The notes below the pieces were generated by a model. That model ran no database searches. It was not told the DNA's origin and was given only the letters and a program-made list of their open reading frames with translations. This document shows, one piece after another, positions 1 through 64,000 of a stretch of DNA of 64,000 nt. A program made the translations under genes and the position numbers. The stretch covers positions 1,000,622 through 1,064,621 of the forward strand of contig NC_015315.1 of NCBI RefSeq assembly GCF_000193375.1, written 5' to 3'. The stretch is from Thermoproteus uzoniensis 768-20. GTDB lineage: Archaea; Thermoproteota; Thermoprotei; Thermoproteales; Thermoproteaceae. The stretch's first letter is position 1, and every line of letters starts with the position of its first letter.

Positions 1-642
1 GAGTTCACGAGGAACACGTGGGAGTGGGGCGACTACGTCCACAGGGAGTTCCCCGGATGGGTGGCCGACGGCACGGCGTACGTCGCCGAGCTCGACGGGG
101 TCGTGGTCGCCGCCGCCCGCATGCTGGTCGTAGGCGACACGGCCTATTTCCAGGGGCTGAGAGTCCGCCCGGAGTACAGACGCAGAGGCGTCGGCAAGGC
201 CGTCACAGAGCACCTAATAGACGAGGCGAGAGGCGCGGGCGCCTCGTTGGCCACCCTTATTGTGGCCGAGTGGAATAAGCCGAGCATATCGCTCGTCCAG
301 AAAGTCGGCTTCGAGCCGGTCCTGGAGCTGTGGGGCGGCGTCCCCGAACGCGCGGAGCCGTCGAGGTGTCTAGAGGGCCGGGAGGCCGAGGAGGCCCTCG
401 AAGAGGCCTTGGGCCGCACCGGCGGCTTCGCGTGCCTCCCCGACGATCCTTGGATCTGCGTGCGGGCCACCGCCGGGCTGTTGCTCGAGAGGGCCAGGCC
501 CTGTGTGGGGGACGGCCTCTACGTCGGCCGTTTCTCCTTCGGCTCGGCCAAGGTCGGCTCGCAGGGGGACGTGACCGCTCTAAGGCCTGAGGGGTTCGCC
601 AAGCTCTACGGCAAATACATCCTCTTCGCGTACCGGCTGTAG
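1..642 (+). CDS. GNAT-family N-acetyltransferase, 5' partial
   Basis: The reading frame is open from the first base, so the start lies outside the window; a GTG at 61 is in frame but the preceding 20 codons read as the same protein. GNAT enzymes transfer an acetyl group from acetyl-CoA to an amine. The acetyl-CoA-binding signature is visible as GLRVRPEYRRRGVGKAV, around residues 52-68 of the visible part, followed by the conserved SLVQKVGFEPV segment. About 100 further residues follow, longer than a minimal GNAT fold, and I do not recognise that extension. The substrate cannot be told. The next gene starts 54 bp downstream with its own TATA element. Confidence 0.85.
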   Translation, partial: EFTRNTWEWGDYVHREFPGWVADGTAYVAELDGVVVAAARMLVVGDTAYFQGLRVRPEYRRRGVGKAVTEHLIDEARGAGASLATLIVAEWNKPSISLVQKVGFEPVLELWGGVPERAEPSRCLEGREAEEALEEALGRTGGFACLPDDPWICVRATAGLLLERARPCVGDGLYVGRFSFGSAKVGSQGDVTALRPEGFAKLYGKYILFAYRL

Positions 643-670
643 AGGCTCAGCCGCCTTTGTGGTAGAAACG

Positions 671-678
671 TTAAATTA
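671..678 (+). promoter_or_regulatory. TATA element for the 84-residue protein gene
   Basis: TTAAATTA is centred about 22-23 bp upstream of the GTG at 697. That spacing puts transcription initiation at the start codon, so the transcript is probably leaderless. Confidence 0.5.
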
Positions 679-696
679 TGGCGTGGATCGCCCTAC

Positions 697-951
697 GTGC
701 AACTTGTCGAGGGAGAGTGCGTCGACGTCGCGGCGGTGACCTTAAGGCTGAAGACATACATCCAGCAGATGGTGGGATTCCTGCCGCCGAATTTCAGGGT
801 CGTGAAGGCCGAGAAGGACGGCGGCGTCTGGAAGGTGGAGATATACTTCGTCTATATATCGGCAGTGTTGGGAGTGCCGCCTAGGGAGATCAAGGCCGTG
901 GCGACCGTGGACGAGAAATGCCGCATCCTCGACTACAGAGAGGCGCAGTAG
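697..951 (+). CDS. conserved-looking small protein of unknown function
   Basis: An 84-residue protein that I do not recognise. It is mixed alpha/beta in appearance, with an amphipathic N-terminal half and a C-terminal strand pattern (IKAVATVDEKCRIL), without signal peptide or membrane segment. The GTG start at 697 is supported by a TATA element at 671-678. The next gene begins inside its 3' end (918), so the two are probably co-transcribed and translationally coupled. It may be an accessory partner of the PIN-like protein that follows, but the sequence gives no direct evidence. Confidence 0.65.
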   Translation: MQLVEGECVDVAAVTLRLKTYIQQMVGFLPPNFRVVKAEKDGGVWKVEIYFVYISAVLGVPPREIKAVATVDEKCRILDYREAQ

Positions 952-1391
952 TAGACACCGGCTTGCTCGCCGCGCGCGTATTGTACCAGATAGGGGCGTT
1001 GCGCCAAGCGGTGGAGCTCGGCAGAGATGCGGGCGTCGGCGAGGATCTCTGGCTCTGCGCTCTGATAGCCGTAAGCTACGCAAAAGTCTACACGACGCCC
1101 TCGGCGTTGGCCGAGGCCCTTGAGGGGCTGGTGTCCAGGCGGTGGCCGTACGCCGCAGTCGCAGCCAGAGCCGCCGTCCTCCAGCTCAACTCGTCGGGAG
1201 ATCTGGAAGAGATCCACGTGCCTAAAGCCGGCTTGTTTCCCGGCAGGCTGGGCCTCGTGGACGAATCGCTCGTCGCCGCCTCCTCGACCTTAGGCGTGCC
1301 GCTGGTGACGTACGACATGGAGCTGTGGCAGTATGCCCGGACGAGGACAGAGGTCTTGACTATATACGAGCTGTGCACTGGCGGGCTTTAG
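918..1391 (+). CDS. PIN-like domain protein (probable ribonuclease)
   Basis: A 157-residue protein with PIN-nuclease features. An early VVDTG (Asp13) is followed by helices, then LVDESLVAASSTLGVPLVTYD near the C-terminus, which matches the PIN pattern of clustered acidic residues with a late LVTxD. PIN domains are Mg-dependent RNases, often toxins or RNA-processing enzymes. The ATG at 918 overlaps the upstream gene by 34 bp; the PIN core begins only about ten residues later, so a shorter start is possible. No VapB-like antitoxin is obvious next to it; the 84-residue protein upstream is the only candidate partner. It ends convergently with the PLP enzyme gene, a T-rich stretch lying between them. 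Confidence 0.6.
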   Translation: MPHPRLQRGAVVDTGLLAARVLYQIGALRQAVELGRDAGVGEDLWLCALIAVSYAKVYTTPSALAEALEGLVSRRWPYAAVAARAAVLQLNSSGDLEEIHVPKAGLFPGRLGLVDESLVAASSTLGVPLVTYDMELWQYARTRTEVLTIYELCTGGL

Positions 1392-1420
1392 CGTAAATCC
1401 TTTTATTTATATTTCAATAG
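1392..1420. terminator. T/A-rich region between convergent genes
   Basis: The first bases beyond the 1391 stop contain CCTTTTATTTATATTTC, a pyrimidine/T-rich tract typical of archaeal intrinsic termination. It overlaps the 3' end of the opposing gene. The call rests on base composition only. Confidence 0.35.
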
Positions 1421-2416
1421 ATCTAGGTATTTGTATATATCGTCTGGAAACACCATCAGGTAGACGCCCTCGGACCTACGCCGTAGGTATTCGAAGTAGA
1501 CGGCGCCGGAGCTCAGGCCTGCGAGGAGGCCGTATCTTCTGGCCAGCGTCTTGATCCCCTCCAGCGCTTGCTCGAAAGAGACGTCCACGACCTCTGCCGG
1601 GACGTACTTTATCCACTTCATGCCGCTCTCGGTCCTCCTCAAGCCGGGTATCCAGTCGCTGGGCTGGACCGCTACGAGCCTGGCGCCGTACTTGGCGCCG
1701 AAGTAGAAGCCCAGAGCCGCCGAGTGGCCCGACGTGCCGGCGCCCGCTATGACGTAGCTCGGCTTGATCCCCCTCGACGAGAGCTGCCAGTCTATCTCGA
1801 CGGCGGTCCGTATATGCATGAAGAAGTTGGCGTCGTTCTCGAACTGGTTGGTGTGGACTGCGCCCTTTGCGACGTCGCCTTTTATGTGCTCGAGGGCTTC
1901 TATGGTCATCGTGACGTCCAGCACCTCGTGTTCGACCCCCAAGACGTCCAGCACGGGCTCCACGTACTTCGCGGCAGAGGGGAGGTATATCTTGACCTTC
2001 TTCCCGAGGAGAATTCCCAAGACGCCGAGCGCGATGGCGACGTTGCCGCTGGAAACCTCAACCAGCCTATCCCCCTCGACGGACCTCACCAGGGCGTAGG
2101 TCGTCCTGTCCTTGATGCTTCTGCTGAAGGGGTTGTACCACTCGAGCTTTGCCCACGCCTCCCTGGGGGCCTCCCCGACCTTCAACAGAGGCGTAGGCCA
2201 GCCGCCCAACAACAGATCCAGAGGTCTGTCGTAGACGCGGCGGGCGTCGGGCTGGGGGTAGAGGTCCTCGACCCTCAACGTCTCGCCTGCTTTCACCTCT
2301 CTGAGGAACAGCGCCGAGAAGCAGCTTGCAGACGCCCCGTCGGCTACGTAGCGTCCCTCTCTGATGAACTTCTCGAGGTGGGGCAGACACTCGAGCACCC
2401 CGGCATGCCCCCGCAC
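1403..2416 (-). CDS. PLP-dependent cysteine synthase-like enzyme
   Basis: A fold-type II PLP enzyme of the cysteine synthase / O-phosphoserine sulfhydrylase group, which makes cysteine from an activated serine and sulfide. Visible motifs are NPFSRSIKDR with the Schiff-base lysine, SSGNVAIALG for cofactor and substrate contact, and GAGTSGHSA for the PLP phosphate. The frame is open to 2548, but the first 40-odd residues of that longest version look non-coding. I chose the GTG at 2416 (337 residues). A GTG at 2398 is equally possible, because an A/T-rich TATA-like element at 2429-2437 predicts a transcription start near 2407. Threonine-synthase-like or other beta-replacement activity cannot be excluded. 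Upstream sequence to 2632 is A/T-rich and non-coding. Confidence 0.8.
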   Translation of the reverse strand: MRGHAGVLECLPHLEKFIREGRYVADGASASCFSALFLREVKAGETLRVEDLYPQPDARRVYDRPLDLLLGGWPTPLLKVGEAPREAWAKLEWYNPFSRSIKDRTTYALVRSVEGDRLVEVSSGNVAIALGVLGILLGKKVKIYLPSAAKYVEPVLDVLGVEHEVLDVTMTIEALEHIKGDVAKGAVHTNQFENDANFFMHIRTAVEIDWQLSSRGIKPSYVIAGAGTSGHSAALGFYFGAKYGARLVAVQPSDWIPGLRRTESGMKWIKYVPAEVVDVSFEQALEGIKTLARRYGLLAGLSSGAVYFEYLRRRSEGVYLMVFPDDIYKYLDLLKYK

Positions 2417-2632
2417 TCGCGTCTCCCTTAAAAATATTGTGTGTGCAAAAATAGCACTTTGCGAAAAATTTAATATATAGACTCGATTGTGCATACATGT
2501 GCACGCCTCCGAGTAAAGTAAAGAAGGAGGAGAAGAAAGAGAAAACAAATTAATAACTCAATTAAAGTAGCAAATCTATAACTATATATTCCTTTTTCCT
2601 ATGTTGTAGCTAGTCTTATGTGAGCGCGTGCC

Positions 2633-3997
2633 CTAGACCTCCCTTATCCTCAACAGTATGGGCTTCCTCAACGGGTTCATGAGGCCCGTGACGAAGAACT
2701 CCCTGGGCTGTAGCTGGGTCAAGACGCCTTCGCTCACGTCCGCTAGGTCTAAATAGGCCGAGATCTCCCTCAGATCTGTCGGCGCGGTCAATCTGCTGAA
2801 GAAGACGGTCCCCAGATTCGCCCTTATCGAGGGGTCTATATCGCCCGCTATCCGTTGGCTCGCCAGTATTACCGAGAGGCCCCACTTCCGCCCCTCTCTG
2901 GCGGTGGTCTCTATGGGGTCTTTCGATATGGCCCAGCCGGAGGGCGCGTAGTTCTGGGCCTCGTCTATGACGAAGACTGTCGGCCTAGGCTCTCTGGCCT
3001 TCCTCACCTCGGCCCACGCCTCCTCTATTATCGAGGCCACTATCGCCTGCTTGACCGCGAGGTCTGTGTCGTAGCTGAGATCCACGACGACTGGATAGGG
3101 CCGGGAGTTCAGGACGTCGGCCGGGGACTTCACCCTCTTGTTCAACGCGGCGAAGAAGTCGGGGTCTACCAGCTGCTTGATGAAGAGCTCGACCCTCTCG
3201 GTGGTCGTGTCGCGGGCGTTGAGCCTCTTCATGGTCCTCCTTACGTGGGCCAGATAGGCGTCCTTGCTCCACTGGCCCTCGAAGGTCATGGTGGCTATCT
3301 CGATATATTCCCCGTAGCTCTGCCAGGGAAGCTCGGCGAGCTTGGCTATGACAGACGCCAGGACGTTGGGCGGTATCCTTATCTCCGAGGACCTAACGAC
3401 GTTGTCGTAGTAGGGGGCGTAGTCGACGCCTGTGTGGTCGAACACCACAACTCTGACGTCTCTCCTCGCCACCTCGCCCAGAAGGGCCCTGATAAGCCTG
3501 GACTTGCCCATGCCGGTGGCCCCGAACACCCCCACGTGGTGCGATAGGTAGGCCAAATCCAGCGGCACCTCCCAGCCCGAATATTTGTGGGCCCCCACCA
3601 CCGCCGCCCTTTCGGGCGGAACCCTCACCGGAGGGCCTCCCTTGAGGAGAAACACTCTGGAGCCGGGGGTGGGTATGTGCTCGACCTCTCTGAGCCCTCC
3701 GGAGGGGTCCAGCTCCACGTACGGCTTCACCACGGCCGTCGTGTAGGGCAACAAGACGCCGTAGTCCAGCATGTCGGGCCTGTCCACATAAGGCGTCCTG
3801 ACCCTATCTCTGACTATCGGCTCCAGCTTGGTGACTCTGCGGAGGAACCCGACGACCACTACGTCTGGGTCGGCCGCGTCTCTGACGGCCACCATCTGCT
3901 CCTCCTGGGCGTATCGCTCCGCCTGTCTGTATATCTGGACCGGTATCGACGATATTGTGGCGCCGCTGACCACGAGCCCCAGCTCTATCGAAGACAC
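2633..3997 (-). CDS. HerA-like DNA translocase/helicase ATPase
   Basis: A 454-residue ATPase of the HerA/FtsK superfamily. The N-terminal beta-barrel-like segment (residues 1-110) is followed by Walker A FGATGMGKS and Walker B TVFVIDEAQNYAP, then a sensor region with ILASQRIAGDIDP. HerA works as a hexameric pump with the nuclease NurA in end resection. No nurA lies beside this gene, so it could be a HerA paralogue rather than the repair protein itself. The GTG start at 3997 is supported by a TATA-like CTTTAATAAC about 22 bp upstream, again leaderless. It is transcribed towards the cysteine-synthase-like gene, with about 215 bp of A/T-rich spacer between them. Confidence 0.85.
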   Translation of the reverse strand: MSSIELGLVVSGATISSIPVQIYRQAERYAQEEQMVAVRDAADPDVVVVGFLRRVTKLEPIVRDRVRTPYVDRPDMLDYGVLLPYTTAVVKPYVELDPSGGLREVEHIPTPGSRVFLLKGGPPVRVPPERAAVVGAHKYSGWEVPLDLAYLSHHVGVFGATGMGKSRLIRALLGEVARRDVRVVVFDHTGVDYAPYYDNVVRSSEIRIPPNVLASVIAKLAELPWQSYGEYIEIATMTFEGQWSKDAYLAHVRRTMKRLNARDTTTERVELFIKQLVDPDFFAALNKRVKSPADVLNSRPYPVVVDLSYDTDLAVKQAIVASIIEEAWAEVRKAREPRPTVFVIDEAQNYAPSGWAISKDPIETTAREGRKWGLSVILASQRIAGDIDPSIRANLGTVFFSRLTAPTDLREISAYLDLADVSEGVLTQLQPREFFVTGLMNPLRKPILLRIREV

Positions 3998-4032
3998 TAG
4001 GGCTACGCCGCCCCGTTATTAAAGGTAACGCG

Positions 4033-4668
4033 CTACAACAACTGGACCTCTACTGAGACGGGGTCGCCGTCGTTGAGGGCCAAGGCGTCTCTCAATCTGA
4101 CCGGCGCGATTATCTCGACGACCTCCGGCCCGTGGTGGGTCCTCTCTATGACCAGCAAGGCGCAGTCTATCCCGCCGACCTTGCACTTGAACGCCTTGAC
4201 GTTGCCGTACGTCCTCACGCCGTCCGAGAAGCCCTTTATCAATATGCCGGGGAGGGCCTCGAGGTAGCGCCTATATATGAGGCTGTCCGCCGTCAGGACG
4301 ACGTTTAGGGTGCCGGGATACGGCGTGAAGCCAAGCTTCTCCTCGATCTGCCTCCGGTAGCCCTCCAGCGATACGTAGAAGGCCCCCTCGCCGAGGCCTC
4401 TCGCCACGTAGCCCTCGAGCCGTATGCCCGACATGCCGAAATACGCCATGAGGCTCCTCAACGCCTCCTTCAGAACCTCGCGGCCGGCCTCGGCGATTTT
4501 TATGTAGGGGCCCTCCTCCACATATCCGGCGGCCCTCAACCTCCTCAACGCCTTGTGGAGGCCCTGCCTCGATATGCCCAAGGCCTTGGCCGCCTCGGAC
4601 GGCGGCAGGCCCTCCACCCCGGCCAACGCAATTAGGTAGCCGAGGACTACGGGCCTCCGCCTAGCCAT
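4033..4668 (-). CDS. ribK: CTP-dependent riboflavin kinase with N-terminal winged helix
   Basis: Archaeal RibK (DUF120) phosphorylates riboflavin to FMN using CTP. The catalytic domain, about residues 90-211, carries the family hallmarks GLGEGAFYVSLEGYRRQIEE, FTPYPGTLNVVL and the late RTHHGPEVVEIIAPVRLRD. Residues 10-80 form a winged helix (PSEAAKALGISRQGLHKALR), an arrangement known for crenarchaeal homologues and suggestive of autoregulation. The start overlaps the end of the upstream class II aldolase gene by 22 bp, so the two are translationally coupled. FMN made here would serve flavoenzymes such as the reductase encoded upstream, although that enzyme uses FAD. Confidence 0.92.
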   Translation of the reverse strand: MARRRPVVLGYLIALAGVEGLPPSEAAKALGISRQGLHKALRRLRAAGYVEEGPYIKIAEAGREVLKEALRSLMAYFGMSGIRLEGYVARGLGEGAFYVSLEGYRRQIEEKLGFTPYPGTLNVVLTADSLIYRRYLEALPGILIKGFSDGVRTYGNVKAFKCKVGGIDCALLVIERTHHGPEVVEIIAPVRLRDALALNDGDPVSVEVQLL

Positions 4669-5207
4669 ATCCTCGCGAGGGTGGCCAAGGCCAGGTCGTT
4701 CACCACCTCGGCCCTATTCACCGCCTCGGCCAGGCTGGGGCCCACCGCGACTACGCCGTGCTTCTTCATTATCGCCACGTTGGACTTGGCGAGGGCCTCC
4801 GCCACGGCCTCAGCCAGCTCCCAAGTCCCGGGCTTGATAGGCGGCACCACCGCTATCCCCCCTCCGAGGTACGATTCGCTCTCCAGGAGGAGGTCGGCCT
4901 CTATCCTCTCGGCTAGGACCGTCGGCAACACCGCGTGGGTGTGGACCACGGCCGCCACGTCGGGCCTCCGCCTGTATATCGCCACGTGCATCCTCCACTC
5001 CGAGGACGGCGCCCTCTCGCCCTTGACCACTCTGCCGTCTAGATCTATGTAGACGAGGTCCGAGGGCCTCAGGAGGGGCTTAGGCGCCGATGTGGGCGTT
5101 ATGACGACGAGGTCGCCGAGCCTGGCGCTGATGTTGCCGCTGAGGAGGGTGGTCTGGCCTCTCAGATAGAGCAGTCTGTAGTACTCGACGATCTCCTCCT
5201 CTATCAC
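4647..5207 (-). CDS. class II aldolase/adducin family protein (fuculose-phosphate aldolase type)
   Basis: A 186-residue zinc aldolase of the L-fuculose/L-rhamnulose phosphate type. Diagnostic features are LSGNISARLGDLVVITPTS near the N-terminus, the metal-binding HTHAV (about residues 91-95), the SESYLGGGIAVVPP segment and KKHGVVAVGPSL with the third zinc histidine. These enzymes cleave or form aldol bonds with dihydroxyacetone phosphate. In methanogens a homologue makes lactaldehyde, but no pathway link can be inferred here. It overlaps the flavoprotein gene upstream by 4 bp (5204-5207) and ribK downstream by 22 bp, so the three genes look like one transcript. Confidence 0.85.
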   Translation of the reverse strand: MIEEEIVEYYRLLYLRGQTTLLSGNISARLGDLVVITPTSAPKPLLRPSDLVYIDLDGRVVKGERAPSSEWRMHVAIYRRRPDVAAVVHTHAVLPTVLAERIEADLLLESESYLGGGIAVVPPIKPGTWELAEAVAEALAKSNVAIMKKHGVVAVGPSLAEAVNRAEVVNDLALATLARIWLGGGP

Positions 5208-6565
5208 GTCGGCATTGGGCCGAGCCCTATCTTCCTGCGGTACTCCCCGTAGGCCTCCATTACCCTATCGTGCCATCTGTCCAAGCCCTCGGGGCTCCTC
5301 GGGTAGTCCAGATACATATCGCCTATCCTCTTGGCGTACTGCATGGCGTTGTACAGCTTCATCAAGAGGCCGGGCCTCGTTGCGAACTGCAACGCTATCC
5401 TCATCTTGTCGACGACTGAGAGAGTCACGCCGCGCGATGATATGTCCAAGACGTCCTCCTCGGTCAGCAACTTCCGGGAGAGGCCGAAGTTCAGGTCGTC
5501 GTTGTCGAGCGTCTGGAGCATTAGCCTTATCACGTCGAGCTGGGCTTGTCTATAGCCCCACTCGTTCATGTAGTCCACGTTGTAGCTCCAGAGCGCCGTC
5601 GTGTCGAACCTCCCCTGCGAGAAGGCCCGCTCTATGGCCTTGGCCGCCAGCTCGCCGGTCAGCAAGGCCTGCCCGATGCCACCTCCGTGGAGCGGGTTGA
5701 CCGCGGCGGCCGCGTCGCCCACAGCCAGTATTCCGTTGCCCACCAGCGACTTGAGAGGACGACGCGTCGGTATGAACCCGCCGCCCATGTGGACCTTCTC
5801 CTTTATCTTGTACCGGGGCTCCAGATACTTCTTGTAGTTCGCGTTGGGGTTTATCTTCAGGACGCCCCATATGCCTAGCCCCACGTTGACGAAGTTGGAG
5901 GAGTAGGGGAAATCCCACCAATAGCCTCCCGGCGATATGGTCTGGTCCAAGTAGATCTTGATATACTGGGGGTTCTCCACCGAGTCCTCTATGTAGAAGA
6001 CCTCCCTATAGGCGTGGGAGACGTCTTCTGGGTGGAGCCTCTCGGAGATGGGCCACGTGTCGGGGAGCTTGGTCCTGATAACGCCGACGGAGCCCGACGC
6101 GTCTACGACAACCTTGGCCCTGAACTCCTTGTGCACTCCCTGTCGGTTGTCGGTGGCCTTCACGCCGACCACATGGCCGTTTTCCAATATCGGCGCGACC
6201 GCGGTGTGGCCCTCGAAGAACGCGGCGCCTGCGTTGACGGCCTCCTTCACGAGCCACTTGCCCCAGTTGAAGCGGTCGAGCATGTAGCCCTCGCCGGCTA
6301 TGACGTACTTAGTCCTCATGTCGGGGCTGAAGAGCTCGACGCCCTTTATCTCGTTGACAAATATCTTGGGGTTTGGCGTGAGGAAGCGGGCCATCCTATC
6401 GACGTGGTGTTTGCCCAAGGCATCTCCGCAGGTCTTGACGCCGACTTTATCGCCGCTCTTGGAGTCCATGAAGGCCACCTTGAAGCCCCTCTTGGCGAGG
6501 TTGTAGGCGGTGTAGGCGCCGGCCGTGCCGGCGCCGACGACCACCACGTCGAACGATTCGGACAT
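5204..6565 (-). CDS. geranylgeranyl reductase family FAD oxidoreductase
   Basis: A flavoprotein of the digeranylgeranylglycerophospholipid reductase family, which saturates the isoprenoid chains of archaeal membrane lipids. It starts with the Rossmann motif VVVVGAGTAGAYTAYNLAKRG. A conserved KTCGDALGKHH segment follows, and the FAD-contact motif GILAVGDAAAAVNPLHGGGIG lies at about residues 280-300. The ATG at 6565 (453 residues) was chosen over an upstream in-frame codon at 6580 because a TATA element at 6584-6594 sits 24 bp upstream, matching the leaderless pattern. It heads the transcript with the aldolase and ribK and is divergent from hjc. Related tRNA or menaquinone reductases share the fold, so the lipid substrate is an inference from family membership. 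Confidence 0.88.
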   Translation of the reverse strand: MSESFDVVVVGAGTAGAYTAYNLAKRGFKVAFMDSKSGDKVGVKTCGDALGKHHVDRMARFLTPNPKIFVNEIKGVELFSPDMRTKYVIAGEGYMLDRFNWGKWLVKEAVNAGAAFFEGHTAVAPILENGHVVGVKATDNRQGVHKEFRAKVVVDASGSVGVIRTKLPDTWPISERLHPEDVSHAYREVFYIEDSVENPQYIKIYLDQTISPGGYWWDFPYSSNFVNVGLGIWGVLKINPNANYKKYLEPRYKIKEKVHMGGGFIPTRRPLKSLVGNGILAVGDAAAAVNPLHGGGIGQALLTGELAAKAIERAFSQGRFDTTALWSYNVDYMNEWGYRQAQLDVIRLMLQTLDNDDLNFGLSRKLLTEEDVLDISSRGVTLSVVDKMRIALQFATRPGLLMKLYNAMQYAKRIGDMYLDYPRSPEGLDRWHDRVMEAYGEYRRKIGLGPMPT

Positions 6566-6583
6566 GGCTCCACAACCCATTCC

Positions 6584-6633
6584 CTATTTAAAGCCTTGCT
6601 CCTCCGGTATCACACAACCACTGATTTTAATAC
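6584..6633. promoter_or_regulatory. divergent TATA elements, geranylgeranyl reductase / hjc
   Basis: CTATTTAAAGC at 6584-6594 serves the minus-strand gene starting at 6565. GATTTTAATAC at 6623-6633 serves hjc starting at 6650. Each is centred about 22-24 bp from its start codon, so both transcripts are predicted to be leaderless. Confidence 0.6.
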
Positions 6634-6649
6634 AGGCGCGGCCTCGGTC

Positions 6650-7057
6650 GTGACGAGCCCCAAAGCAAAGGGCGCATCCAAGGAGAGGTCTATAGCCAAT
6701 CTGCTGTGGGAGAGAGGCTGCGCCGTGCTGCGCGGTTGCTCCTCGGGGGGAGGCGTGAGGAAGAGGTTCGTGCCCGACGTGGTGGCGATCTGTAGAGGCA
6801 GGGTCCTAGTCATGGAGCTCAAATATAGGGCGAAGAGATCCGCCATAAGGATAGAGGCGGAGAAGGTGGAGGGCCTTCTGGACTTCGCGTCGCGGGCCGG
6901 CGGCAAGGCGTACGTCTTGGCGAAATTCGGCAGAGGGCCGTGGAAGGTCTTCGAGGTCAAGGAGCCGGGCGGCTTCTCCATAAACGGCGATATGTACGAC
7001 GCGGCGCCTGAGCTGGACCACCTCCTCGCCTCGATCTTCAACAAACAATTGATATAA
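6650..7057 (+). CDS. hjc: Holliday junction resolvase Hjc
   Basis: Hjc cleaves four-way DNA junctions symmetrically during recombination. Counting from the GTG at 6650 (135 residues), the restriction-enzyme-like catalytic residues are Glu12 (SKERSIANLL), Asp43 (FVPDVVA) and the Glu56-x-Lys58 pair (VMELKYR). The frame continues open far upstream, but that part is antisense to the reductase gene. The chosen start has a TATA element 22 bp upstream and begins at the expected distance from the conserved glutamate. Its length is usual for Hjc. The next small gene starts 21 bp downstream. Confidence 0.93.
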   Translation: MTSPKAKGASKERSIANLLWERGCAVLRGCSSGGGVRKRFVPDVVAICRGRVLVMELKYRAKRSAIRIEAEKVEGLLDFASRAGGKAYVLAKFGRGPWKVFEVKEPGGFSINGDMYDAAPELDHLLASIFNKQLI

Positions 7058-7077
7058 GGCCGACCGGAGGATGGGGC

Positions 7078-7314
7078 GTGGAGGACGTCAACGCGCTTTT
7101 GGAGCTCGTGAAGGCGAAGGCCAAGGAGCCGTTGAAGTACGCCAAGGTCATCTACGACCCCAAAAACAAGACGTACCGCCTCAAGCTCGTGTTGCTCAAG
7201 CCCATGCCCTTCTCAACGCTTAAGGAGATAGCGGCAGCCGCGGAGGCTAAAGGGTACCAGGTGTCCATATACGCCCCCCATGCCCGCGCCATACGCCTAG
7301 ATCTGAAGAAATAG
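7078..7314 (+). CDS. small protein of unknown function
   Basis: A 78-residue, Lys-rich protein starting at GTG 7078. It has an amphipathic N-terminal helix, a central strand pair (KTYRLKLVLLKPMPF) and a helix followed by a basic C-terminal strand ending in DLKK. There are no Cys, membrane or signal features. It lies 21 bp after hjc without an obvious promoter of its own, so it is probably co-transcribed. The basic character would suit nucleic-acid binding, but I do not recognise the family. Confidence 0.6.
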   Translation: MEDVNALLELVKAKAKEPLKYAKVIYDPKNKTYRLKLVLLKPMPFSTLKEIAAAAEAKGYQVSIYAPHARAIRLDLKK

Positions 7315-7324
7315 TCGGGTGAGA

Positions 7325-7334
7325 ACTTATAAAA
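7325..7334 (+). promoter_or_regulatory. TATA element of the UPF0173 gene
   Basis: ACTTATAAAA is centred 23 bp upstream of the ATG at 7353, which supports that start and a leaderless transcript. Confidence 0.6.
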
Positions 7335-7352
7335 CAGCATTCGGGATCCGAT

Positions 7353-8036
7353 ATGCAGTTGAGGTGGTTCGGCCACTCGTTCTTCCTGGTTGAGGCGGGC
7401 TCCCTGAAGATATTGATAGACCCGTGGGCCACCCACCCGCTCTCGCCGACCACTGTGGAGGAGGTGGTCGCGCTGCGCCCGAACTATATACTCGTTACAC
7501 ACGACCATCTGGACCATCTAGGCGAGTCGGTCGACATATCTAAGAAGACCGGCGCGCCGATAGTCGGCACCTTCGAGCTCTCGCTGGAGGTCGCCGAGAA
7601 GGGGATTCCGGAGGCGCAGACCATAGGGATGAACATAGGGGGCACCGTCAAGTTGGGGGACGGCGTGGAGGTGTACATGACGCCTGCGTTGCACACAGCC
7701 AATAGAGGCGCCCCGACAGGCTTCGTCATATCCACGCCGGAGGGCAACGTATACCACGCCGGCGACACCGGCGTCTTCGGCGATATGGAGCTCATAGGCA
7801 AGATGTTCGACATAGACGTGGCTCTGCTCCCCATAGGGGGCTTCTACACCATGGGGCCCCGCGAGGCTGCCTGGGCTGTCCAGCTCTTGAGGGCCAAGTC
7901 GGTCGTGCCCATGCACTACAACACCTTCCCGGTCATCAAACAAGACCCCGAGGACTTCAAGGCCAGAGTGGAGGCTGTGTCCAGCAGCAAGGTCTACGTG
8001 ATGAGGCCCGGCGAGACGCTTAAGGTAAAAGGCTAG
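7353..8036 (+). CDS. UPF0173 family metallo-beta-lactamase-fold hydrolase
   Basis: A 227-residue metal-dependent hydrolase. The metallo-beta-lactamase motif is clear as VTHDHLDHLG (about residues 48-57). Later metal-binding positions are the HT in PALHTANRG, the AGDTGVFGDM segment and PMHYNTFP near the C-terminus. The overall pattern, starting with MQLRWFGHS and LIDPW, is that of the UPF0173 group, whose physiological substrate is not established. It ends convergently with the Cys-motif protein gene, overlapping it by 4 bp. Confidence 0.88.
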   Translation: MQLRWFGHSFFLVEAGSLKILIDPWATHPLSPTTVEEVVALRPNYILVTHDHLDHLGESVDISKKTGAPIVGTFELSLEVAEKGIPEAQTIGMNIGGTVKLGDGVEVYMTPALHTANRGAPTGFVISTPEGNVYHAGDTGVFGDMELIGKMFDIDVALLPIGGFYTMGPREAAWAVQLLRAKSVVPMHYNTFPVIKQDPEDFKARVEAVSSSKVYVMRPGETLKVKG

Positions 8037-8521
8037 ACGACCTCGACCTCCCTGTAGGCGTTGCAGACCAGCAGATCCACGGGCCCGCAGGTGGAGCACC
8101 CGTCGCATTTTAGGCGGCCGCGGAGGGCCTCCTCGACCCACGTCTGGTCGAAGCTGTCGGCGTTTAGGAATAGGCCCTCGGCGAGGGCGCCGTCGATCCT
8201 CCTAAGCTCTTCCCGACTCTCCACGAGGTAGTACCCTCGCGCCGCGGCTCCGGGCCTCAGCAGAGGCTTGACGCGCCTCCCTCTTATAGCCAAGCCGTCT
8301 ACGAGAATCAGCACGTCGGGTCTGATCTCGGCCGCCAGCCTCACCGCGACCTTGTTCTTGGTCCTCAAGGCCACGGCCGAGTAGGCCGATCTAAGAGCCT
8401 CCACGAGGCACGCTAGGTCGTCGTCAACGTAGGGGATGACGTTCGGCTTTACGGCCTCGCAGATGGGGACAAGTAGGGGTAGGTCCGTCCTTATTATCTT
8501 CTCTGCATAGAGGCCTATCAC
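8033..8521 (-). CDS. protein of unknown function with C-terminal Cys cluster
   Basis: A 162-residue protein starting at GTG 8521, overlapping the tbp stop codon by 4 bp, so it is translationally coupled to tbp. The middle part alternates strands and helices (VLILVDGLAIRGRR). The C-terminus holds three cysteines as CDGCSTCG around residue 140 and one more Cys near the end (LLVCNAY), which could bind a metal. I do not recognise the family. Coupling to tbp suggests a role in transcription or nucleic-acid metabolism, but that is inference only. Confidence 0.65.
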   Translation of the reverse strand: MIGLYAEKIIRTDLPLLVPICEAVKPNVIPYVDDDLACLVEALRSAYSAVALRTKNKVAVRLAAEIRPDVLILVDGLAIRGRRVKPLLRPGAAARGYYLVESREELRRIDGALAEGLFLNADSFDQTWVEEALRGRLKCDGCSTCGPVDLLVCNAYREVEVV

Positions 8522-9141
8522 TCTTCCTCCTCGCCCTCCTCCTCAAGCTCCTCGGCCTCCTCGCCGCCGCCCTCCTCGACGTAGAGCACCCCTATCTCCC
8601 TAAGCTTGTCGTAGAGCTGCTGGACAGCCACCGCGACGTCCTTCTCGGACTTGGCGCCGGTGCACACTATCTTGCCGCTGCCGAATATCAAGACGACGAC
8701 TCTGGGATCGGTCATTCTGTAGATTAGGCCGGGGAACTGCTCCGGCTCGTACATGGCGTTCTCCAACAACAGCGCCGCCTGCTCTAGGTCGACCTCGGCG
8801 TTTAGGCTACCCGAGGCCACTATGTTCTGTACTTGGACCTCGGGGTTGAGCGGCACGTTAGCGCCGTGGTCGTTCAAGAGCTTCACCAAGGCGTGGACGG
8901 CGTTCTTCAGATCGTTCTCGTTCTTGGCGCCGGTGCACACCATCTTGCCCGTCCTGAAAATCAAGGCGGAGATCCTCGGCTTGGTGAGCCTCAAGATAAG
9001 GCCGGGGAACTGGTCTGGGTTGTACTCGGCCACGGGCAACTTCTCCGCCAGCTGCTCCAGGTCGAGCTCGACGCCGAGATTGACCGTCGCCACTATGTTC
9101 TCTATCTTGTGAGTAGGGCCCTGCCTTTTAGAAGATTCCAT
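8518..9141 (-). CDS. tbp: TATA-box-binding protein (TBP)
   Basis: The archaeal general transcription factor that binds the TATA element and recruits TFB and RNA polymerase. Two direct repeats of the saddle fold are evident: each has a FPGLI segment, a strand with (S/V)xLIFxxGK, and MVCTGAK or IVCTGAK. The tail after the second repeat is strongly acidic (GGGEEAEELEEEGEEEE), as in some other crenarchaeal TBPs. I chose ATG 9141 over GTG 9147 because the TATA element TATTTAAATA at 9159-9168 is centred 23 bp from it. It is followed without gap by the Cys-cluster protein gene. Confidence 0.97.
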   Translation of the reverse strand: MESSKRQGPTHKIENIVATVNLGVELDLEQLAEKLPVAEYNPDQFPGLILRLTKPRISALIFRTGKMVCTGAKNENDLKNAVHALVKLLNDHGANVPLNPEVQVQNIVASGSLNAEVDLEQAALLLENAMYEPEQFPGLIYRMTDPRVVVLIFGSGKIVCTGAKSEKDVAVAVQQLYDKLREIGVLYVEEGGGEEAEELEEEGEEEE

Positions 9142-9158
9142 ACCCACTTTTTAAACTC

Positions 9159-9168
9159 TATTTAAATA
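9159..9168 (-). promoter_or_regulatory. TATA element of tbp
   Basis: A strong palindromic TATTTAAATA centred 23 bp upstream of the tbp ATG at 9141. TBP would bind its own promoter here, so autoregulation is possible, though nothing in the sequence proves it. Confidence 0.6.
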
Positions 9169-9204
9169 CGTAGGCTTTAAAACTTCCGCCTCCTCCCCGG
9201 CACA

Positions 9205-9218
9205 GCGCGTATACGCGC
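9205..9218. repeat. 14-bp perfect palindrome between tbp and rps25e
   Basis: GCGCGTATACGCGC reads identically on both strands. It lies in the 137-bp divergent spacer, upstream of both promoters. A plus-strand TATA-like GGCTTTAAAACT (9173-9184) about 25 bp before it could also start a short RNA here. It may be a binding site for a dimeric regulator. Confidence 0.45.
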
Positions 9219-9250
9219 CGACGCCGGCGCCTGGCAGGTTCTGCGCAAAG

Positions 9251-9260
9251 CTTTATATAA
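9251..9260 (+). promoter_or_regulatory. TATA element of rps25e
   Basis: CTTTATATAA is centred 24 bp upstream of the GTG at 9279, supporting this start and a leaderless transcript. Confidence 0.65.
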
Positions 9261-9278
9261 TTCCGCGTACCGTGGCCA

Positions 9279-9617
9279 GTGGGCGGGAAGAAAAGGCCTA
9301 CCCTAAGCCAGCTCGCCAAGAAGGCCGAGAAGGCCCAACAACAGCAACAACAAGCCCAAGCTAAGGCCAAGAAGAAGGAGGAGGCGGGGCCTAAAAGGCC
9401 GGCGCAGTCGGCTTTCGACAAGTTGCTTGAGGCCCTCTCGAAGGATATACAGTCGATGCCTATAGTGACGGTCTACGAAGTGGCCAGCAAGTACGGGGTC
9501 AAGATGACCGTGGCCCGGAAGGCTCTCAGAGCCCTTAGAGACAAAGGCGACCTCGTGCTGGTCGTCAAGGGCCACAGGACTGAGGCCTACATCCCGGCGC
9601 GCCGCGCGGCGAGCTAA
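9279..9617 (+). CDS. rps25e: ribosomal protein S25e
   Basis: A small-subunit ribosomal protein shared by archaea and eukaryotes. The N-terminal 45 residues are low-complexity, Lys/Gln/Ala-rich (a run of six consecutive Gln) and basic, as expected for an rRNA-binding extension. The winged-helix core follows (VTVYEVASKYGVKMTVARKA, then LRDKGDLVLVVKGHRTEAYI). At 112 residues it has normal length for archaeal S25e. The GTG start is fixed by the TATA element 24 bp upstream. It ends convergently with the next minus-strand gene, overlapping by 4 bp. Confidence 0.95.
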   Translation: MGGKKRPTLSQLAKKAEKAQQQQQQAQAKAKKKEEAGPKRPAQSAFDKLLEALSKDIQSMPIVTVYEVASKYGVKMTVARKALRALRDKGDLVLVVKGHRTEAYIPARRAAS

Positions 9618-10324
9618 AGCTTGGTCTCCCTTTTCAACTCCACCCTCTTCTTCAGATTCACCACGCCCAGTTCGTGGAGCTCCACTATGTCGTAGGACCT
9701 CAAGATGTTCAGCACTTTCTTCAACACCTCGGGATCGGCCTTGGTAGCCCTCTTGAGATCCTCGAAAAACCTCAGAAGGCCGACGCTGGGATAGTTGGAG
9801 AGGTAGAGCAGAACCGCCTCGAGGAGGCGCCTCGCCTCCCGCGCGTCGAGGCCCAAGACGTCCGAGGCCGTATCCGCCAGGTAGGCCAGGTCGATCTTGC
9901 CTCCGGCCGGGCCGGCCCCCGTTGCTGGCTCGCTCCGGCCCTCCGACGGGCCCGCCTCGGCCTTTTCGGCCTTCTCCCTCTCCTCCTTCGCCGGCTCCTT
10001 CCTCTCTGCCTGGGCTACGGGCTTGGGCCGGCTCTCTGCGGTCGGCTCCTTCTTAGCCTCCCGGGGCTGTCTGGGCTTCTCGACGGGCTTCGGCCTAGGC
10101 GCCTCTTGTCGGGCCCTCCCTCCGGCGAGGTCTAGCAGGCTCAACTGGCCCTTCCGCTCCCTCTTCGCCTCCTGCCTCGCCTGGCCTTGGTAGAGCCTTA
10201 GGCTGAGCGGCCCTATGGCTATCTCCGGCCCGTCCGCCTCGCAACCCTGTTTGGCGCAGAGTATCGAGGCCGCGAGGACGCCTAGAAGCTCACTGTTCTT
10301 TAAGTCCGCTTTCTTGCTCAACAT
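9614..10324 (-). CDS. protein with Lys/Glu/Pro-rich linker, unknown function
   Basis: A 236-residue protein in three parts. An N-terminal segment (1-55) contains two Cys (ILCAKQGCEADG). A charged low-complexity linker rich in Lys, Glu, Pro, Ala and Arg spans about residues 55-145. A helical C-terminal domain of about 90 residues follows (DLAYLADTASDVLGLDAREARRLLEAVL pattern). I recognise no family. The architecture is that of a tethering or scaffold protein. It overlaps the upstream winged-helix gene by 35 bp and is therefore probably coupled to it, suggesting that the two act together. Confidence 0.65.
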   Translation of the reverse strand: MLSKKADLKNSELLGVLAASILCAKQGCEADGPEIAIGPLSLRLYQGQARQEAKRERKGQLSLLDLAGGRARQEAPRPKPVEKPRQPREAKKEPTAESRPKPVAQAERKEPAKEEREKAEKAEAGPSEGRSEPATGAGPAGGKIDLAYLADTASDVLGLDAREARRLLEAVLLYLSNYPSVGLLRFFEDLKRATKADPEVLKKVLNILRSYDIVELHELGVVNLKKRVELKRETKL

Positions 10325-10529
10325 TGAGGCGCCAATAGGCTATCTTCCCGCGCCGCACCTCCTTTATGAACCCCTCCTTCTCCAACATCTTCAACACGTA
10401 GAAGATCTGGCTGTGGCTCATGCCGGTGAGCCTCATTATGGCGCTGGTGGTGAGCTCCCCGTGCTTCTTCAGCAACTCCAGTATCTGGTCCTTCCTCTGG
10501 AGGACCTTGTCCGTCTGGCGGCGGGGCAT
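10290..10529 (-). CDS. winged-helix transcriptional regulator, small
   Basis: A 79-residue DNA-binding protein made of a single ArsR/MarR-like winged helix. Helices 2-3 are GELTTSAIMRLTGMSHSQIFYVLK and the wing is KEVRRGKIAYWRLN. It has no sensor domain or Cys. The ATG at 10529 lies 24 bp from a TATA-like TTTTTAATC at 10549-10557, so it is probably leaderless. The downstream gene begins inside its 3' end. It is a good candidate for a local regulator; the target is unknown. Confidence 0.8.
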   Translation of the reverse strand: MPRRQTDKVLQRKDQILELLKKHGELTTSAIMRLTGMSHSQIFYVLKMLEKEGFIKEVRRGKIAYWRLNVEQESGLKEQ

Positions 10530-10586
10530 ATAACGAGAGGCGCACGGGTTTTTAATCTTGGGGACTATAAAAAAGGTATTACCGGC

Positions 10587-11636
10587 CTATTCGAAGAGTT
10601 TTACCATCTTCCTATTCTTGAGATATGTCGCGTAGTCTATGTATATCTTGTCGGCTATCATGTCGTCCACCTTGGGGACGTCTGCCCTCTGCCTTTCCAG
10701 AACGACGTCGGTCACGTTTAGGACGAACGCGTTGGAGCCGGCGCCCGAGCCGAAGGTCACCAACAAGATCTTGTCGCCCGGCTTCGCTTGCTCCAGGACT
10801 CTGGCGAGGCCCATCAAGGCAGACGCGTTGTAGGTGTTGCCTATGTGGGTCACCACTATCCCCGGCTTGACCTTCTCGGGCGGGAAGCCCAACATGGAGG
10901 CCGCGCGCATGGGGAACCTCCCGTTGGGCTGGTGGAATATGGCGTAGGCGAAGTCGGACACCTTGTAGCCGTACTTCTCCATTACGCCCTTGGCGGCGCC
11001 GACCACGTGTCTGAAATAGGCCGGCTCTCCCGTGAAGCCCTCCCCGTGCATGGGGTACGGAGAGCCCTCCCTGCGCCAGAAGTCGGGCGTGTCGGAGTTG
11101 TAGGTGTATATAGCCTCGAACTCGGCCGCCACGCCGTCCTTACCTATGACGTAGGCGACTCCGCCGCTACTGGCCGAGTAGTCCAGGTGCTCCCCCGGCT
11201 CGCCTTGGGACGTGTCCGTGCCTACGGCAAGTCCGTACTCCACCCTGCCCGAATCAACGAGGCCGGCTATGGCGACTATCCCGTCGGAGGCCGCCTTACA
11301 GGCGAACTCCATGTCCACAGTGAATACGTTGTTCGTGAGGCCGAGGGCGTCGATCAGGATAGACGATATGGGCTTCACGGCGTATGGCTTGGACTCTGTG
11401 CCGGAGTACACGGCCCCTATCCTCTTGGGGTCGACGTTGCCTCTCCTGAGAGCCCTTCTGGCGGCTTCCGTGGCTATGGTCACCGCGTCCTCGTCATACC
11501 CCTCCACGCTCTTCTCGTAGACCAGATAGAGGTCCACGATCCTGGTGGGGTCGTCGCCCCAAGTAGCGGCGATGTCCTCGGTCCTTATCCTGTATTTGGG
11601 TATGTAGGCCCCCCAGGAGACTATGCCGGTCCTCAT
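10587..11636 (-). CDS. hmgS: hydroxymethylglutaryl-CoA synthase
   Basis: Condenses acetyl-CoA with acetoacetyl-CoA to HMG-CoA, the committed precursor step of the mevalonate pathway for archaeal lipids. The 349-residue thiolase-fold protein has the nucleophile Cys113 in [11 protein letters not shown] and the catalytic His235 in [11 protein letters not shown], so its active site looks intact. The start overlaps the DUF35 gene stop by 4 bp, so the two are coupled. In methanogens, thiolase, DUF35 protein and HMG-CoA synthase form one complex that channels acetoacetyl-CoA. The same three genes are adjacent here. Confidence 0.95.
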
Positions 11637-12031
11637 GGCCTCGGCCTAAACTTGTACCCGTACATCACGAGCCCGTATTTCCCGTCCACGACCACGCGTC
11701 TGAAGACCACCTCCATCTTCTGGCCGGCCTTCAACTTCTCCGGCGCCGCGTCGACTATTTGGCCGAGCACCTTGACGGGGCCCAGCTTCACGAGGCCTAT
11801 CACCAACGGCTTCTGTTTGAGGAAGTCTGTGGGGACCGACCTCAACACTGTGAACTCCACCAGCTCCCCCTCGTGGGGCAGTTGAAAGTCCTCCAGCTCC
11901 GCCGACCCGCACTTGGGGCATTTGACCGCCGGCGGGTAGTAGACCTCGCCGCATTTCCTACACCGTTTGGCCACGAGGCGGTAATAGCTAGGTATGTTGC
12001 GCCAGTATAGGGGAACCGACTCGTGTTCCAT
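11633..12031 (-). CDS. DUF35 zinc-ribbon/OB-fold acyl-CoA-binding protein
   Basis: A 132-residue protein with an N-terminal rubredoxin-like zinc ribbon ([20 protein letters not shown], four Cys) and a C-terminal OB fold ([26 protein letters not shown]). Members of this family bridge thiolase and HMG-CoA synthase in the archaeal complex and provide a shared CoA-binding site. A TATA-like GATATTAACGAG about 24 bp upstream, in the short gap after the thiolase-like gene, suggests that DUF35-hmgS can also be transcribed separately from that gene. Confidence 0.92.
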
Positions 12032-12049
12032 AGAGCCTAGCTCATACTC

Positions 12050-12060
12050 GTTAATATCTT
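12050..12060 (-). promoter_or_regulatory. internal TATA-like element before DUF35-hmgS
   Basis: On the minus strand the gap reads GATATTAACGAG, centred about 24 bp from the DUF35 ATG at 12031. It would give a leaderless transcript independent of the thiolase-like gene. Confidence 0.45.
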
Positions 12061-12063
12061 TTG

Positions 12064-13176
12064 CTATAACCCCAGAACGACAACGGTCGAAGTCCTATCG
12101 ACGCCGCCCATGGAGTGGACCACGCCTATAGAGCCGTCGACTCTCTTGAAGGGCCCTCTGCCGATAAGTTGCCAGACCACCTCTACGGCTTGGTAGACGC
12201 CGGTGGCGCCCATAACGTTCCCTCTGCTCTTCAGGCCGCCGCTGAGGTTGACCCTGACCTCGGCGCCCGACCTCAACGAGGCGAGGAGCCCGCCGCGCGG
12301 GGCCAGGCCGAGGGCCTCGACCGCGAGGACGCCCAATATAGAATAGGAGTCGTGGACCTCGGCGGTAGCCACGTCGCGCGGCGTCACGCCGGCCATTCTG
12401 TAGGCCCTCTCGGCGGCCTCTCTGGCCGAGTACAGCACGTCGTACTCCTGCCTTGCGTTGAAGGGCACGGCGTTGGTGGAGCTCCACATGCCCAACACTT
12501 TCGCCACGCCCTTTCTGCTACACAGAACGGCCGCGGCGGCGCCGTCCGCCATAGGCCCCACGTCGTACAGCCTCAAGGGGTCGCTGACCAGCTCGCTGTC
12601 GAGGACGTCTTCAACCTTCGCCTGCTTCCTTATATAGGCGTAGGGGTTCGAGGCGCCGTATTTGTGCATGAGGACGGGCCAGAGGGCTAGGTCCTCGTAC
12701 TTGTACTCGTACTTGGCCAGATACATCTTGGCCATAAGCGCGGCCTGCGCCGCTGGGGTCACGCCGAAATACCGCTCGTAGACGCTGTCTGTGGCGGTCG
12801 AGTATATGTCCTGTTGCTGGTTTGAAAGGACGTCGTTGGGCTTGTCGACGCCGACCACCGCGACGCAGTTGTAGAGGCCCGACCTAACCGCCATGGCGGC
12901 CGCCATGAGGGCCGAGCCGCCAGAGCCGTCGGCGTTCTCGACTCTGTAAGTGGCTATCTTGTCGAGGCCCAGCCGCGAGGCTATGTAGGCCCCCAACATC
13001 TGCTGTTTATCCGCCTGCTCGGCGGTCGCCGACGCCACGAAGAGGGCGTCCAGCTCCGGATAGCCGGCGTCTTTTAGAGCCTCGTCGAGGACTCTCGCCG
13101 CCATCTCGTCGATGTTCAGGTTGTAGTGGCGGCCTGTCTGCATCATGGCCGTGCCGTTTACCCATACGTCTTGCAT
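12064..13176 (-). CDS. thiolase-like protein lacking the catalytic Cys and His
   Basis: A 370-residue protein of the archaeal SCP2-type thiolase family, lying in the position of acetoacetyl-CoA thiolase beside DUF35 and hmgS. The fold signatures are present: EVHDSYSILGVLAVEALGL, NLSGGLKSRGNVMGATG and a C-terminal Gly-rich strand. At the place where archaeal thiolases have VEAACASGG, this protein reads VENADGSGG, so Asp83 replaces the nucleophilic Cys. In the GHPVGATG motif the His is replaced by Asn320 (RGNVMGATG). Canonical thiolysis or condensation is therefore unlikely. It may be a structural partner of the HMG-CoA synthase complex or have another activity. The ATG at 13176 is 26 bp from a TATA element. 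Confidence 0.88.
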   Translation of the reverse strand: MQDVWVNGTAMMQTGRHYNLNIDEMAARVLDEALKDAGYPELDALFVASATAEQADKQQMLGAYIASRLGLDKIATYRVENADGSGGSALMAAAMAVRSGLYNCVAVVGVDKPNDVLSNQQQDIYSTATDSVYERYFGVTPAAQAALMAKMYLAKYEYKYEDLALWPVLMHKYGASNPYAYIRKQAKVEDVLDSELVSDPLRLYDVGPMADGAAAAVLCSRKGVAKVLGMWSSTNAVPFNARQEYDVLYSAREAAERAYRMAGVTPRDVATAEVHDSYSILGVLAVEALGLAPRGGLLASLRSGAEVRVNLSGGLKSRGNVMGATGVYQAVEVVWQLIGRGPFKRVDGSIGVVHSMGGVDRTSTVVVLGL

Positions 13177-13182
13177 CGAAAA

Positions 13183-13207
13183 CTTGATAAGACAACGTAT
13201 TAAAAAG
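13183..13207. promoter_or_regulatory. back-to-back divergent promoters, thiolase-like / HMG-CoA reductase
   Basis: The whole intergenic space is 35 bp. CTTGATAAGA at 13183-13192 is centred 25 bp before the reductase GTG (13212). On the other strand a TTTTTAATACG (about 13197-13207) is centred 26 bp before the thiolase-like ATG (13176). The two TATA elements are only about 15 bp apart, so the pre-initiation complexes would be expected to compete. Confidence 0.55.
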
Positions 13208-13211
13208 TTGA

Positions 13212-14429
13212 GTGGAGGAAATAATCGAGGCCCTGGACAGCGGGAAGCTGAAGCTACACGAGCTCGACAAGGAGTTGGGCGACTCCAACAAGGCGGCGGA
13301 GTACAGGAGGAGGTTCCTGGAGAGGAAGCTGGGCGTGAAGCTGGAGGCCATAGGGTCCACCGTGATAGACTTCAACAAGGCGGTGGGCAGAAATATCGAG
13401 AACCCCATAGGCGCCGCCCAAATACCGATAGGCGTGGCCGGGCCTCTGCTAGTCGAGGGGGAGTACGCGAGAGGCATGTTCTACATACCGCTGGCCACGA
13501 CCGAGGGCGCCCTCGTGGCTTCGGTCAACAGAGGCGCCAAGATAGTGACGGAGTCCGGCGGAGCGAGGGCTAGGGTCGTCAGAGACGGCATGGCGAGGGC
13601 GCCCCTCTTCAAGCTACCGTCCTTGATAGACGCCTTGGATTTCGTCAAGTGGGTCGAGGCCCATAGGGAGGAGATAAAGAGGGCCGCGGAGTCCACCACT
13701 AGACACGGGAAGCTGAAGGAGATACAGCCGTTCGTTGTGGGGAACAACGTCTGGCTCAGGTTCGTGTTCGAGACCGGCGACGCCATGGGGATGAACATGG
13801 CCACCATAGCGTCGGAGGCGGCCGCTAAATACATAGAGAGGGGCTACCCCAAGGCCGAGCTGGTCGCGTTGAGCGGGAACATGTGCGTCGACAAGAAGCC
13901 CAACGCCGTCAATTTCCTGATGGGGAGGGGCAAGACGGTCGTAGCCGAGGCGTTGATAAGGAGGGAGGCGCTGTCGAGGCTCGGAGTGACTCCTGAGGCC
14001 GTACACGAGGTCAACGTGAGGAAGAACCTCCTCGGCTCTGCCCTCGCCCATTCCTACGGCTTCAACGCGCACTTCGCCAATATAATAACTGCGATATTCA
14101 TCGCGACGGGGCAAGACGTGGCGCAAGTCGTCGAGTCGAGCATGGGCATTACCTGGACCGAGCCGCGGGAGGAGGGGCTCTACATATCGGTTACTCTCCC
14201 AAGCCTTGAGGTCGGCACTGTCGGCGGCGGTACCGGGCTCCCGACACAACGGGAGGCCCTCTCCATGTTGGGGGTCGCGGGGTCGGGCGACCCGCCCGGC
14301 GTCAACGCGCTCAAATTCGCCGAGATCGTGGCGTCGGCGGTCCTCGCTGGGGAGCTGAACCTAATACTTGCGCTGGCTAGAAACGAGCTCGCTAGAGCCC
14401 ACCAGGCGTTGGGCCGTTCTAGGCAATAA
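13212..14429 (+). CDS. hmgA: 3-hydroxy-3-methylglutaryl-CoA reductase
   Basis: Reduces HMG-CoA to mevalonate with NAD(P)H, the key step of isoprenoid lipid synthesis. The 405-residue protein has the class I catalytic set: Glu98 (LATTEGAL), Lys in the DKKPNAVNF segment, Asp in GDAMGMNM and the late His in [10 protein letters not shown]. The nucleotide- and CoA-binding residues surrounding them look intact. No membrane segments are present, as usual in archaea. It is divergent from the thiolase-like/DUF35/hmgS genes, completing the upper mevalonate pathway. Its 3' end overlaps the opposing roadblock-like gene by 11 bp. Confidence 0.96.
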
Positions 14430-14829
14430 CTTGAGCTATTTTGTGAGAAAACTGCCTTATTTTCGGAATGACATTCTCTATATGCCAAAGCGGGTTTATA
14501 AAGACGATCAGCCAGCCCTTCTTGTTGGGCAACTCGAATATACCGACTTTATAGTTCATATACTTCACCATGACGTACTGGAAATCGCCGAGGCTCTCGT
14601 CTTGGTTCTGCCTGATTATGTTGACCAGCTCGATGAGGTTTGAGACTTGTCTAAGCGTTTTCGCAGTCAACGTATTCGGCAGATGGTGTATTACCGGGAC
14701 GCCTCGCGAGTCCAATATCGTGACGCCCTGTATCACCTCGCCAATAACCTCTGTGAGGAGGATTTTCTTGAGGTCTGTCGACATTGTGGTCTTAGTCTCG
14801 TTCTTATGCGGCGAAACGTAAATGACCAT
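14419..14829 (-). CDS. roadblock/LC7-like small protein
   Basis: A 136-residue protein with the pattern of roadblock/longin-type folds: an N-terminal helix, then [20 protein letters not shown], a helix with [16 protein letters not shown], and strands [17 protein letters not shown] and GWLIVFI followed by a C-terminal helix. Such proteins regulate small GTPases or act in motility and polarity in prokaryotes. The ATG at 14829 is supported by an A/T-rich TATA-like AAGTTAATAAA 26 bp upstream; an internal ATG at 14784 would drop 15 residues. Codon use is more A/T-rich than in neighbouring genes. No GTPase gene is adjacent. Confidence 0.6.
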
Positions 14830-14915
14830 TATTGTTCTCTACGCGGCTCTTTATTAACTTTTCCTTCCAGCGGCGGCCCCAGACGTTGCGGGAGATATTA
14901 CGCGGTCTGGCACAC

Positions 14916-14926
14916 GCTTTTAAATA
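14916..14926 (+). promoter_or_regulatory. TATA element of polB1
   Basis: CTTTTAAATAA is centred about 24 bp upstream of the GTG at 14945, predicting a leaderless mRNA. Confidence 0.6.
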
Positions 14927-14944
14927 ACGCAGGGCCTTAAATCC

Positions 14945-17530
14945 GTGGCTTTTGAGGAAGAGGAGTTCCTAGAGGAGGGCGAGGAGATCCGGGAGTTTGA
15001 GGGGGAGGAGGTGGCCGAGTTTAAGATAAAGGGCGCCGTATCGACCTCCATACCGCCGTCGATAGTCCTCTCGGTCACCTACGACGGGGCGGAGGGCAAG
15101 GCCTTGGTGAAGCTCTACGACCCGGCGGGGGATATAGTCTACTACTGGTACGACAACACGGGACATAGGCCGTATCTCGTGACAGACCTCCCCCCCGAGG
15201 TAATCGCCGAGAAGTTCCCCGACGTGTTGAGGCATCCGGGCTTCAGCCACATGGAGGCGGTGGAGAAGTACGACGCTCTCTCCGATAGGAAGATTGTGAT
15301 GACTAAGGTATACGCCAAGGACCCCCTATCCATAGGCGGGAGTAGGAAGTCTATCAGAGACGTGTTGCCCAAGACTTGGGAGTCCAGGATAAAGTACCAC
15401 CACAGCTATCTGTTCGACAGAGGGATCATACCTGGCATGTGGTACCGCAGCGAGGGCAACGGCCTAATCCCCGTGGAGGTGGAGATACCGCCGGAGGTGG
15501 CCAAAAGCCTCTCCAGCGTCTTCTCCTCGGACGACGAGAGGGCCGAGGCGGCCAACTGGATACCGCTCTTCCAGGCCCCCATACCCCACATAAAGAGGGT
15601 GGCCATAGACATCGAGGTGTTCACGCCGCAAGAGAACAAGGTCCCCAACCCCAGAGAGGCGGAGTACGAGATAGTCTCTGTGGCCCTCGTCGGCAGCGAC
15701 GGCTTGCGCAGAGTCCTCCTCTTGAGGAGGCCCGGCGTCAACGTCGACTTGAAGGCGCTCTCGGACGCAGAGTTCGACGTGATGTTCTTCGACAGCGAAT
15801 ACGACCTAGTCGCCGAGGTGTTCAAGACCATCGTCCAGTACCCCCTAGTGGTGACGTTCAACGGCGACAACTTCGACATGCCCTATCTCTACAACAGAGC
15901 GCTCGCCCTCGGCTTCAAGAGAGAGGAGATACCGGTAGTGGCCAGGAGGGACTACGTCACCGTGGCCCCCGGCATCCACATAGACCTCTACAAGTTCTTC
16001 GCGATAAAGGCGGTCGAGGTCTACGCCTTCGGCGGCGTCTATAGAGGCGAGAGGGGCCTAGACGCCATCGCATCGGCCATACTCGGCGTCGGCAAGGTCG
16101 AGAGGCAGGGAGTCGTGTCCTCCATGCCCCTCGACGAGCTCGCCGAGTACAACTTCCGCGACGCCTTCATAACCCTCTACTTCACCCTATACAACGACGA
16201 GCTGGTCATGAAGCTCATGTTGCTCTTGTCGAGGATAGCGAAGATGCCTCTCGAGGACTTGACCAGATCCCAAGTGTCGGCCTGGATCAGGAACATGCTG
16301 TACTACGAGCACAGGAGGAGGGGCTGGCTGATACCCAACAAGGAGGATATAATAAAGTCGAGAGGCGAGGCGTACACCAAGGCGATAATCAAGGGCAAGA
16401 AATACGCGGGGGCCGTGGTCTTGGACCCGCCGGCGGGGGTCTTCTTCAACGTCTACGTGCTGGACTTCGCCTCGCTCTACCCCTCCGTTATAAGCAAGTG
16501 GAATCTGTCCTACGAGACTGTCAACTGCCAGAACAAGGAGGGGGCCGAGAAGCCCATCGCCGAGCTTCCCCACTGGATATGTAAAGGGAGGAGGGGGATA
16601 ACCAGCTTGTTGGTGGGCATCTTGAGGGACTTGAGAGTCCACGTCTACAAACGGCTCGCAAAGAGCGCGCCGACGCCGCAGGAGAAGGCCCTCTACGACG
16701 TCGTGCAGAGCGCGATGAAGGTGTTCATAAACGCGTCCTACGGAGTCTTCGGCGCCGAGACGTTCCCGCTCTACTGCCCGCCAGTCGCCGAGCTGACGAC
16801 CGCGTTGGCCAGATACGTCATGACGAGCACAGTGTTGAGGGCCATAGAGCTGGGCATGGAGCCGATATACGGCGACACGGACAGCCTCTTCTTGTTGGGC
16901 GCCTCCGACGAGAGGATAAAGGGGCTTGTGGACTACGCCGCGCAGCTCGGCATAGACATAGACCTCGACAAGATATACAGGTTCGTGCTGTTCAGCGGGC
17001 GCAAGAAGAACTACTTGGGCGTCACGTCCGACGGCGGCGTCGTGATAAAGGGGCTGGTCGGCAAGAAGCGCAACGCCCCCGTCTTCGTCAAGGAGCTCAT
17101 GGACGACATAGTGGAGAGGTTGAGGGCCATCAACACCCTCGACGACCTCTTCAAAGTGAGGGAGGAGGTGTCGGCCTTGGTCAAGGAGTACGAGTCGGAG
17201 CTACGCGAGAAGAGGATAACTCTGGACAAGCTCGCGATAAAGACCTCGCTTAACAAGGACTTGGACGAATATACCAAGAACAAGCCGCAACACGTCAAGG
17301 CCGCGGAGCTCTTGAGTAAGGCGATGGGCGTCAGGCTCGGCAAAGGCGACGTGATAGCCTATGTGAAGACCAGAGACTCGCTAGGCGTCAAGCCGGTGCA
17401 GCTGGCCCGTATAGACGAGATAGACGACCGCAAATACGTGGAGTTCATGGCGACGACTGTGGAGCAGGTGCTGGAGGCGTTGGGCTTCACCATGGAGGAG
17501 CTGAGGGGCGTGGGGAAACTGGTCGGGTGA
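14945..17530 (+). CDS. polB1: family B DNA polymerase, PolB1 (Dpo1 type)
   Basis: The main crenarchaeal replicative polymerase candidate, 861 residues. The N-terminal domain resembles Sulfolobus Dpo1 closely (YDNTGHRPY, KYHHSYLFDRGIIPGM). Exonuclease motifs are DIEVF (about residues 222-226) and TFNGDNFDMPY (about 306). Polymerase motif A is DFASLYPS (about 507), motif B is KVFINASYGVFGAETF and motif C is YGDTDS (about 642-647). The C-terminus has the Dpo1-like KNKPQHVKAAELL. All catalytic acids are present, so both polymerase and proofreading activities are expected. The first 25 residues are strongly acidic. The GTG start is fixed by the TATA element. Confidence 0.96.
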   Translation: MAFEEEEFLEEGEEIREFEGEEVAEFKIKGAVSTSIPPSIVLSVTYDGAEGKALVKLYDPAGDIVYYWYDNTGHRPYLVTDLPPEVIAEKFPDVLRHPGFSHMEAVEKYDALSDRKIVMTKVYAKDPLSIGGSRKSIRDVLPKTWESRIKYHHSYLFDRGIIPGMWYRSEGNGLIPVEVEIPPEVAKSLSSVFSSDDERAEAANWIPLFQAPIPHIKRVAIDIEVFTPQENKVPNPREAEYEIVSVALVGSDGLRRVLLLRRPGVNVDLKALSDAEFDVMFFDSEYDLVAEVFKTIVQYPLVVTFNGDNFDMPYLYNRALALGFKREEIPVVARRDYVTVAPGIHIDLYKFFAIKAVEVYAFGGVYRGERGLDAIASAILGVGKVERQGVVSSMPLDELAEYNFRDAFITLYFTLYNDELVMKLMLLLSRIAKMPLEDLTRSQVSAWIRNMLYYEHRRRGWLIPNKEDIIKSRGEAYTKAIIKGKKYAGAVVLDPPAGVFFNVYVLDFASLYPSVISKWNLSYETVNCQNKEGAEKPIAELPHWICKGRRGITSLLVGILRDLRVHVYKRLAKSAPTPQEKALYDVVQSAMKVFINASYGVFGAETFPLYCPPVAELTTALARYVMTSTVLRAIELGMEPIYGDTDSLFLLGASDERIKGLVDYAAQLGIDIDLDKIYRFVLFSGRKKNYLGVTSDGGVVIKGLVGKKRNAPVFVKELMDDIVERLRAINTLDDLFKVREEVSALVKEYESELREKRITLDKLAIKTSLNKDLDEYTKNKPQHVKAAELLSKAMGVRLGKGDVIAYVKTRDSLGVKPVQLARIDEIDDRKYVEFMATTVEQVLEALGFTMEELRGVGKLVG

Positions 17531-17545
17531 CGGGGGCCGTTTCGC

Positions 17546-17947
17546 CTATTCCTCCTCGGGGGCCGCGAACTCCTGCAACACCGAGCTGATTATCTGCTCG
17601 TCCGACGCGTCGTCTATATGGGGCGCGACGACCACCGCGTCGTCTATCCTCATGTTGTCGCCGGCCCACGTGCTGTTGTACACCACCTCGAAGACTGGCA
17701 CCGTGACCTCTATCTTGTCGCCGACTCTCTTCGGCGAGAACTCCCTTATCTTCTCCAACAACTCTCTAGTTATCGGCGCTTGGTAGCTGAGGGTCACGAA
17801 ATCCCTCAATATTATGAAGTCGGAGAGGGCGGGGTTCCATCTGTCCAGCCACCGCGCCCCCTCCTTCTTGACCGCCTCCATGATCTTCTCCTCCACGACC
17901 CTCTTCTCGACAACTTTGCCGTTGGATATCCTGGCCACCAAGCTCAT
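17546..17947 (-). CDS. conserved-looking protein of unknown function (possibly DUF2286)
   Basis: A 133-residue soluble protein: an N-terminal strand (LVARISNGKVVEKRVVEEK), a helix, NPALSDFIILRDFVTLSY, a basic central part and an acidic tail with FEVVYNSTWAGDN and VVVAPHIDD. It resembles what I recall of the crenarchaeal family DUF2286, but I am not certain. ATG 17947 was preferred over an upstream in-frame start at 18001 because a TATA-like GCGTTAAAAATGC (17966-17978) lies 24 bp away and the extra residues look non-coding. It lies tail-to-tail with polB1, 15 bp apart, so a functional link to the polymerase is not implied. Confidence 0.65.
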   Translation of the reverse strand: MSLVARISNGKVVEKRVVEEKIMEAVKKEGARWLDRWNPALSDFIILRDFVTLSYQAPITRELLEKIREFSPKRVGDKIEVTVPVFEVVYNSTWAGDNMRIDDAVVVAPHIDDASDEQIISSVLQEFAAPEEE

Positions 17948-17997
17948 AGTAGGCCGAACCGGGGGCGTTAAAAATGCTTCCCCCGCGGCGGGCGCCC

Positions 17998-18549
17998 TCA
18001 ACGCTTGAGGGCCCGGTAGGCGGCCAGAAACCTATAGGCGGCGGCCGCGTTGACGAGCGCCGCGTAGAGGTATAGGGCTGGGACCAAGGCCTCTCTGGCG
18101 AACAAGCCCACGAGCGACGCGGCGAGGAGGTAGAGGATCCTCTCGGCCCTCTCCATGAACCCGACTCCCCTCATCGAGAGCCCGAGGGACTCAGCCCTCG
18201 CCCTCACGTAGCTGATCAAGAAAGTGCCCACGAGTGAGGCATATACGAGCAGATGGGGGACAGAGGGGTAGAAGTACAGCAGGATCAACGCGTCCGTATA
18301 TCTGTCCAACGTCGAGTCCAAGAGGGCGCCCGGCCTCCCCGCGGTCCCCCTCGCCCTGGCCACCGCGCCGTCGACCACGTCGAGGGCCCCCACAGCCGCT
18401 ATGAAGGGCCAGAGAGGCCAGCCGCTCCATGTCAAAAAGACGCCGAGGAGGGCCACGACGAGGGAGAGGGCCGTTACGGCGTCGGCGGGTATGGGTATGT
18501 ACGCGCCGATTCTGTCGAGGTTTACGTACTTCCGCAACTTCTCGATCAC
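17998..18549 (-). CDS. CDP-alcohol phosphatidyltransferase family membrane enzyme
   Basis: A 183-residue membrane protein with the family signature Asp-Gly-x2-Ala-Arg-x8-Gly-x3-Asp-x3-Asp, seen as DVVDGAVARARG followed by GALLDSTLDRYTD. These enzymes transfer the phosphoryl group of a CDP-lipid, in archaea CDP-archaeol, to a polar alcohol to make membrane phospholipids. An archaetidylinositol-phosphate-synthase-like role is plausible but the acceptor cannot be read. About five or six hydrophobic segments are visible. The GTG at 18549 is 22 bp from a TATA element (CTTTATTAATA, 18566-18576); the longer start at 18561 would be too close to it. Confidence 0.85.
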   Translation of the reverse strand: MIEKLRKYVNLDRIGAYIPIPADAVTALSLVVALLGVFLTWSGWPLWPFIAAVGALDVVDGAVARARGTAGRPGALLDSTLDRYTDALILLYFYPSVPHLLVYASLVGTFLISYVRARAESLGLSMRGVGFMERAERILYLLAASLVGLFAREALVPALYLYAALVNAAAAYRFLAAYRALKR

Positions 18550-18565
18550 GGCGCCCTCCACCCGC

Positions 18566-18614
18566 CTTTATTAATACATTCGCCGCGCGGGGCCCGGCGC
18601 AAAGTTTTATAAAG
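18566..18614. promoter_or_regulatory. divergent TATA elements, CDP-alcohol transferase / rps26e
   Basis: CTTTATTAATA at 18566-18576 reads for the minus-strand gene (start 18549). TTTTATAAAG at 18605-18614 reads for rps26e (start 18635). Both are 22-26 bp from their start codons. Confidence 0.55.
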
Positions 18615-18634
18615 GGATCCGGTTCTGGGGCTGT

Positions 18635-18925
18635 ATGCCGAAGAAGAGGAAGAATCGAGGGAGGCATAAGGGCGATAAGGGCCACGAACAGACGCTACAC
18701 TGCGACAACTGCGGCAAGCTGATACCTAGGTCCAAGGCCGTGAGGGTGACCATACCCTACAGCCCCGTCCCGCCGGATCTGGCCAGAGAGCTCGAGAAAC
18801 AGGGGGCCATAATACCTAAGTACTACATCACGAGGACCTACTGCATAAACTGCGCCGTGTTCTTCGGCCTAATAAAGGTGAGGCCTAGGGAGGAGCGGAA
18901 GAAGAGGGCGCCGCTCGCGGTTTGA
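18635..18925 (+). CDS. rps26e: ribosomal protein S26e
   Basis: A small-subunit protein of archaeal/eukaryotic type, 96 residues, binding near the mRNA exit region. The zinc-binding cysteines form the pairs CDNC (about residues 24-27) and CINC (about 72-75). The N-terminus is a basic KKRKNRGRHKG tail. The start is supported by a TATA element 26 bp upstream. Its stop codon overlaps the TTG start of trmY, so the two are co-translated, linking a ribosomal protein with a tRNA-modifying enzyme. Confidence 0.95.
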   Translation: MPKKRKNRGRHKGDKGHEQTLHCDNCGKLIPRSKAVRVTIPYSPVPPDLARELEKQGAIIPKYYITRTYCINCAVFFGLIKVRPREERKKRAPLAV

Positions 18926-19410
18926 GCTTCCTGATAAAGTCAGACACAGCCTGCTGGCGGGATTTCCCGCCCGAGCCCTTGGTCAAGGGGAGGGCCGACG
19001 TCCTCCTCGACTTCGCTCTGGAGGCCTTGAGGGCCGGCGCGTCGAGGGTCTATCTGACCTTCTGCGACGGAGTCGTAGTGGAGGTCGAGCAGACCTCGGC
19101 GAGAAGCGCCAGGGAGCTCGCCAGGGAGTTGCCCAACATGAGGCGCTACGAGGCGTCTCTGAGGGATATAGTGGGGAGGTGGGCCGGGCCCGTCTTCTAT
19201 CTGCACGAGTCGGGCATCGACATAGATAGGGCGTCTATCCCGCGCGATTCGTTGATTGTGGTGGGGGATCAAGACGGCCTCTCGCAAGAGGACGAGGAGT
19301 TCTTGAGGGGGAGGGCCACGTGGGTCTCCATAGGCCCTCTGCCCTACCTCAGCTGGTTCTGCGCGCCCTACGTGGCCAGAAAGATGGGTCTGTCCCCCAG
19401 ACGTCAGTAG
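18922..19410 (+). CDS. trmY: tRNA (pseudouridine-54-N1)-methyltransferase TrmY
   Basis: A SPOUT-fold methyltransferase that methylates N1 of pseudouridine 54 in the T-loop of archaeal tRNA. The trefoil-knot region is recognisable: [30 protein letters not shown] and [20 protein letters not shown], matching the family in order and spacing. The length (162 residues) is somewhat shorter than euryarchaeal TrmY. The start is an unusual TTG at 18922 overlapping the rps26e stop (TTTGA), giving termination-reinitiation coupling. Its 3' end overlaps that of the convergent proS gene by 7 bp. Confidence 0.88.
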
Positions 19411-20867
19411 CGCTCCGACACCCTAAGCCAGTAGCTGGCCTTCTTGTCGGGGCAGGCGAGGTCGCGCAGATCGCCGCCGCCCACGTCCGCCGGGGCGTCC
19501 ATCGGTATGCCCAACGCGTCTGCCTGGAGGAGCTCGTCTATCTTCAAGCCGCAGTCGTTGTCGCCGCTCCAGGGCACCTCGACTATCTTCCCCTCGCCGA
19601 GCGCCTTCCTCGCCTCCTCGAGGCTCTCCGCCTTCACTACGGAGGACCTAAGCCTATCCCAGGCAGAGCGCCTTAGGTTCTCCTCGATCTCGCCCAGCAA
19701 CTTCTTGACGGCGTCCTCCAGCTCGTCGAGGCCCACCGAGTATTTCTCCAAGGTGTCCCTCCTGGCCAAGACGACCGACCTCTGCTCCACGTCCCTCTTT
19801 CCTATCTCTATCCTCAAGGGGACTCCCTTGAGCTCCCAGTAGTAGAACTTCCAGCCGGGCGTTTTGTCCTCCCTATCGTCTATGTGGACCCGGACTCCGG
19901 ACGCCCTCAGCCTCTCGGCCACGCTCGAGGCCGCCTCCATGACGGCCTTCCTCTCCTCTCCGTAAATTATGGGTACGACCACCGCCTGTATGGGAGCCAG
20001 CGCGGGGGGTATCGTGGTGCCCGCGTCGTCTCCGTGTATGATTAGCATGGCGGCTATGCTCCTCTCCGATATGCCGTAGGAGGTCGTGTGGACGTATTCG
20101 TGGCTGCCGTCCGGCCTCAAGTAGGTCACCTCGAAGACCTTGGAGAAGTTTGTGCCGAGGTAGTGGACTGTCCCTATCTGCAAAGTCCTCCCGTCGGGGA
20201 GGATCGTGTCGAAGGCTATTGTGTAGACGGCGCCGGCGAATTTGTCCCACTCGGGCCTCTGGGAGATCAAGTAGGGTATACACATCTTGTCGAATATCTT
20301 CTTGTATATGTCCACGGCCAGCCTCACCTGCCTCTCGGCGTCCTCCCTATCCGCATGCGCCGTGTGGGCCTCCTTGAACATGGATATCTCCCTCACCCTG
20401 ATCATGGGGTTCGTCATCTTGGTCTCCGCCCTGAAGACGCTGACTATCTGGTAGACGGCGAGCGGCAGATCTCTGTGGTCCTGTATCCAGAGCTTGAACA
20501 TGGGCATCATGGCGGTCTCCGAGGTGGGCCTCAGTATTAGCCTCTCGCCGGCCTCCCCGCCTTTAGAGACCCAGAACACCTCCGACTCGAACCCCCTTAT
20601 GTGTTGCGACTCCTTGCTGAAGAACTCGTAGGGTATGAAGACGGGGAAGAGCACCTCTTGGTGGCCTGTGGAGTCGTGGAGCTCCCTGATGACGGCCTCG
20701 ACGTTCCTCCTTATCTTCATGCCGTAGGGCCTCCAGACGAAGGCCCCCTTCACGGGATACCTTATGTCGTATATCTCCGCCTCCCGCAGAAGCCAGTGGA
20801 ACCACTCCATCAAGTTGCCCTTGAGCTTCTCCCTAGGATGCGGCCTCGCCGCTCTGATCAACTGCAT
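19404..20867 (-). CDS. proS: prolyl-tRNA synthetase
   Basis: Charges tRNA-Pro with proline. Class II motifs are clear: motif 2 as SVFRAETK, the conserved [15 protein letters not shown], and motif 3 around [11 protein letters not shown], with the anticodon-binding domain after about residue 290 ([10 protein letters not shown]). The C-terminus ends in Tyr (VSERY), as in archaeal/eukaryotic-type ProRS, and carries a DFN-like Cys region ([15 protein letters not shown]). I chose ATG 20867 (487 residues) rather than the in-frame GTG at 20879, because the TATA element GGGTTAAAAACC at 20884-20895 is 22 bp from the ATG. Confidence 0.96.
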
Positions 20868-21223
20868 GGGGTTCGTCACGACCGGGTTAAAAACCTCTAC
20901 GCGCCGTGGGGCAGAGGGTAATTCGTTTTTATGCGGAAATCCTCAACGAGGCTCTTGAGGCGCTCGAAATACGTGGGGGCCGGCGAACGCGCTAGGTGTT
21001 GTTGGTTGCCGAGGAGGGCGGCTAGCTGTCAGTGAGGCGATTGAGGCCTCGCTTGGGCTGACGGCGTTGGGGCAAGGACCTACGGGGAGAGACGCCTTGG
21101 GCGGGCTGGGCTTGGGCCGCTTAGTCGCCGGGATCCCTACGCGTAGTCTGCTTCCGCGACGGCATATGCGGCGAGGATTTCGTGGCTCGAAGGTCGAGGA
21201 GGCTGTCGATGAGGCGAGAGAGA
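20868..21223. other. 356-bp spacer with possible gene remnants, no confident gene
   Basis: Between proS and trmI. Past the proS promoter, short frames with coding-like character appear on the plus strand in different registers: one reads [13 protein letters not shown] near 20935-20980. Another, about 21030-21255, reads SEAIEASLGLTAL and later KVEEAVDEAREITGRR. Stops separate them and no full-length frame joins them. They may be a decayed toxin-antitoxin or other accessory gene, but the family cannot be identified. The last frame runs on antisense into the trmI 3' end. Confidence 0.3.
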
Positions 21224-22009
21224 TTACGGGGAGGCGGCGGGCCGCGTCCGTCTAGGAGGCGCCCTCCCCCAGATTATAAGCCCCGTGAAGACCACGGCCC
21301 TCGTCTCGGGCCTCATCTCCCCCGGCTCTGCCTTCCACGGCCTGACCGAGACCTCGGCCATATTTATGTCGAGGAGGCCGCGGGACCTCATAGCGGCCAC
21401 GCTCTTCTGGGCGTGCTCCACGCTGGTGCTGAACACCACGAGCACTCCGCCGGGCTTCAAGGCATCTAAGGCGGCGTCCATCGCAGTCCAGGGGCTCCCC
21501 ATGTCGAGCACCACCGCGTCTAGGCCCTCGGCGCCGAAGCCGGCCGCCGCCACGTCCGCTACGGCTAGGTCGACGACCCCTTCGAGGCCTAGCGACTTTA
21601 TATTGCCCCAGGCGACCTCCGCGAAGTCGGGCCTCACCTCGTAGGTCAAGACGCGGCCCAGAGGCCCGACACGCCAGGCGAGCACCGAGGCTAGGAAGCC
21701 GGAGCCCGTCCCGGCCTCCGCGACCTCGGAGCCGGGCCCTATCCCCGACACGAGGGCTATGAACTCGGCATCGACAGGATATATAACCTGCGTCGCGTGT
21801 CTGAGGCGGGGCAGTATGTCGTATATTGTGGGCCTCAACACGTAGAGCCTATGGCCTAAGGACGTCGTCACGACGTCCCCGTAGTCTGCGTTGTCGAGAG
21901 CAGAGGCCTCCACGTACCCCCTTATGGTCTCCAGCCGCCCCCTATGCCTAGCCACAATCTTCAGCCCGTCCTCCGACACCAGCATCACCCAGTCGCCGCG
22001 CCTCACCAC
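21224..22009 (-). CDS. trmI: tRNA (adenine-N1)-methyltransferase TrmI
   Basis: A class I SAM-dependent methyltransferase forming m1A in the T-loop (positions 57/58 in archaea). It has the N-terminal small domain starting VRRGDWVMLVSEDG and the family segment TIYDILPRLRHATQVIYPVD. The SAM-binding motif is VAEAGTGSGFLASVLAW, with VLDMGSPWTAMD at motif IV. The frame is open upstream to 22123, but GTG 22009 (261 residues) starts at the usual distance from the conserved domain and lies about 24 bp after a TATA-like GCTTTAACT (22028-22036). It lies directly downstream of the cysteine-cluster protein gene. Confidence 0.9.
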   Translation of the reverse strand: MVRRGDWVMLVSEDGLKIVARHRGRLETIRGYVEASALDNADYGDVVTTSLGHRLYVLRPTIYDILPRLRHATQVIYPVDAEFIALVSGIGPGSEVAEAGTGSGFLASVLAWRVGPLGRVLTYEVRPDFAEVAWGNIKSLGLEGVVDLAVADVAAAGFGAEGLDAVVLDMGSPWTAMDAALDALKPGGVLVVFSTSVEHAQKSVAAMRSRGLLDINMAEVSVRPWKAEPGEMRPETRAVVFTGLIIWGRAPPRRTRPAASP

Positions 22010-22029
22010 GAGGCCCGTCGGGGCGTCAG

Positions 22030-22614
22030 TTAAAGCTTTGACGCGCGGGCCGCCGCCAGTGCGAACTCCAAGAACTTGTCGAAGTCCCCGTCGACCTCCG
22101 CGGACGCCACAAGCTTGTTCCACCGCTCCACGACCTCCCTATAGCTCTCCATCTCCCGCTCTCTCTCCACAGCCGCCTCGGCCTCCGCCGAGAGGTCGCG
22201 GACGGGGCCTCTGCCTATGCCTGGACAGAACCTCTCGGCGCCCTCGACCAGCTCCAGGCGCACCACGTCGCCGGGGATATATACGAAGGGGTAGAAGCGG
22301 CAGTTCAGCGGACGCGCGTCGTAGATGGAGCAGACGAAGCGCCCACTCCTCAGCTCGATGAATATACAGAAGCCGTCCAGCCTCTTCTTCAACACGAGGT
22401 AGTGCTCGCGGCCGTCGGACAGAAGAAACGCCGGCATTCCCCACTCGCCCACGGCGGCCTTGGGGATGGGCGCGGCGAAGTCCCGAGGCTTGAGGCCGGT
22501 CCTCTCGGCTATGCGCAGGAGATCCATATGGGTTATGGGGACCCAGTAGAGCCTACAGCACTCCCCGCAGAGAGCGCACTTGAACCTTATACGGGGCCCT
22601 ACCCATTCAGGCAC
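22030..22614 (-). CDS. YkgJ-family cysteine-cluster protein (zinc or Fe-S binding)
   Basis: A protein of about 194 residues with the cysteine pattern FKCALCGECCRLYW near the N-terminus, followed by CIFIE, FVCSIYDARPLNCRFYPF and a late FCPGIGRG. This is the hallmark of the YkgJ/UPF0153 cysteine-cluster family, thought to bind zinc or an Fe-S cluster. Its function is not established. The frame is open upstream into the ABC ATPase gene; GTG 22614 or TTG 22629 are the plausible starts, and I use the GTG. It follows the oppF stop by a short gap and precedes trmI by 20 bp. Confidence 0.75.
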   Translation of the reverse strand: MPEWVGPRIRFKCALCGECCRLYWVPITHMDLLRIAERTGLKPRDFAAPIPKAAVGEWGMPAFLLSDGREHYLVLKKRLDGFCIFIELRSGRFVCSIYDARPLNCRFYPFVYIPGDVVRLELVEGAERFCPGIGRGPVRDLSAEAEAAVEREREMESYREVVERWNKLVASAEVDGDFDKFLEFALAAARASKL

Positions 22615-22637
22615 GGCGGCGGGTTCCAAAACGGTGG

Positions 22638-23660
<1,023 letters not shown>

Positions 23661-23665
23661 GGCCC

Positions 23666-24664
23666 CTACAAACCGCCCGATTTAAATTGATACAGCCAGC
23701 ACGCGGCCAGATGGCGCCTCCCAGTCCAAGGCTTAAGCTCGAACGCAGGCGGCTCCCTATCGTCGCAGAGCCCCTTGAGCGCCTTGTCGTTGGCGAAGTA
23801 GGGACAGCGCGGGTGGAAGCGACATCCCTTGGGCGGGTCGATGAGGCTCGGCACCTCTCCTGGTATATAGGACAGCTGTTTGTCGGTCCTCAGAGTGGGC
23901 ATGCTGGACATAAGGCCTTGAGTGTAGGGGTGGGCCGGGGCGGCGTACATATCCTCTGCGCTACCTATCTCGGCGAGCTTCCCGGCGTACATCACGGCGA
24001 CGGAGTCGGCGAGCTCGCTGGCTAGCGCCAGGTCGTGGGTGATGAATATATACGTGAGCTTCAGCCTCGCCTTCAACTCCTTCAGCAGGTTCATTATGTT
24101 GGCTTGGGTCATGACGTCGAGAGCCGACGTTGGTTCGTCCAAGATCAGGAGCTTGGGCCTCGCCATTATGGCCATAGCTATGACCACCCTCTGCTTCATG
24201 CCGCCCGACAGCTGGTGCGGGTATCTGTTGACGACGTCCCTCGGAAGGCCCACCGACTCGAGGGAGTCTTGGGCCAGCTTGAGGGCCTCCGACTTGGGCA
24301 CGCCTTGTAGCACCAGCGGCTCCACCATCTGCTCGCCGACCGTGATGACAGGGTTGAGGGCGTTCATGGAGGCTTGCGGCACCATGGCCACTTTCCGCCA
24401 GCGTATCTCTCTCCTGAAGCGGTCCTCCGGCATGTGCAGGATCTCCTCGCCCTCTAGATAGATCTCGCCGTCGACTAACGAGACGTTCCTCTCCCAGACC
24501 CTAGTTATGGCCTTGGCCAGAGTCGACTTGCCGCTCCCGGTCTCGCCCACCACCGCAAGGGTCTCGCCCTCCTCCAGCTCGAACGAGACGCCGTCGAGGG
24601 CCTTCAGTATGCCCTTGGTCGTCTGGTAGTAGAGCCTTAAGTTTCTGACCTCCAGGAGCGGCAT
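23666..24664 (-). CDS. oligopeptide/dipeptide-type ABC importer ATPase (OppD/DppD)
   Basis: The first ATP-binding subunit, 332 residues. Walker A is VVGETGSGKSTLAKA, signature LSGGMKQRVVIAMA, Walker B LLILDEPTSALD. The C-terminal extension has GCRFHPRCPYFANDKALKGLC with the four-Cys pattern of the family. The ATG at 24664 begins immediately after the stop of the permease gene (24667). Together with the OppF-like protein it forms the ATPase heterodimer driving import at the cytoplasmic face. Confidence 0.93.
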   Translation of the reverse strand: MPLLEVRNLRLYYQTTKGILKALDGVSFELEEGETLAVVGETGSGKSTLAKAITRVWERNVSLVDGEIYLEGEEILHMPEDRFRREIRWRKVAMVPQASMNALNPVITVGEQMVEPLVLQGVPKSEALKLAQDSLESVGLPRDVVNRYPHQLSGGMKQRVVIAMAIMARPKLLILDEPTSALDVMTQANIMNLLKELKARLKLTYIFITHDLALASELADSVAVMYAGKLAEIGSAEDMYAAPAHPYTQGLMSSMPTLRTDKQLSYIPGEVPSLIDPPKGCRFHPRCPYFANDKALKGLCDDREPPAFELKPWTGRRHLAACWLYQFKSGGL

Positions 24665-24666
24665 GG

Positions 24667-26070
24667 CTACGCGTGTCTAAGCCTCGGGTTGACCACGGGC
24701 TCGAGGCCCATGGCCACGAATATAAACGTCACGGCCACGAAGGTGATGAGGAGCCCGGGCGGCACGACCCACCACCAGTAGCCCGACGTCAACGCGCCGA
24801 ACTCGTTGGCGTAGGCCAGTATGTTGCCCCAAGTCGGCAACTCGGCCCCGGCGAGGTTGAAGAAGTTTATGGCCGACAGCGTCAGTATGCCGCCGGGGAC
24901 GTTGACGACGAACAGATATAGGGTGTAGGGCATCACCATGGGCAGTATGTGGTTCCTCAATATCCAGCCCTTGCCCGCGCCCGCGGCGAGAGCCGACTCG
25001 ATGAACTGCGAATTCTTTATCTGCATGACCATGGCGCGGATCACGCGGGCCGAACCTCCCCAAGAGACCGCGGCGAGGAAGACTATGGCGTCCCATATAG
25101 ACCACTGGAACATCACCGAGAAGATTATCAACAGAGGAAAGGCCGGGAACAATATGAAGAAGTCGGTCACTCTGGTAAGCACCTCGTCGGCAAAACCGCC
25201 GTAGAACGCTGAGACGACGCCTATCAGTATGGCCAAGACCACGACTATGGCGGCCGTGAGGAGGCCCACCGCCAGATCTATGGGGAAGCCGGCCAGCAAG
25301 CCGAGCCATAGGTCGTGGCCCAAGAAATCGGTGCCCATGAGCCCGTACGCGTCGCCCTCCAATACGACGCCTATATCCTTCCTGCTTATGTTGGCGGACG
25401 TGCCGAAGGCGTATATCGTTACCGTGAACTTATAGGGACCGTTCAGAGGTACGAACTTGCCGTCTTTCACCGTGTAGAACAGATAGGGTATCGCCGAGGA
25501 GCCTTGGGGAACCGCGTTGGCCACGCCGAAGTTGTTCTGGAAGAAGGCGTCGACTTGCGATATTATCTGCGAGCTCAGCCCAAATGCGTTGAATCTGCTC
25601 GATATTTGGTCGGGACCCAGCTGGACGGTCTTCCCATCGGGCCTCGTCACAGTGAGGTAGACGACCCAAGTGCCGTTGTACACGCTCGGCGTGTTGACCA
25701 ACAAGAATAGATCCTTCCACGGCGTCTTGTAGACGTTGTCTACCGAGAACGATATGACGGCGTAGCGCACGCCCCCGCTAGATCCGCTAGTGAAGTTGTA
25801 GTTTGTAATCGTCAGCTGTGGGGCGTACTCATTACCGGTGAACGCGTTTATCCAAACCGGCGGGGCGTACTTCGGATTGGCTTGCCAATACGACGGAGTG
25901 TTCCACAGTTGCCCGAAGTTAGGCGGCAGAGCCACCAGCGAATATATTGAGAAGGCCACCATTATTGCGAAGAACGCCACGGCGATTTTGCCGGTGGTGG
26001 TGGCTATGAAGCCTCTCCATATCTCGCCGGGCGTCATCCCGAGTATTCTGAACTCTCTGCGGGCCGCCAT
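24667..26070 (-). CDS. ABC importer permease (OppC/DppC type)
   Basis: An inner permease subunit of 467 residues, starting at ATG 26070; upstream in-frame codons fall within the OppB gene. After the first membrane segment (KIAVAFFAIMVAFSIYSLVA, about residue 30) comes an unusually long extracytoplasmic region of about 190 residues before the next hydrophobic segment. Normal OppC has a much shorter loop here. The C-terminal half has the standard binding-protein-dependent permease core with the EAA-like loop IESALAAGAGKGWILRNHILP. The gene starts 2 bp after the OppB stop. The large loop may dock the equally unusual binding protein. Confidence 0.9.
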   Translation of the reverse strand: MAARREFRILGMTPGEIWRGFIATTTGKIAVAFFAIMVAFSIYSLVALPPNFGQLWNTPSYWQANPKYAPPVWINAFTGNEYAPQLTITNYNFTSGSSGGVRYAVISFSVDNVYKTPWKDLFLLVNTPSVYNGTWVVYLTVTRPDGKTVQLGPDQISSRFNAFGLSSQIISQVDAFFQNNFGVANAVPQGSSAIPYLFYTVKDGKFVPLNGPYKFTVTIYAFGTSANISRKDIGVVLEGDAYGLMGTDFLGHDLWLGLLAGFPIDLAVGLLTAAIVVVLAILIGVVSAFYGGFADEVLTRVTDFFILFPAFPLLIIFSVMFQWSIWDAIVFLAAVSWGGSARVIRAMVMQIKNSQFIESALAAGAGKGWILRNHILPMVMPYTLYLFVVNVPGGILTLSAINFFNLAGAELPTWGNILAYANEFGALTSGYWWWVVPPGLLITFVAVTFIFVAMGLEPVVNPRLRHA

Positions 26071-26072
26071 GG

Positions 26073-27179
26073 CTACTCGCTCCTGATCCTTGGATCCAGT
26101 ACTACGTACAGCACCTCGAGGACGAGGACTATGCCTATATATAGCAACGTGGAGGCGTAGGTCAGCGCAACTATGACCGGCATGTCGGGCGTAGGCGCGA
26201 AGATAGCTATGTTGTAGACGTATCCCAGGCCCCACCAGCGGAACACCGCCTCTGTTATGAGGAAGCCGCCGAATATTATGAACGGCAGAGTCAACAATAT
26301 GCTGGTCAATATGGCGGGCGCCGCCGGTCTGAGTATATACCTGCTGGTTATCCTGCCGTCGGGCAACCCCTTAATCTTGGCGAACGTGACGAAGTCCTCC
26401 TGGGCGGTGTTGAGGGTCACGGTCCTGGCGAAGTAGGCCCAGCCGCCTATGTTCACTATGAGGACCGTGGCAAGCGGCAGGACGAAGTGCCATAGGAGAT
26501 CGGCCAGCGCCTTGGGATTTGTCAAGACCGAGACCGGCGACGTGAACCACTCGGCATAGTACTGAGGGCTCAGTATGCCGCCTGCGGGGAAGTATATAGG
26601 CGATTTTATGGTGCTTAGATAGAAACTGAACACCAAGAGCAGAATGACGCCGACCCACCACTGGGGGAGCCCGTTGGATATAGCGCCGTAGTACATGACT
26701 GCGCGGTCGGTCCTACTGCCGTACTTCAGCGCAGACCTCAAGCCTATCTGTATCCCTATAAATGCACTAAGGAGGATGCCGAAGGTGTCCAGGAGGATGG
26801 TGCCGGGGAGGGCTGAGGCGATTATGTCGGAGACTCTGCCAGACGACACACCGTACTCGCTCGGGTATTCCGAATAGCCCCAGTTAAACGTCAACATATT
26901 GTATATTATGTAGAACACGCGTATGTAGACCGGCTTGTTCAGACCATACGCGTTGTACAGCTGTTGCACTATGGAGTTGTAGACTTGCTGGGCTTGTTGA
27001 GAGCTGACATGTCCCGATTTAAGGAGTTGCGAGACCAAAGCCCTCGCCTCTAGATTTATCTGGGTCTCTAACAATTTAGAGGCAGGACCTGCTAATGCAT
27101 AAGATACTATGAAAAGGAGTACAAACATCAATATAACTAGGTTAACTGCCCTGATAGCCAGAGTCCTCAATAGACCCAT
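26073..27179 (-). CDS. ABC importer permease (OppB/DppB type)
   Basis: A 368-residue permease with six or so membrane segments. It begins with a typical OppB N-terminus (LRTLAIRAVNLVILMFVLLFIVSY), and an extracytoplasmic segment of about 90 residues rich in Gln and Asn follows. The EAA loop is FVTFAKIKGLPDGRITSRYILRP, the contact site for an ATPase subunit. The C-terminal DPRIRSE is the conserved OppB end. It is separated from the binding-protein gene by 40 bp of A/T-rich DNA that could hold a processing site or weak promoter. Confidence 0.92.
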   Translation of the reverse strand: MGLLRTLAIRAVNLVILMFVLLFIVSYALAGPASKLLETQINLEARALVSQLLKSGHVSSQQAQQVYNSIVQQLYNAYGLNKPVYIRVFYIIYNMLTFNWGYSEYPSEYGVSSGRVSDIIASALPGTILLDTFGILLSAFIGIQIGLRSALKYGSRTDRAVMYYGAISNGLPQWWVGVILLLVFSFYLSTIKSPIYFPAGGILSPQYYAEWFTSPVSVLTNPKALADLLWHFVLPLATVLIVNIGGWAYFARTVTLNTAQEDFVTFAKIKGLPDGRITSRYILRPAAPAILTSILLTLPFIIFGGFLITEAVFRWWGLGYVYNIAIFAPTPDMPVIVALTYASTLLYIGIVLVLEVLYVVLDPRIRSE

Positions 27180-27219
27180 AAAGAATATATAGAAAAGAGG
27201 GGGTTTTTATTTTATCGTC

Positions 27220-29847
27220 TCAGCGCCTTCTAATAGCCAGGACCGCGACCGCGATTATGAGTATGACCACTACCGCGACGAGAGCCCAGACCCAACCCGG
27301 CGTCGTAGCCACCGTCGTGGTGGCCACCGACGACGTGGTGACCGTGGCGACAGAGGACGTGGTGACCGTTACGGCGGTCACGACGGCCAGCGTGGCCGAG
27401 TACGTGGTGGGCACCGTCACCTTGTCCGTATAGATCATCATGTTAAGCGTGTAGACGCCCGGCACGGTCAAAGCGCTTGCCGGCAGAGTGAGCGTCAGCT
27501 GGCCGGGAGTCGAGGACGTCACGGTGCCGCTGTAGACTACCTGTCCCTGCGGGTTGGTGACGTACACATACGCCCTAGGCAATCCAACACCCTGCACAGT
27601 CACAGTTATTGTGTTAGATTGCCCAGCAACCAGCGTCGTGGGCGTCACGCTGACGACGGAGGCCAGCGGGTTGGACGGGACTGACGGCAGTGTGCCGTAC
27701 AGCTCACTGTACCAGTAGCTGTAGCTGAACGGGTATCCGCTCCACAGCACGAGCACCGCCGACTGCGGCGTCACCGAGACGAGGGACTTGAGTATGTAGG
27801 GGCCGTTGCTTATGAAGAGGTGGCCGTACTGGTTGTAGAAGCTGAGGGCGTCCTGGTAGTCCTGTACGGCCTCCGTACTGTTCAACACACAGCCCAAGCC
27901 GGGCACGCAAGCCCAAGAGCCGTTATCCCAGATGAATCCGGTCTGGCTCCACTGCTGTAGGTATCCAGCCAATATCTTCGCGCTGTCGCTGGCAGTGAGG
28001 TCGGCAGTAGGTATCTTCATCGACTGGGCCTCGCTACTTGTCAGCGCCAGCTTGCCGTCCTTCATGGCCTGGAACATAGCCGCGTAGAGCTCCCACGGGA
28101 TAGACCAGATATAGCCGGGCGCGTAGTACGAGCCCACTATGTTGGGGTCTGGGAACCAGTAGTTCGAGTACACCACCACGGTCCCGTTGGGGAAGAACTG
28201 CAACCCTACTACAGTGCTGGCGCTGGGCTGCAACGCGCCTTGGAGATCGCTGATCTGGGCAGCGTTGGCGCCCAGGTCGGGCGCTCCCTGCGCTAGGTCG
28301 AGATACCAGTACCAGTACATGAGGACGTCGGCCATGGTTATGGGCTGGCCGTCCTGCCAGTTGGTGCCGAGCCAAGTGCCGTTGTAGTAATACCTAATAA
28401 CGGCCCTGGCCATCTTGCCGGGGCCTACCGTGACCCACTTGCCCAAAGTCGCGTTCCAGACTACCGCGTTGGGCGGCACGGGGTATATGGCCGAGCTGTT
28501 GGGGCTAAGCTGGACTGACCAAGCGCCTCTGAAGGGCATCGGCTCGCCCGAGAACGGGTCGTAGTAGGCAAACGGGTCGAACAGCCAGCCCTGCACCACG
28601 TCGGCCGTATAGGCGTCTACGCCCACTATCCACTGTATCGGGTTCCACGGATACTGCTTGACGTGGAGCATGCCGACTGTGAGGGTGGTCTTGCCAGGCA
28701 CGTAGGCGAACTTCACGCCATAGGGCGTCTCGAGGCCCAACACAGACGGCATGAAGTTCCGTAAGTTGCTGGCTACCGGGTAGGCGGCGGCTCTAGCCAC
28801 TTGCCACACCCTCACCGCCTCGGCGAAACAGTCCGAAAGCGCTATCTTGGACAATTGCTTGAACTGGTCGAGGCTGGTGAAGTTGCCTGTAGAGACCCAC
28901 TGGGTTATTTTGTCTATAGTAGCGTTGCTGTACTGCCAGTAGCCGCTGGTGCCCCAGCCCGGCATGTTGCCCGACCACGAGGCGCAGAAGCTGGCGCCGG
29001 CGCCGGTGTCCCACGGCATAGGAGTTATGGACCAAGCCTCAGTGTATATCTGCCACTCCATGGAGGCGGGGTTGGAGCTGTAGACCGTGCTCAGCGCATC
29101 AGTCAACGTGCCGTATATGGGCTTTATGGTGAAGCCGAGCGACTGGAGAGCCTCGGAGAACATCAAGCCCATCTGGTAGCGGTAGGGGTCGTCGTTCCTT
29201 ATGAAGAATATTATGGTGACGGGTTGCGGCGTGGTGGAGTTGGGCGGGATATAGTACCACTTGCCGTTAATCCAGAGTATTCTGCCGTGCCAGACGGGGT
29301 CGGTCTGGTTTATCTGTCTGAAGAGGGCCCATATAGAGGCGTTGACGTAGGTCGGGTCGTAGTGGATATTGTACTGCGACACGAACGGGACTATCAGTAG
29401 GTAGCTGTTGAGCGCAAACGGGCCGGGCCAAGCCACCATGGGCGTGGCCAAGCCGTGGAACACTTGCTGCACTATGGCGCTTCTGTGGACTAGGTAGTTC
29501 ATCAAGAAGCGGAACTGCCTATAGGCGAAGGGGTTGAACGTCGTGTTGCTGGGGTAGGGGTTGAACAGAAGGTCGTACGCAGATATCATGCCGGGGCTCA
29601 CGAACGTGACGTTGGGGTTCTGCTGTAACTGCGCCAGCACGTTTGTGGGCAGAGCCCACGGGTTGAGATACATGTCTATCTTCCCACTCTGGAAATAGAG
29701 CGCTACCTGGTCCTTAGGCACCTCCGTCACTGTTATTGTCTGGGGCATCGACGAGCTGGACGTCGTCTGGGCAGTCGAGAGATACGCCGACAGCACTAGT
29801 ACGGCGGCCGCGAGGGCCGCCAGTACTATCACTTTCCGGGACGCCAT
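27220..29847 (-). CDS. membrane-anchored solute-binding protein, family 5, apparently circularly permuted
   Basis: The extracytoplasmic receptor of the Opp/Dpp-type importer, 875 residues. A signal segment (KVIVLAALAAAVLVLSAYLS) is followed by a region matching the C-terminal half of bacterial DppA: SGKIDMYLNP, then YRQFRFLMNYLVHRSAIVQQ with the AIDR-like helix and EALQSLGFTIKPI. At about residue 386, TTLTVGMLHVKQYPWNP starts a region matching the N-terminal half of DppA, including WQDGQPITMADVLMYWYW (about 495-512) and SNGPYILKSL. An Ig-like domain (about 745-830), a Thr/Ser/Val-rich stalk and a C-terminal membrane anchor ending in RRR complete it. The order of halves is thus reversed relative to the family. 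Confidence 0.9.
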   Translation of the reverse strand: MASRKVIVLAALAAAVLVLSAYLSTAQTTSSSSMPQTITVTEVPKDQVALYFQSGKIDMYLNPWALPTNVLAQLQQNPNVTFVSPGMISAYDLLFNPYPSNTTFNPFAYRQFRFLMNYLVHRSAIVQQVFHGLATPMVAWPGPFALNSYLLIVPFVSQYNIHYDPTYVNASIWALFRQINQTDPVWHGRILWINGKWYYIPPNSTTPQPVTIIFFIRNDDPYRYQMGLMFSEALQSLGFTIKPIYGTLTDALSTVYSSNPASMEWQIYTEAWSITPMPWDTGAGASFCASWSGNMPGWGTSGYWQYSNATIDKITQWVSTGNFTSLDQFKQLSKIALSDCFAEAVRVWQVARAAAYPVASNLRNFMPSVLGLETPYGVKFAYVPGKTTLTVGMLHVKQYPWNPIQWIVGVDAYTADVVQGWLFDPFAYYDPFSGEPMPFRGAWSVQLSPNSSAIYPVPPNAVVWNATLGKWVTVGPGKMARAVIRYYYNGTWLGTNWQDGQPITMADVLMYWYWYLDLAQGAPDLGANAAQISDLQGALQPSASTVVGLQFFPNGTVVVYSNYWFPDPNIVGSYYAPGYIWSIPWELYAAMFQAMKDGKLALTSSEAQSMKIPTADLTASDSAKILAGYLQQWSQTGFIWDNGSWACVPGLGCVLNSTEAVQDYQDALSFYNQYGHLFISNGPYILKSLVSVTPQSAVLVLWSGYPFSYSYWYSELYGTLPSVPSNPLASVVSVTPTTLVAGQSNTITVTVQGVGLPRAYVYVTNPQGQVVYSGTVTSSTPGQLTLTLPASALTVPGVYTLNMMIYTDKVTVPTTYSATLAVVTAVTVTTSSVATVTTSSVATTTVATTPGWVWALVAVVVILIIAVAVLAIRRR

Positions 29848-29865
29848 GTCATTTCTTTCCCACGA

Positions 29866-30366
29866 CTAGTATTTAACTATTGCTCTTTCAAGTTTCGCCG
29901 CCCCTTTAGTTTTATAGGTTATTTGATATAAATACCCCACAACCAAGAATGCGAACATAAGTATAAAGAGTATAACCATTATTACTGTTAATATTTTATT
30001 TATAATTGTTGTTTTTACACTTTTTATTGTTATAAAGATATTTTGAGAAGAATCGTTTATGTATATATATTTGACGAAGGAGAAGTTATAGACGGACTGC
30101 CCCGGCGGCGCCGCCAACGTGGCGTTGTTTATGAAAACCACGCCGTAGACTTCCTCCCCCACCGAGACCGGCACGTAAGCCGTCCCGCCGCCCGTGTTGT
30201 TTATGAAGAGCAGGACCAAGCCGCCGTCGGGCGTCACGTTGAGGGGTCTTACGGGCCCCGAGTAGTACGTCGTGACTGTGTAGGGGTTGAGGAGGAGGTA
30301 GAGGGCCAGCAGAGCCGCGCCGACGCCGAAGACGTAGGCCAGCCTCGTCAACAGCTCGGGCGACAC
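29866..30366 (-). CDS. bitopic membrane protein of unknown function
   Basis: A 166-residue protein with an N-terminal membrane segment (YVFGVGAALLALYLLL, about residues 11-26), an Asn/Thr-rich extracytoplasmic domain predicted as beta-sandwich, and a second membrane segment (LTVIMVILFILMFAFLVVGYLY, about 125-146). A basic tail follows. The 3' third is markedly A/T-rich in codon use (Ile and Lys codons ATA, ATT, AAA). The GTG at 30366 is 22 bp from a TATA-like CCGTTAAAAGC (30383-30393). It ends 18 bp before the solute-binding-protein gene on the same strand, so it may be an accessory of the importer. Confidence 0.65.
   Translation of the reverse strand: MSPELLTRLAYVFGVGAALLALYLLLNPYTVTTYYSGPVRPLNVTPDGGLVLLFINNTGGGTAYVPVSVGEEVYGVVFINNATLAAPPGQSVYNFSFVKYIYINDSSQNIFITIKSVKTTIINKILTVIMVILFILMFAFLVVGYLYQITYKTKGAAKLERAIVKY
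29868..29880 (-). promoter_or_regulatory. TATA element of the Opp/Dpp-type operon
   Basis: On the minus strand AGTTAAATACTAG is centred about 27 bp from the binding-protein ATG at 29847. It lies inside the last codons of the upstream gene. Confidence 0.5.
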
Positions 30367-30400
30367 TAGTCGACATGGGCACCCGTTAAAAGCTTAGCCG

Positions 30401-30424
30401 CCGCCAGCCCGCCTACGCTGGCGG
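30401..30424. repeat. 8-bp stem hairpin in the spacer before the tRNA
   Basis: CCGCCAGC at 30401-30408 and GCTGGCGG at 30417-30424 form a perfect stem with an 8-base loop. The remaining spacer to 30608 shows no gene that I can recognise. Confidence 0.4.
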
Positions 30425-30608
30425 TGATGGTCGGGAGGGGATTCTAGGCAAGCCGTATCGCCGCAATGCGCGATCGCGGAGCACAACTGATGACGAGACC
30501 CTGGATCGCGGCTTGTTTACCCTAGTCGCCTCTGGATATGGCGATCGGCAGTAGCGGGGCGAAGCCGTGTGTGGTCTATGGCGGCGAAACAATCTATAAT
30601 AAGTATAG

Positions 30609-30732
30609 TGGGGCCGCCGGGATTTGAACCCGGGGCCTCCCGGCTACTCGGGCCGGGCGCCCTTTATGAGCCCTACGCGGGACTGGCCGGGACTGAGTCC
30701 CAGGGCGCTCTACCTAGCTAAGCTACGGCCCC
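30609..30732 (-). tRNA. tRNA with CAU anticodon (elongator Met or Ile2), two introns
   Basis: The minus strand folds as a tRNA after removing two introns. Acceptor GGGGCCG pairs with CGGCCCC before A73; the D-arm is GCTT/GAGC and the T-arm is CCGGG-TTCAAAT-CCCGG. Removing 30 nt between positions 29/30 and 20 nt between 37/38 leaves 74 nt with anticodon arm CCCGG-CTCATAG-CCGGG. Intron 1 has a good bulge-helix-bulge: GCGC pairs with GCGU, and 3-nt bulges CCU and AGG are cut after the second base. Intron 2 fits only a relaxed motif. The stem is not of the initiator type (no three G-C pairs at 29-31). Met versus agmatidine-modified Ile2 cannot be decided. A TATA element (30753-30763) lies 25 bp upstream. 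No CCA is encoded. Confidence 0.82.
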
Positions 30733-30752
30733 TGACCCATTGAAACTGGGGC

Positions 30753-30783
30753 ACATTTAAAGTTTACCGCGCGGTTTTTATTA
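30753..30783. promoter_or_regulatory. divergent TATA elements, tRNA / SLC13-like permease
   Basis: ACATTTAAAGT (30753-30763) serves the tRNA on the minus strand. TTTTTATTA (30775-30783) is centred 25 bp before the permease ATG at 30804. Confidence 0.55.
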
Positions 30784-30803
30784 GCAGGCGTCTGCTCGCC
30801 TAT

Positions 30804-32411
30804 ATGGACCTCCTTCCGTTTCTTGTGGCCGGCGTCGTGGTCGCCGTCGTCGCCGCGTCTATCCGCTATAGGCCCGACGTGCCGGCCTTCCTGGGGCTCC
30901 TCGCGCTGGTCGGCCTCGGCGTCTATAGGCTGGAGGAGGCCCTCTCTTTTCTCGTGAGCCCGGCCGTGGTCACCCTCTTCGGTGCCATGGCCATAGGCTA
31001 CGTCATATCGGAGTCCGGGGCTATGGAGCTCGTGGGGAGCGCCATACTGTCGAGGGTGAGGAGCCTGCCCTTGGTGGCCCTCCTAATCTACCTCGCCGCC
31101 GGGCTCATGTCGGCATTCGTGTCGGACATAGCGGTAATGCTCGCCATGTCGGCTATGCTGTCCAACGCGGCCAGGAAGCTCAAGGCCCCGCCCGCCGCCT
31201 ACGTCATACCGCTGTCGTTCGCCGTGGTGCTGGGCGGCAGAATCACCATGGTGGGGACGTCCGCCAACATAGTCCTCTTGGGCGACTACGCGGCGAACAC
31301 GGGGGAGAGGCTGAGCATATTCGCCTTCACGCCCGAGCTCCTCGTCTCATACCTCATCACGGCGCCTCTCCTCGTCGCCGCGGCTCTGCTGATACAGAGA
31401 TTCGCCAGGGGGATCGCCGCGCCCAGGAAGATGTTGGTCATGAGAGCTACCGTGGGCGAGTCCCTCGACGGCGCCGACAAGGGCGAGGTGGAGCGGAAGT
31501 TCGGCGTGCAGATCCTGGCGAGGGCCCGGACGCTCTCTAAGTTCAGCTCGGTGCTGATAAGGGGTCCCATAGACGAGCTCCCCTCCCTCCTGTCGTCCAA
31601 GGACCTCTCGGTGGAGCCGCTCGGCGAGAGGAAGAGCGACTACGTGGAGCTGTTGATAGTGACTCCCCGGTCGCGGCTGGTGGGGCGCAGCCTCTACTCA
31701 GAGCCCGTCCACGAGCTCTTCCCGGTGTCGGTCATCGGGCTTGTCCCCAGCGGCCGGGTGTACAGCCTCGAGACCTACGAGTTCAGGCCTGGCGACGAGA
31801 TATTGGTGGCTGGGGACGAGAAGGCCATCGGCAGGCTCGCCTCGGCGTACGGGCTGGCGAGATCCAAGGAGCAGGTCAAGCTCTTCAGCCCGCGCCTGGC
31901 GGCCTCCGGCGTGGCCGGCCTGGCGGCGGCCGTGGCGCTGAGCGAGTTCCTCCCCACCGCCTTGGCCTTCATAGTGGGGGCCCTCGTCGCGCTTCTCGGC
32001 GGCGGGAGGCCGGTGGAGAGGCTGTACCAGGCCGTCTCGTGGGACGCCTTGATCTACGTGGGCTCCTTCATAGCCATAGGCCGGGCGGCGGCTGAGCTGG
32101 GCCTTCTGAGCCCTCTGACGCCCTATCTGTCGAGCCCGGCGGCCCTCTTCGCCGTCGGCCTCGCGCTGTCCAACACCGTAGGCGCGGTGCCCGCCGCCAC
32201 GTTGCTGGGGCCGCTGATAGCCGAGAAGAGCGCCCTCCTAGCCCTCATCGCCTCAATCATGCCGCTCTTTCTGCCCTTCGCGCACCCCGCCGTCTACCTC
32301 GCCTACAGGCAGTCCGACATGCCGCTCAAGGACTACCTAAAGGCCTCTTCCCTCGGCCTCGCCGCCGCGGCGGCCGCCGCCTACATCGCCCTATTCCTCC
32401 TAAGGATTTAG
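30804..32411 (+). CDS. SLC13/ArsB-like anion permease with cytoplasmic TrkA-C-type domain
   Basis: A 535-residue polytopic transporter. Two hydrophobic halves (residues 1-200 and 350-535) flank a soluble region of about 150 residues that includes a TrkA-C/RCK-C-like domain (VGRSLYSEPVHELFPVSVIGL, then FRPGDEILVAGDEKAIGRL). The hairpin segments SAFVSDIAVMLAMSAM and VGTSANIVLLGDY in the first half and LSNTVGAVPAATLLGPL in the second are typical of SLC13 (divalent anion:Na+) and related carriers. Substrate could be sulfate, dicarboxylate or another anion. It has its own promoter and ends convergently with the next gene, overlapping by 4 bp. Confidence 0.82.
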   Translation: MDLLPFLVAGVVVAVVAASIRYRPDVPAFLGLLALVGLGVYRLEEALSFLVSPAVVTLFGAMAIGYVISESGAMELVGSAILSRVRSLPLVALLIYLAAGLMSAFVSDIAVMLAMSAMLSNAARKLKAPPAAYVIPLSFAVVLGGRITMVGTSANIVLLGDYAANTGERLSIFAFTPELLVSYLITAPLLVAAALLIQRFARGIAAPRKMLVMRATVGESLDGADKGEVERKFGVQILARARTLSKFSSVLIRGPIDELPSLLSSKDLSVEPLGERKSDYVELLIVTPRSRLVGRSLYSEPVHELFPVSVIGLVPSGRVYSLETYEFRPGDEILVAGDEKAIGRLASAYGLARSKEQVKLFSPRLAASGVAGLAAAVALSEFLPTALAFIVGALVALLGGGRPVERLYQAVSWDALIYVGSFIAIGRAAAELGLLSPLTPYLSSPAALFAVGLALSNTVGAVPAATLLGPLIAEKSALLALIASIMPLFLPFAHPAVYLAYRQSDMPLKDYLKASSLGLAAAAAAAYIALFLLRI

Positions 32412-33196
32412 CCGCCCAGCGCCTCCTGGATATTTCTCAGAAAGGCCTCCCGGTCGAAGTAGCCCAGCTTGTAGCCCACGAGCGTCAAGTTCGACAGGAT
32501 GCTCTCTCTTACGTAGCGGCCGGGCGCTATCTCGAGGACCTGGCGAGTCGTCTGTTCCGCGACGAGCGGCACGCCTTGGGGAGATAGACAGACGGTCTCG
32601 GTCGTGTTCGTCCTAGTCGAGCCGGGCGGCGATTTAACGGCCCTCTCCACGTCGATGCTATAGCACTGGGCTACCTGGCCCAGAACTTGGCGCTGGCCTA
32701 TATACGATATGTGGACTGTCTCGACGACGTAGTAATTGTCGTGGACGTACGTACTATTCCCTATGGCCAGAGAGCCCAGCGGGACGTATAGGTAGAAAAA
32801 CTCGGGCGATCCAGGCCAGTTGCAGTTCGCGCCACGCGCCAGGCGGCCGTTTCGCTCTATCACGACCGCCGTACAGAGCCTCGATCCGTTTATCCAGATA
32901 GACATATTGATAGAGGGGATGGGGCCTCGTTGCGAGATCGGCCTAGAGGATGTGAATAGCTCACGCGCCGACGCGTTGAAGCTGTACTCCACCACATATC
33001 GCTGGAGCTCCAACGGGATCCCCGATTGATTCAACACAAACGTAGCGTTGTATACGAGGGTGGCCGAGCCGTTCTCGACGAGCCGGCTGGCCGCGCGTAT
33101 GTAGCTGGGCCCCCTGCCGGAGCTGGACAAAGCGACGTAGAGCACGATGGCCGCCGCCAGCGCCGCAAGCGCCGCCGCGACCCATCTACCGGCCAT
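32408..33196 (-). CDS. secreted/membrane-anchored protein of unknown function
   Basis: A 262-residue protein with an N-terminal signal-anchor (WVAAALAALAAAIVLYVALS, about residues 5-24) and a large extracytoplasmic beta-rich domain with many potential N-glycosylation sites (NGS, NAT, NQS, NMS, NST, NTT). Three Cys are visible outside the anchor. The ATG at 33196 was chosen over an in-frame start at 33271: a TATA-like AGGTTATATG lies 24 bp upstream and the signal segment then starts at residue 5. I do not recognise the family. It starts 38 bp after the MNT gene and overlaps the permease 3' end. Confidence 0.65.
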   Translation of the reverse strand: MAGRWVAAALAALAAAIVLYVALSSSGRGPSYIRAASRLVENGSATLVYNATFVLNQSGIPLELQRYVVEYSFNASARELFTSSRPISQRGPIPSINMSIWINGSRLCTAVVIERNGRLARGANCNWPGSPEFFYLYVPLGSLAIGNSTYVHDNYYVVETVHISYIGQRQVLGQVAQCYSIDVERAVKSPPGSTRTNTTETVCLSPQGVPLVAEQTTRQVLEIAPGRYVRESILSNLTLVGYKLGYFDREAFLRNIQEALGG

Positions 33197-33234
33197 ACCT
33201 CCACCGATAGTCGAACATATAACCTTTCCGCAGA

Positions 33235-33657
33235 TCAGCTCTCGGCGCGTCTCTGCGGCTCGCGGAACCACCCTCCGGCCCTCCTCACGAGCCCCCGCCT
33301 CCTCGCGTAGTCGAGGACCGCGGCTCTCAGCTCCTCAAACCTCGCCGCGTCGCCGCACAGGAGCTTCCCATCGGCCACCGCGTCGAGGATCACCATGGAC
33401 CAGCCCAACACGTCCTCGAGCTTGTCTAGAGGGAGCCAGACGATTTGGCCGACCCCGCTCTGCTCCACCCGGTACTCGCCGCTCTCGACGACGGCCAGAA
33501 AGTCCCAATCGCTGAGCGGCGTGTGATCCCCCCTGGCGCGCGAGCCGAAGAGCGCGACGGCCACGGCCTTTCTGCAGAGCTCCTCCACGAGGTGCTGGGC
33601 GGCCTCCTCCCTCTCCCTCGACACCTCACGCAGAGCCTCCAGCCACCTCTCGAACAT
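33235..33657 (-). CDS. MNT-type nucleotidyltransferase, HEPN partner
   Basis: A 140-residue minimal nucleotidyltransferase with the pol-beta signature GSRARGDHTPLSDWDFLAVV: Gly-Ser followed by a DxD-like pair. In HEPN/MNT systems the nucleotidyltransferase neutralises the HEPN RNase toxin, in studied cases by adding AMP residues to it. The gene begins 4 bp after the stop of the HEPN gene. This is the first of three HEPN/MNT modules in the window. Confidence 0.88.
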   Translation of the reverse strand: MFERWLEALREVSREREEAAQHLVEELCRKAVAVALFGSRARGDHTPLSDWDFLAVVESGEYRVEQSGVGQIVWLPLDKLEDVLGWSMVILDAVADGKLLCGDAARFEELRAAVLDYARRRGLVRRAGGWFREPQRRAES

Positions 33658-33661
33658 AGCC

Positions 33662-34012
33662 CTACACAGATTCCATACACCTCACCGCCTCCTCCGCCTC
33701 CCACCTCATGTACTCGTTGAGCCGGACGTCGGGATACCGGGCCTGCACGTAGTGGGACTCCAACGACCCGGCGCACCTCACCGCGTCCTCCGGGACCGGC
33801 TTGTCGAGCACCTTCGCCAGATAGGACAACAGCTCGGACACCGAATACGTCAAGGGCCGGGAGCCCGTCAGCCTTATCAGCACCCCCTTTAGGAGGAGCT
33901 CGGCGGCTTGCTGGGCGAGGAAGGCGGCCGAGTCGTACCGGCCCTTGGCCAGATCCTCCCTGGCGTACTCCCTATGCCTCGCCGCCTTCCTCGCCCAGAT
34001 TTCGTGCGCCAC
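33662..34012 (-). CDS. HEPN-domain protein (toxin or nucleotide-binding partner)
   Basis: A 116-residue helical HEPN domain: AREDLAKGRYDSAAFLAQQAAELLLKG, then SRPLTYSVSELLSYL and ESHYVQARYPDVR, the classic order of the family. The GTG at 34012 is exactly 25 bp from the centre of a TATA-like element (CTTTTTATTGC on the minus strand). The frame is open further upstream, but that part is antisense to the DUF72 gene. HEPN domains are usually RNases with an Arg/His site; here the R-x-H spacing is not the standard one. It forms a bicistronic unit with the MNT gene. Confidence 0.85.
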   Translation of the reverse strand: MAHEIWARKAARHREYAREDLAKGRYDSAAFLAQQAAELLLKGVLIRLTGSRPLTYSVSELLSYLAKVLDKPVPEDAVRCAGSLESHYVQARYPDVRLNEYMRWEAEEAVRCMESV

Positions 34013-34090
34013 GGAGAGATCACGCCCGGCAATAAAAAGAATTGCCGCCCCGGCGCCGGAAGCCTCAAATAGCTCGGCGCGTGGATCCGC

Positions 34091-34783
34091 GTGGAGGTGT
34101 TCGTTGGGACGAGCGGCTGGATGTACGGCTGGAACCCCGACTCGCTGGACTGGTACGTGTCTAGCTCGGGCCTCAACGCCGTGGAGCTCAACGCCTCCTT
34201 CTACCGGTTTCCCTCCAGGAGGCAGGTGGAGTCCTGGGCCAGGAAGGGCGGAGGCCTGCGGTGGGCCGTGAAGATACACCGGTACGTAACCCACGTGAAG
34301 AGGCTGAAGGAGGACTCCCTCGGCGCGTTCGGGAAGTTCAAGGAGCTCTTCGCGCCGCTCGACCCCTACATAGACTTCTACTTGGCCCAGCTCCCGCCCG
34401 GCTTCGACAAGAGGCGGGAGAACGTGGAGAGGCTCAAGAAATTCGCAGAGGCGTCGGGGCTCGGCCGGAGGCTCGCCGTGGAGTTCAGGCACGGGAGCTG
34501 GTTCTCCGAGGACACAGCCGCCTTATGCGAGGAGCTAGGTATAACCGCGGTGTCGGTCGACGAGCCGGGCGCCACCTGGATAGTGGAGATCAACGGCGTG
34601 GTGTACCTCCGCATGCACGGCAGATCTGCGTGGTACGCCCACGAGTACGCCGCCGAGGAGCTCGAGGAGGTGGCGGGGAGAATCCTCTCGCTGAGGCCCG
34701 AGAAGGTCTACGTCTTCTTCAACAACGACCACTGGATGTTGGAGAACGCCCGCGCCATGTTGCACCTACTGAGAAGAAATTAA
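34091..34783 (+). CDS. DUF72 family TIM-barrel protein (YecE-like)
   Basis: A 230-residue protein starting FVGTSGWMYGWNP and continuing LNAVELNASFYRFPS, FYLAQLPPGF, LAVEFRHGSWFSED and VYLRMHGR with YVFFNNDH near the end. This is the full motif series of the DUF72 family, which adopts a TIM barrel; its biochemical role is not established. The GTG start at 34091 has a weak TATA-like CCTCAAATAG about 22 bp upstream. It is divergent from the HEPN gene and is followed 19 bp later by the aldo/keto reductase, probably in the same transcript. Confidence 0.9.
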   Translation: MEVFVGTSGWMYGWNPDSLDWYVSSSGLNAVELNASFYRFPSRRQVESWARKGGGLRWAVKIHRYVTHVKRLKEDSLGAFGKFKELFAPLDPYIDFYLAQLPPGFDKRRENVERLKKFAEASGLGRRLAVEFRHGSWFSEDTAALCEELGITAVSVDEPGATWIVEINGVVYLRMHGRSAWYAHEYAAEELEEVAGRILSLRPEKVYVFFNNDHWMLENARAMLHLLRRN

Positions 34784-34802
34784 TAGATGGCTGATACGGG
34801 CC

Positions 34803-35756
34803 ATGGACTACATAAAGTTGGGTAAAACCGACATGAAGGTTTCTAGGATAGGCCTAGGCGTGTGGCAGTTCGACGAATACGCCTGGGGGCCTATGGACTA
34901 CGAGAGGGCCAAGTCCATAGTGGCGAGGGCCTACGAGCTCGGCATAAACTTCTTCGACACGGCGGCGGTCTACGGCAGGGGGAGGTCCGAGGAGTTCTTG
35001 GGGAGGGCGGTCAGAGAGCTGGGGCTGAGGGACAGAGTCTACATCGCCACGAAGATACCGGGCGACTGGCACAGAAGAGGCGACGTGTTCAAGTCTGTGG
35101 AGAACCAGAGGAGGAGGCTCGGCGTAGACGCGATAGACCTCATCCAGCTCCACTGGCCCTCTTGTTGGCACAACGTGCCCATATGCGAGACCATGAAGGC
35201 CCTCGAGGAGCTCGTCGACAGAGGCCTCGTGAGGTATATAGGGGTCAGCAACTACCCGCCCCAGCTGCTGGAGGCCGGCAGGTGGTGCCTCTCCAAGACC
35301 GACATAGCGACGAGCCAAAACCGCTACAATCTGCTGGAGAGAGACGCCGACAAGGAGCTCCTGCCCTATCTCAGGAGGAACGGGATAGCGCTCATAGCCT
35401 GGTCCCCGCTCGCCAAGGGCGCCGTCACCGGCAAATACACGGCCGACAATCTGCCTGCCTTCAACGACGTGAGGAGGAACGACCCGCTATTCCAGCCCGA
35501 CAACTTGAGGACGGCGGAGCCCCTCATAGCCGAGGTGAAGAGGCTCGCGGCCAAATACGGCAAGACCCCCGCGCAGATCGCGCTCAACTGGATGATAAGG
35601 GACCCCATAATCTACCCGATACCGGGCGCCAAGACACCGGAGCAAGTCGCCGAGAACGCGGGGGCCGTCGGCTGGTCTCTGTCGGAGGCGGACTGGGCGG
35701 CGCTCGACAAGATAAGCAGAGAGGTCTCCGAGAAGATTAGCTACGTCACGTTCTAA
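34803..35756 (+). CDS. aldo/keto reductase
   Basis: An NADPH-dependent carbonyl reductase of the AKR family, 317 residues. Catalytic tetrad positions are visible as Asp in FFDTAAVYGRG with its Tyr, Lys in YIATKIPG and His in LIQLHWPS. The cofactor-binding C-terminal part has YPIPGAKTPEQVAENA. The substrate cannot be deduced. It starts 19 bp after the DUF72 gene and ends at a T-rich tract before the convergent argF. Confidence 0.93.
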   Translation: MDYIKLGKTDMKVSRIGLGVWQFDEYAWGPMDYERAKSIVARAYELGINFFDTAAVYGRGRSEEFLGRAVRELGLRDRVYIATKIPGDWHRRGDVFKSVENQRRRLGVDAIDLIQLHWPSCWHNVPICETMKALEELVDRGLVRYIGVSNYPPQLLEAGRWCLSKTDIATSQNRYNLLERDADKELLPYLRRNGIALIAWSPLAKGAVTGKYTADNLPAFNDVRRNDPLFQPDNLRTAEPLIAEVKRLAAKYGKTPAQIALNWMIRDPIIYPIPGAKTPEQVAENAGAVGWSLSEADWAALDKISREVSEKISYVTF

Positions 35757-35777
35757 GAGTCCTTTTTCCCCAACCCT
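35757..35777. terminator. T-rich tract between convergent genes
   Basis: The 21-bp spacer contains CCTTTTTCCCC, a pyrimidine tract suitable for archaeal intrinsic termination of the aldo/keto reductase transcript. Confidence 0.4.
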
Positions 35778-36701
35778 CTAGGGCGTCACGGCGGCTAGGA
35801 CGGCCTTCGCCGTGTGTAGTCTGTTCTCCGCCTGGTCCCACACCACGGATCTGGGGCCGTCTATGACGTCGTCTGTGACCTCCATGCCCCTATGCGCGGG
35901 CAGGCAGTGCATGAAGAGCGCCTGCGGGCCTGCCAGCTCCATGACGGACGCGTTCACCTGGTAGGGCCTCAGAAGCCTCTCCCTCTCCTCGGCCTCCTTC
36001 TCGAAGCCCATGGAGACCCAGACGTCGGTATACACCGCGTCGACGCCCTTGAGCTCCTCCAGCGAGTCGGTCTGGTACACCCGCGCGCCGGTCAGCCCGG
36101 CGTCCTCGGCCAGCCTCGACAAGTCGTTGCGCCACAGCTGTCTTGGGCCCACCAGCCTCACCTCCCAGCCCAGCTTGGAGCCTATCACCGCCAGGCTCGC
36201 CGCCACGTTGTTCCCCACGTCGCCCACAAACGCCACCTTCAGGCCGTTGAGGCGCCCCTTCTTCTCCCAGAGGGTCAACGCGTCGGCGAGAGACTGGAGC
36301 GGGTGGAACTTGTCCGACAAGAGGTTCAGCACGGGGACGTCCGCGTACTGGGCCAGCTCCTCCAACGTCTCGTGCTTGAACACTCTGGCGGCTATCACGT
36401 GGGCGTACCGCGATAGGGTCCTCGCCGTGTCGGGCACGGTCTCCCCTCTGCCCAGCTGGAGCTCCTGTGGGTTCGCGACTATGACGTTCATGCCGAGCTG
36501 GTACGCCGCGGCCGACGTGGAGACCCTCGTCCTCGTAGACGGCTTCTCGAATATCAGGACGGCCGTCTTGCCGAGGTGTATCGGCGTGTATACCTCCCCC
36601 GCGTGGTATCTGGCCTTGAACCCCTTGGCCATCTCCAGCAACGCGACGACCTCGTCCGGCCTGAACTCCATCAACGTGAGGACGTCCCTCCCCCGAAACA
36701 T
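35778..36701 (-). CDS. argF: ornithine carbamoyltransferase
   Basis: Transfers the carbamoyl group to ornithine, giving citrulline in arginine biosynthesis. The carbamoyl-phosphate-binding motif STRTRVS lies at about residues 56-62. HCLPAHRG, near residue 263, holds the ornithine-site cysteine and proline that distinguish it from aspartate carbamoyltransferase. The carbamoyl-phosphate histidine region is LNLLSDKFHPLQSLADALT. At 307 residues it has normal length. The ATG at 36701 is 26 bp from an A/T-rich TATA region (ATTATATATT, around 36727). It is divergent from the amino-acid ABC importer, separated by 186 bp of A/T-rich DNA. Confidence 0.94.
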   Translation of the reverse strand: MFRGRDVLTLMEFRPDEVVALLEMAKGFKARYHAGEVYTPIHLGKTAVLIFEKPSTRTRVSTSAAAYQLGMNVIVANPQELQLGRGETVPDTARTLSRYAHVIAARVFKHETLEELAQYADVPVLNLLSDKFHPLQSLADALTLWEKKGRLNGLKVAFVGDVGNNVAASLAVIGSKLGWEVRLVGPRQLWRNDLSRLAEDAGLTGARVYQTDSLEELKGVDAVYTDVWVSMGFEKEAEERERLLRPYQVNASVMELAGPQALFMHCLPAHRGMEVTDDVIDGPRSVVWDQAENRLHTAKAVLAAVTP

Positions 36702-36887
36702 ATAGCCGTATATAGCCTACATTATTATATATTGATGCAGAGGGCCAGGCGGGCGCGTTGCCCTTCCCCCGCCGTCGGCCGTAGGCGACTATCCTCACTA
36801 AATATATATCATTATACATATTTAAAATTATTTTAATTTCTATATAATTACATAAAAATCTTTAAATATAAACGAGGTTCTCGCCAC
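36702..36887. promoter_or_regulatory. A/T-rich divergent promoter region, argF / livK-like
   Basis: 186 bp, strongly A/T-rich between 36795 and 36875. CTTTAAATATAAAC at 36860-36873 is centred 22 bp before the ATG at 36888. The argF TATA is near 36722-36731. No gene is visible in between. Confidence 0.55.
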
Positions 36888-38222
36888 ATGGCGACAAGAA
36901 GGGATTTCTTAAAGATAGGAGCATCTCTCGTAGTCGGGCTCGGTGTGGGGTATGGGCTGGCATCGCTGTTTAGAGGGACTACAGTTCAAGGCGCAACGCC
37001 GTCGACAACCCTCGCCCTATCGACGACCTCGTCCACATCGTCGACATCCTCCACGACCGCGCCGACGAAGAAATCCACCTTTAAGCTCGCCGTAGTCAGC
37101 TTCGAGACAGGGCCCGCCTCCATCTTCGGCATACCCGCCATAAACGCGGCCAAGATGCTGGTGGAGCAGATAAACGCCAGCGGCGGCATACTGGGCGCCC
37201 GCGTAGAGCTTGACATACGGGATGAAAGCGGGGGGCCAGACAAGATGGTCACCTTGTACAGACAGCTGGTGGAGCAAGAGGGCGTCGACGCCTACATAGG
37301 GCTTATCTCGAGCGCCGACTGCCTCGCCGTCGCCCCCGTCGCCGAGGAGCTCGGGAGAGTGCTGACCGTCTTCTTCGACTGCGCGACCGTCCAGCTAGTC
37401 GACAACAAAATGATGAAGCGGGTTGTGTTCAGGCCGGCGGGGACCACCGTGACGGACGGCGTCGCGCTGGCGAGATACGTGGTGGAGACCATGCCAGATA
37501 TAAAGACCGTGGCTGGATTGAACCAGGACTACGCCTACGGCCACGACGAGTGGAACGACTTCAAGGCGGCTCTCCTCGACCTCAAGCCCGACGTCCAGAT
37601 AGTCGGCGAGTTCTTCACGCCTCTCTTCACCAGCGACTACTCGGCCCAGATATCCAAGATAATGAGCCTCAAGCCAGATCTGCTCCACACGTCGTTCTGG
37701 GGGCCCGATCTGGTCAACTTGATAAAGCAGGGGTCCGCCATGGGCCTCTTCAACTCGGTGAAGGTGGCCTTCGCCAGAGGCGAGTTCGGCTTGGGCTACG
37801 GCATGCCCGACGGCCAGCTCGTGGAGGGCCCCAACTACCACGCCTTCCCCAACCCGAGGTTCTATTGGATAAACAAAGACTTTATACAGAAATATCAGGC
37901 GTCTTTCGGCGAAGTGCCCACATACCCCGCATACCACATGGCCAACGCCGTGCTCGCCGTCAAGTACGCCTACGAGGTGGCGGCGGCTGTGGAGAACGTG
38001 GGGTGGCCGGACCTAAACGCCGTGGTGAAGGTCTTGGAAAACCTCGCCTACCCGACGCCGGGAGGATACGTCGTGATGACGCCGACCCACAACGCCATGT
38101 GCGGCGCCGTGGTGGGACAGTCCAAGGGCGGCAAGCTGGCTAACTTGAGATACTACGTGCCCGAGGAGACGAACCCGCCGCCGGGCGTCACGAGCGCAGA
38201 TTGGCTTAAGGGGATAGCGTGA
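36888..38222 (+). CDS. branched-chain-amino-acid-type ABC importer, solute-binding protein
   Basis: A 444-residue extracytoplasmic receptor of the LivK/periplasmic-binding family. A twin-arginine-type signal starts it (TRRDFLKIGASLVVGLGVGY). A Ser/Thr-rich linker (about residues 40-64) probably serves as an extended stalk. The binding domain begins with FKLAVVSFETGPASIFG and contains GVDAYIGLISSADCLAVAP and KTVAGLNQDYAYGHDEW, typical of type I folds. The final CGAVVGQSKGGKLANLRYY is also family-like. It is the first gene of a complete five-gene operon; its stop overlaps the permease start. Confidence 0.9.
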   Translation: MATRRDFLKIGASLVVGLGVGYGLASLFRGTTVQGATPSTTLALSTTSSTSSTSSTTAPTKKSTFKLAVVSFETGPASIFGIPAINAAKMLVEQINASGGILGARVELDIRDESGGPDKMVTLYRQLVEQEGVDAYIGLISSADCLAVAPVAEELGRVLTVFFDCATVQLVDNKMMKRVVFRPAGTTVTDGVALARYVVETMPDIKTVAGLNQDYAYGHDEWNDFKAALLDLKPDVQIVGEFFTPLFTSDYSAQISKIMSLKPDLLHTSFWGPDLVNLIKQGSAMGLFNSVKVAFARGEFGLGYGMPDGQLVEGPNYHAFPNPRFYWINKDFIQKYQASFGEVPTYPAYHMANAVLAVKYAYEVAAAVENVGWPDLNAVVKVLENLAYPTPGGYVVMTPTHNAMCGAVVGQSKGGKLANLRYYVPEETNPPPGVTSADWLKGIA

Positions 38223-39067
38223 TAGCCCTAATACTGCCCGTATTGATCTTCTGGATAGACCTGGTCCTCCTATCTATGGGGCTCGCCATAGTCTACGGCT
38301 CGTCGAAAATCCTCAACTTGGCCCACGGCTCATTCTTCGTCTTGGGCGGCTACCTCGCCTCCTACCTCGCCTCCGATCTGGGCCTAGTCGGCATTCCGCT
38401 GGCCGCGCTCGCCGCGCTCCCCCTCAGCGCGTTGTTCTACCTCTACATCAAGGCCTTCGCCAGGAGCGAGCTGGAGCAGATCGTCGCGACCTACGCCCTG
38501 CTCCTAATCATGGAGGGGGTGTTCGAATACGTCTTCGGGGTCGGCCTCTACACGTCGGCGACCCAGGCGGCCGGACTCGGCATGTTGGAGATCGCCGGAG
38601 CCCAGTTGCCGACGGCCTATCTAATAGGCGCGGCGGCCGCCGCGGCCGCGCTCGGCGGATTCGCCTACGTGCTGTACAGGACGAATTTCGGCGCCTACGC
38701 GCGTGCGGTCATAGACGATAGGGAGATGGCGGAATCGCTCGGCGTAAACACGAGACGCGCCGAGATCCTCCTGGTGCTGATAGGCGTCCTCTTCGCCGTT
38801 CTGGGCGGCGCCCTGGCCTCGATGTGGAGATCCTACGGGCTGGGGCTTGCCGCCGAGGTCCTCCCCTACGCCTTCGCCGTCATAGTGATAGGGGGTCTCG
38901 AAAATATATGGGGCGTCGCCGCGGCTTCGGCCATAGTCAGCGCCGTTAGGACTGTCGTGGTCTACGTATATCCGCGCCTCGAGCTCGTCGTGTTGTACAT
39001 AGTCGTGTTGGCCGTGCTCGCGATAAGGCCCCAGGGCTTGTTCGCAAGACATGTCAGATCTATATAA
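38219..39067 (+). CDS. branched-chain-amino-acid-type ABC permease (LivH type)
   Basis: A 282-residue permease with about eight membrane segments. LSMGLAIVYGSSKILNLAHGSFFVLGGYLA is split here as the LivH N-terminal hallmark: the NLAHGSFFVLGGY part is the conserved motif. The ATPase contact loop reads YARAVIDDREMAESLGVNTRR. The start is a GTG at 38219 overlapping the receptor stop by 4 bp. Its stop lies inside the first codons of livM-like. Confidence 0.9.
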   Translation: MIALILPVLIFWIDLVLLSMGLAIVYGSSKILNLAHGSFFVLGGYLASYLASDLGLVGIPLAALAALPLSALFYLYIKAFARSELEQIVATYALLLIMEGVFEYVFGVGLYTSATQAAGLGMLEIAGAQLPTAYLIGAAAAAAALGGFAYVLYRTNFGAYARAVIDDREMAESLGVNTRRAEILLVLIGVLFAVLGGALASMWRSYGLGLAAEVLPYAFAVIVIGGLENIWGVAAASAIVSAVRTVVVYVYPRLELVVLYIVVLAVLAIRPQGLFARHVRSI

Positions 39068-39953
39068 AATTATCATTATATATACATTTGCTGTAATAAT
39101 AGGTTTTCTACTAAGTAATTCATTTATTAAATATGAATTATCGTATGTATTAATTTGGAGCGCGGCGGCGTGGGCTACGGCCGTGCTTCTGGAGTACGGG
39201 CTGGTCAACTTCGGCATAGCCATGTACTACGCGCTGGGCGCCTACGCCGTCGCCCTCCTGTACAAGTACTGGGGAGTCACAGATTTCGCCTTGGGGATAT
39301 CGGCCTCGGCCCTCGCCGGCGCCGCGTGGGGTCTCGTCGTGGGATACGCCCTCGGATCGTTGAGGGGAATATACTACTCCTTGGCAAACCTCTCGCTCTC
39401 CATGGTGATATACGGCGTCTTGGTCAAGTTCTACGACGTGACGGGAGGCAGCAACGGGCTCTACGTGCCGCGCCCGCAGGAGCTCTCCTACACGTTCAAC
39501 GGAGATGCCCTATACTGGGTAGCCGCAACTGTAGCGGGCGCCCTCCTCGCGGCTATGTACCGCTTCCAGAGCTCGGACATGGGCAGAGTAGCCGAAGGGA
39601 TACGCCTCAACGAGCTCAGAGTGAGGTCCCTCGGAGCGAGCCCGAGGCTCCATATAACCGCGGCCACCGCGGCCGCTGGCGCTGTCGCGGCCGTGGGCGG
39701 GGCGTTGATGGCCTACTTGACCAACATAGTCACTCCGGACTACTCCTACTGGACCGCCTCGGGCGAGATGGTAGTGGCGGCCTTAATCGGCCTGCTCGCG
39801 TCGAGGAGGTACGGCTTCCTTATCGGATCGGCGTTTTACCAAATAGTAAGGCTGTGGTCCTACCAGTTCACGTCCCCCGAGCTCGTCATAGGCCTCGCCC
39901 TACTATCTGCGTTGGCGGTATGGCGCCGGCGCTACTCCAGGCTAGCGGCTTGA
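39051..39953 (+). CDS. branched-chain-amino-acid-type ABC permease (LivM type)
   Basis: A 300-residue permease. The first 35 residues are encoded by unusually A/T-rich DNA (39051-39155). Then the LivM core follows: LLEYGLVNFGIAMYYALGAYAVALLY, SLSMVIYGVLVKF and TGGSNGLYVPRP. The ATPase contact loop is GRVAEGIRLNELRVRSLGASPR. Overlap with the LivH-type gene (17 bp) and with the LivG-type gene (34 bp) indicates tight coupling. Confidence 0.9.
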   Translation: MSDLYKIIIIYTFAVIIGFLLSNSFIKYELSYVLIWSAAAWATAVLLEYGLVNFGIAMYYALGAYAVALLYKYWGVTDFALGISASALAGAAWGLVVGYALGSLRGIYYSLANLSLSMVIYGVLVKFYDVTGGSNGLYVPRPQELSYTFNGDALYWVAATVAGALLAAMYRFQSSDMGRVAEGIRLNELRVRSLGASPRLHITAATAAAGAVAAVGGALMAYLTNIVTPDYSYWTASGEMVVAALIGLLASRRYGFLIGSAFYQIVRLWSYQFTSPELVIGLALLSALAVWRRRYSRLAA

Positions 39954-40597
39954 GGAAGTCCTTCGGCGGAGTCAAGGCGCTCGACGGCGTGGATATAGAG
40001 GTGGCGAGCGGCGAGCGTGTGGCGGTGGTGGGCCCCAACGGCTCGGGGAAGACCACCTTGATAAACGCGATCACAGGCTTCGTGAAGCTCGACGGGGGCG
40101 CCATAAGGCTGGAGGGCCGAGATATAACCCGCCTGCCGCCCGAGAAGAGAGTCAAGCTTGGTATAGCCAGATCTTTCCAACTGCCCAGCCTGTTCTGGGG
40201 CTTGACGGTCTACGAGAACGCCCTAATAGCGTCGTCCGCGGCAGGCCTGCGCGATGGGGCTAGAGAGGTCTTGGAGGAGTTCGGCTTGTGGGACAAGAGG
40301 CATTTAAGGGTGGAGGAGCTGTCCGAGGGCGACAAGAAGCTTCTGGATATAGCCCTCGCCATGGCCGCAAGGCCTAAGCTTCTGCTCTTGGACGAGCCCA
40401 CGAGCTCCGTCGCGGCGGAGGATAAACATAGGCTCATGGAGAGACTCGTCGATATAATTAAGTCGAGGACAACCGTGGTGTTCGTGGAGCACGATATAGA
40501 GATCGTGGAGGCCTACGCGACTAGGGTGGTGGTCATGGCGCAGGGCAGAGTGGTCGCGACCGTGAAGCCCGAAGAGGTGAGGGCCGTCTCGCTATGA
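39920..40597 (+). CDS. branched-chain-amino-acid-type ABC ATPase (LivG type)
   Basis: A 225-residue ATPase starting at ATG 39920 inside the end of the permease gene; the frame remains open far upstream but there it is a shadow of the permease. Walker A is VVGPNGSGKTTLINA, the LivG-specific GIARSFQLPSLF follows, and Walker B is LLLLDEPTSSV. The ABC signature is unusual: ELSEGDKKLLDIALA, where LSYGQQR or LSGGQ is expected. The H-loop His is present (FVEHDIEIV). It is shorter than typical LivG (about 250). Confidence 0.9.
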   Translation: MAPALLQASGLRKSFGGVKALDGVDIEVASGERVAVVGPNGSGKTTLINAITGFVKLDGGAIRLEGRDITRLPPEKRVKLGIARSFQLPSLFWGLTVYENALIASSAAGLRDGAREVLEEFGLWDKRHLRVEELSEGDKKLLDIALAMAARPKLLLLDEPTSSVAAEDKHRLMERLVDIIKSRTTVVFVEHDIEIVEAYATRVVVMAQGRVVATVKPEEVRAVSL

Positions 40598-41268
40598 TGA
40601 GGGCCGCAGATATCAGGGTGTCTATACGCGGCTCTGAGATCTTGAGAGGGGTGTCCTTCGAGATCCCTAGGGGCGGCTCCGTCGCCTTGGTGGGGCCCAA
40701 CGGGGCCGGCAAGACCACCACGATCAAGGCGTTGATGGGGCTCGTGGAGTACAGAGGGCGCGTGGAGCTCGACGGAGTTAGCTTGGACGGACTCAAGCCC
40801 CACGAGAGGGCCAAGGCGGGCGTGGGGTACTCGCCGGAGGACAGAAGGCTGTTTCCGCGTCTCACCGTGCGCGAGAACCTCACGTTGCCGGTGACCTCCC
40901 TAGGGCTGAGCGCCGAGAGGCTCGAGCTCGTGCTCTCGCTCATGCCCGTGTTGAGAGGCCTCATGGACCGCAACGCCGCTTCCCTATCGGGCGGACAGCA
41001 GAAGCTGGTCGCCTTGGCCAGAGCCCTAATCGTCGGGACTAAGGTGGTGCTCCTCGACGAGATCTTCGAGGGGCTTTCGCCGAAGATGAGAGACGACGTG
41101 GCTCTGATAATCCGGGAGTACGTGAGGACCACGGGGGCCTCGACGCTTCTCGCCGAGTCCAACGAGAGCTACGTGAAGTGGGCCGACGCGACGGTTTATA
41201 TAGATAGGGGGAGAGTTGTGGGAGGAAGCGGCGGAGCGCCTAGCCGAGCCCCAGCGCCTTCTCGATAA
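40594..41268 (+). CDS. branched-chain-amino-acid-type ABC ATPase (LivF type)
   Basis: A 224-residue ATPase overlapping the LivG stop by 4 bp. Walker A is LVGPNGAGKTTTIKA, the LivF-type VGYSPEDRRLFPRLTVREN follows, the signature is LSGGQQKLVALARA, and Walker B is VVLLDEIFEGLSP. Its signature is canonical, unlike that of the LivG-type partner, so the dimer would have one standard and one degenerate site. The 3' end overlaps the convergent eIF2B-like gene by 29 bp. Confidence 0.9.
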   Translation: MMRAADIRVSIRGSEILRGVSFEIPRGGSVALVGPNGAGKTTTIKALMGLVEYRGRVELDGVSLDGLKPHERAKAGVGYSPEDRRLFPRLTVRENLTLPVTSLGLSAERLELVLSLMPVLRGLMDRNAASLSGGQQKLVALARALIVGTKVVLLDEIFEGLSPKMRDDVALIIREYVRTTGASTLLAESNESYVKWADATVYIDRGRVVGGSGGAPSRAPAPSR

Positions 41269-42043
41269 CGGCCCAGGCCCTCTCGGCGAGCTCGCCGCCC
41301 GGCCTCTCGAAGACGCCTAGGTCGGTCGCCGCCACGTCTATTAACGACGACTTGAACTTGTCGAACAGGGGGATCTCGGCCCTCCTGCCGAGGACCTCCG
41401 CAACTACTCTGTAGGGCTCGGGGCTGGGCAACGGCGCCGCCTTGTAGCTCTCGAACACGGCAATGGACGCGGCCCCGACCGCCCTCGCCGTGGCCAGCAA
41501 CGGGAGGGTACCCACCTTGTTGAAGGCGTAGCCGTCCGCGTACAGCCCGTCGAGGCCGAAGACAGCGTAGTCGAAACGGACAGACCCCATGGCGGAGTCG
41601 GGTATCGGTACCACGTCTACGTGCCTGCCGTACTCCTCGACGGCCGCCGCGGCCTCCTCGCCGGGCCTCGACTCCAGCAGGTAGAGCCGCCGGATGCAGC
41701 CCCTCCTGACCGCGACGAAGTCGGCTACGGCCCTCGAGAAGCTTATCGTGACGAAGTCGGCGGGGCACTTAAGGCCGAGGCCTGCCGCGGTCGACCTCAG
41801 AGCCTCTTGGGCCCGCTCGGCGTAGCCGAGGAGCCCCTCGACGGCTCGCCTCAGCTCAACGCCGCGCCTTCTGGCCGTCTCAACGACTAAGGCGATTAGG
41901 TCCAGAGGCGCCATGCCCGGCCTCACCCGCCTCAGCTCCTCGACGGCTTTCTCCGGCGACTCGGCCTCGGCCAAGATCCTCAAGGCCTCTCTCAGATACC
42001 AGGAGGCGCCCCTCACTCTTTCCGACCTCAATAGGTCTAGCAC
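41240..42043 (-). CDS. eIF2B-alpha/ribose-1,5-bisphosphate isomerase-like protein
   Basis: A 267-residue protein of the initiation factor 2B-like superfamily, which in archaea includes ribose-1,5-bisphosphate isomerase and methylthioribose-1-phosphate isomerase. After a helical N-terminal domain, the Rossmann-like part shows YLLESRPGEEAAAAVEEY, PDSAMGSVRFDYAVFGLDGLYADGYAFNKVG (contiguous in the protein) and the final EIPLFDKFKSSLID. The GLDGLYADGYAFNKVGT region corresponds to the superfamily's GADRV-x-GDVxNKIGT site. The exact reaction is not decidable. GTG 42043 was preferred over 42064 since a TATA-like CTTTATTGA lies 23 bp upstream. Confidence 0.78.
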   Translation of the reverse strand: MLDLLRSERVRGASWYLREALRILAEAESPEKAVEELRRVRPGMAPLDLIALVVETARRRGVELRRAVEGLLGYAERAQEALRSTAAGLGLKCPADFVTISFSRAVADFVAVRRGCIRRLYLLESRPGEEAAAAVEEYGRHVDVVPIPDSAMGSVRFDYAVFGLDGLYADGYAFNKVGTLPLLATARAVGAASIAVFESYKAAPLPSPEPYRVVAEVLGRRAEIPLFDKFKSSLIDVAATDLGVFERPGGELAERAWAVIEKALGLG

Positions 42044-42185
42044 GGAAGGACGAGACCCTCTCAATAAAGCTTGCGGCCTAATACACCTTTCTGTTCTCCA
42101 GGCGTTGGGGAATCTAATAGAGGTGCGGCTGATAGGCGTGCCCAGCCTCCAGCAGATGACCTAAGAGAGAGAAGAAATGAAAAAA

Positions 42186-43349
42186 CTATTTGAATATATA
42201 AAGCACTTTCGGCTTTTCGCCAGGCTTGAGCGGCAGTAACGACACGCCGAGCGCCAACAGCGCTATGTAGGCGAGCACCGAGCCGACAGCTATCTCTATC
42301 TGCGAGAGGGTGGGGGCATAGTGGACGGAGCCTACGCCGGCCCAGCCGCCGAGGCTGTAGGATATGTGGGCCGCCTGGGGCTCTATCAGGAGATCGTACT
42401 TGTCCACGAAGCCGGCGGCCACCACGAGCGCGGCGGCCGCCAGCGCTAGGGGCAGGCTCTTCCTGTAGTAAGCCAGGGCCGCGAGCGCGAACGGCACGGC
42501 TAACAGCAGGCCTATCTCGAATACGTAGAAGTTGGGGCTGGAGACTATCAGCTTGTAGCCCTCCCAGGCGGCTGGGTTGTACCAAGAGCTTATAACCATC
42601 CAGCCCTTTATGAAGGCCAGCACGGGCAGGGCGATCATGAGCATTCTGCCGTAGTATCTGGCCACGAAGTCCTTAATGCCTAGGCTCCCCGCGAACGCCG
42701 ATATAAACAGGGCCTGTCCGGCTGCGCCTATGGCTATCGCGCTGGCTATGAAGTAGAGCGCCATGTGGGGCCCGTACCACGCCGGCACGGCGGCCACGTT
42801 GCCGAAGACCTGCCCGAGGTTGCTGTGGAGGACCACGGTGACCACCAGAACGGCTACGGCTATGGCCAGCTCCGCCGACTTCATAGCCCTCAGCCTCTCG
42901 TCGACCTCGCTCCTTATGAAGTACACCAGCTCCACCAATAGGGCTAGGGCGAACAGCATGTAGAGCGTGGCCATCCACGTTATGCCCGAGCGGTACTGGA
43001 AGAACAGCGAGAGGCCTCCTTGGCTGTGCACGAATATGTTGACAGCCGACAGCGGGCTTCTGAGGTCCATCAAAATCATTATCCAGGCCGGCACTATGGT
43101 TATCAGCGAGAACCACACCCCGAGCTTGATTATCTTCTCGTACTCGCCGTTAGGCCCTCTGTAGCCGAACACGGTGTATATGGAGTTGACTATGCTCGAG
43201 CCGGTGGCCATGAGGGCGAAGTATACGTAGCCGGGCACCAAGAGGCCCCAAGGTATCTCCTCCACAGACCTGCCCAGATAGCCCAGCCACACCAATGCAG
43301 AGCCGGCCGCGAGCAACGCGACCGCCGAGGCTAGCCTGGCCCACCTCAT
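42186..43349 (-). CDS. NrfD/PsrC-type membrane subunit of molybdopterin oxidoreductase
   Basis: A 387-residue integral membrane protein with about nine or ten hydrophobic segments, of the NrfD/PsrC family that exchanges electrons between quinone and the Fe-S subunit. The ATG at 43349 overlaps the stop of the Fe-S subunit gene by 4 bp; further upstream the frame is a shadow. No cysteine-ligated cofactor motif is visible. The gene closes a three-gene operon (catalytic, Fe-S, membrane anchor) of the PsrABC/PhsABC arrangement. The reaction may be polysulfide, sulfur, thiosulfate or tetrathionate reduction. Confidence 0.88.
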   Translation of the reverse strand: MRWARLASAVALLAAGSALVWLGYLGRSVEEIPWGLLVPGYVYFALMATGSSIVNSIYTVFGYRGPNGEYEKIIKLGVWFSLITIVPAWIMILMDLRSPLSAVNIFVHSQGGLSLFFQYRSGITWMATLYMLFALALLVELVYFIRSEVDERLRAMKSAELAIAVAVLVVTVVLHSNLGQVFGNVAAVPAWYGPHMALYFIASAIAIGAAGQALFISAFAGSLGIKDFVARYYGRMLMIALPVLAFIKGWMVISSWYNPAAWEGYKLIVSSPNFYVFEIGLLLAVPFALAALAYYRKSLPLALAAAALVVAAGFVDKYDLLIEPQAAHISYSLGGWAGVGSVHYAPTLSQIEIAVGSVLAYIALLALGVSLLPLKPGEKPKVLYIFK

Positions 43350-43912
43350 GGCCCCACCACGACGAAGTACTTGGGGCTGGTGCCCATGTTGTCGAGAAGC
43401 TTCACGTACCTCGACTCGGCCAAGCGCCTCGATATCGACGAGCTCGGGTTGTCCAAGTCGCCGAAGTCGCGGGCGCCCGCCGGACATACGGCGACGCAGA
43501 CGGGCTGCTCCCCTCTGGCCAGCCTGGCCTGGCACTCCTCGCCCATGCACTTGACCGGCGCCCACAGAGACTCGTTGAACCAACGGGCGTCGTAGGGGCA
43601 GGCCACCATGCAGTACCTACAGCCTATGCAGAGGTCGTAATTTATCTTGACCAAGCCGTCCTTGTCCTTGTAGGACGCGCCGGTGGGGCACACGGTGACG
43701 CACGGCGGGTTTTCGCAGTGCTGGCACTGGAGGAGATACAACATGGGCCTGGCGGCTCTGCCCAGCTCTATCCTCTTTATGTTGGTCCTGAGCCAGTTCC
43801 ACGACACGTTGGGCGAGGTGGAGGAGCCGTAGTTGGCGGCGTTGCAGGCGGCTATACACGCGCCGCACGATATGCAACGGGATTGGTCCCAGAGGAAGGC
43901 GAGCCTCGTCAT
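43346..43912 (-). CDS. four-cluster ferredoxin subunit (PsrB/PhsB type)
   Basis: A 188-residue electron-transfer protein with four cysteine groups typical of [4Fe-4S] wiring subunits: CISCGACIAACNAANYG, then CQHCENPPCVTVCPTGA, then CIGCRYCMVACPYDARWF and finally CMGEECQARL with CVAVCPAGARDFGD. It carries electrons between the membrane anchor and the molybdenum subunit. No signal peptide is present, so it is presumably exported by hitch-hiking with the catalytic subunit. It overlaps both neighbouring genes by 4 bp, indicating strict co-translation. Confidence 0.93.
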   Translation of the reverse strand: MTRLAFLWDQSRCISCGACIAACNAANYGSSTSPNVSWNWLRTNIKRIELGRAARPMLYLLQCQHCENPPCVTVCPTGASYKDKDGLVKINYDLCIGCRYCMVACPYDARWFNESLWAPVKCMGEECQARLARGEQPVCVAVCPAGARDFGDLDNPSSSISRRLAESRYVKLLDNMGTSPKYFVVVGP

Positions 43913-46377
43913 AGCCTCACCCTAACCACCGAGTTCGTCCCCGCGGTGCCTATCACCGGCGCCACGTACCCCTTAGTGAACCACTGCGGGTTGACGCCCG
44001 TGCGGAGGAAGTCGTACTGGCCGTCCACGAGGGCGGACGTGTGGCCTCCGGCAAAGGCGTAGGCGAACAACACGCCGGGCCTCACTCTGTTGGTCACCTT
44101 CACGCAAGTCCTCGCCGCGAAGCCGTTGTCGACTCCCTCGAGCGTCACGACGTCTCCGTCCCTCACGCCGAGGCGCTCGGCGTCTGCCGGATTCATCCAG
44201 ACGCACCTCTCGGTCAGATACTTCGAGTCGTAGGTGAAGGCGAAGTGGCCCGACACGTTCTGGTCCTTGCCCGTCACTAGGTAGAACTCGTTGGGGGCCT
44301 TGGGCTGGCTGTAGGCCGGCGGCGGGGTCCAGTCGGGCAACGGGTCGAGGCCGTACTTCAACGCGGCGAGCGAGTATATCTCCACGAGGCCCGTGGGCGT
44401 GGAGAGCTTGGACTTGTACGGCCTGACCTCGTACGTCTTCCGCTTGAGCACGTAGTAGCCCTTAGTCCTCAACGACGTCTCGAGCTCCTCCTTCGAGACG
44501 TTCCAGGCCTTTGACAGATAGTCCAGCACTTTCCCGAACAGCTGCTCCTCGAAGGCCTCGAACTGGGCGTAGTCCGCGTATCTATCTGTGTACCCTATCA
44601 GAGCGGCCTTGTCCGGCCACGCCCTCCTCACGAGCTCTAGCAGGATCCAGAGCGCGTGGCGGGCGTCGACGCCGGGCGGCGGGTCGAGCACCTTGTTGGA
44701 GTACACGACGGCCGCGTCGAGGGTCCAGGGAGCGGACGAGATCTCGCTCCTCTCCAAGAACATGAGGTCGGGGAAGACGTAGTCGGACCAGTCCACGTGG
44801 TCTTGCGGCAGTATGTCTATGGTCACCACTAGGTCGAGCTTCTTGAAGGCCTCCTTCAGCTTCTGCGTGTTGACGTCTCTGTGGAACGGGGCTGTGCCCA
44901 CTATTATCAAAGCCTTTACGGGATACGGCTTCTCCGTCAATACGGCGTCTAGAAGCGCGTCGAAGGAGCTGACGGCCAGAGGGTACTTCATGGTGTCGAC
45001 CCTCTTGGCCTTCAACGGAGGCAGAGACACGCCGAATATTGTGTCTATCTTGTCGGCGCCTATGGTGCAGGAGTTGGGGAACTTCGCGGGCTCTTGGAAG
45101 CACAAGCCGCCGCGTTTGTCTATGTTGCCCACCAGCGCGTTGAGTATGAGTATTGCCCTATACACGTCGAACTCGTTCCCGTTCTTGGCCGCGTACCACC
45201 CGTCCTCCGCCACCCCTCGCCTCGTGGCGAACTCCCTGGCCAGGCGGATTATCTCGTCGGCGGGGATCCCGGTTATCTGGGCCGCCTTCTCGGGCGGGTA
45301 CTTGGCCGCCCTCTCGGCCAGTAGCTTGAACGCTGTCTTGACGTGGACGCTCCCCGACGGCGTGTCCACATCCCCTTCGTAGTCGAGCGCCGGATCCGCC
45401 GCCGATCCTAGCGGCTTGAAGCCGCCGGACGCCGCATCGAAGACCAGATAGGCGGAGCCCTCCTGCCCCAAATCCTTCTGGGTCAGAGGCTGGCCGTCGG
45501 GCTTCACCAACATGGGGGCGTTGGTGTACCTCTTGAGGAACTGGACGTCGTAGAGCCCCTCGTTTATGATTACATATATCATCGACAGGAGCAACGCGGC
45601 GTCGGTGCCCGGTGTTATGGGGACCCACTCCACCGACGAGAACGCGAGGTTGGGGGCCCTCGGGTCGACGACCACGACCTTGGCCCCTGCCTCCCTCGCC
45701 TTGGAGAGCGCCCTGACCAGGCCCATAGCCGCGTCGAGGTTCCTCCCTATCAGCAACAGGTAGTTCAGGTTGGCGTAGTCGGGATCCACGGCCGGCGGCC
45801 CTCCGGCGCCCAGCACGACTTGCCTAGCCGCGGTGGAGGCGTCGTGGCAGGTTCCCTCATGGCCTATCACGTTGGGCGTTCCTATCAACGAGGCTATGAG
45901 CGGTAGGTGCCACGACATGTGGTCGTGCCTCGTGAATGCTATCGCCTGGGGGCCGTATTTGTCCGCCACTTCCTTGAGCTTGGCCGCCGCCTCGTTCAGC
46001 GCAATGTCCCAGTCCACCTCCTGGAACTTCCCCTCGCCTCTCTGGCCGACCCTCTTGAGAGGCTTCCTCAGCCTCAGCGGGTGGCCCCACATCTGTATCG
46101 CCGCCGCCGGGCGGGCGCACATGCCGGGCTGCGGGTGGCTGGGGTTAGGCACTATATACATCGCGTCCCCGCTGTTGACGAAGTAGAGGCCGCACTTGGA
46201 GCCGCACGCGCCGCAGTATATGGGTATGTACTTGGGCCCGGCGGCGCCGGCCTTTTGGACAGGCTGGGCCGTCTGCGACAGCACTATCTTGGCCAGAGGC
46301 GCGCCTAGGGCAGACACGACGCCGATAGTTACGCCGAGCTTGACCAGTTCTCTTCTATTTATTTTTAGATATGACAC
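43909..46377 (-). CDS. molybdopterin oxidoreductase catalytic subunit (PsrA/PhsA type)
   Basis: The large subunit, about 822 residues. The signal region INRRELVKLGVTIG is a twin-arginine-like but non-canonical signal, followed by a hydrophobic stretch. The [4Fe-4S] motif is CGACGSKCGLYF with a later Cys in GMCARP. The Mo/W ligand is the Cys in HEGTCHDAST, as in polysulfide/thiosulfate reductases. The C-terminal cofactor domain contains MNPADAERLGVRDGD. GTG 46377 is chosen as start; a TTG at 46386 is in frame. Substrate could be polysulfide, thiosulfate, tetrathionate or an arsenic oxyanion; the family cannot be split by eye. Sulfur respiration is common in Thermoproteus. Confidence 0.9.
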   Translation of the reverse strand: MSYLKINRRELVKLGVTIGVVSALGAPLAKIVLSQTAQPVQKAGAAGPKYIPIYCGACGSKCGLYFVNSGDAMYIVPNPSHPQPGMCARPAAAIQMWGHPLRLRKPLKRVGQRGEGKFQEVDWDIALNEAAAKLKEVADKYGPQAIAFTRHDHMSWHLPLIASLIGTPNVIGHEGTCHDASTAARQVVLGAGGPPAVDPDYANLNYLLLIGRNLDAAMGLVRALSKAREAGAKVVVVDPRAPNLAFSSVEWVPITPGTDAALLLSMIYVIINEGLYDVQFLKRYTNAPMLVKPDGQPLTQKDLGQEGSAYLVFDAASGGFKPLGSAADPALDYEGDVDTPSGSVHVKTAFKLLAERAAKYPPEKAAQITGIPADEIIRLAREFATRRGVAEDGWYAAKNGNEFDVYRAILILNALVGNIDKRGGLCFQEPAKFPNSCTIGADKIDTIFGVSLPPLKAKRVDTMKYPLAVSSFDALLDAVLTEKPYPVKALIIVGTAPFHRDVNTQKLKEAFKKLDLVVTIDILPQDHVDWSDYVFPDLMFLERSEISSAPWTLDAAVVYSNKVLDPPPGVDARHALWILLELVRRAWPDKAALIGYTDRYADYAQFEAFEEQLFGKVLDYLSKAWNVSKEELETSLRTKGYYVLKRKTYEVRPYKSKLSTPTGLVEIYSLAALKYGLDPLPDWTPPPAYSQPKAPNEFYLVTGKDQNVSGHFAFTYDSKYLTERCVWMNPADAERLGVRDGDVVTLEGVDNGFAARTCVKVTNRVRPGVLFAYAFAGGHTSALVDGQYDFLRTGVNPQWFTKGYVAPVIGTAGTNSVVRVRL

Positions 46378-46461
46378 GCATATCAATACATAAATATTTT
46401 TATTTAACGCGGGATGTGTGTTTTTTGCATTACACGCGTCTGTGTAATAGCGCCGCGGGCA

Positions 46462-46470
46462 AGTTTAATA
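46462..46470 (+). promoter_or_regulatory. TATA element of the PMT-like gene
   Basis: AGTTTAATA is centred about 25 bp upstream of the ATG at 46491. The space between this gene and the oppositely oriented oxidoreductase also has A/T-rich TATA candidates near 46395-46410 for the latter. Confidence 0.5.
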
Positions 46471-46490
46471 ATGGGGAGCGCCGCGCCTAC

Positions 46491-47636
46491 ATGCGTCTGC
46501 GCTGGATTGCCTTGGCGGCTGTAGTGGTGGTCGCCGCAGTCTACGTGTACTATACCTATACGCAATTCGCTGGCCTCCAGGGCTACGTCTCCGACGAGAC
46601 TTGGTACGCCCCCGCCGCCTACAACATACTGACCCAGGTTTTCGGCTACAACGAGTCCATGTCCTACCCCTACCCTAACGCCAGCGGCATATCCACTTAC
46701 CTGAACCTCGAACATCCGCCGCTCGTCAAGTACATCTTGGCGTTGTCCATAGCGGCGCTCGGCTACTACCCCCTCGCCTGGCGGTTGCCGGGCTGGATTG
46801 TCGGAGGCGCCGCGGTGGTCCTGGCCTATCTGACAGGCTACGAGTTGCTTAGGGATAGAGGCGAGGCGGCGGCCGTGCTGGCCGGGGCCATATCGGCCGT
46901 CGCGTTGATATTCGATCCCAACTTCTGGGCCCTCCACGGCATAGCCATGCTGGACGCATACGCCGGCTTCTTCGCCCTCCTCGCCCTATACCTGTTGGTG
47001 TCTGAGAGGAGGCTCGCCTCGTCTATCGCCTTGGGCCTCGCCTTTGCCGCCAAGGAGACCACGTTCCCCCTACTCCTGCCCTACCTCTACTACATAGGCG
47101 AGCTCGAGGACAAGCCCCTCAAGAGGCTGACGTACGCCGTCTTCATACCGGCGGCCGTCTACGTGGCCCTGTCGGCCCCGCTCATGGTTTACCTCGGCGG
47201 GCCCGTCGCGTGGTTTAAGGACAGCTTTCTCCACATGATGAGCTGGGACGTGACGTCGGGACACATAGCGGGCAACGCGGAGAGCCAGATATCGACTCCC
47301 TGGGGGTGGTTCCTCGACATCCACCCGTTCTATCTAGGCCAGAACCTATACGCCAGGGTGAACGTAGCCGTCATGTGGCTCTGGGCCATCCTCACCCCAG
47401 TCGCCGTCTTGCTCAAGGATAAGAAGCTCGTGATAGCGGCTCTCTTCCCGTGGTCCATGTGGGCCGGGCTCGCAGCCGCCTACGCCCTAGGCAACACGAC
47501 GCTGTTCAGCTTCTACGTGGCCGACTTCAGCCCCATGGTCGACGTCTTCGCCGGATCGGCGGTGGTCGCGGCCCTAGCCGCCTGGGACGAGCGCGGCCGT
47601 AGATCGAGGAGGCGGGGGAGCCCGAGCCGCGTCTGA
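46491..47636 (+). CDS. PMT-like membrane glycosyltransferase
   Basis: A 381-residue multispanning protein starting at ATG 46491 (in-frame codons upstream are excluded by the TATA element). The first extracytoplasmic loop has YVSDETWYAPAAYNIL with the acidic DE pair, and the second has NLEHPPLVKYILALS, matching the motif order of dolichyl-phosphate-mannose protein mannosyltransferases and ArnT-like enzymes. It is shorter than usual and ends in an Arg/Ser-rich tail (RGRRSRRRGSPSRV). It would transfer a lipid-linked sugar to an extracytoplasmic acceptor; the sugar is unknown. Confidence 0.72.
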   Translation: MRLRWIALAAVVVVAAVYVYYTYTQFAGLQGYVSDETWYAPAAYNILTQVFGYNESMSYPYPNASGISTYLNLEHPPLVKYILALSIAALGYYPLAWRLPGWIVGGAAVVLAYLTGYELLRDRGEAAAVLAGAISAVALIFDPNFWALHGIAMLDAYAGFFALLALYLLVSERRLASSIALGLAFAAKETTFPLLLPYLYYIGELEDKPLKRLTYAVFIPAAVYVALSAPLMVYLGGPVAWFKDSFLHMMSWDVTSGHIAGNAESQISTPWGWFLDIHPFYLGQNLYARVNVAVMWLWAILTPVAVLLKDKKLVIAALFPWSMWAGLAAAYALGNTTLFSFYVADFSPMVDVFAGSAVVAALAAWDERGRRSRRRGSPSRV

Positions 47637-47706
47637 GGCTCCAATCCAGCCCTAGCTCGCCTACGCGGCGGGGAGGAGACCAGGCCGGACGAAAAGACGC
47701 GTCGAA

Positions 47707-49131
47707 TTAATAGGCCCTTATGTATTTGTGCTCCCCGCTTACTATCTCCAGGCTCGCTAACTTGGGCTCTGGTAGCATGAACACGGTGAACGGTATGCCC
47801 AACAAGCTCACTAAGGCCAGCAGTTGCAACAGATGCGACACTCCGATGGTTGCGAGGAGCGTCGGGAAGAACAACGTGGATATCGCCGCGCCGAGCTTGC
47901 CGGCGGCCGCCGATATGCCGTGGCCGGTCGTCCTGTAGCGCGTGGGGTAGACCTCTGCCGGCAACACGAAGGTGGTCGTGTTGGGGCCGAAGTTTATGAA
48001 GAAGTAGCTCAGCGAGTAGAGGGCCAAGGTCGCCGCGGCGGGCGCCAAAAGCTCCACCGACTTGCCCGCAGCGACTATTATAGTCGATACGGCGAGGTAT
48101 ATTGCGGCCATCGCCGCGAAGCCGAGCCCTTGTATGGGCTTCCTCCCCAGCTTGTCTAGGAGGAAGGCGGCCACGAAGTAGCCCGGGAACCCCACGAGGA
48201 ACGGCACGCTCTGGTAGAATATCTGCTTGAAGATGTCGCTGGCCGGCCCCATTATCGAGGCGACCACGGCGCCCGAATAGACGCCGGTGCCGTAGAGGGC
48301 TATGTCCATGAGAAACCAGGGCACCGTAGTGCCGAGCAGGACCTTCCAGTTATCGGAGAGGAACTGCCGGAGGCTGAGCCCCTCGACTCTGGCCGGCGTC
48401 TGTATGTCGGCGCCGAAGAGCTTCGCGGCCTTCCTCGCCTCCTCGACGTCGCCCTTCACCAGCAGGGCGAAACGCGGCGTTTCCGGTATCCTCCTCCTGA
48501 GGTATATCACCGTCGCGGCCGGTATTGCGCCGACGCCCAACATGACCCTCCACGCCAACTCCGGCGGCAGTAAGGCTATGCTCGCAAGCGCCACGCCTAC
48601 AGAGGCTAGTATGCCGAGGCCTTGATTGGCGAAGACCAGAGCCACCAGCTTTCCTCGATCCCTCACGTTGGAGTACTCCGACATTATGGTCGCCGATATG
48701 GGGTAGTCGCCGCCGATGCCGAAGCCCAAGAAGACCCTCGCGGCTATCAGCCAGAGGAGGTTCGGCGCAACTGCGCTGAGGAGGGCCCCGAAGGTCAGTA
48801 TGGCGGCCTCGACGCCGTAGAGGTACTTCCTGCCGAGCCTATCGCCGAGAAAGCCGAAGAGGAGTTGCCCGGCTATGGTCGCCCAGAGGGCGGCGGAGCC
48901 GAGAAGGCCGCTCCAGTACGCCGCGTTGGGGCCGTGTAGCTCCTCGAAGCCGGGCACCGCGTATGCGCTCAGAACGGTGAGGACTGCGCCTATAACGAAG
49001 AGGTCGTAGGCGTCTGTGAAGAACCCGGCGCCCGAGAGGTACCATATCTTTATATGGGTCCACGTAAGCTTAAGCCTATCGAGGTGCTCGAAGGGGTTCG
49101 GCCTGTCGGGCGCGCCAAGGTTTGAGGACAT
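47707..49131 (-). CDS. MFS transporter (phosphate/sugar:H+ symporter-like)
   Basis: A 474-residue major facilitator protein with twelve hydrophobic segments. Loop 2-3 has GDRLGRKYLYGVEA, and the region GFGIGGDYPISATIMSEY follows. The N-terminal GAGFFTDAYDLFVIG resembles the phosphate:H+ symporter (PHS) group, which points to phosphate or a related anion; sugar or aromatic-acid carriers are alternatives. The second repeat has FLLDKLGRKPIQGLG and PAEVYPTRYRTTGHG. ATG 49131 lies 24 bp from the minus-strand TATA CTTTAATGTTTTA. The space upstream to 49339 is A/T-rich and shared with the nuoB promoter. Confidence 0.88.
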   Translation of the reverse strand: MSSNLGAPDRPNPFEHLDRLKLTWTHIKIWYLSGAGFFTDAYDLFVIGAVLTVLSAYAVPGFEELHGPNAAYWSGLLGSAALWATIAGQLLFGFLGDRLGRKYLYGVEAAILTFGALLSAVAPNLLWLIAARVFLGFGIGGDYPISATIMSEYSNVRDRGKLVALVFANQGLGILASVGVALASIALLPPELAWRVMLGVGAIPAATVIYLRRRIPETPRFALLVKGDVEEARKAAKLFGADIQTPARVEGLSLRQFLSDNWKVLLGTTVPWFLMDIALYGTGVYSGAVVASIMGPASDIFKQIFYQSVPFLVGFPGYFVAAFLLDKLGRKPIQGLGFAAMAAIYLAVSTIIVAAGKSVELLAPAAATLALYSLSYFFINFGPNTTTFVLPAEVYPTRYRTTGHGISAAAGKLGAAISTLFFPTLLATIGVSHLLQLLALVSLLGIPFTVFMLPEPKLASLEIVSGEHKYIRAY

Positions 49132-49339
49132 ATGCGGAGATGTCCTAAAACATTAAAGAAATGTGCTATATCATGCTTAAGTATAGGCTAGATTGAGGGT
49201 ATTTCATTAAAATTATAATTATATAGAGATACATATATTTGTTTTTGAAAAGATAATTTTCAATTAATATTATGGAAAGTAAAAATATTAAAATTTGGAG
49301 AAGGGAGGAATCTATTTATAGGGAAACGATGAGATCTAC
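49132..49339. promoter_or_regulatory. A/T-rich divergent promoter region, MFS gene / nuoB
   Basis: 208 bp, very A/T-rich from 49190 to 49300. ATCTATTTATAGGG at 49310-49323 is centred 24 bp before the nuoB GTG at 49340. The MFS TATA lies near 49150-49160. No gene is seen. Confidence 0.5.
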
Positions 49340-49948
49340 GTGTCGGTTATACAGGGCCTCAAGGAGTATATGTTGAAGCAGGCGAAGCTGGATAGGATAA
49401 TTAGATGGGGAATCAAGTGGTCCATGTGGCCGGTCCACCTAGTGACGAGCTGTTGCGGCGTTGAGGTGGCCCATACATCTGCCCCCGTTTTCGACGCCGA
49501 GAGGTGGGGCGTCCTGCCCTTCAACACTATGAGGCAGACAAACGTCATACTCGTGGAGGGCACTATAACCAGAAAGATGGCGAAAGTGCTGAAGTGGGTC
49601 TACGAGCAGATGCCGGAGCCCAAGTTCGTCATAGCCATGGGCGCCTGCGCCGTGAGGGGCGGCCTGTTCTGGAACTCCTACCACGTCGTGCAGGTGGACA
49701 CCATAGTGCCGGTCGACGCGTACATACCCGGATGTCCGCCGACCCCCGAGGCGGTGATAAGGGCCTTCTTCATGGTCGGCAACAAGATATTGGGCAAGCC
49801 AGGTCCCGAGGTGAAGCCCGTCAAGGTCGACCTAACGCCCTATCTGCCGCAGCCCAAGCCCGCGGCTAAGCCCGCCGCGAAGCCCGCGGCCCCCGCCAAG
49901 CCAGCCGCCGCGCCGACGGCGGCCGCGACGCAGGCCCAGCCCGCGTAG
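49340..49948 (+). CDS. nuoB: NuoB-type [4Fe-4S] subunit of a complex I-like oxidoreductase
   Basis: A 202-residue protein with the N2-cluster cysteines in SCCGVEVAH, GACAVRGG and PGCPPTPEAV, so all four ligands are present. It carries electrons to the quinone site in complex I-like enzymes, or belongs to a membrane hydrogenase. The C-terminal 50 residues form a Pro/Ala/Lys-rich repeat tail (KPAAKPAAKPAAPAKPAAAP) not found in typical NuoB. nuoC follows after 2 bp. No nuoD, nuoH or nuoI gene is present in the window. Confidence 0.9.
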   Translation: MSVIQGLKEYMLKQAKLDRIIRWGIKWSMWPVHLVTSCCGVEVAHTSAPVFDAERWGVLPFNTMRQTNVILVEGTITRKMAKVLKWVYEQMPEPKFVIAMGACAVRGGLFWNSYHVVQVDTIVPVDAYIPGCPPTPEAVIRAFFMVGNKILGKPGPEVKPVKVDLTPYLPQPKPAAKPAAKPAAPAKPAAAPTAAATQAQPA

Positions 49949-49950
49949 CC

Positions 49951-50484
49951 ATGTCGGCCAAGCTACCGCCCAAGTGCCCGCCGCAGGCCGACCACCCGCT
50001 TCTGCCTAAGATCAAGGAGGCACTCGGCGACATGTTGCTCTCACACGGCGTGTCGGCCGACGGCTATCTCTGCGTCATGGTGCCAGCCGGGAGGATCAGG
50101 GAAGTGGCGCAGAAGCTCAAGGAGCTCGGCTTCGACCAAGCCCTCTCCGTCAGCGCCATGGACTACATGGAGGAGAAGAAGTTCGTCATGCTCTACACCT
50201 TTATGTCGTACCTCACGCCGGAGTTGAAGGGCCATATCCTGAACGTGCGGGCCGAGATCCCGCGCGACAACCCGCACATAGCGTCCATAGCAGACATATT
50301 CCCCTCAGCGGACTACGACGAGAGGGAATGCCACGAGATGTTCGGCATATGGTTCGACGGCAATCCCCACATGGGCAAGCGCTTCTTGTTGGACCCCGAC
50401 TGCTGTATAGACGAGAAGACCGGCAAGCCCCTCTACCCTCTGAGGAGGGACTTCAAGGTGCCCGACTGGGGCCTCTTCGGCTGA
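49951..50484 (+). CDS. nuoC: NuoC-type subunit of a complex I-like oxidoreductase
   Basis: A 177-residue protein corresponding to the 30-kDa subunit. The conserved core shows SVSAMDYMEEKKFVMLYTF, RAEIPRDNPHIASIADIFP and AEYDERECHEMFGI-type residues (here SADYDERECHEMFGIWFDGN), then RRDFKVPDWG near the end. The N-terminus has two Pro/Cys-rich turns (PPKCPPQ). The gene starts 2 bp after nuoB with ATG. Afterwards the operon stops: the next 155 bp are non-coding, so the other complex I subunits must be encoded elsewhere. Confidence 0.92.
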   Translation: MSAKLPPKCPPQADHPLLPKIKEALGDMLLSHGVSADGYLCVMVPAGRIREVAQKLKELGFDQALSVSAMDYMEEKKFVMLYTFMSYLTPELKGHILNVRAEIPRDNPHIASIADIFPSADYDERECHEMFGIWFDGNPHMGKRFLLDPDCCIDEKTGKPLYPLRRDFKVPDWGLFG

Positions 50485-50639
50485 TTTTCTGCTCTCTGGG
50501 CGGCCCCTTCCGGACGCGCTGGCCCGGACCCCCAGGACTCCGGATAGCGGAAAGCGGGTAAGAGTAGCCGGGTTGCTGGAGGGCGGCTAACGCCGTATCG
50601 TCTCGTGGACTTTTCTGCCGGCTGGACGGGCGAGGGCGC

Positions 50640-50921
50640 TTAACATATATCTACTTCCTTATCGATAAACTTCTTGTACCACTCCTCGTATTGCCGTGTG
50701 GTGACTATGTGGAGCTCCAAGACGGCCGACGCCTCCCCCGCGGCGTCTTTCAAGGCCTTCGAGACCTCGGCCCGGCGCCAGGGATCCTCAGGGGCGTTTA
50801 GAGAGATTATCAACACGTCTATGTCGCTGTCGGGGGCCCAATCGCCTCTGGCCACGCTCCCGAAGACAGCCACCCTGGCCTCCCCCAGGAGGGCTCTCGC
50901 CGGCGCGCACAGCCTCTCCAC
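50640..50921 (-). CDS. MNT-type nucleotidyltransferase
   Basis: A 93-residue minimal nucleotidyltransferase with GSVARGDWAPDSDIDVLII: the Gly-Ser and DxD metal-binding pair are intact. It starts at GTG 50921. Its expected HEPN partner lies immediately upstream on the same strand but is broken by a frameshift (50953-51314). An orphan MNT antitoxin can persist after loss of its toxin. The 155-bp spacer to nuoC contains no recognisable gene. Confidence 0.85.
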   Translation of the reverse strand: MERLCAPARALLGEARVAVFGSVARGDWAPDSDIDVLIISLNAPEDPWRRAEVSKALKDAAGEASAVLELHIVTTRQYEEWYKKFIDKEVDIC

Positions 50922-50952
50922 ATACGTCCTCCATCCAACACGCGCCCACGGG

Positions 50953-51314
50953 TTAAGTAGTGCTGGAGGTGCATAGCCCGACGAGCCTCTCCGCCGTCTT
51001 CACAAGGCGTTCGGCCACCTCTTTCGAGTACCTCCTGGGGAGATACCTGCCGCCTATATAGGCGTCCTCCATGACCTCGAACTCCATGCGGTTCTCCTCG
51101 AAGAGCCTCCACACGTCCTCCCGCACTGTCTTGACTAAAACGCCGCGAGGGAGTGGGTATGTGGGTAGTGCCCGAGGGCGGACGCCAAGAGGTACTTAGG
51201 CGCGAGCTGGGTAACCTGCTCGCTGTGGAACGCCGCTAGGTCGTATCTGCCGGCCTTGAGGTCGTCCCTAGTCGCCTCGAGGAAGAGAAGCGCCCGCTCC
51301 CTCAACACCTCCAC
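50953..51314 (-). pseudogene. frameshifted HEPN-domain gene
   Basis: From GTG 51314 the frame encodes a typical HEPN N-terminus (FLEATRDDLKAGRYDLAAF, then HSEQVTQLAPKYLL and HYPHTHSLAAF) and stops at TAG 51135-51137. The rest of the domain continues in another frame (VLVKTVREDVWRLFEEN, EDAYIGGRYLPRRYSKEVAE) to TAA 50953-50955. Loss of one base near GCGGCGTTTTAG, for example one G, explains the break. The order of motifs spans the complete HEPN fold, so the ancestral gene had about 120 residues. It could also be a sequencing error or, less likely, a programmed shift. Its MNT partner is intact. Confidence 0.7.
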
Positions 51315-51373
51315 GGACTCCCTACCCCACTGCGTAAAGCCGCTGCAAGCTTAAAACTATTCCGGACGCGCGG

Positions 51374-51820
51374 TCACTGTCTGGATTCGAGTTGGGGAAG
51401 GGGTATCGGCCGCCACACCTCGTGCATCTCGACCTCCCACCACGCCGAGATGTCTCTGGCCAGCTTCTCGACCACGTACCCCGGGGCCTCTATGTGGCCG
51501 GCCTTCCCGCCTCCTACAAACGACAGGCGGGAGTACAGGAGAAAGTTCTCCAACACAACGCGCCGCACCTCTGCCCTGAAAGCCACGTAGTTCTTGCGGC
51601 CGAGGCATAGAGAGACTATCTTGTCGTCGTCGACCACGAACACCCTGATGTACCCGCACGTCCACTCGAAGAGGACGGCCACCGCCGCGACGGCCAAAAC
51701 CGTCGCGAGCACGGCATGTAGAGGCTTGGGCTCGCTGGACAGGAACGAGGACAGCGCGATCAATATGCCGAGGGAGGCGGCTACGGCGTAGTAGTCGAGG
51801 AACCTATACCTCTTCTCCAC
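51374..51820 (-). CDS. small membrane protein of unknown function
   Basis: A 148-residue protein with two N-terminal membrane segments (YYAVAASLGILIALSSFLS and HAVLATVLAVAAVAVLFEW), followed by a cytoplasmic domain of about 90 residues with PH-like alternating strands (GYIRVFVVDDDKIVSLCLG, RRVVLENFLLYSRLSF). The GTG at 51820 is 25 bp from a TATA element (GATATTAAATAG). The family is not recognised. It is divergent from the 52-residue zinc-ribbon gene. Confidence 0.65.
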   Translation of the reverse strand: MEKRYRFLDYYAVAASLGILIALSSFLSSEPKPLHAVLATVLAVAAVAVLFEWTCGYIRVFVVDDDKIVSLCLGRKNYVAFRAEVRRVVLENFLLYSRLSFVGGGKAGHIEAPGYVVEKLARDISAWWEVEMHEVWRPIPLPQLESRQ

Positions 51821-51839
51821 CGCTACGTCGCTCTCTCTA

Positions 51840-51896
51840 TTTAATATCGTTTCCGCTTAATGTGCAGAAACTGCACCTATGGACTCGTTTATAAAC
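51840..51896. promoter_or_regulatory. divergent promoter region with inverted repeat
   Basis: On the minus strand GATATTAAATAG (about 51840-51850) serves the membrane-protein gene. On the plus strand GTTTATAAAC (51887-51896) is centred 25 bp before the zinc-ribbon ATG at 51916. Between them GTGCAG-AAA-CTGCAC (51862-51876) is a perfect 6-bp inverted repeat, a possible operator. Confidence 0.55.
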
Positions 51897-51915
51897 TGCT
51901 GGGTAGGGCAAGGCG

Positions 51916-52074
51916 ATGTATAAGTGCTATCTGTGCGGGAGGTCGGACACGGCGTTGTTGGAGGGCTACGTCAAGGGCGTAGGCGCCGTTCTGCTGTGTC
52001 CGGACTGCTGGAGGAGGCTTGCCGAGGAGAACAAGCTCCTGGCCGGCGCCTCCGGCGGCTGCAACTGCGGCTAG
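51916..52074 (+). CDS. 52-residue zinc-ribbon protein
   Basis: A very small but convincing gene. The protein has two CxxC knuckles (CYLCGRS at residues 4-7 and CPDC around 29-32) spaced as in a zinc ribbon, followed by a helix (WRRLAEENKLLAG) and a final Gly/Cys-rich GGCNCG. It probably binds zinc and perhaps nucleic acid or another protein. The ATG at 51916 is exactly 25 bp from the centre of the TATA element GTTTATAAAC, giving a leaderless mRNA. It ends 24 bp before the ECF transmembrane-protein gene on the opposite strand. Confidence 0.75.
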   Translation: MYKCYLCGRSDTALLEGYVKGVGAVLLCPDCWRRLAEENKLLAGASGGCNCG

Positions 52075-52098
52075 GCCTTAAGCTGGCTTGAGCCGGCA

Positions 52099-53208
52099 CT
52101 ACGGGTTGTACGGTATGGCGCCGAGGCCGGGCACCCCCGACAGGTAGATCCCCGCCGCCAGCAGGGCCAGCAACAGCGCTATGCCTATGTAGTCGGCTCT
52201 GCTCATCCTCATCTCCCGATAGTAGGTCCTCCTCCTGCTCGCCCTAAACCCCCTTATCTCGGCCGCTATGGCTATCTGCACGGCGTCTTTGAGCGTCAGG
52301 ACCACGATGGTCACGAGAGCCAGCAACACGTACCTCACAGCGTTGCCTAGGGCCGACGCGGCCGCAAACGGGTTTCTGCCTCTAGGCCGGAAGTCGACTC
52401 CCCTGGCCTTCAAGGCGTTGAGGGTAGTCATGGAGGCCTCCAACACCTTGGGCACTGACGAGACGGCGAGGAGCAACGCGAAGCCTAGCTCAACCGGGAG
52501 CCCCGACTTCTCTAGCGAGGTCAAGATGTCGGAGGGCTGTGTGGTGAACACAAGCAGTAGGCCGGCCGCTATTGCGGCGACCGACCTAAAGGTTATCTGT
52601 AGCCCGTATATGAAGCCTTCCCAGGTCAGTCCCACAGGGTTCTGGACGTAGCCCAGGTAGGGCACGTACGCGGTGCCGTTTGCTTGGGTTATGCCGAGGG
52701 CGGAGAAGGCTTGGGGGAAGGCGTAGATGAAGTGGACCTCGCCGAAGTCGTACATGAGATAGCTGTACGGCGCTATCATGGATTGGACCCAGGCCGTGCC
52801 TATGAAGGAGGCCAGCACTAGGGGCGCCACTATCCTCATCTTCTCCTTCACGTTGGAGGTGAAGGCGTATAGCGCCATGACGCCTGCGAAGAGTATCGCC
52901 GATATCCACCAGACCGTCATAGCGGCGACCGTCGTCACAACTATAGAGAGCAGTATCTTGACTCTAGGATCGAGCCTGTAGAGAAAGGACTTGCCCCCCG
53001 CGTATCTGAACAGAGACATATACCCTCTGAAGCCTATCAGCTTGAATATTAGATATATAACAAGGGCAGGTCCCCAGATTAAATAAACCAGCGATATGGC
53101 CCAGTTGACAATAGGGTTGTAGAGGATAGAGCCTAGATCCGACGCGAGGGCGCCTCCCAAGGCTTGGGCCGGCTCCACGGCAGAATAGGCCCAGTTAATA
53201 AATAGCAT
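52099..53208 (-). CDS. energy-coupling factor transmembrane protein (EcfT/CbiQ type)
   Basis: A 369-residue membrane protein with about six to eight hydrophobic segments. The EcfT family fingerprint in the cytoplasmic helices is visible as SLEKSGLPVELGFALLLAVSS and the coupling motif MTTLNALKARGVDFRPRGR. The C-terminal EIRGFRASRRRTYYREMRM resembles the second Ala-Arg-Gly coupling element. It would join the S component to the ATPases in an ECF-type vitamin or metal importer. It is separated from the ATPase gene by a PEBP gene on the opposite strand, and has its own promoter around 53234-53241. Confidence 0.85.
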   Translation of the reverse strand: MLFINWAYSAVEPAQALGGALASDLGSILYNPIVNWAISLVYLIWGPALVIYLIFKLIGFRGYMSLFRYAGGKSFLYRLDPRVKILLSIVVTTVAAMTVWWISAILFAGVMALYAFTSNVKEKMRIVAPLVLASFIGTAWVQSMIAPYSYLMYDFGEVHFIYAFPQAFSALGITQANGTAYVPYLGYVQNPVGLTWEGFIYGLQITFRSVAAIAAGLLLVFTTQPSDILTSLEKSGLPVELGFALLLAVSSVPKVLEASMTTLNALKARGVDFRPRGRNPFAAASALGNAVRYVLLALVTIVVLTLKDAVQIAIAAEIRGFRASRRRTYYREMRMSRADYIGIALLLALLAAGIYLSGVPGLGAIPYNP

Positions 53209-53233
53209 GTGGCCGAAATGGCGCAGAAAGGCT

Positions 53234-53241
53234 GATATATG
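53234..53241. promoter_or_regulatory. shared, nearly symmetric TATA element for ecfT-like and PEBP genes
   Basis: In the 50-bp divergent spacer the only good TATA is GATATATG, which reads as CATATATC on the other strand. It is centred about 22 bp from the PEBP ATG (53259) and about 29 bp from the EcfT-type ATG (53208), so both genes may use it. Confidence 0.45.
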
Positions 53242-53258
53242 CGTAGTGATGTCTGGCC

Positions 53259-53828
53259 ATGAGGCTGTCGAAGGTCCTAATCGCCGTTCTGATCGCCGTT
53301 GCCGCGTTGGCTATCGCCGCGTTCTACTCCATGAGGCCTACCGCCGTCGAGAAAGCCGGACCGGCCAGAGCCGCCATAGAGGTCTATTCCCCCGCGTTTA
53401 GCAACGGCTCGACGATCCCGACGCAGTATACCTGCGACGGCGCAGATATATCCCCGCCGCTGGCTTGGCGCGGAGTTCCCGCAGGGGCCAAGTCTCTCCT
53501 CATCGCAATGGTTGACCTCGACGCGCCGGGCGGCGAGTTCGTGCACTGGGTCCTCTACAACGTCAATCCCAACTTGACAAGCTTGCCGCAAGGCGTGCCG
53601 ACCAACGGCACAACGCAGTACGGGCTACAAGCCGTTAACGACTTCGGGAGGGTCGGGTACGGCGGGCCTTGTCCGCCTCCCGGCAAGCCTCACAGATACG
53701 TGATATACGTCTACGCGCTCAACTCCACCTTGGCGGTGCCGCCCGGAGCCCCCGCTAGACAAGTCCTACAGGCCGCGGGGCCCTACGTGATAGGTGTGGG
53801 ATACACCGTGGGCCTATACGGAAGGTGA
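53259..53828 (+). CDS. PEBP family protein (YbhB/YbcL-like), membrane-anchored
   Basis: A 189-residue protein of the phosphatidylethanolamine-binding/RKIP family. An N-terminal signal-anchor (VLIAVLIAVAALAIAAF) is followed by the ligand-binding motifs TCDGADISPPLAW, MVDLDAPGGEFVHWVLYNV and GYGGPCPPPGKPHRY in the usual order. The molecular role of prokaryotic PEBPs is not settled. It lies in the middle of the ECF importer locus, on the other strand, and its 3' end overlaps that of the ATPase gene by 15 bp. Confidence 0.92.
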   Translation: MRLSKVLIAVLIAVAALAIAAFYSMRPTAVEKAGPARAAIEVYSPAFSNGSTIPTQYTCDGADISPPLAWRGVPAGAKSLLIAMVDLDAPGGEFVHWVLYNVNPNLTSLPQGVPTNGTTQYGLQAVNDFGRVGYGGPCPPPGKPHRYVIYVYALNSTLAVPPGAPARQVLQAAGPYVIGVGYTVGLYGR

Positions 53829-55472
53829 CACCCTCAACCTCTTCGGGCTGGCGGCCAACACGCCGTAGTGCTTCGCCACGTGGTAGACCTGCGGCGGGTC
53901 GACGCCCCACTCTCTGTGTTTCTCGGCCTCGGCGAAGGCCTCCTCGGGGGAGCCCTTGAAGGCCACCTTGCCGTCGTACATGACGTAGACCAGCTGGCTG
54001 TAGTCGCCCACCTGCCTCATGTCGTGGCTCACGAGAATTATGGTCATGTCGCGCTCCCGCTTGATGTCCATCAAGTACTTCATCGTGGCCTCGGCGGTCT
54101 CCCTATCGAGGCCTCTGGTCGGCTCGTCGAGTATAAGCACCTTGGGCGAGGCGGCGAGGACGGCCGCGAGGCTGACCAGCCTCCTCTGGCCGACCGACAG
54201 CTTGTGCGGGCTTCTGTCGAGCAGTTTATCTATGCCGAGGTCCTTGGCTATCTGCTGGGCCAGCCTGCCGAGGACTCTGCCCCTCACGCCGGCCAGCCTC
54301 AAGGTCATCTCTATCTCGGCCTTGACGGTCGTGTTCATGAGCATCTGGTCGGGGTCCTGGAATGCGTAGCCGACAAGCCTCACGCGCTCTTGGCCGGAGA
54401 GGTCGGCCGGCGGCTTTCCGTCTATCTCGACGACGCCCGACGTGGGCTTGTAGAGGCCGGCGAGCAGGTACATGAGGGTGCTCTTGCCCGAGCCGTTCGG
54501 CCCCACGACGCTGACGACAGCCCCCCGGGGCACCTCCATGTCGACGCCCTTGAGCGTAGGCGCCTCGTTGCCCGGATATCTGAACACGACGCCCCTCGCC
54601 GAGACTATGGCCTCCCCCGACGGCCTCTCCTCGCCCTCCACAGCCTCCAGCTTAAGGTCCCTATGCGCCGCCAGGAACTCCTCGACGGTTATGGGGAACG
54701 CGGCGTCCTCGGGGCTCGCCAGCCTGTGGAGGTACGCTACTTGCGGCTCCTCGACGCCGAATTTGTGCAACCCCTTGGCCACCGCCCGATGGGGCTCCTC
54801 GTCTAGCACGATGGATCCGTTGTCGAGCGCCACCACCCTGTCGGCCATCGGGAGCACCTTCTCCACCTTGTGCTCGGCCACTATTATGGTTATGCCCTCC
54901 TCGTTCAGCTTGGCGAGGAGGTCGAAGACTTCCTTGGTCCCCACGGCGTCGAGCATCGAGGTGGGCTCGTCGAGGATCAATATCTTGGGCCTAAGCGCCA
55001 GTATGGCGGCTATGACCAGCCTCTGCTTCTCCCCGCCGCTTAGGAGGAAGGTCGGGTGGGCCCTCTTGTGCCAAAGCCCCACAAGCTCCAGGGCCTCTTT
55101 GACCCTCTCCCTCATCTCCTCCGGCGGCACCGCCCTGTTCTCTAGGCCGAAAGCCACGTCGTCCTCGACTATCAGCGCGAATATCTGGCTCTCCGGCACT
55201 TGGTAGACGGTGCCCACCTCCATAGCGGTCTTGTAGACGGGGGCCGTCCTGGGATCCCTCCCCAACACAGACACCTTCCCCCGGACCTCCGCTCTTATGA
55301 TGTTGGGTATCACCCCGTTTATCGTATTTATGAGCGTCGACTTCCCCGACCCCGTCCTCCCGACCAGGAGGACGAACTCGCCCTCCTCTATCGAAAGAGT
55401 CGCCTCCCTCAACGCGAGCCTGTACGGCTCTACGTATCTAACAAAAACGTTGTTGAGTTCGATTACCCGCAT
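53814..55472 (-). CDS. fused tandem ECF-type ATPase (EcfA1-EcfA2-like)
   Basis: A 552-residue protein containing two complete ABC ATPase domains. Domain 1: Walker A LVGRTGSGKSTLINTING, signature LSGGEKQRLVIAA, Walker B ILILDEPTSMLD. Domain 2 (from about residue 290): Walker A VVGPNGSGKSTLMYLL, signature LSVGQRRLVSLAAV, Walker B VLILDEPTRGLD. Both have a His after Walker B, so both sites look competent. In most ECF importers the two ATPases are separate polypeptides; fusion is known in the YkoD/CbiO lineage. It starts 6 bp after the S-component-like gene stop. Confidence 0.92.
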   Translation of the reverse strand: MRVIELNNVFVRYVEPYRLALREATLSIEEGEFVLLVGRTGSGKSTLINTINGVIPNIIRAEVRGKVSVLGRDPRTAPVYKTAMEVGTVYQVPESQIFALIVEDDVAFGLENRAVPPEEMRERVKEALELVGLWHKRAHPTFLLSGGEKQRLVIAAILALRPKILILDEPTSMLDAVGTKEVFDLLAKLNEEGITIIVAEHKVEKVLPMADRVVALDNGSIVLDEEPHRAVAKGLHKFGVEEPQVAYLHRLASPEDAAFPITVEEFLAAHRDLKLEAVEGEERPSGEAIVSARGVVFRYPGNEAPTLKGVDMEVPRGAVVSVVGPNGSGKSTLMYLLAGLYKPTSGVVEIDGKPPADLSGQERVRLVGYAFQDPDQMLMNTTVKAEIEMTLRLAGVRGRVLGRLAQQIAKDLGIDKLLDRSPHKLSVGQRRLVSLAAVLAASPKVLILDEPTRGLDRETAEATMKYLMDIKRERDMTIILVSHDMRQVGDYSQLVYVMYDGKVAFKGSPEEAFAEAEKHREWGVDPPQVYHVAKHYGVLAASPKRLRVSPSV

Positions 55473-55478
55473 TAAGCG

Positions 55479-56279
55479 CTAGGTAGCGACCTGCTTAATA
55501 TAGTAAACCAGCGGGGCGAGGACTGCGCCCATCACTATGCCGGCGCCCAGCGCGGCGGCGCTGGTGACCGCCCAGAACTGCACACTGGTTACGTAGCCGA
55601 TGACGAAGGTGCCCCAGAATCCCCTCCACCAGAACGGGTAGGCCAGGCTGGCCCAAGCCCCGCTTATTATGCCGTCGACGAATATCATCCAGCTGTGCCT
55701 AGGCGGGGCCGCCTCCTCGCCGCCGGAGGCCTCGCCGCCGTCCGTGGCGACTATCTTTGGCGGCCTTAGGTAGGGCGTGAATATCGCCTCGCCTCTGTAT
55801 ATGAGCCAGAGGTCGGTGAGGGCTGCGTACGCCGTCATCTCGTAGATGAACCAGAACGGCTCCCCGCCAAACCCGTAGTGGACTATGTCGGAGAGGAGCG
55901 TGTATATGAACATGGTGAGCCCGACGACGCCGGGCCTGCCCGAGAGGGCGGCCACCAGCTGTATTAGGAATATTTCGCCTATTAGGGGATAGTAGAAGTA
56001 CGTCGTGATCGATCCGACTTTAGGTATCAAGGGGCTTATGAAGAAGTTGTAGACTATTAAAAGCGCCGCGATGAGGGCCACGTAGACGAAGTCCACTGTT
56101 CTGAACTTGCCGAACGCCCTGCCTTCTCTGGGCCTCCAGGCCCAGGCCAGCAGACCGAAGTAGAGCAGTGTGAATATCAACACGATTGGCCACGGAATTA
56201 TCGTGTTGGTGTTGAAATAGACGCCGTTCCAGACCGGCTGCGGCTTCGTCGTTGTCGTGGCGAACATTATCGCGTCCAT
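55479..56279 (-). CDS. ECF transporter S-component-like membrane protein
   Basis: A 266-residue membrane protein with about six hydrophobic segments and a charged loop (about residues 178-196, rich in Glu and Gly). The segment VYVALIAALLIVYNFFISPLI and the following GEIFLIQLVAALSGRPGVVG resemble substrate-binding S components of the YkoE type, which in bacteria transport thiamine or its precursor; the substrate here is undetermined. ATG 56279 is chosen since a TATA-like CTTTAATAGTC lies about 24 bp upstream. It is directly upstream of the fused ATPase gene. Confidence 0.7.
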   Translation of the reverse strand: MDAIMFATTTTKPQPVWNGVYFNTNTIIPWPIVLIFTLLYFGLLAWAWRPREGRAFGKFRTVDFVYVALIAALLIVYNFFISPLIPKVGSITTYFYYPLIGEIFLIQLVAALSGRPGVVGLTMFIYTLLSDIVHYGFGGEPFWFIYEMTAYAALTDLWLIYRGEAIFTPYLRPPKIVATDGGEASGGEEAAPPRHSWMIFVDGIISGAWASLAYPFWWRGFWGTFVIGYVTSVQFWAVTSAAALGAGIVMGAVLAPLVYYIKQVAT

Positions 56280-56356
56280 GGACAACAACTAATCCGACTA
56301 TTAAAGAATTAAACATAAGGGAAATTAAGGTAATACTATATATAACAAAACGAGAT

Positions 56357-57469
56357 CTATATATTGCCGCGGCCTTTAGGCGTATAGACGCAGGCCGGGT
56401 CCTCCGCCAGCGGATCCTTGAATGCGGCGAAGGCCCGGGCCCGCGAGCCGCCGCAGACGTCCTTGTACTCGCAGACGCCGCACCTCCCGCCGAATTCCCC
56501 TCGCCGCATTTTGACCAGAAGCGGGTGTTCGCGGTAGATCCTCACTATGGACTCCTTGCGGACGTTCCCGAGGGGGTAGGGGAGGAAGCCGCTGGGGTAG
56601 ACCGTCCCGTCGTACGCGACGAAGATTATGCCGTGTCCGTCCCTCGTCGGCACGACGGTCGGGTCGAGCGGCTTCTTGGGCTCGCCCATGAGCTCCCGCA
56701 ACCTCGCCACCAGCTTCTCGTAGGCCGGGGATGTGTAGGAGAGGCCGGAGGCTCTCTGGATCTTGGCGCGGCGGTAAAAGGGAGCCTCCACGGTCCTTAT
56801 CTGGACGCCGTAGCGCGACGCATCTACGAGGAACTGGACGGCGTCCTCGTATTCCTGCGGCGAGATGTCGAGGGCCTTCACGGCGCGTCCCGTCTCTATG
56901 AGGAAGAAGACCTCCCAGACTCTCACCCCTAGGTCGTAGATCAGCTTAAACACGTCGGGCAGTTGCGGGAAGGACTTCCTCCAGACCACGGTGTTCACCT
57001 GCACCCTTATCCCGGCGCCCATGAGGGCCTTGATAGCCTCTATGGTCGAGTCGAACACGCCCGGCACTCCCCTCAGCTCCTCGTGGACCTCCTTCAGCCC
57101 ATCGAGGCTGATCGAGGCGCTCTTTATCCTCCCCCTCAGCTCCGGCAGAGCCTCGAAGAGGTTTTTAGAGACGGCGGGCGCGAGCGACGTCGGTATGCCC
57201 AGCTCCTTTGCGTAGTCCAGTATCTCCATGAGGTCGAGCCTCATGAGGGGATCGCCGCCGGTTACTATGAGCTCGGGCGGAGGCCTGCCGAAGTCGACAA
57301 GCTGTTCGAGGAAGGCCTTGGCCTCCCAAGTGGAGAGCTCACCCGGGAGGGGCTTAAGAATGGCGTCCGCCCTGCAGTGTCTGCAGGCGAGGGGACAGGC
57401 CCTCGTCACCTCCCAAAATACGAGGAGAGGCCTCTTGTCGAACTCGGCCGCCATCCTCCTGGGATCCAT
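56357..57469 (-). CDS. radical SAM/SPASM domain protein (AhbD/NirJ-like)
   Basis: A 370-residue radical SAM enzyme. The [4Fe-4S]-SAM site is CPLACRHC (about residues 25-32) within VTRACPLACRHCRADA. The motif TGGDPLMR is the GGE equivalent, followed by SISLDGLKEVHEEL. The C-terminal SPASM-type region has CGVCEYKDVCGGSRARAF and a last Cys in DPACVYTP, for auxiliary clusters. The family includes heme-pathway (AhbD, NirJ) and peptide-modifying enzymes; no partner gene reveals the substrate. The ATG at 57469 lies 22 bp from a TATA element (CTATTTATAATAG, 57485-57497). Confidence 0.9.
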   Translation of the reverse strand: MDPRRMAAEFDKRPLLVFWEVTRACPLACRHCRADAILKPLPGELSTWEAKAFLEQLVDFGRPPPELIVTGGDPLMRLDLMEILDYAKELGIPTSLAPAVSKNLFEALPELRGRIKSASISLDGLKEVHEELRGVPGVFDSTIEAIKALMGAGIRVQVNTVVWRKSFPQLPDVFKLIYDLGVRVWEVFFLIETGRAVKALDISPQEYEDAVQFLVDASRYGVQIRTVEAPFYRRAKIQRASGLSYTSPAYEKLVARLRELMGEPKKPLDPTVVPTRDGHGIIFVAYDGTVYPSGFLPYPLGNVRKESIVRIYREHPLLVKMRRGEFGGRCGVCEYKDVCGGSRARAFAAFKDPLAEDPACVYTPKGRGNI

Positions 57470-57484
57470 AGAGCTACCGAATGG

Positions 57485-57602
57485 CTATTATAAATAGAGG
57501 CGGCTACCGCAGCCGAGCAGACGCGCGCACCTCGCGCCCTATAGAGAGCCGGCGACAGCCGCAAGTAGGCGGATCTGCGCATCCAACCTTATATAGTTTA
57601 GC
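57485..57602. promoter_or_regulatory. divergent promoters, radical SAM gene / HEPN gene
   Basis: Minus-strand CTATTTATAATAG at 57485-57497 serves the radical SAM gene. Plus-strand CTTATATAGTTTAG at 57588-57601 is centred about 23 bp before the HEPN GTG at 57616. The region between holds no gene. Confidence 0.5.
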
Positions 57603-57615
57603 CGCGGGACGTTTC

Positions 57616-58050
57616 GTGAGGCGCGAGGCGGTTTACTGGATACGCGAGGCGTGGGCGGATCTATGCACCGCCTCAGTACTCCTCTCGGCGCGTAGGTGGA
57701 ACGCCGCGGCTTTCTACAGCCACCAGGCGGCCGAGAAGGCCCTCAAGAGCCTCTACCTCGCCGTTCTGCGCGTCGAGCCGCCTAAGTCGCACGTCCTTAC
57801 GGAGCTGTATAGGGGCTTAAGAGGAGTCGGGCTCGGCCCGGATCTGGAGGAGCGCGTGGCCGAGCTCAACAAGTTCTATACTGTGTCGCGCTATCCCGAC
57901 GCAGCCGCCGGGCAACCCTACGAGTCGGTGACCAGAGGAGACGCCGAGAGGTCGTTCGAGACGGCCAGAGAGGTAGTGGAGCTGGCAGAGGGGCTCCTCA
58001 AGTCGGCAGGCTATGAGGGCACCCCGGAAGATATTAGAAATTGCAGATAG
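57616..58050 (+). CDS. HEPN-domain protein
   Basis: A 144-residue helical protein, starting at GTG 57616 (further upstream the frame is open but has no coding character). HEPN hallmarks are present in order: LCTASVLLSARRWNAAAFYSHQAAEKALKSLY, split here as ARRWNAAAFYSHQAAEKALK; KSHVLTELYRGLRG; and LNKFYTVSRYPDAAAG. It overlaps the MNT gene by 38 bp, forming the third HEPN/MNT module of the window. Such pairs act as toxin-antitoxin systems or nucleotide-modifying complexes. Confidence 0.88.
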   Translation: MRREAVYWIREAWADLCTASVLLSARRWNAAAFYSHQAAEKALKSLYLAVLRVEPPKSHVLTELYRGLRGVGLGPDLEERVAELNKFYTVSRYPDAAAGQPYESVTRGDAERSFETAREVVELAEGLLKSAGYEGTPEDIRNCR

Positions 58051-58345
58051 GTTCATTGCAGGCCTCGAGGAGGCCGGCTACAGAGTTGTAGAGGCCTACC
58101 TCTTCGGCTCGTACGCGAGGGGCGACTGGTTGGCCGACAGCGACGTGGACCTAATAATTGTATCCCCCGACTTTAGATCCATGCGGTGGCTCGACAGGCT
58201 AGATCTCGCCGCGAAGCTCTGGCTCAGACTCGGCCTCGAGAAGTGGGTGGAGGTTTTGCCCTACACGCCAGAGGAGTTCGAGGAGGCGAGGCGGCGGAGC
58301 GTGGCGGTCAGAGACGCCGAGAAGTACTGGGTGAAGCTCAGGTAG
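58013..58345 (+). CDS. MNT-type nucleotidyltransferase
   Basis: A 110-residue minimal nucleotidyltransferase with GSYARGDWLADSDVDLIIV: the pol-beta GS and DxD residues are intact. It starts at ATG 58013 within the end of the HEPN gene, ensuring coupled translation. The C-terminal part has VLPYTPEEFEEARRRSV. It is a probable antitoxin to the upstream HEPN protein. Confidence 0.88.
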   Translation: MRAPRKILEIADRFIAGLEEAGYRVVEAYLFGSYARGDWLADSDVDLIIVSPDFRSMRWLDRLDLAAKLWLRLGLEKWVEVLPYTPEEFEEARRRSVAVRDAEKYWVKLR

Positions 58346-58415
58346 GCCCCTCGGCCCGAGCGACTCGCCGGCCGTCGGCTGTGAGAAAGATAATAAGAGG
58401 CAGGTGGGGGCGGCA

Positions 58416-59306
58416 GTGAGGCCCTCTGTGAGGCTGTGGCTCGCGTCGCTGTATCTCTTCATAATCGGGACCGCCACGCTGGCCTACACCTTGGTGGAGC
58501 TACTTCTAGGGCTGGCCTACGGGAGCCTTCTGGTGACCAGCGACGCCTTGCACGGCTTCATGGACGCGGCGATATCCTACATATCCGGCTTCGGCCTCTA
58601 CTACGCGTCTAGGAGAGGCCGCTCCTTTCCTTGGGACATTTACAGGCTGGAGAGCCTCATGACGCTCCTCTCGACGATCTGGGTCCTGGGCTTCTACACA
58701 TACCTCCTCGCCACCTCAATTAAGCCCGGCGGGAGGCCGACCCCCCTATGGATGACGTTGCTGTTGTTGGCCGGAGGCGCCATGACCTACGCCATGTACC
58801 TATGGGAGAGCCGGAACTACAGATCGCTGAGGATCGACATACTGAAAGCCGACGCGGCCCACGCTAAGGCCGATACGGCCCTCTCTGCCGCCGCTGCGGC
58901 CGCCGTGGTCATCAGCAACGCCGCGGGCCTGGCGGCCGCTGAGACCGCCGCCGTCTTCGCCATATACGGATACGTCCTCTACGAGTTTATCAAGCTCTCG
59001 AGAGACGCGGCCTACGGCATATTGGGGGCCCTCTACAAGGACCCGCGCCTCGAGGAGGGGATAAGGTCCGTACTGTCGGAGTTGGGGAAGCCTCTGGACG
59101 TCAAGGTGAGGAGGGCCGGCAGCTTCCTCGTGGTCTACACCTTAGTTGCCGTCAGCCCAGACATGACGGTCGGGAAGCTACACGCCTCAAGGACGAGGGC
59201 CATAAAGGCCATATCGAGGCTACACCCCCTCATAGTCCACGTAGACGTGAAGGTAGTACCCCACAGGAAGGAGCTGAGGCGGTGGCTGAGGGCAAGGCGG
59301 CAGTAG
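58416..59306 (+). CDS. cation diffusion facilitator (metal exporter)
   Basis: A 296-residue member of the CDF family, exporting Zn, Mn, Fe or similar divalent metals by proton exchange. Six hydrophobic segments are seen; the metal-site acidic/His residues are in TSDALHGFMDAA (TM2) and DAAHAKADTALS (TM5), as expected. The cytoplasmic C-terminal domain has a shorter sequence with HVDVKVV. GTG 58416 is preferred over the in-frame start at 58404, as the TATA-like AGATAATAAG is centred about 24 bp upstream. It ends 98 bp before the first structured repeat. Confidence 0.85.
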   Translation: MRPSVRLWLASLYLFIIGTATLAYTLVELLLGLAYGSLLVTSDALHGFMDAAISYISGFGLYYASRRGRSFPWDIYRLESLMTLLSTIWVLGFYTYLLATSIKPGGRPTPLWMTLLLLAGGAMTYAMYLWESRNYRSLRIDILKADAAHAKADTALSAAAAAAVVISNAAGLAAAETAAVFAIYGYVLYEFIKLSRDAAYGILGALYKDPRLEEGIRSVLSELGKPLDVKVRRAGSFLVVYTLVAVSPDMTVGKLHASRTRAIKAISRLHPLIVHVDVKVVPHRKELRRWLRARRQ

Positions 59307-59404
59307 AGGCCCCGCGCAAGGGCCGGGCGCCCGTAGTCCGTCGCTATCTGCCGCAACCCAGCCGCCTTCAGCATTGGCGAGGTCTAGAAGGCCTAAGTGC
59401 GCTG

Positions 59405-59495
59405 AGGCGGTGCTTGTGCCCCTCTCGGGGCCGCATCCCCGCCCGCATAGCGTTCAGGCGGTGCTTGTGCCCCTCTCGGGGCCGCATCCCCGCCC
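59405..59495. repeat. two 40-bp direct repeats with internal hairpins
   Basis: Copies at 59405-59444 and 59456-59495 are identical over 40 bp, 11 bp apart (period 51). Each starts AGGCGGTGCTTG and ends CCGCATCCCCGCCC. Within each, CCCC-TCTC-GGGG forms a hairpin, and the terminal GGCGG can pair with the terminal CCGCC. They sit in the 235-bp spacer before the DUF3800-like gene. Confidence 0.8.
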
Positions 59496-59515
59496 ACACC
59501 TATCAAGGACGGCCC

Positions 59516-59527
59516 AGTTATTTATAA
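59516..59527 (+). promoter_or_regulatory. TATA element of the DUF3800-like gene
   Basis: AGTTATTTATAA is centred about 21 bp before the GTG at 59542. Confidence 0.5.
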
Positions 59528-59541
59528 GCTTGTTGACCTAA

Positions 59542-60015
59542 GTGAGGCGGGTCGCGTTCGTCGACGAGTCCGGGACTAAGTCGTTCTGCAACTGCGTAGT
59601 CGTGGCGGGGCTAGTCGTCGAGGCGGCCGGTAGCTACATGTACTGGGGCGCAGGTCTCGTGGACGAGATAAGGCGGAGTCTGGGGATCGTCGGCGAGCTG
59701 AAGTGGAGGCGCGTCAAGAGGAGAGGAGGCAGAGAGCTCGTCGAGGCGCTGTTGAGGAGGTTCGAGGCCAGACACTTCGCGGTCCACTACACCTCGCAGA
59801 GGGACTTCGAGGCGCACCTCTGGAGGTTCCTGACGGACATAGACGCCGACATCTTCGTGCTGGATACGGGCCTCGCCGACGCCTCTAAGTTCCCGCGCGC
59901 CGTCAACAAGCCGTCGCATAAGGTCCCCGGGCTCCAACTAGCGGATTTAGTGGCTGGACTAATCTCGGAAAGGTACCGGGGAGGCGGTTGTCGGGAACGA
60001 CCTACACGGCCTTGA
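59542..60015 (+). CDS. DUF3800-like protein
   Basis: A 157-residue protein with the DUF3800 signatures: the N-terminal FVDESGTKSFCN, a central basic region, IFVLDTGLAD and the C-terminal VPGLQLADLVAGLISERY. The Asp/Glu and the QLADLVAG Asp suggest a nuclease-like (RNase H-type) active site, as proposed for the family, often found with mobile or defence genes. It is short for the family, so the C-terminus may be reduced; the last ten residues (GGGCRERPTRP) look non-native. It is preceded by the structured repeats and followed by a long non-coding stretch. Confidence 0.7.
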   Translation: MRRVAFVDESGTKSFCNCVVVAGLVVEAAGSYMYWGAGLVDEIRRSLGIVGELKWRRVKRRGGRELVEALLRRFEARHFAVHYTSQRDFEAHLWRFLTDIDADIFVLDTGLADASKFPRAVNKPSHKVPGLQLADLVAGLISERYRGGGCRERPTRP

Positions 60016-60324
60016 GAAGAACCGAGATGGACTGACGGTTGCTACAAAGCCGGTTGTCTGCACAACTTACCGCTCGCGACCGGTTGTATAATTGTATGAA
60101 GGCGTATCCGCTAAGTAGCTGTGCGCAGACGTGGAAAGCGCTGATGCCGGCTCTGCGTTAAGGCAAGATCAGGGGCCGTGCATATATTCTTTTTAATATT
60201 ATTAAATATTTATTAATTTTATCGAATAAAATCTAAATAAATTCATCCTCTTTAATTATAGTTATTAATATTTTTAAATAAAACTAAAAATAAAATATAT
60301 TTTTATCTAGGATATCGATACGCC
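60016..60324. other. 309-bp non-coding region with extreme A/T content in its second half
   Basis: The first part (60016-60180) is G/C-normal and contains no recognisable gene. From 60185 to 60310 it is mostly A and T (TTTTTAATATTATTAAATATTT and similar), which is unlike its surroundings. The TATA of the following gene is within it, around 60296-60304. Confidence 0.6.
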
Positions 60325-60924
60325 GTGGGCTGGCGCAAGTCGGTGCACCCACTCCGTAAAGAGCTCATAAGAGCTGTCGTCACATCGCCGGGTTCGTCGC
60401 GTTACAACATAGCTAGGAGACTTCCCTATCCCAACTCGACTGTATACTACGAACTTTCACGTCTTGAGCAAGAGAGGTACATACGTGTAGAGAATGGCCT
60501 TGTTTACCCTACCCTGAAGGGCATCGTCGAATACGTGGATCTCGCCGGTTGCGATACTACCGTGGTGAGGGCCGCCGTCAAGGTGCTGGGAGCGGATGTA
60601 CATGAGGGCATATGCGAGTTTTTGGAGTCTCTAAGGCCGTATAAGGAAAGGCTTGACGACAACCCCCTCACTGCTCTGTTTCTATTTCTAGGATTTCCTG
60701 TGACTTCAGATAGGGTGAAAAAGCTATCGGGCGAGGTTGCCTCCGTCGTTGCGAAGCTAGCGGCGGATGGGCTTCCGGCCGTCACCTTTGCCGGCCATCG
60801 CGGGATCTTGTTTATAGACGAGGACGGCTTTACGTGGTTTGTTGGGTATTGCGAAAGGTGCGGGGGATACGTGGCCGATAGATGTCCCCTCCTCGAGCCC
60901 TATTATCATAAATCTGATAAATAA
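60325..60924 (+). CDS. winged-helix protein with C-terminal zinc-binding segment
   Basis: A 199-residue likely transcription regulator. Residues 1-60 form a winged helix (ELIRAVVTSPGSSRYNIARR, NSTVYYELSRLEQERYI). A helical middle follows. The C-terminus has VGYCERCGGYVADRCPLLEPYYH, with three Cys and one His suitable for zinc. Codon use is less G/C-biased than in neighbours. The GTG at 60325 lies about 25 bp from the A/T-rich TATA region. It is located 60 bp upstream of the formate-dehydrogenase-like operon on the same strand, so it may regulate it. Confidence 0.7.
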   Translation: MGWRKSVHPLRKELIRAVVTSPGSSRYNIARRLPYPNSTVYYELSRLEQERYIRVENGLVYPTLKGIVEYVDLAGCDTTVVRAAVKVLGADVHEGICEFLESLRPYKERLDDNPLTALFLFLGFPVTSDRVKKLSGEVASVVAKLAADGLPAVTFAGHRGILFIDEDGFTWFVGYCERCGGYVADRCPLLEPYYHKSDK

Positions 60925-60984
60925 TATATGTCTTATTCGAAAAGACTCTGAACATCCGCTAAATATCGGCGTAAGCCTCACACC

Positions 60985-61191
60985 GTGGACCTAGACAAGG
61001 AGAAGGCGCTCGACCTTGTAAGGAAACAACGCGACGATTTCCTCAAGGTCTACGAGTCCGAGCTGAGGCTTTTCGGCGAAAGCGCCGGAGGGCTCTACGG
61101 CTTGATAATGAGCGAGCCCGACTACAGCTGTTTCAAGGCCAAGAGGCTTTTCGGCAAGAGGGACAAGAACTGGGGCTCTGCCAAGCTATGA
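60985..61191 (+). CDS. 68-residue protein coupled to the formate-dehydrogenase-like gene
   Basis: A small acidic/basic protein (DLDKEKALDLVRKQRDDFL at the N-terminus, then ESAGGLYGLIMSEPDYSCF and a Lys-rich end). One Cys, no membrane segment. It starts at GTG 60985; its stop TGA overlaps the start ATG of the next gene (ATGA), so translation is coupled. I do not recognise the family. By position it could be a chaperone or accessory subunit of the oxidoreductase, for example guarding its twin-arginine signal, but this is inference only. Confidence 0.65.
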   Translation: MDLDKEKALDLVRKQRDDFLKVYESELRLFGESAGGLYGLIMSEPDYSCFKAKRLFGKRDKNWGSAKL

Positions 61192-64000
61192 CGGTGGCGA
61201 CGACCAGAAGGGGGTTCTTGAAGATCTCCGCCATCGCGGCTCTGGCGCTCGGCCTGCCCGCCTCTGCCCAGACCCCGTTTATACAGCAGAAGACCTCGTG
61301 GGCTCTGGGCGAGATAGGGGGCAAGACGGGCTTGAAGAACGCCGCGGTGACGCCCACCATATGCACGTTCTGCTCCATGGGCTGCTCCATAGACTTCTAC
61401 ACGAGCGGCTCCGACATAATATGGACTAGGGGATCTCCCGAATCCTACATAAACTGGGGCGCCCTCTGCCCCAAGGGCAAGGTGGCCTACCAGCTGGCGA
61501 CCAGCACAGAGAGGCTGGACTCGCCCATGATAAGGACGGGCCCCAAGCCGCCTGCCGATGAGATCCTCAACGCCAAGACTTGGGACGAGCTGGTGGCCGT
61601 GATCAAGAAGTACCCGCCGCAGTGGCGGAAGGTGTCTTGGGAGGAGGCGTTCGCATACATAGCGAGGAAGCTGGCGGCTATCCTCAACGACTGGCGTAGC
61701 TCCACCGGCGCCCCAGCCCAGAGCGACGGCTACTACTACGTGGGCGCCAAGAACCCCGTCATGGTTATGGGCTCCTCGATACTCACGAACGAGGAGGCCT
61801 ACCTATCCAGGAAGCTGGCGGCGTTCCTCGGCACGTCGAACACGGACTCGGAGTACAGAAAGTGCCACTCGTCCACGGTGACCGCCCTCGCGTTGACGTA
61901 CGGCTGGGGCGCCGAGACGGCCAGCATAGAGGACGTGGCGCTGGCTGACGTGGTGCTCTTCTTCTCCAACCCCGCGGAGGCCCACCCGCTGTCCTTCTAC
62001 TACTTCATGAAGGGCAAGAAGGAGAGGGGCACTATCCTGATAGCTTTCAACCCCAACTACAGCAGGACGGTGGAGGCGAGCGATATATGGGTGCCCTTCC
62101 GCCCCGGCACCGACACAGCGATACTCAACTACATACTCCACTACGCCTTCTTCGAGAGGAACCCGCCAATAGATCAGCTCCCCGAGTTCCAGAGGCTTAT
62201 GTCGACTAGGTGGAACATAACGCAGGACGATCTCGACGACCTAAAGGCGATGTTGCAGGAGTACGACGCCCAGACAGTCTCCAACATAACAGGCGTGCCC
62301 GTCGACATGTTGAGGACCGTGGCGCAGATATACGTCGAGAACAGCGGCGTGGTTACCGGCCACAAGAAACACGGAGTCATACAGTGGGCTATGGGCATGA
62401 CGCAACACACGGACGCGGTGCTCAGCATAATTAGGGCCGCCGCCATAGTCCAGCTGTTGTTGGGCAACGTCGGCTATCCCGGAGGCGGCACCCACCCGTT
62501 CCGCGGCCACAGCAACGTGCAAGGCGCCACCGACGTCCAAGGCGGCGGGCTCGGCGTCCTCCCCGGCTACCACGCCCCGCCGGGGAGCCCCTTCGAGGTG
62601 AGGCTCTACCAGGACTGGAAGCTACAGGGGATGCCGGATCCCTGGAACTGGGAGGTGCCCCAGTGGGCCCTCAAGAGCTTCTCCACGACGACGCCTTCGC
62701 GCGGGAAGGCCGACGCGTTGAAGGCGCTCGAGGTCTTCAACTTCTACGGCTGGCGCCGCATGGAGTTGCTCTGGGGCGTCTACTGCGGCACCGTGCCGCC
62801 GGACGATCCCGTCAACGGAAAGGTGGTCTGCGACATACCGATAGGCACCGGCGCCTCGGAGACCACGTTCCCCAGCAAGGTCTTCACCGGAGATATAAAG
62901 GCCGCCTTCATATTCGGCGAGAACCCCGCCGTGACGGACCCCAACGTCAAGGTGACCATGGCCGCGCTCGCCAGCCTCCAACTTCTCGTCGTCTCGGACA
63001 TATTCGAGACAGAGACCGCTTGGTTCGCCGACGTTGTGTTGCCCGGCGTCTCCTTTGCCGAAAAGGAGGGGACGAAGACGGACGGCAACAGGGTCATCCA
63101 GTGGCAGTGGAGGGCGGTGCCGCCGAGAGGGCAGGCGAGGCCCGACTACTGGATCATAGCGAATCTGTACAAATATCTCAGGAGAGAAGGGGCCATACTC
63201 CTCCCCAGCGAGGCGGCCGGCGTGAAGTCCGAGGAGGTGAAGTTCAGAAAGGGCGGCCGGCTGGTGTTCGTCTACGAGCGCCCGCTGAGGCCGGACTACT
63301 CCTGGGACTACTCGGGCGGCGTGGGCGCGGCCCGGCCCATATCGGATATAGAGGCCGAGGTGAACCCGCGCATAATTAATAAGGAGATAAACTTCGCCAT
63401 GTTGATATATCAAGGGATGTACGACCCGGTGAGGGACTCCTTCACCACCATGAGACGCAACAACGCCTTGAGGAATCCGGGCGAGATAGACGGGACCTTC
63501 AGCTCCACCTTCAAGGTCTACAAGAACTGGGGCTGGTCTTGGCCCATGAACGTGCGGTTTATGTACAACTACGACTCGCTGGAGATCTATCTGGGCCATC
63601 CCGACGTGGTCACGGCGGCCGGGAAACAGTGGACGGTGACGGGCGAGACGGGCGAGATAATCGACGAGTACACCGGCGAGTATAGGCCAGCCTTCGTGCC
63701 CGGCCACAACTTCTTCGTGCCTAAGGCCTTCAAGAGGAGGCTCAGCGGCGTGGCCGATCTGTTCGGAGGCGCCGACTTGATGACGTTTATACGCACGGGC
63801 CAGCTGGCCTTCCTGGGCAAATTCGTCGTGGAGACGGACTCGGGGATCCAAGTGGTCGACTTCGACACCTTCGCGTCGTCCACCGGCATGCGGTATCTCT
63901 GGGCCAACGACACCCTATACTGGGACGAGCAGACTATGACGTTCCCCGCCTTCTTGAAGAGAATATTCTACCCCGGCGTCGGGTGGCGCCAGTTCAAGCC
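61188..64000 (+). CDS. formate-dehydrogenase-like molybdopterin oxidoreductase, 3' partial
   Basis: The frame is open from ATG 61188 to the window end (at least 937 residues). A twin-arginine signal TTRRGFLKISAIAALALGLP starts it. The [4Fe-4S] motif is CTFCSMGCSIDF with the fourth Cys in LCPKGK. The Mo/W ligand is Cys in YRKCHSSTVTALALTYGWG, the place where selenocysteine sits in some formate dehydrogenases; it is Cys here. TDSEY and the GVLPGYHAPPG region resemble FdhG/FDH-N alpha subunits. It probably oxidises formate or a related substrate on the outside of the membrane, in a W- or Mo-bis-MGD site. An Fe-S subunit gene is expected downstream. Confidence 0.88.
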   Translation, partial: MTVATTRRGFLKISAIAALALGLPASAQTPFIQQKTSWALGEIGGKTGLKNAAVTPTICTFCSMGCSIDFYTSGSDIIWTRGSPESYINWGALCPKGKVAYQLATSTERLDSPMIRTGPKPPADEILNAKTWDELVAVIKKYPPQWRKVSWEEAFAYIARKLAAILNDWRSSTGAPAQSDGYYYVGAKNPVMVMGSSILTNEEAYLSRKLAAFLGTSNTDSEYRKCHSSTVTALALTYGWGAETASIEDVALADVVLFFSNPAEAHPLSFYYFMKGKKERGTILIAFNPNYSRTVEASDIWVPFRPGTDTAILNYILHYAFFERNPPIDQLPEFQRLMSTRWNITQDDLDDLKAMLQEYDAQTVSNITGVPVDMLRTVAQIYVENSGVVTGHKKHGVIQWAMGMTQHTDAVLSIIRAAAIVQLLLGNVGYPGGGTHPFRGHSNVQGATDVQGGGLGVLPGYHAPPGSPFEVRLYQDWKLQGMPDPWNWEVPQWALKSFSTTTPSRGKADALKALEVFNFYGWRRMELLWGVYCGTVPPDDPVNGKVVCDIPIGTGASETTFPSKVFTGDIKAAFIFGENPAVTDPNVKVTMAALASLQLLVVSDIFETETAWFADVVLPGVSFAEKEGTKTDGNRVIQWQWRAVPPRGQARPDYWIIANLYKYLRREGAILLPSEAAGVKSEEVKFRKGGRLVFVYERPLRPDYSWDYSGGVGAARPISDIEAEVNPRIINKEINFAMLIYQGMYDPVRDSFTTMRRNNALRNPGEIDGTFSSTFKVYKNWGWSWPMNVRFMYNYDSLEIYLGHPDVVTAAGKQWTVTGETGEIIDEYTGEYRPAFVPGHNFFVPKAFKRRLSGVADLFGGADLMTFIRTGQLAFLGKFVVETDSGIQVVDFDTFASSTGMRYLWANDTLYWDEQTMTFPAFLKRIFYPGVGWRQFK

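Follow-up and report, generated by a model that had tools for sequence, protein, structure and literature searches.

A mevalonate-operon thiolase subunit without its nucleophilic cysteine in Thermoproteus uzoniensis and other Thermoproteota

Archaeal thiolases encoded in mevalonate operons are generally assigned the formation of acetoacetyl-CoA, the first isoprenoid step. In the stretch of Thermoproteus uzoniensis DNA analysed here (64,000 nucleotides, called the window below), the corresponding gene encodes a thiolase-like protein that has an aspartate in place of the nucleophilic cysteine. This raises the questions of what such a protein does beside an intact HMG-CoA synthase and of where the acetoacetyl-CoA is made. 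The T. uzoniensis genome is a single contig of 1,936,063 bases, and its closest named relatives belong to Thermoproteus and Pyrobaculum.

Active site and partners of the thiolase-like protein

The gene (positions 12064–13176 of the window, stop codon included, minus strand) is an open reading frame with an ATG start that encodes 370 amino acids. Its product matches Pfam Thiolase_N and Thiolase_C_1 (PF00108 and PF22691), both over their cut-offs, which makes it a member of the thiolase superfamily by fold. Together with the genes of a DUF35 protein (11633–12031, minus strand; 132 amino acids, zinc ribbon and OB fold; PF12172 and PF01796, best PDB match 6esq_E) and of HMG-CoA synthase (HMGCS; 10587–11636, minus strand; 349 amino acids; PRK04262 and TIGR00748 of NCBIfam over cut-off, PDB match 6esq_I), it forms one minus-strand row, the gene adjacency of the thiolase/DUF35/HMGCS complex, in which the HMGCS and DUF35 genes overlap by four bases. 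HMG-CoA reductase (HMGR; 13212–14429, plus strand; PF00368, TIGR00533 over cut-off) is the divergent neighbour. The four zinc cysteines of the DUF35 protein are intact, and HMGCS carries the Glu81, Cys113 and His235 of a catalytic synthase.

The active site of the thiolase-like protein is altered at two of its catalytic places. In HMM alignments to PDB entries 7yvy and 6esq, Asp83 (codon GAC, 12928–12930, minus strand) falls on the nucleophilic cysteine, which active thiolases carry in VEAACxSGG, and Asn320 (codon AAC, 12217–12219, minus strand) falls on the histidine of the GHP/GHA motif, GHPxGATG in active thiolases; His275 of the HD motif (12352–12354, minus strand) is kept. The score against the NCBIfam equivalog NF053570 is 229.5 bits, short of the cut-off of 600. 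An earlier note on this DNA had claimed that the nucleophilic cysteine and the GHP histidine are lost while the gene stays beside DUF35 and an HMGCS with intact Cys113 and His235, and both claims hold. Another cysteine in the active site, the observation that the earlier note had named as fatal to its reading, was looked for and not seen: the protein has just two cysteines, Cys104 and Cys219, neither of them within a catalytic motif, and homologs with the nucleophilic cysteine often have these two as well. A frameshift or sequencing error is rejected likewise, as the same aspartate occurs in all readable orthologs of the order (see below).

Thiolases cannot form their acyl-enzyme without the nucleophilic cysteine, so that Asp83 leaves no acyl-enzyme by the known thiolase mechanism, and it is highly likely, judging from these residues, that the window protein has lost thiolase activity. 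In an AlphaFold2 model calculated from an alignment of 42 sequences (pLDDT 95.7), its predicted fold agrees best with 6et9_C, the thiolase in the thiolase/DUF35/HMGCS complex of a methanogen (Z 58.5, r.m.s.d. 1.4 over 368 residues). In the model, Asp83 stands immediately before helix 85–98, as a nucleophile would.

Spread and history in Thermoproteota

Conservation in relatives was examined at the orthologous loci of 40 genome regions of the order, where 37 orthologs of families f1 and f3 are readable at the nucleophile. Asp occupies this place in 37 of 37. The GHP histidine is present in none (Asn in 22, Phe in 11, Tyr in 4), and the HD place is His in 33, Ser in 2 and Cys in 2. This check, which the earlier note had proposed, thus came out in favour of its claim. 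Family f2, a single genome (G019), has an intact thiolase adjoining HMGCS.

Loci in the rest of the class and the phylum were located through HMGCS, and 60 further stretches were read; six of the 28 class genomes outside the order were left out, and the 38 further phylum genomes were picked from the better HMGCS matches, with f13, f15 and other long or weak-match groups set aside. The cysteine, HD and GHP motifs are intact at all 20 loci of f6–f12 and at three of the four of f23. The cysteine is lost at 27 Thermoproteota loci outside the order sample, namely in other families and in the fourth f23 genome, its place being taken by Glu (10), Asp (9), Gly (5), Leu, Gln or Thr (one each), and nine of these 27 lack the HD histidine as well. 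A Cys-less subunit, for brevity a dead one, is found in 64 of the 99 orthologs compared. At 52 dead loci the thiolase, DUF35 and HMGCS genes lie together on one stretch, and neither HMGCS (Glu81, Cys113 and His235) nor DUF35 (its four cysteines) has lost any of these residues at the 76 loci checked, 52 of them dead and 24 Cys-bearing. No thiolase adjoins HMGCS at 10 of the 38 phylum loci; these ten genomes and one more keep an intact copy elsewhere. The distribution thus resolves into three states: the operon has an intact copy, it has a dead one, or an intact copy lies elsewhere. Our verdict is that, across much of the sampled Thermoproteota, the operon has repeatedly lost the activity that opens the mevalonate pathway while keeping the subunit, which supports and widens the interpretation in the earlier note. 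The Sulfolobales are, we assume, among the lineages with a dead subunit.

Several arrangements at these loci deserve separate mention. In the g8 genomes (L041, L045, L046, L049, L051, L052, L055, L056 and L057) the pseudo-thiolase/DUF35 pair adjoins HMGR, away from HMGCS. In f13, f19, f28, f29 and other phylum genomes the HMGCS matches lie in frames of 500–560 amino acids, compared with 350 in the window, and a domain fusion is possible; in G119, G152 and G202 (f29, g61; one genus) one in-frame TAG lies inside the HMGCS match.

The dead subunit is far from unconstrained. Within Thermoproteus, dN/dS is 0.059–0.088 for the pseudo-thiolase, similar to the 0.050–0.111 of HMGR, and 0.026–0.073 for HMGCS, values that are rough as synonymous sites are near saturation (dS about 1–1.6). 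The ratio of thiolase to HMGCS distances is 1.69–2.32 in five dead groups versus 0.72–1.06 in three Cys groups; measured against HMGCS, the pseudo-thiolase thus changes at roughly double the rate of its Cys-bearing homologs, though under strong purifying selection. The corresponding DUF35/HMGCS ratios are 1.53–1.99 in dead and 1.27–1.48 in Cys groups. Thirty-two positions are fixed in intact sequences and relaxed in the order, among them the active-site motif positions 86, 87, 318, 320, 321 and 357, and only positions 78, 83 and 145 are both switched and fixed between the two sets. Considering (i) the purifying selection, (ii) the relaxed active-site positions, and (iii) the intact partners, the pattern is that of a protein kept without catalytic constraint.

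The history of the loss was examined in a gene tree of 112 rows, from which the incomplete L068 and L080, the fragmentary L153 and L170, nine duplicates and the window copy (identical to L063) were left out; the paralogs L002, L027 and L029, whose cysteine is shifted, are in the tree and were assigned to no group. Dead HMGCS-linked sequences fall into two groups of 56 and 8 rows, and a Ser-type group stands separate. The AU test weakly rejects a single loss for all dead sequences (p 0.032). It does not reject two groupings that would imply further losses, one that unites the dead order rows with the intact L058 (p 0.206) and one that places the dead f23 row among its intact relatives (p 0.637), and the tree contains long branches. 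The cysteine was probably lost at least twice by this reading of the sequences. One genome, G218, has one dead and one intact copy, and an old duplication or a transfer is therefore also possible.

Other sources of acetoacetyl-CoA

If the operon thiolase is dead, acetoacetyl-CoA has to come from another enzyme, and other thiolases with intact motifs, which the earlier note had suggested looking for, are indeed present in the same genome. Two classical thiolases of T. uzoniensis, at about 591.8–593.0 kb and about 353.1–354.3 kb, have intact Cys, NEAF, GHP and C-terminal Cys motifs (the active-site residues of classical thiolases were read in this genome only), and the former adjoins a fused 3-hydroxyacyl-CoA dehydrogenase/enoyl-CoA hydratase, with gene names assigned by eye. 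An SCP2-type thiolase with the motif VEAACASGS lies near 602 kb. A table for T. tenax in the part of PMC3189178 available to us has a separate acetoacetyl-CoA beta-ketothiolase for the carbon-fixation cycle.

The T. uzoniensis genome also holds thiolase-like genes of other kinds. A tandem pair without the Cys motif (L004/L005, contig C1, 193470–195562) has similar adjacent pairs in many relatives. A paralog at L002:1492–2631 (minus strand) has its cysteine one position early (VEACAAAGA) and a DUF35-like ORF overlapping its 3′ end; a gene of the 4-hydroxybutyryl-CoA dehydratase type, recognised by the PF11794 match at 833 kb, lies some 7 kb away.

The family of classical thiolases, TIGR01930, scores over its cut-off in 44 of 45 order genomes. 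The exception is G019, which is also the sole order genome that keeps Cys and His in its HMGCS-linked thiolase. Across the class, TIGR01930 is found in 36 of 61 genomes, all in f1, f3, f4 and f5 and none in f2 or f6–f12, and among the 99 genomes with a readable ortholog it accompanies the dead subunit in 55 of 64 and the intact one in 1 of 35 (G206), a difference for which Fisher's p is 4e-17 with genomes that are not independent. The gene tree yields only two independent pairs, so the association cannot reach significance by that test. Of the nine dead-subunit genomes lacking a classical thiolase, six carry a different Cys-type thiolase, which belongs to the SCP2 kind. The remaining three, all in f27 (G105, G209 and G159; L158, L161 and L169), have no recognisable Cys-thiolase genome-wide; G105 is presumably Fervidicoccus fontis. 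Besides the dead subunit, these three encode only a thiolase-like protein of the Ser type (NTSGSGG), beside which lies a separate DUF35-like gene. In several lineages, a classical thiolase has apparently replaced the complex thiolase in this reaction. In the part of PMC6105217 available to us, SSO0534 is given as an acetoacetyl-CoA thiolase in a pull-down, an entry set aside here because its locus could not be linked to the dead subunit.

Possible roles of a dead subunit

In the methanogen complex, DUF35 joins thiolase and HMGCS, and the CoA site is shared (PMC12329534 and PMC6392133, each seen in excerpt). Excerpts of PMC3533463 and PMC6996347 provided general background only. The T. uzoniensis trio resembles that of Methanothermococcus thermolithotrophicus (6ESQ/6ET9) in its three homologous genes, in the fold of the thiolase subunit (Z 58.5 to 6et9_C) and in its intact HMGCS and DUF35 residues, and the formation of a complex in T. 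uzoniensis is assumed here from homology and gene order. It differs in that its thiolase subunit lacks the nucleophilic cysteine and the second catalytic histidine, which makes channelled acetoacetyl-CoA synthesis impossible by the known mechanism. A second relative in architecture is the PhlABC acyltransferase of Pseudomonas protegens (5M3K), likewise a three-part assembly in which one of the two thiolase-superfamily subunits has lost its catalytic residues. It is the mirror image of the archaeal case and has no known mevalonate role. As excerpts of PMC6392133 describe it, the HMGCS-like PhlA is dead, lacking both the Cys and the Glu of HMGCS, and is believed necessary for assembly, whereas the thiolase-like PhlC is active. 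PhlABC is a precedent for the T. uzoniensis trio, in that it shows a dead partner persisting in the same architecture.

We consider it probable that the window protein is the thiolase subunit of an archaeal thiolase/DUF35/HMGCS complex, no longer active as a thiolase and retained in a non-catalytic role as scaffold, CoA-docking subunit or both, with acetoacetyl-CoA made elsewhere. The pseudo-thiolase would still dimerise and bind DUF35 and, through it, HMGCS; it may thereby hold the HMGCS assembly together, the scaffold role that we infer, and/or preserve the shared CoA-docking site. A stand-alone classical thiolase would make acetoacetyl-CoA, which would enter from solution, and the thiolase-to-HMGCS channel would then be gone. 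A dead subunit still serving the assembly is the most economical reading. Against it speak the three f27 genomes that have the dead subunit and lack a recognisable Cys-thiolase, the classical thiolase of G206 next to an intact subunit, the two copies of G218, and the g8 genomes, in which the pair is separated from HMGCS.

A regulatory or docking subunit that binds CoA or acetoacetyl-CoA without turnover and gates or feeds the HMGCS site is an unlikely full account. It would fit the CoA site common to all three proteins of the methanogen complex (excerpts of PMC6392133 and PMC12329534) and the related SCP2-thiolase-like protein of Trypanosoma brucei, TbSLP (5AB6; Z 48.2), crystallised with acetoacetyl-CoA and malonyl-CoA according to PDB entry titles. 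TbSLP differs in standing outside any mevalonate operon and, in the part of PMC12329534 at hand, in having no DUF35 partner. The accelerated evolution of the dead subunits argues against a tight ligand site.

Equally doubtful, in our view, is the proposal that the acidic residue is no scar and that the protein is a carboxylate-for-cysteine subunit whose former active site now serves another purpose: the residue would be a base for non-covalent Claisen- or aldol-type chemistry, or the protein would be a specialised receptor that takes up acetoacetyl-CoA and passes it to HMGCS. Among the sampled loci, a carboxylate at the cysteine place is fixed in Thermoproteaceae and the sister family and is the preferred replacement in the rest of the phylum, and this strict acidic preference at position 83, with the HD histidine kept in the Thermoproteus family, could mean function at the old active site. 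If true, a new type of subunit would have evolved repeatedly at the first committed steps by which archaea make their lipids.

New chemistry in the narrower sense, with the carboxylate as general base in non-covalent aldol, retro-aldol or decarboxylation chemistry on a CoA thioester, strikes us as quite improbable. The aspartate throughout the order, Asp or Glu at 19 of the 27 other loci, the place of position 83 among the three switched-and-fixed columns and the HD histidine of 33 of the 37 order orthologs speak for it, but the partner groups drift (the GHP histidine to Asn, Phe or Tyr, the HD histidine to Ser or Cys in 4 of 37), and 8 of the 27 other loci have Gly, Leu, Gln or Thr. An aspartate at a helix end can stabilise the helix without any chemistry, and such a role for Asp83, which precedes helix 85–98 of the model, is possible. 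The steroid aldolases Ltp2–DUF35 (6OK1) and Sal–DUF35 (9MYR), Cys-less like the window protein and similar to it in fold and partner (Z 44.1 and 43.9), are a parallel for chemistry other than thiolysis. According to excerpts of PMC12329534, however, they perform retro-aldol cleavage with other residues, Tyr/Tyr or Tyr/Cys and a YDxF/Y motif, and this Tyr-Asp motif is absent from the window protein, which reads VHDSYS. The archaeal thiolase-like protein ST0096 of Sulfolobus tokodaii (4YZO) also has its nucleophilic cysteine replaced (by Ser in the alignment), but it resembles the separate Ser-type group, in which HD and GHP are kept.

A 4-hydroxybutyrate supply, followed here through PF11794, is very improbable as the explanation. 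PF11794 has a match near 833 kb in the T. uzoniensis genome and exceeds its cut-off in 21 of the 61 genomes of the class and in none of the 25 belonging to f2 and f6–f12, and T. uzoniensis is given with the gene cluster of the cycle in the Table 1 and Fig. 4 available from PMC12794621. Yet in 11 of the 16 f3 genomes searched, every one of the eight from g5 and g6 included, no PF11794 match reaches the cut-off, and these genomes still have Asp in the pseudo-thiolase and a classical thiolase. The dead subunit also occurs in G001 (L074), which we take to be P. aerophilum. This species lacks the succinyl-CoA and succinic semialdehyde reductase genes, as far as the excerpted PMC12794621 goes. Simple decay towards gene loss, as the absence of the gene beside HMGCS at 10 of 38 phylum loci might suggest, is scarcely credible in the face of a dN/dS of 0.06–0.09 and one and the same Asp in 37 order orthologs, and the intact copy elsewhere in all ten of those genomes makes them look like gene moves.

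The probable reading thus remains that of a subunit without thiolase activity, kept for the assembly. No report of a Cys-less thiolase in a mevalonate complex was found in the literature searched; a PNAS 2018 paper outside that search may mention one. For many of the sampled Thermoproteota, the acetoacetyl-CoA-making role of the operon thiolase is probably wrong. The three states of the loci, with the enzyme intact in its operon, dead yet retained there, or intact at another site, make up a natural series that bears on why subunits without chemistry persist and on whether acetoacetyl-CoA channelling is dispensable, and, with the Sulfolobales presumably among the affected lineages, the question would be testable in genetically tractable archaea.

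Follow-up and report, generated by a model that had tools for sequence, protein, structure and literature searches.

A Predicted Circular Permutation in the Family 5 Binding Protein of an Opp/Dpp-Type Importer From Thermoproteus uzoniensis

The Receptor Gene and Its Operon

The window, that is the whole 64,000-nucleotide stretch of the Thermoproteus uzoniensis 768-20 genome that was analyzed (contig NC_015315.1, positions 1,000,622 to 1,064,621), carries on its minus strand an SBP_bac_5 receptor ORF of 875 aa (27220..29847), predicted to be circularly permuted, upstream of an intact oppBCDF set. The gene order is SBP-oppB-oppC-oppD-oppF, with all genes on the same strand. The OppB-type permease (26073..27179, 368 aa) and the OppC-type permease (24667..26070, likely start by inspection MAARREF at 26070) matched PF00528 with E-values of 2e-24 and 2e-23, respectively. 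They are followed by an OppD-type ATPase (23666..24664; Walker A GETGSGKST, LSGGMKQR) and an OppF-type ATPase (22638..23660; Walker A GESGSGKTT, LSGGQRQR), both ending in oligopeptide-type CRFHPRCP tails. A 166-aa ORF immediately upstream of the receptor (29866-30366, minus) has two membrane helices around an extracytoplasmic stretch.

By inspection, residues 1–27 of the receptor form a signal peptide (29767..29847), and a hydrophobic leader is found at the start of nearly all window-family receptors. The binding-protein part, about 680 residues between the signal peptide and an Ig-like domain, consists of two halves delimited by PF00496, the PDB entry 7fi3 and a canonical profile: half A (residues 37–385; 28693..29739) is the counterpart of the second half in canonical SBP_bac_5/OppA proteins, and half B (residues 386–715; 27703..28692), for which the PF00496 match is weak, that of their first half. 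Half B carries WQDGQP and NGPYILK and finishes near YW. An Ig-like beta-sandwich at the new C-terminus (residues 728–824; 27376..27666; weak Pfam beta-sandwich matches) precedes a Ser/Thr-rich stalk, a transmembrane helix and an RRR tail (residues 825–875; 27223..27375; from the sequence). The Ig-like domain, stalk and C-terminal anchor that an earlier, sequence-only reading had claimed after the receptor halves are thus all present in the sequence. An AlphaFold model of the receptor from a three-sequence alignment had a pLDDT of 36, with the Ig-like domain as its sole confident part (pLDDT about 55–85). The genome has two further SBP_bac_5 genes, whose order is canonical wherever they match the profile, and the type of C-terminal tail found on the window receptor is also seen in the canonical binding proteins of the genome. 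In several window-family receptors (C-termini of L048–L053), the Ser/Thr stalk ahead of the transmembrane helix is replaced by a coiled-coil-like one.

Reversed Order of the Two Halves

The sequence-only reading had proposed that the halves of the receptor stand in reversed order relative to canonical family 5 proteins such as DppA, and this was borne out by Pfam, phmmer, canonical HMMs and profile–profile comparison. The segments it had named (SGKID and HRSAIV, then TTLTVG and SNGPYILKSL) were found in that order along the ORF. Searched separately against family profiles, the two halves matched SBP_bac_5 in swapped order. The stretch proposed as the canonical second half (residues about 40–385) matched PF00496 positions 150–355 on receptor residues 37–281 (E 1e-13), and the stretch proposed as the first half (residues about 386–720) matched PF00496 26–126 when the C half was scanned alone (E 0.007, weak by itself). 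The first half is recognized weakly in the window protein itself; the native receptor scored 51.4 bits against PF00496, above the curated cut-off of 32.4. When the halves were swapped back in silico (residues 386–715, then 28–385), PF00496 26–355 aligned as a single stretch with 59.8 bits. Sequences rotated at several cut points scored 57–60 bits, a poor discrimination between cuts, and colinear alignment to 7fi3 and a profile–profile test were therefore used instead.

Against PDB chains, phmmer gave one strong match, 7fi3_A (E 7e-19 overall), presumably the Thermococcus OppA. Receptor residues 102–322 corresponded to chain residues 400–618 and residues 455–601 to 69–212, in reversed order, and the back-swapped receptor gave one continuous alignment (query 70–625 to chain 69–618). 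The choice of DppA as comparator was right as to family, but the closest solved relative is 7fi3 rather than DppA. Profile–profile comparison of 31 window-family sequences with 30 canonical sequences gave, in native order, matches at 237–523 (E 1e-21), then 74–194 (E 1e-4), then 211–232; after rotation, 211–523 was unbroken across the native ends, with an E-value of 8e-24 versus 1e-21 for the native order. With a canonical-order 7fi3 segment as the query against 300 genomes of the phylum, the match split at query position ~241–265, and in every one of the 30 genomes with the two halves listed as distinct matches, their order was swapped. NCBIfam models that matched both halves in related groups did so in the same swapped order. 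Neither a conventional profile order nor two complete binding proteins in the ORF was found; each half is present once. Both SBP_bac_5 halves are present in an unconventional N-to-C order, as expected of a permuted family variant. With a probability of roughly 0.94, these alignments point to the receptor domain being a natural circular permutant of a family 5 (cluster C) binding protein of an Opp/Dpp-type importer.

The second-placed half is far more diverged than the first-placed one, as might be the case if two half-proteins of different origin had been fused by domain shuffling, and a comparable possibility was raised by the authors who described TpMglB-2 (PMC4990184). Such a fusion is nonetheless highly improbable here: both halves picked the same solved protein, 7fi3; the two halves of G198 match 7fi3 equally (111.5 and 111.2 bits); and both halves score strongly in other permuted groups. 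Permutation of a single ancestor is the reading followed below.

Position of the Cut

The junction had been placed near residue 385. That position does join the old C-terminus to the old N-terminus, but the new termini lie elsewhere, at about residues 30–36 and 715. In the 31-member alignment, the mature N-terminus shows the motif GPxxDxIxF...GxID, whose canonical place is after the GPY...NPxYW strand, and the receptor body finishes with GPYxL......(Y)P. or YW ahead of the Ig-like domain. Throughout the window family, the predicted cut falls in the same loop, which follows the GPY...(N)PxYW strand. In DppA numbering it falls shortly before residue 208 (residue 49 of the permuted relative L099 equals 1dpe 208). 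By the OppA domain limits, this is presumably a loop inside lobe I; a cut at the lobe hinge had been considered and was dropped, since those limits place the cut inside lobe I.

Conservation and Distribution

Comparison with three congeners gave a dN/dS of 0.10–0.15 overall and 0.07–0.16 in both halves, which indicates that the receptor gene is intact and under purifying selection. Intact full-length colinear homologues occur in single-contig genomes, and the full-length relatives inspected in many other genomes, a check that the sequence-only reading had suggested, show the same swap. An assembly or gene-model artefact would have to have produced the identical full-length order in many independent assemblies, single-contig genomes included, and would sit poorly with the low dN/dS; it has a negligible probability and is already refuted by the independent genomes with the same order. 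In low-completeness genomes, the orthologues L022, L023, L024 and G048:C24 are interrupted by stop codons or frameshifts, which may reflect either sequencing error or gene decay.

A window-family match was found in 63 of the 81 genomes of the class (E 1e-10) and, in a sample from the phylum, in 244/398 genomes (E 1e-5), the order having been checked for part of the matches in both cases. Archaeal amoA was detected in 7 of the 14 genomes tested, and the family is therefore present in ammonia-oxidizing archaea. The swap is widespread and ancient and extends beyond the window gene alone; it probably arose before the window family diversified within the Thermoproteota.

Related Permuted Groups and Number of Events

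A canonical-profile scan of ORFs from other genomes revealed related groups. Group G2 consists of archaeal proteins of 600–780 aa in which both halves are strong, many with the same Ig-like and anchor tail; in L099, for example, residues 34–348 matched profile positions 208–510 (149 bits) and residues 362–559 matched 27–223 (99 bits). Next to this permuted receptor, OppB and OppC are fused in one 680-aa ORF (L099:4662-6701). Two G2 receptors, L126:1405-3672 and L129:1069-3207, terminate in dockerin-like repeats (DxNxDGxxDxxD type) in place of a membrane anchor; L126 is permuted, and for L129 only the first-half match was seen, late in the chain. Group G3 (L092–L095), also archaeal, is permuted with the same loop cut; its members are anchored in the membrane at the N-terminus, lack a C-terminal tail and carry the canonical DPD motif. 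Group CP2, from alphaproteobacteria and haloarchaea (L112:1426-3024; L145:3432-5081; L146:3429-5039; L147:3438-5123; L148:3339-5084), is cut at canonical-profile position ~360, as opposed to ~221 for the window receptor, and has full-length colinear relatives on plasmids. The CP2 genes lie in plasmid-borne Opp-type operons and are annotated merely as ABC transporter substrate-binding protein. Against canonical NCBIfam models and PDB chains, L099 and L112 gave split or partial stretches only, the listed chains being in canonical order. Two Thermoproteales genomes hold canonical-order members of the window subfamily (L199:3378-5624; L200:18-1874), the first with an N-terminal membrane anchor.

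The different cut makes CP2 a separate event. G3 was placed among canonical proteins in trees, and constraining the permuted groups that share this loop cut to one clade was rejected by AU tests (p 0.009 for the receptor, 0.0001 for OppB); these tests on receptor and permease support a separate origin of G3. Together, the cut positions and trees indicate that the SBP_bac_5 family has been permuted independently at least twice beyond the window swap. The window family and G2 grouped together in a receptor tree built without 7fi3 and L199, and in the OppB tree (support 98/93; 95/91 with L199 included). A fully supported branch united the canonical-order 7fi3 and L199/L200 with the window family, and AU p-values for nested versus sister placement of L199/L200 were 0.13 (OppB) and 0.16 (receptor); branches in the trees are long, and the receptor trees were quick searches. 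Since the window subfamily includes canonical-order members (7fi3; L199/L200), its order has switched at least once. The alternatives are separate permutations of the window family and of G2, or a return to canonical order in some lineages, with L199/L200 as a candidate reversal. A history of at least three independent cluster C permutations, two at the same loop, with at least one return (L199/L200, possibly also the 7fi3 type), is offered tentatively, the odds being somewhat against it. If true, such repeated switching would mark this loop as a hot spot for natural permutation, exploited whenever the tether changes protein end.

The Long OppC Insert

The unusually long extracytoplasmic insert of about 190 residues attributed to OppC is real: the loop from TM1 to GTDxxGxD (25333..25926, minus) measures 195 aa, compared with 15–37 in the canonical systems measured. 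AlphaFold predicted a beta-rich structure (pTM 0.70); a fold search against the PDB gave no convincing match (best TM about 0.4, E 5e-4), and a Pfam scan of the insert found no domain.

A long OppC N-terminal region was present in 22/22 window-family systems and 10/11 G2 systems and in none of 20 canonical ones, and the inserts of related systems are homologous (E 1e-19). This pattern could suggest that permutation and insert co-evolved as a single docking device, with the insert owing its existence to the permuted receptor. That explanation is unlikely, for the insert also occurs in the canonical-order L199 system (E 8e-23) and is missing from the permuted L116 system (OppC L153) and from two other permuted groups, G3 (0/4, L093 being long by start choice only) and CP2 (0/4), a distribution that agrees with permease ancestry. 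The presence of the insert in L199 and its absence from L116 separate it from the swap. The comparison of systems thus favors an insert that tracks the permease lineage and is not governed by the swap; the idea that the swap gave rise to the insert was abandoned once the canonical-order L199 had been found to bear it. A docking role for the insert may be conjectured.

Proposed Mechanism and Ligand

Anchored in the membrane, the protein would serve an Opp/Dpp-type ABC importer as its substrate receptor. In the proposed permutation, the old N- and C-termini would have been fused near residue 385 and the chain opened anew in the loop behind the GPY...YW strand. The former second half thereby came to stand after the signal peptide, and the former first half runs into the Ig-like domain, stalk and transmembrane anchor. 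The receptor probably adopts the usual two-lobed trap, closes on its ligand and, like DppA, passes it on to the permease pair OppBC; docking of DppA onto its transporter has been described (PMC12136057). The main effect of the swap would be to shift the tether point from an old terminus to a lobe loop. A link between permutation and tethering was suggested by the authors of TpMglB-2 (PMC4990184), but canonical relatives are likewise tethered, which leaves the link unestablished in this family. The peptide-binding Asp motif (W..D..DP type, for the amino end of the ligand) is absent, the window family having YTE(A/G)W, and a peptide ligand should therefore not be assumed.

A rearranged receptor on a standard ABC translocator offers a test of what the transport cycle requires in terms of surfaces and chain connections. 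Ammonia-oxidizing archaea are among the carriers, and it is chiefly the first-placed half that profile annotation detects there. Permutations that recur at the same loop provide rare comparative data on how permutations originate and persist, and permuted receptors are ready scaffolds for biosensor design.

Comparison With Known Systems

The closest solved sequence, 7fi3_A (an archaeal dipeptide/oligopeptide transport binding protein of 732 aa), matches both halves and has the YTEGW motif in common with the window receptor, but its halves are in canonical order. DppA, OppA and NikA (cluster C/PF00496) belong to the same domain family by profile and likewise adjoin OppB/C/D/F-type genes; the window receptor differs from them in its swapped halves, its C-terminal Ig-like domain and anchor, and the lack of the peptide-binding Asp motif. 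The CP2 proteins are also permuted SBP_bac_5 proteins with Opp-type permeases, but they differ from the window receptor in their cut (~360 versus ~221) and in lacking the OppC insert, and represent an independent event.

No permuted chain was among the matches listed in PDB sequence searches, and no report of permuted family 5/cluster C binding proteins was found in the open-access literature, subscription journals lying mostly outside the search. Within that open-access scope, natural permutation is known in cluster B, with no precedent found for cluster C. The cluster B case is TpMglB-2 (Tp0684) of Treponema pallidum, the naturally permuted receptor of an ABC importer, classed as 'Type Ic / Cluster Bc', that binds glucose, closes on it and is membrane-tethered (PMC4990184). 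The window receptor does not fall into cluster B (galactose/ribose type), PF00496 being the sole binding-protein family among its Pfam matches. It resembles TpMglB-2 in being a circularly permuted binding protein with a membrane tether, but TpMglB-2 is bacterial, has the cluster B sugar-binding fold and a different cut, and shares no family-level homology with it.
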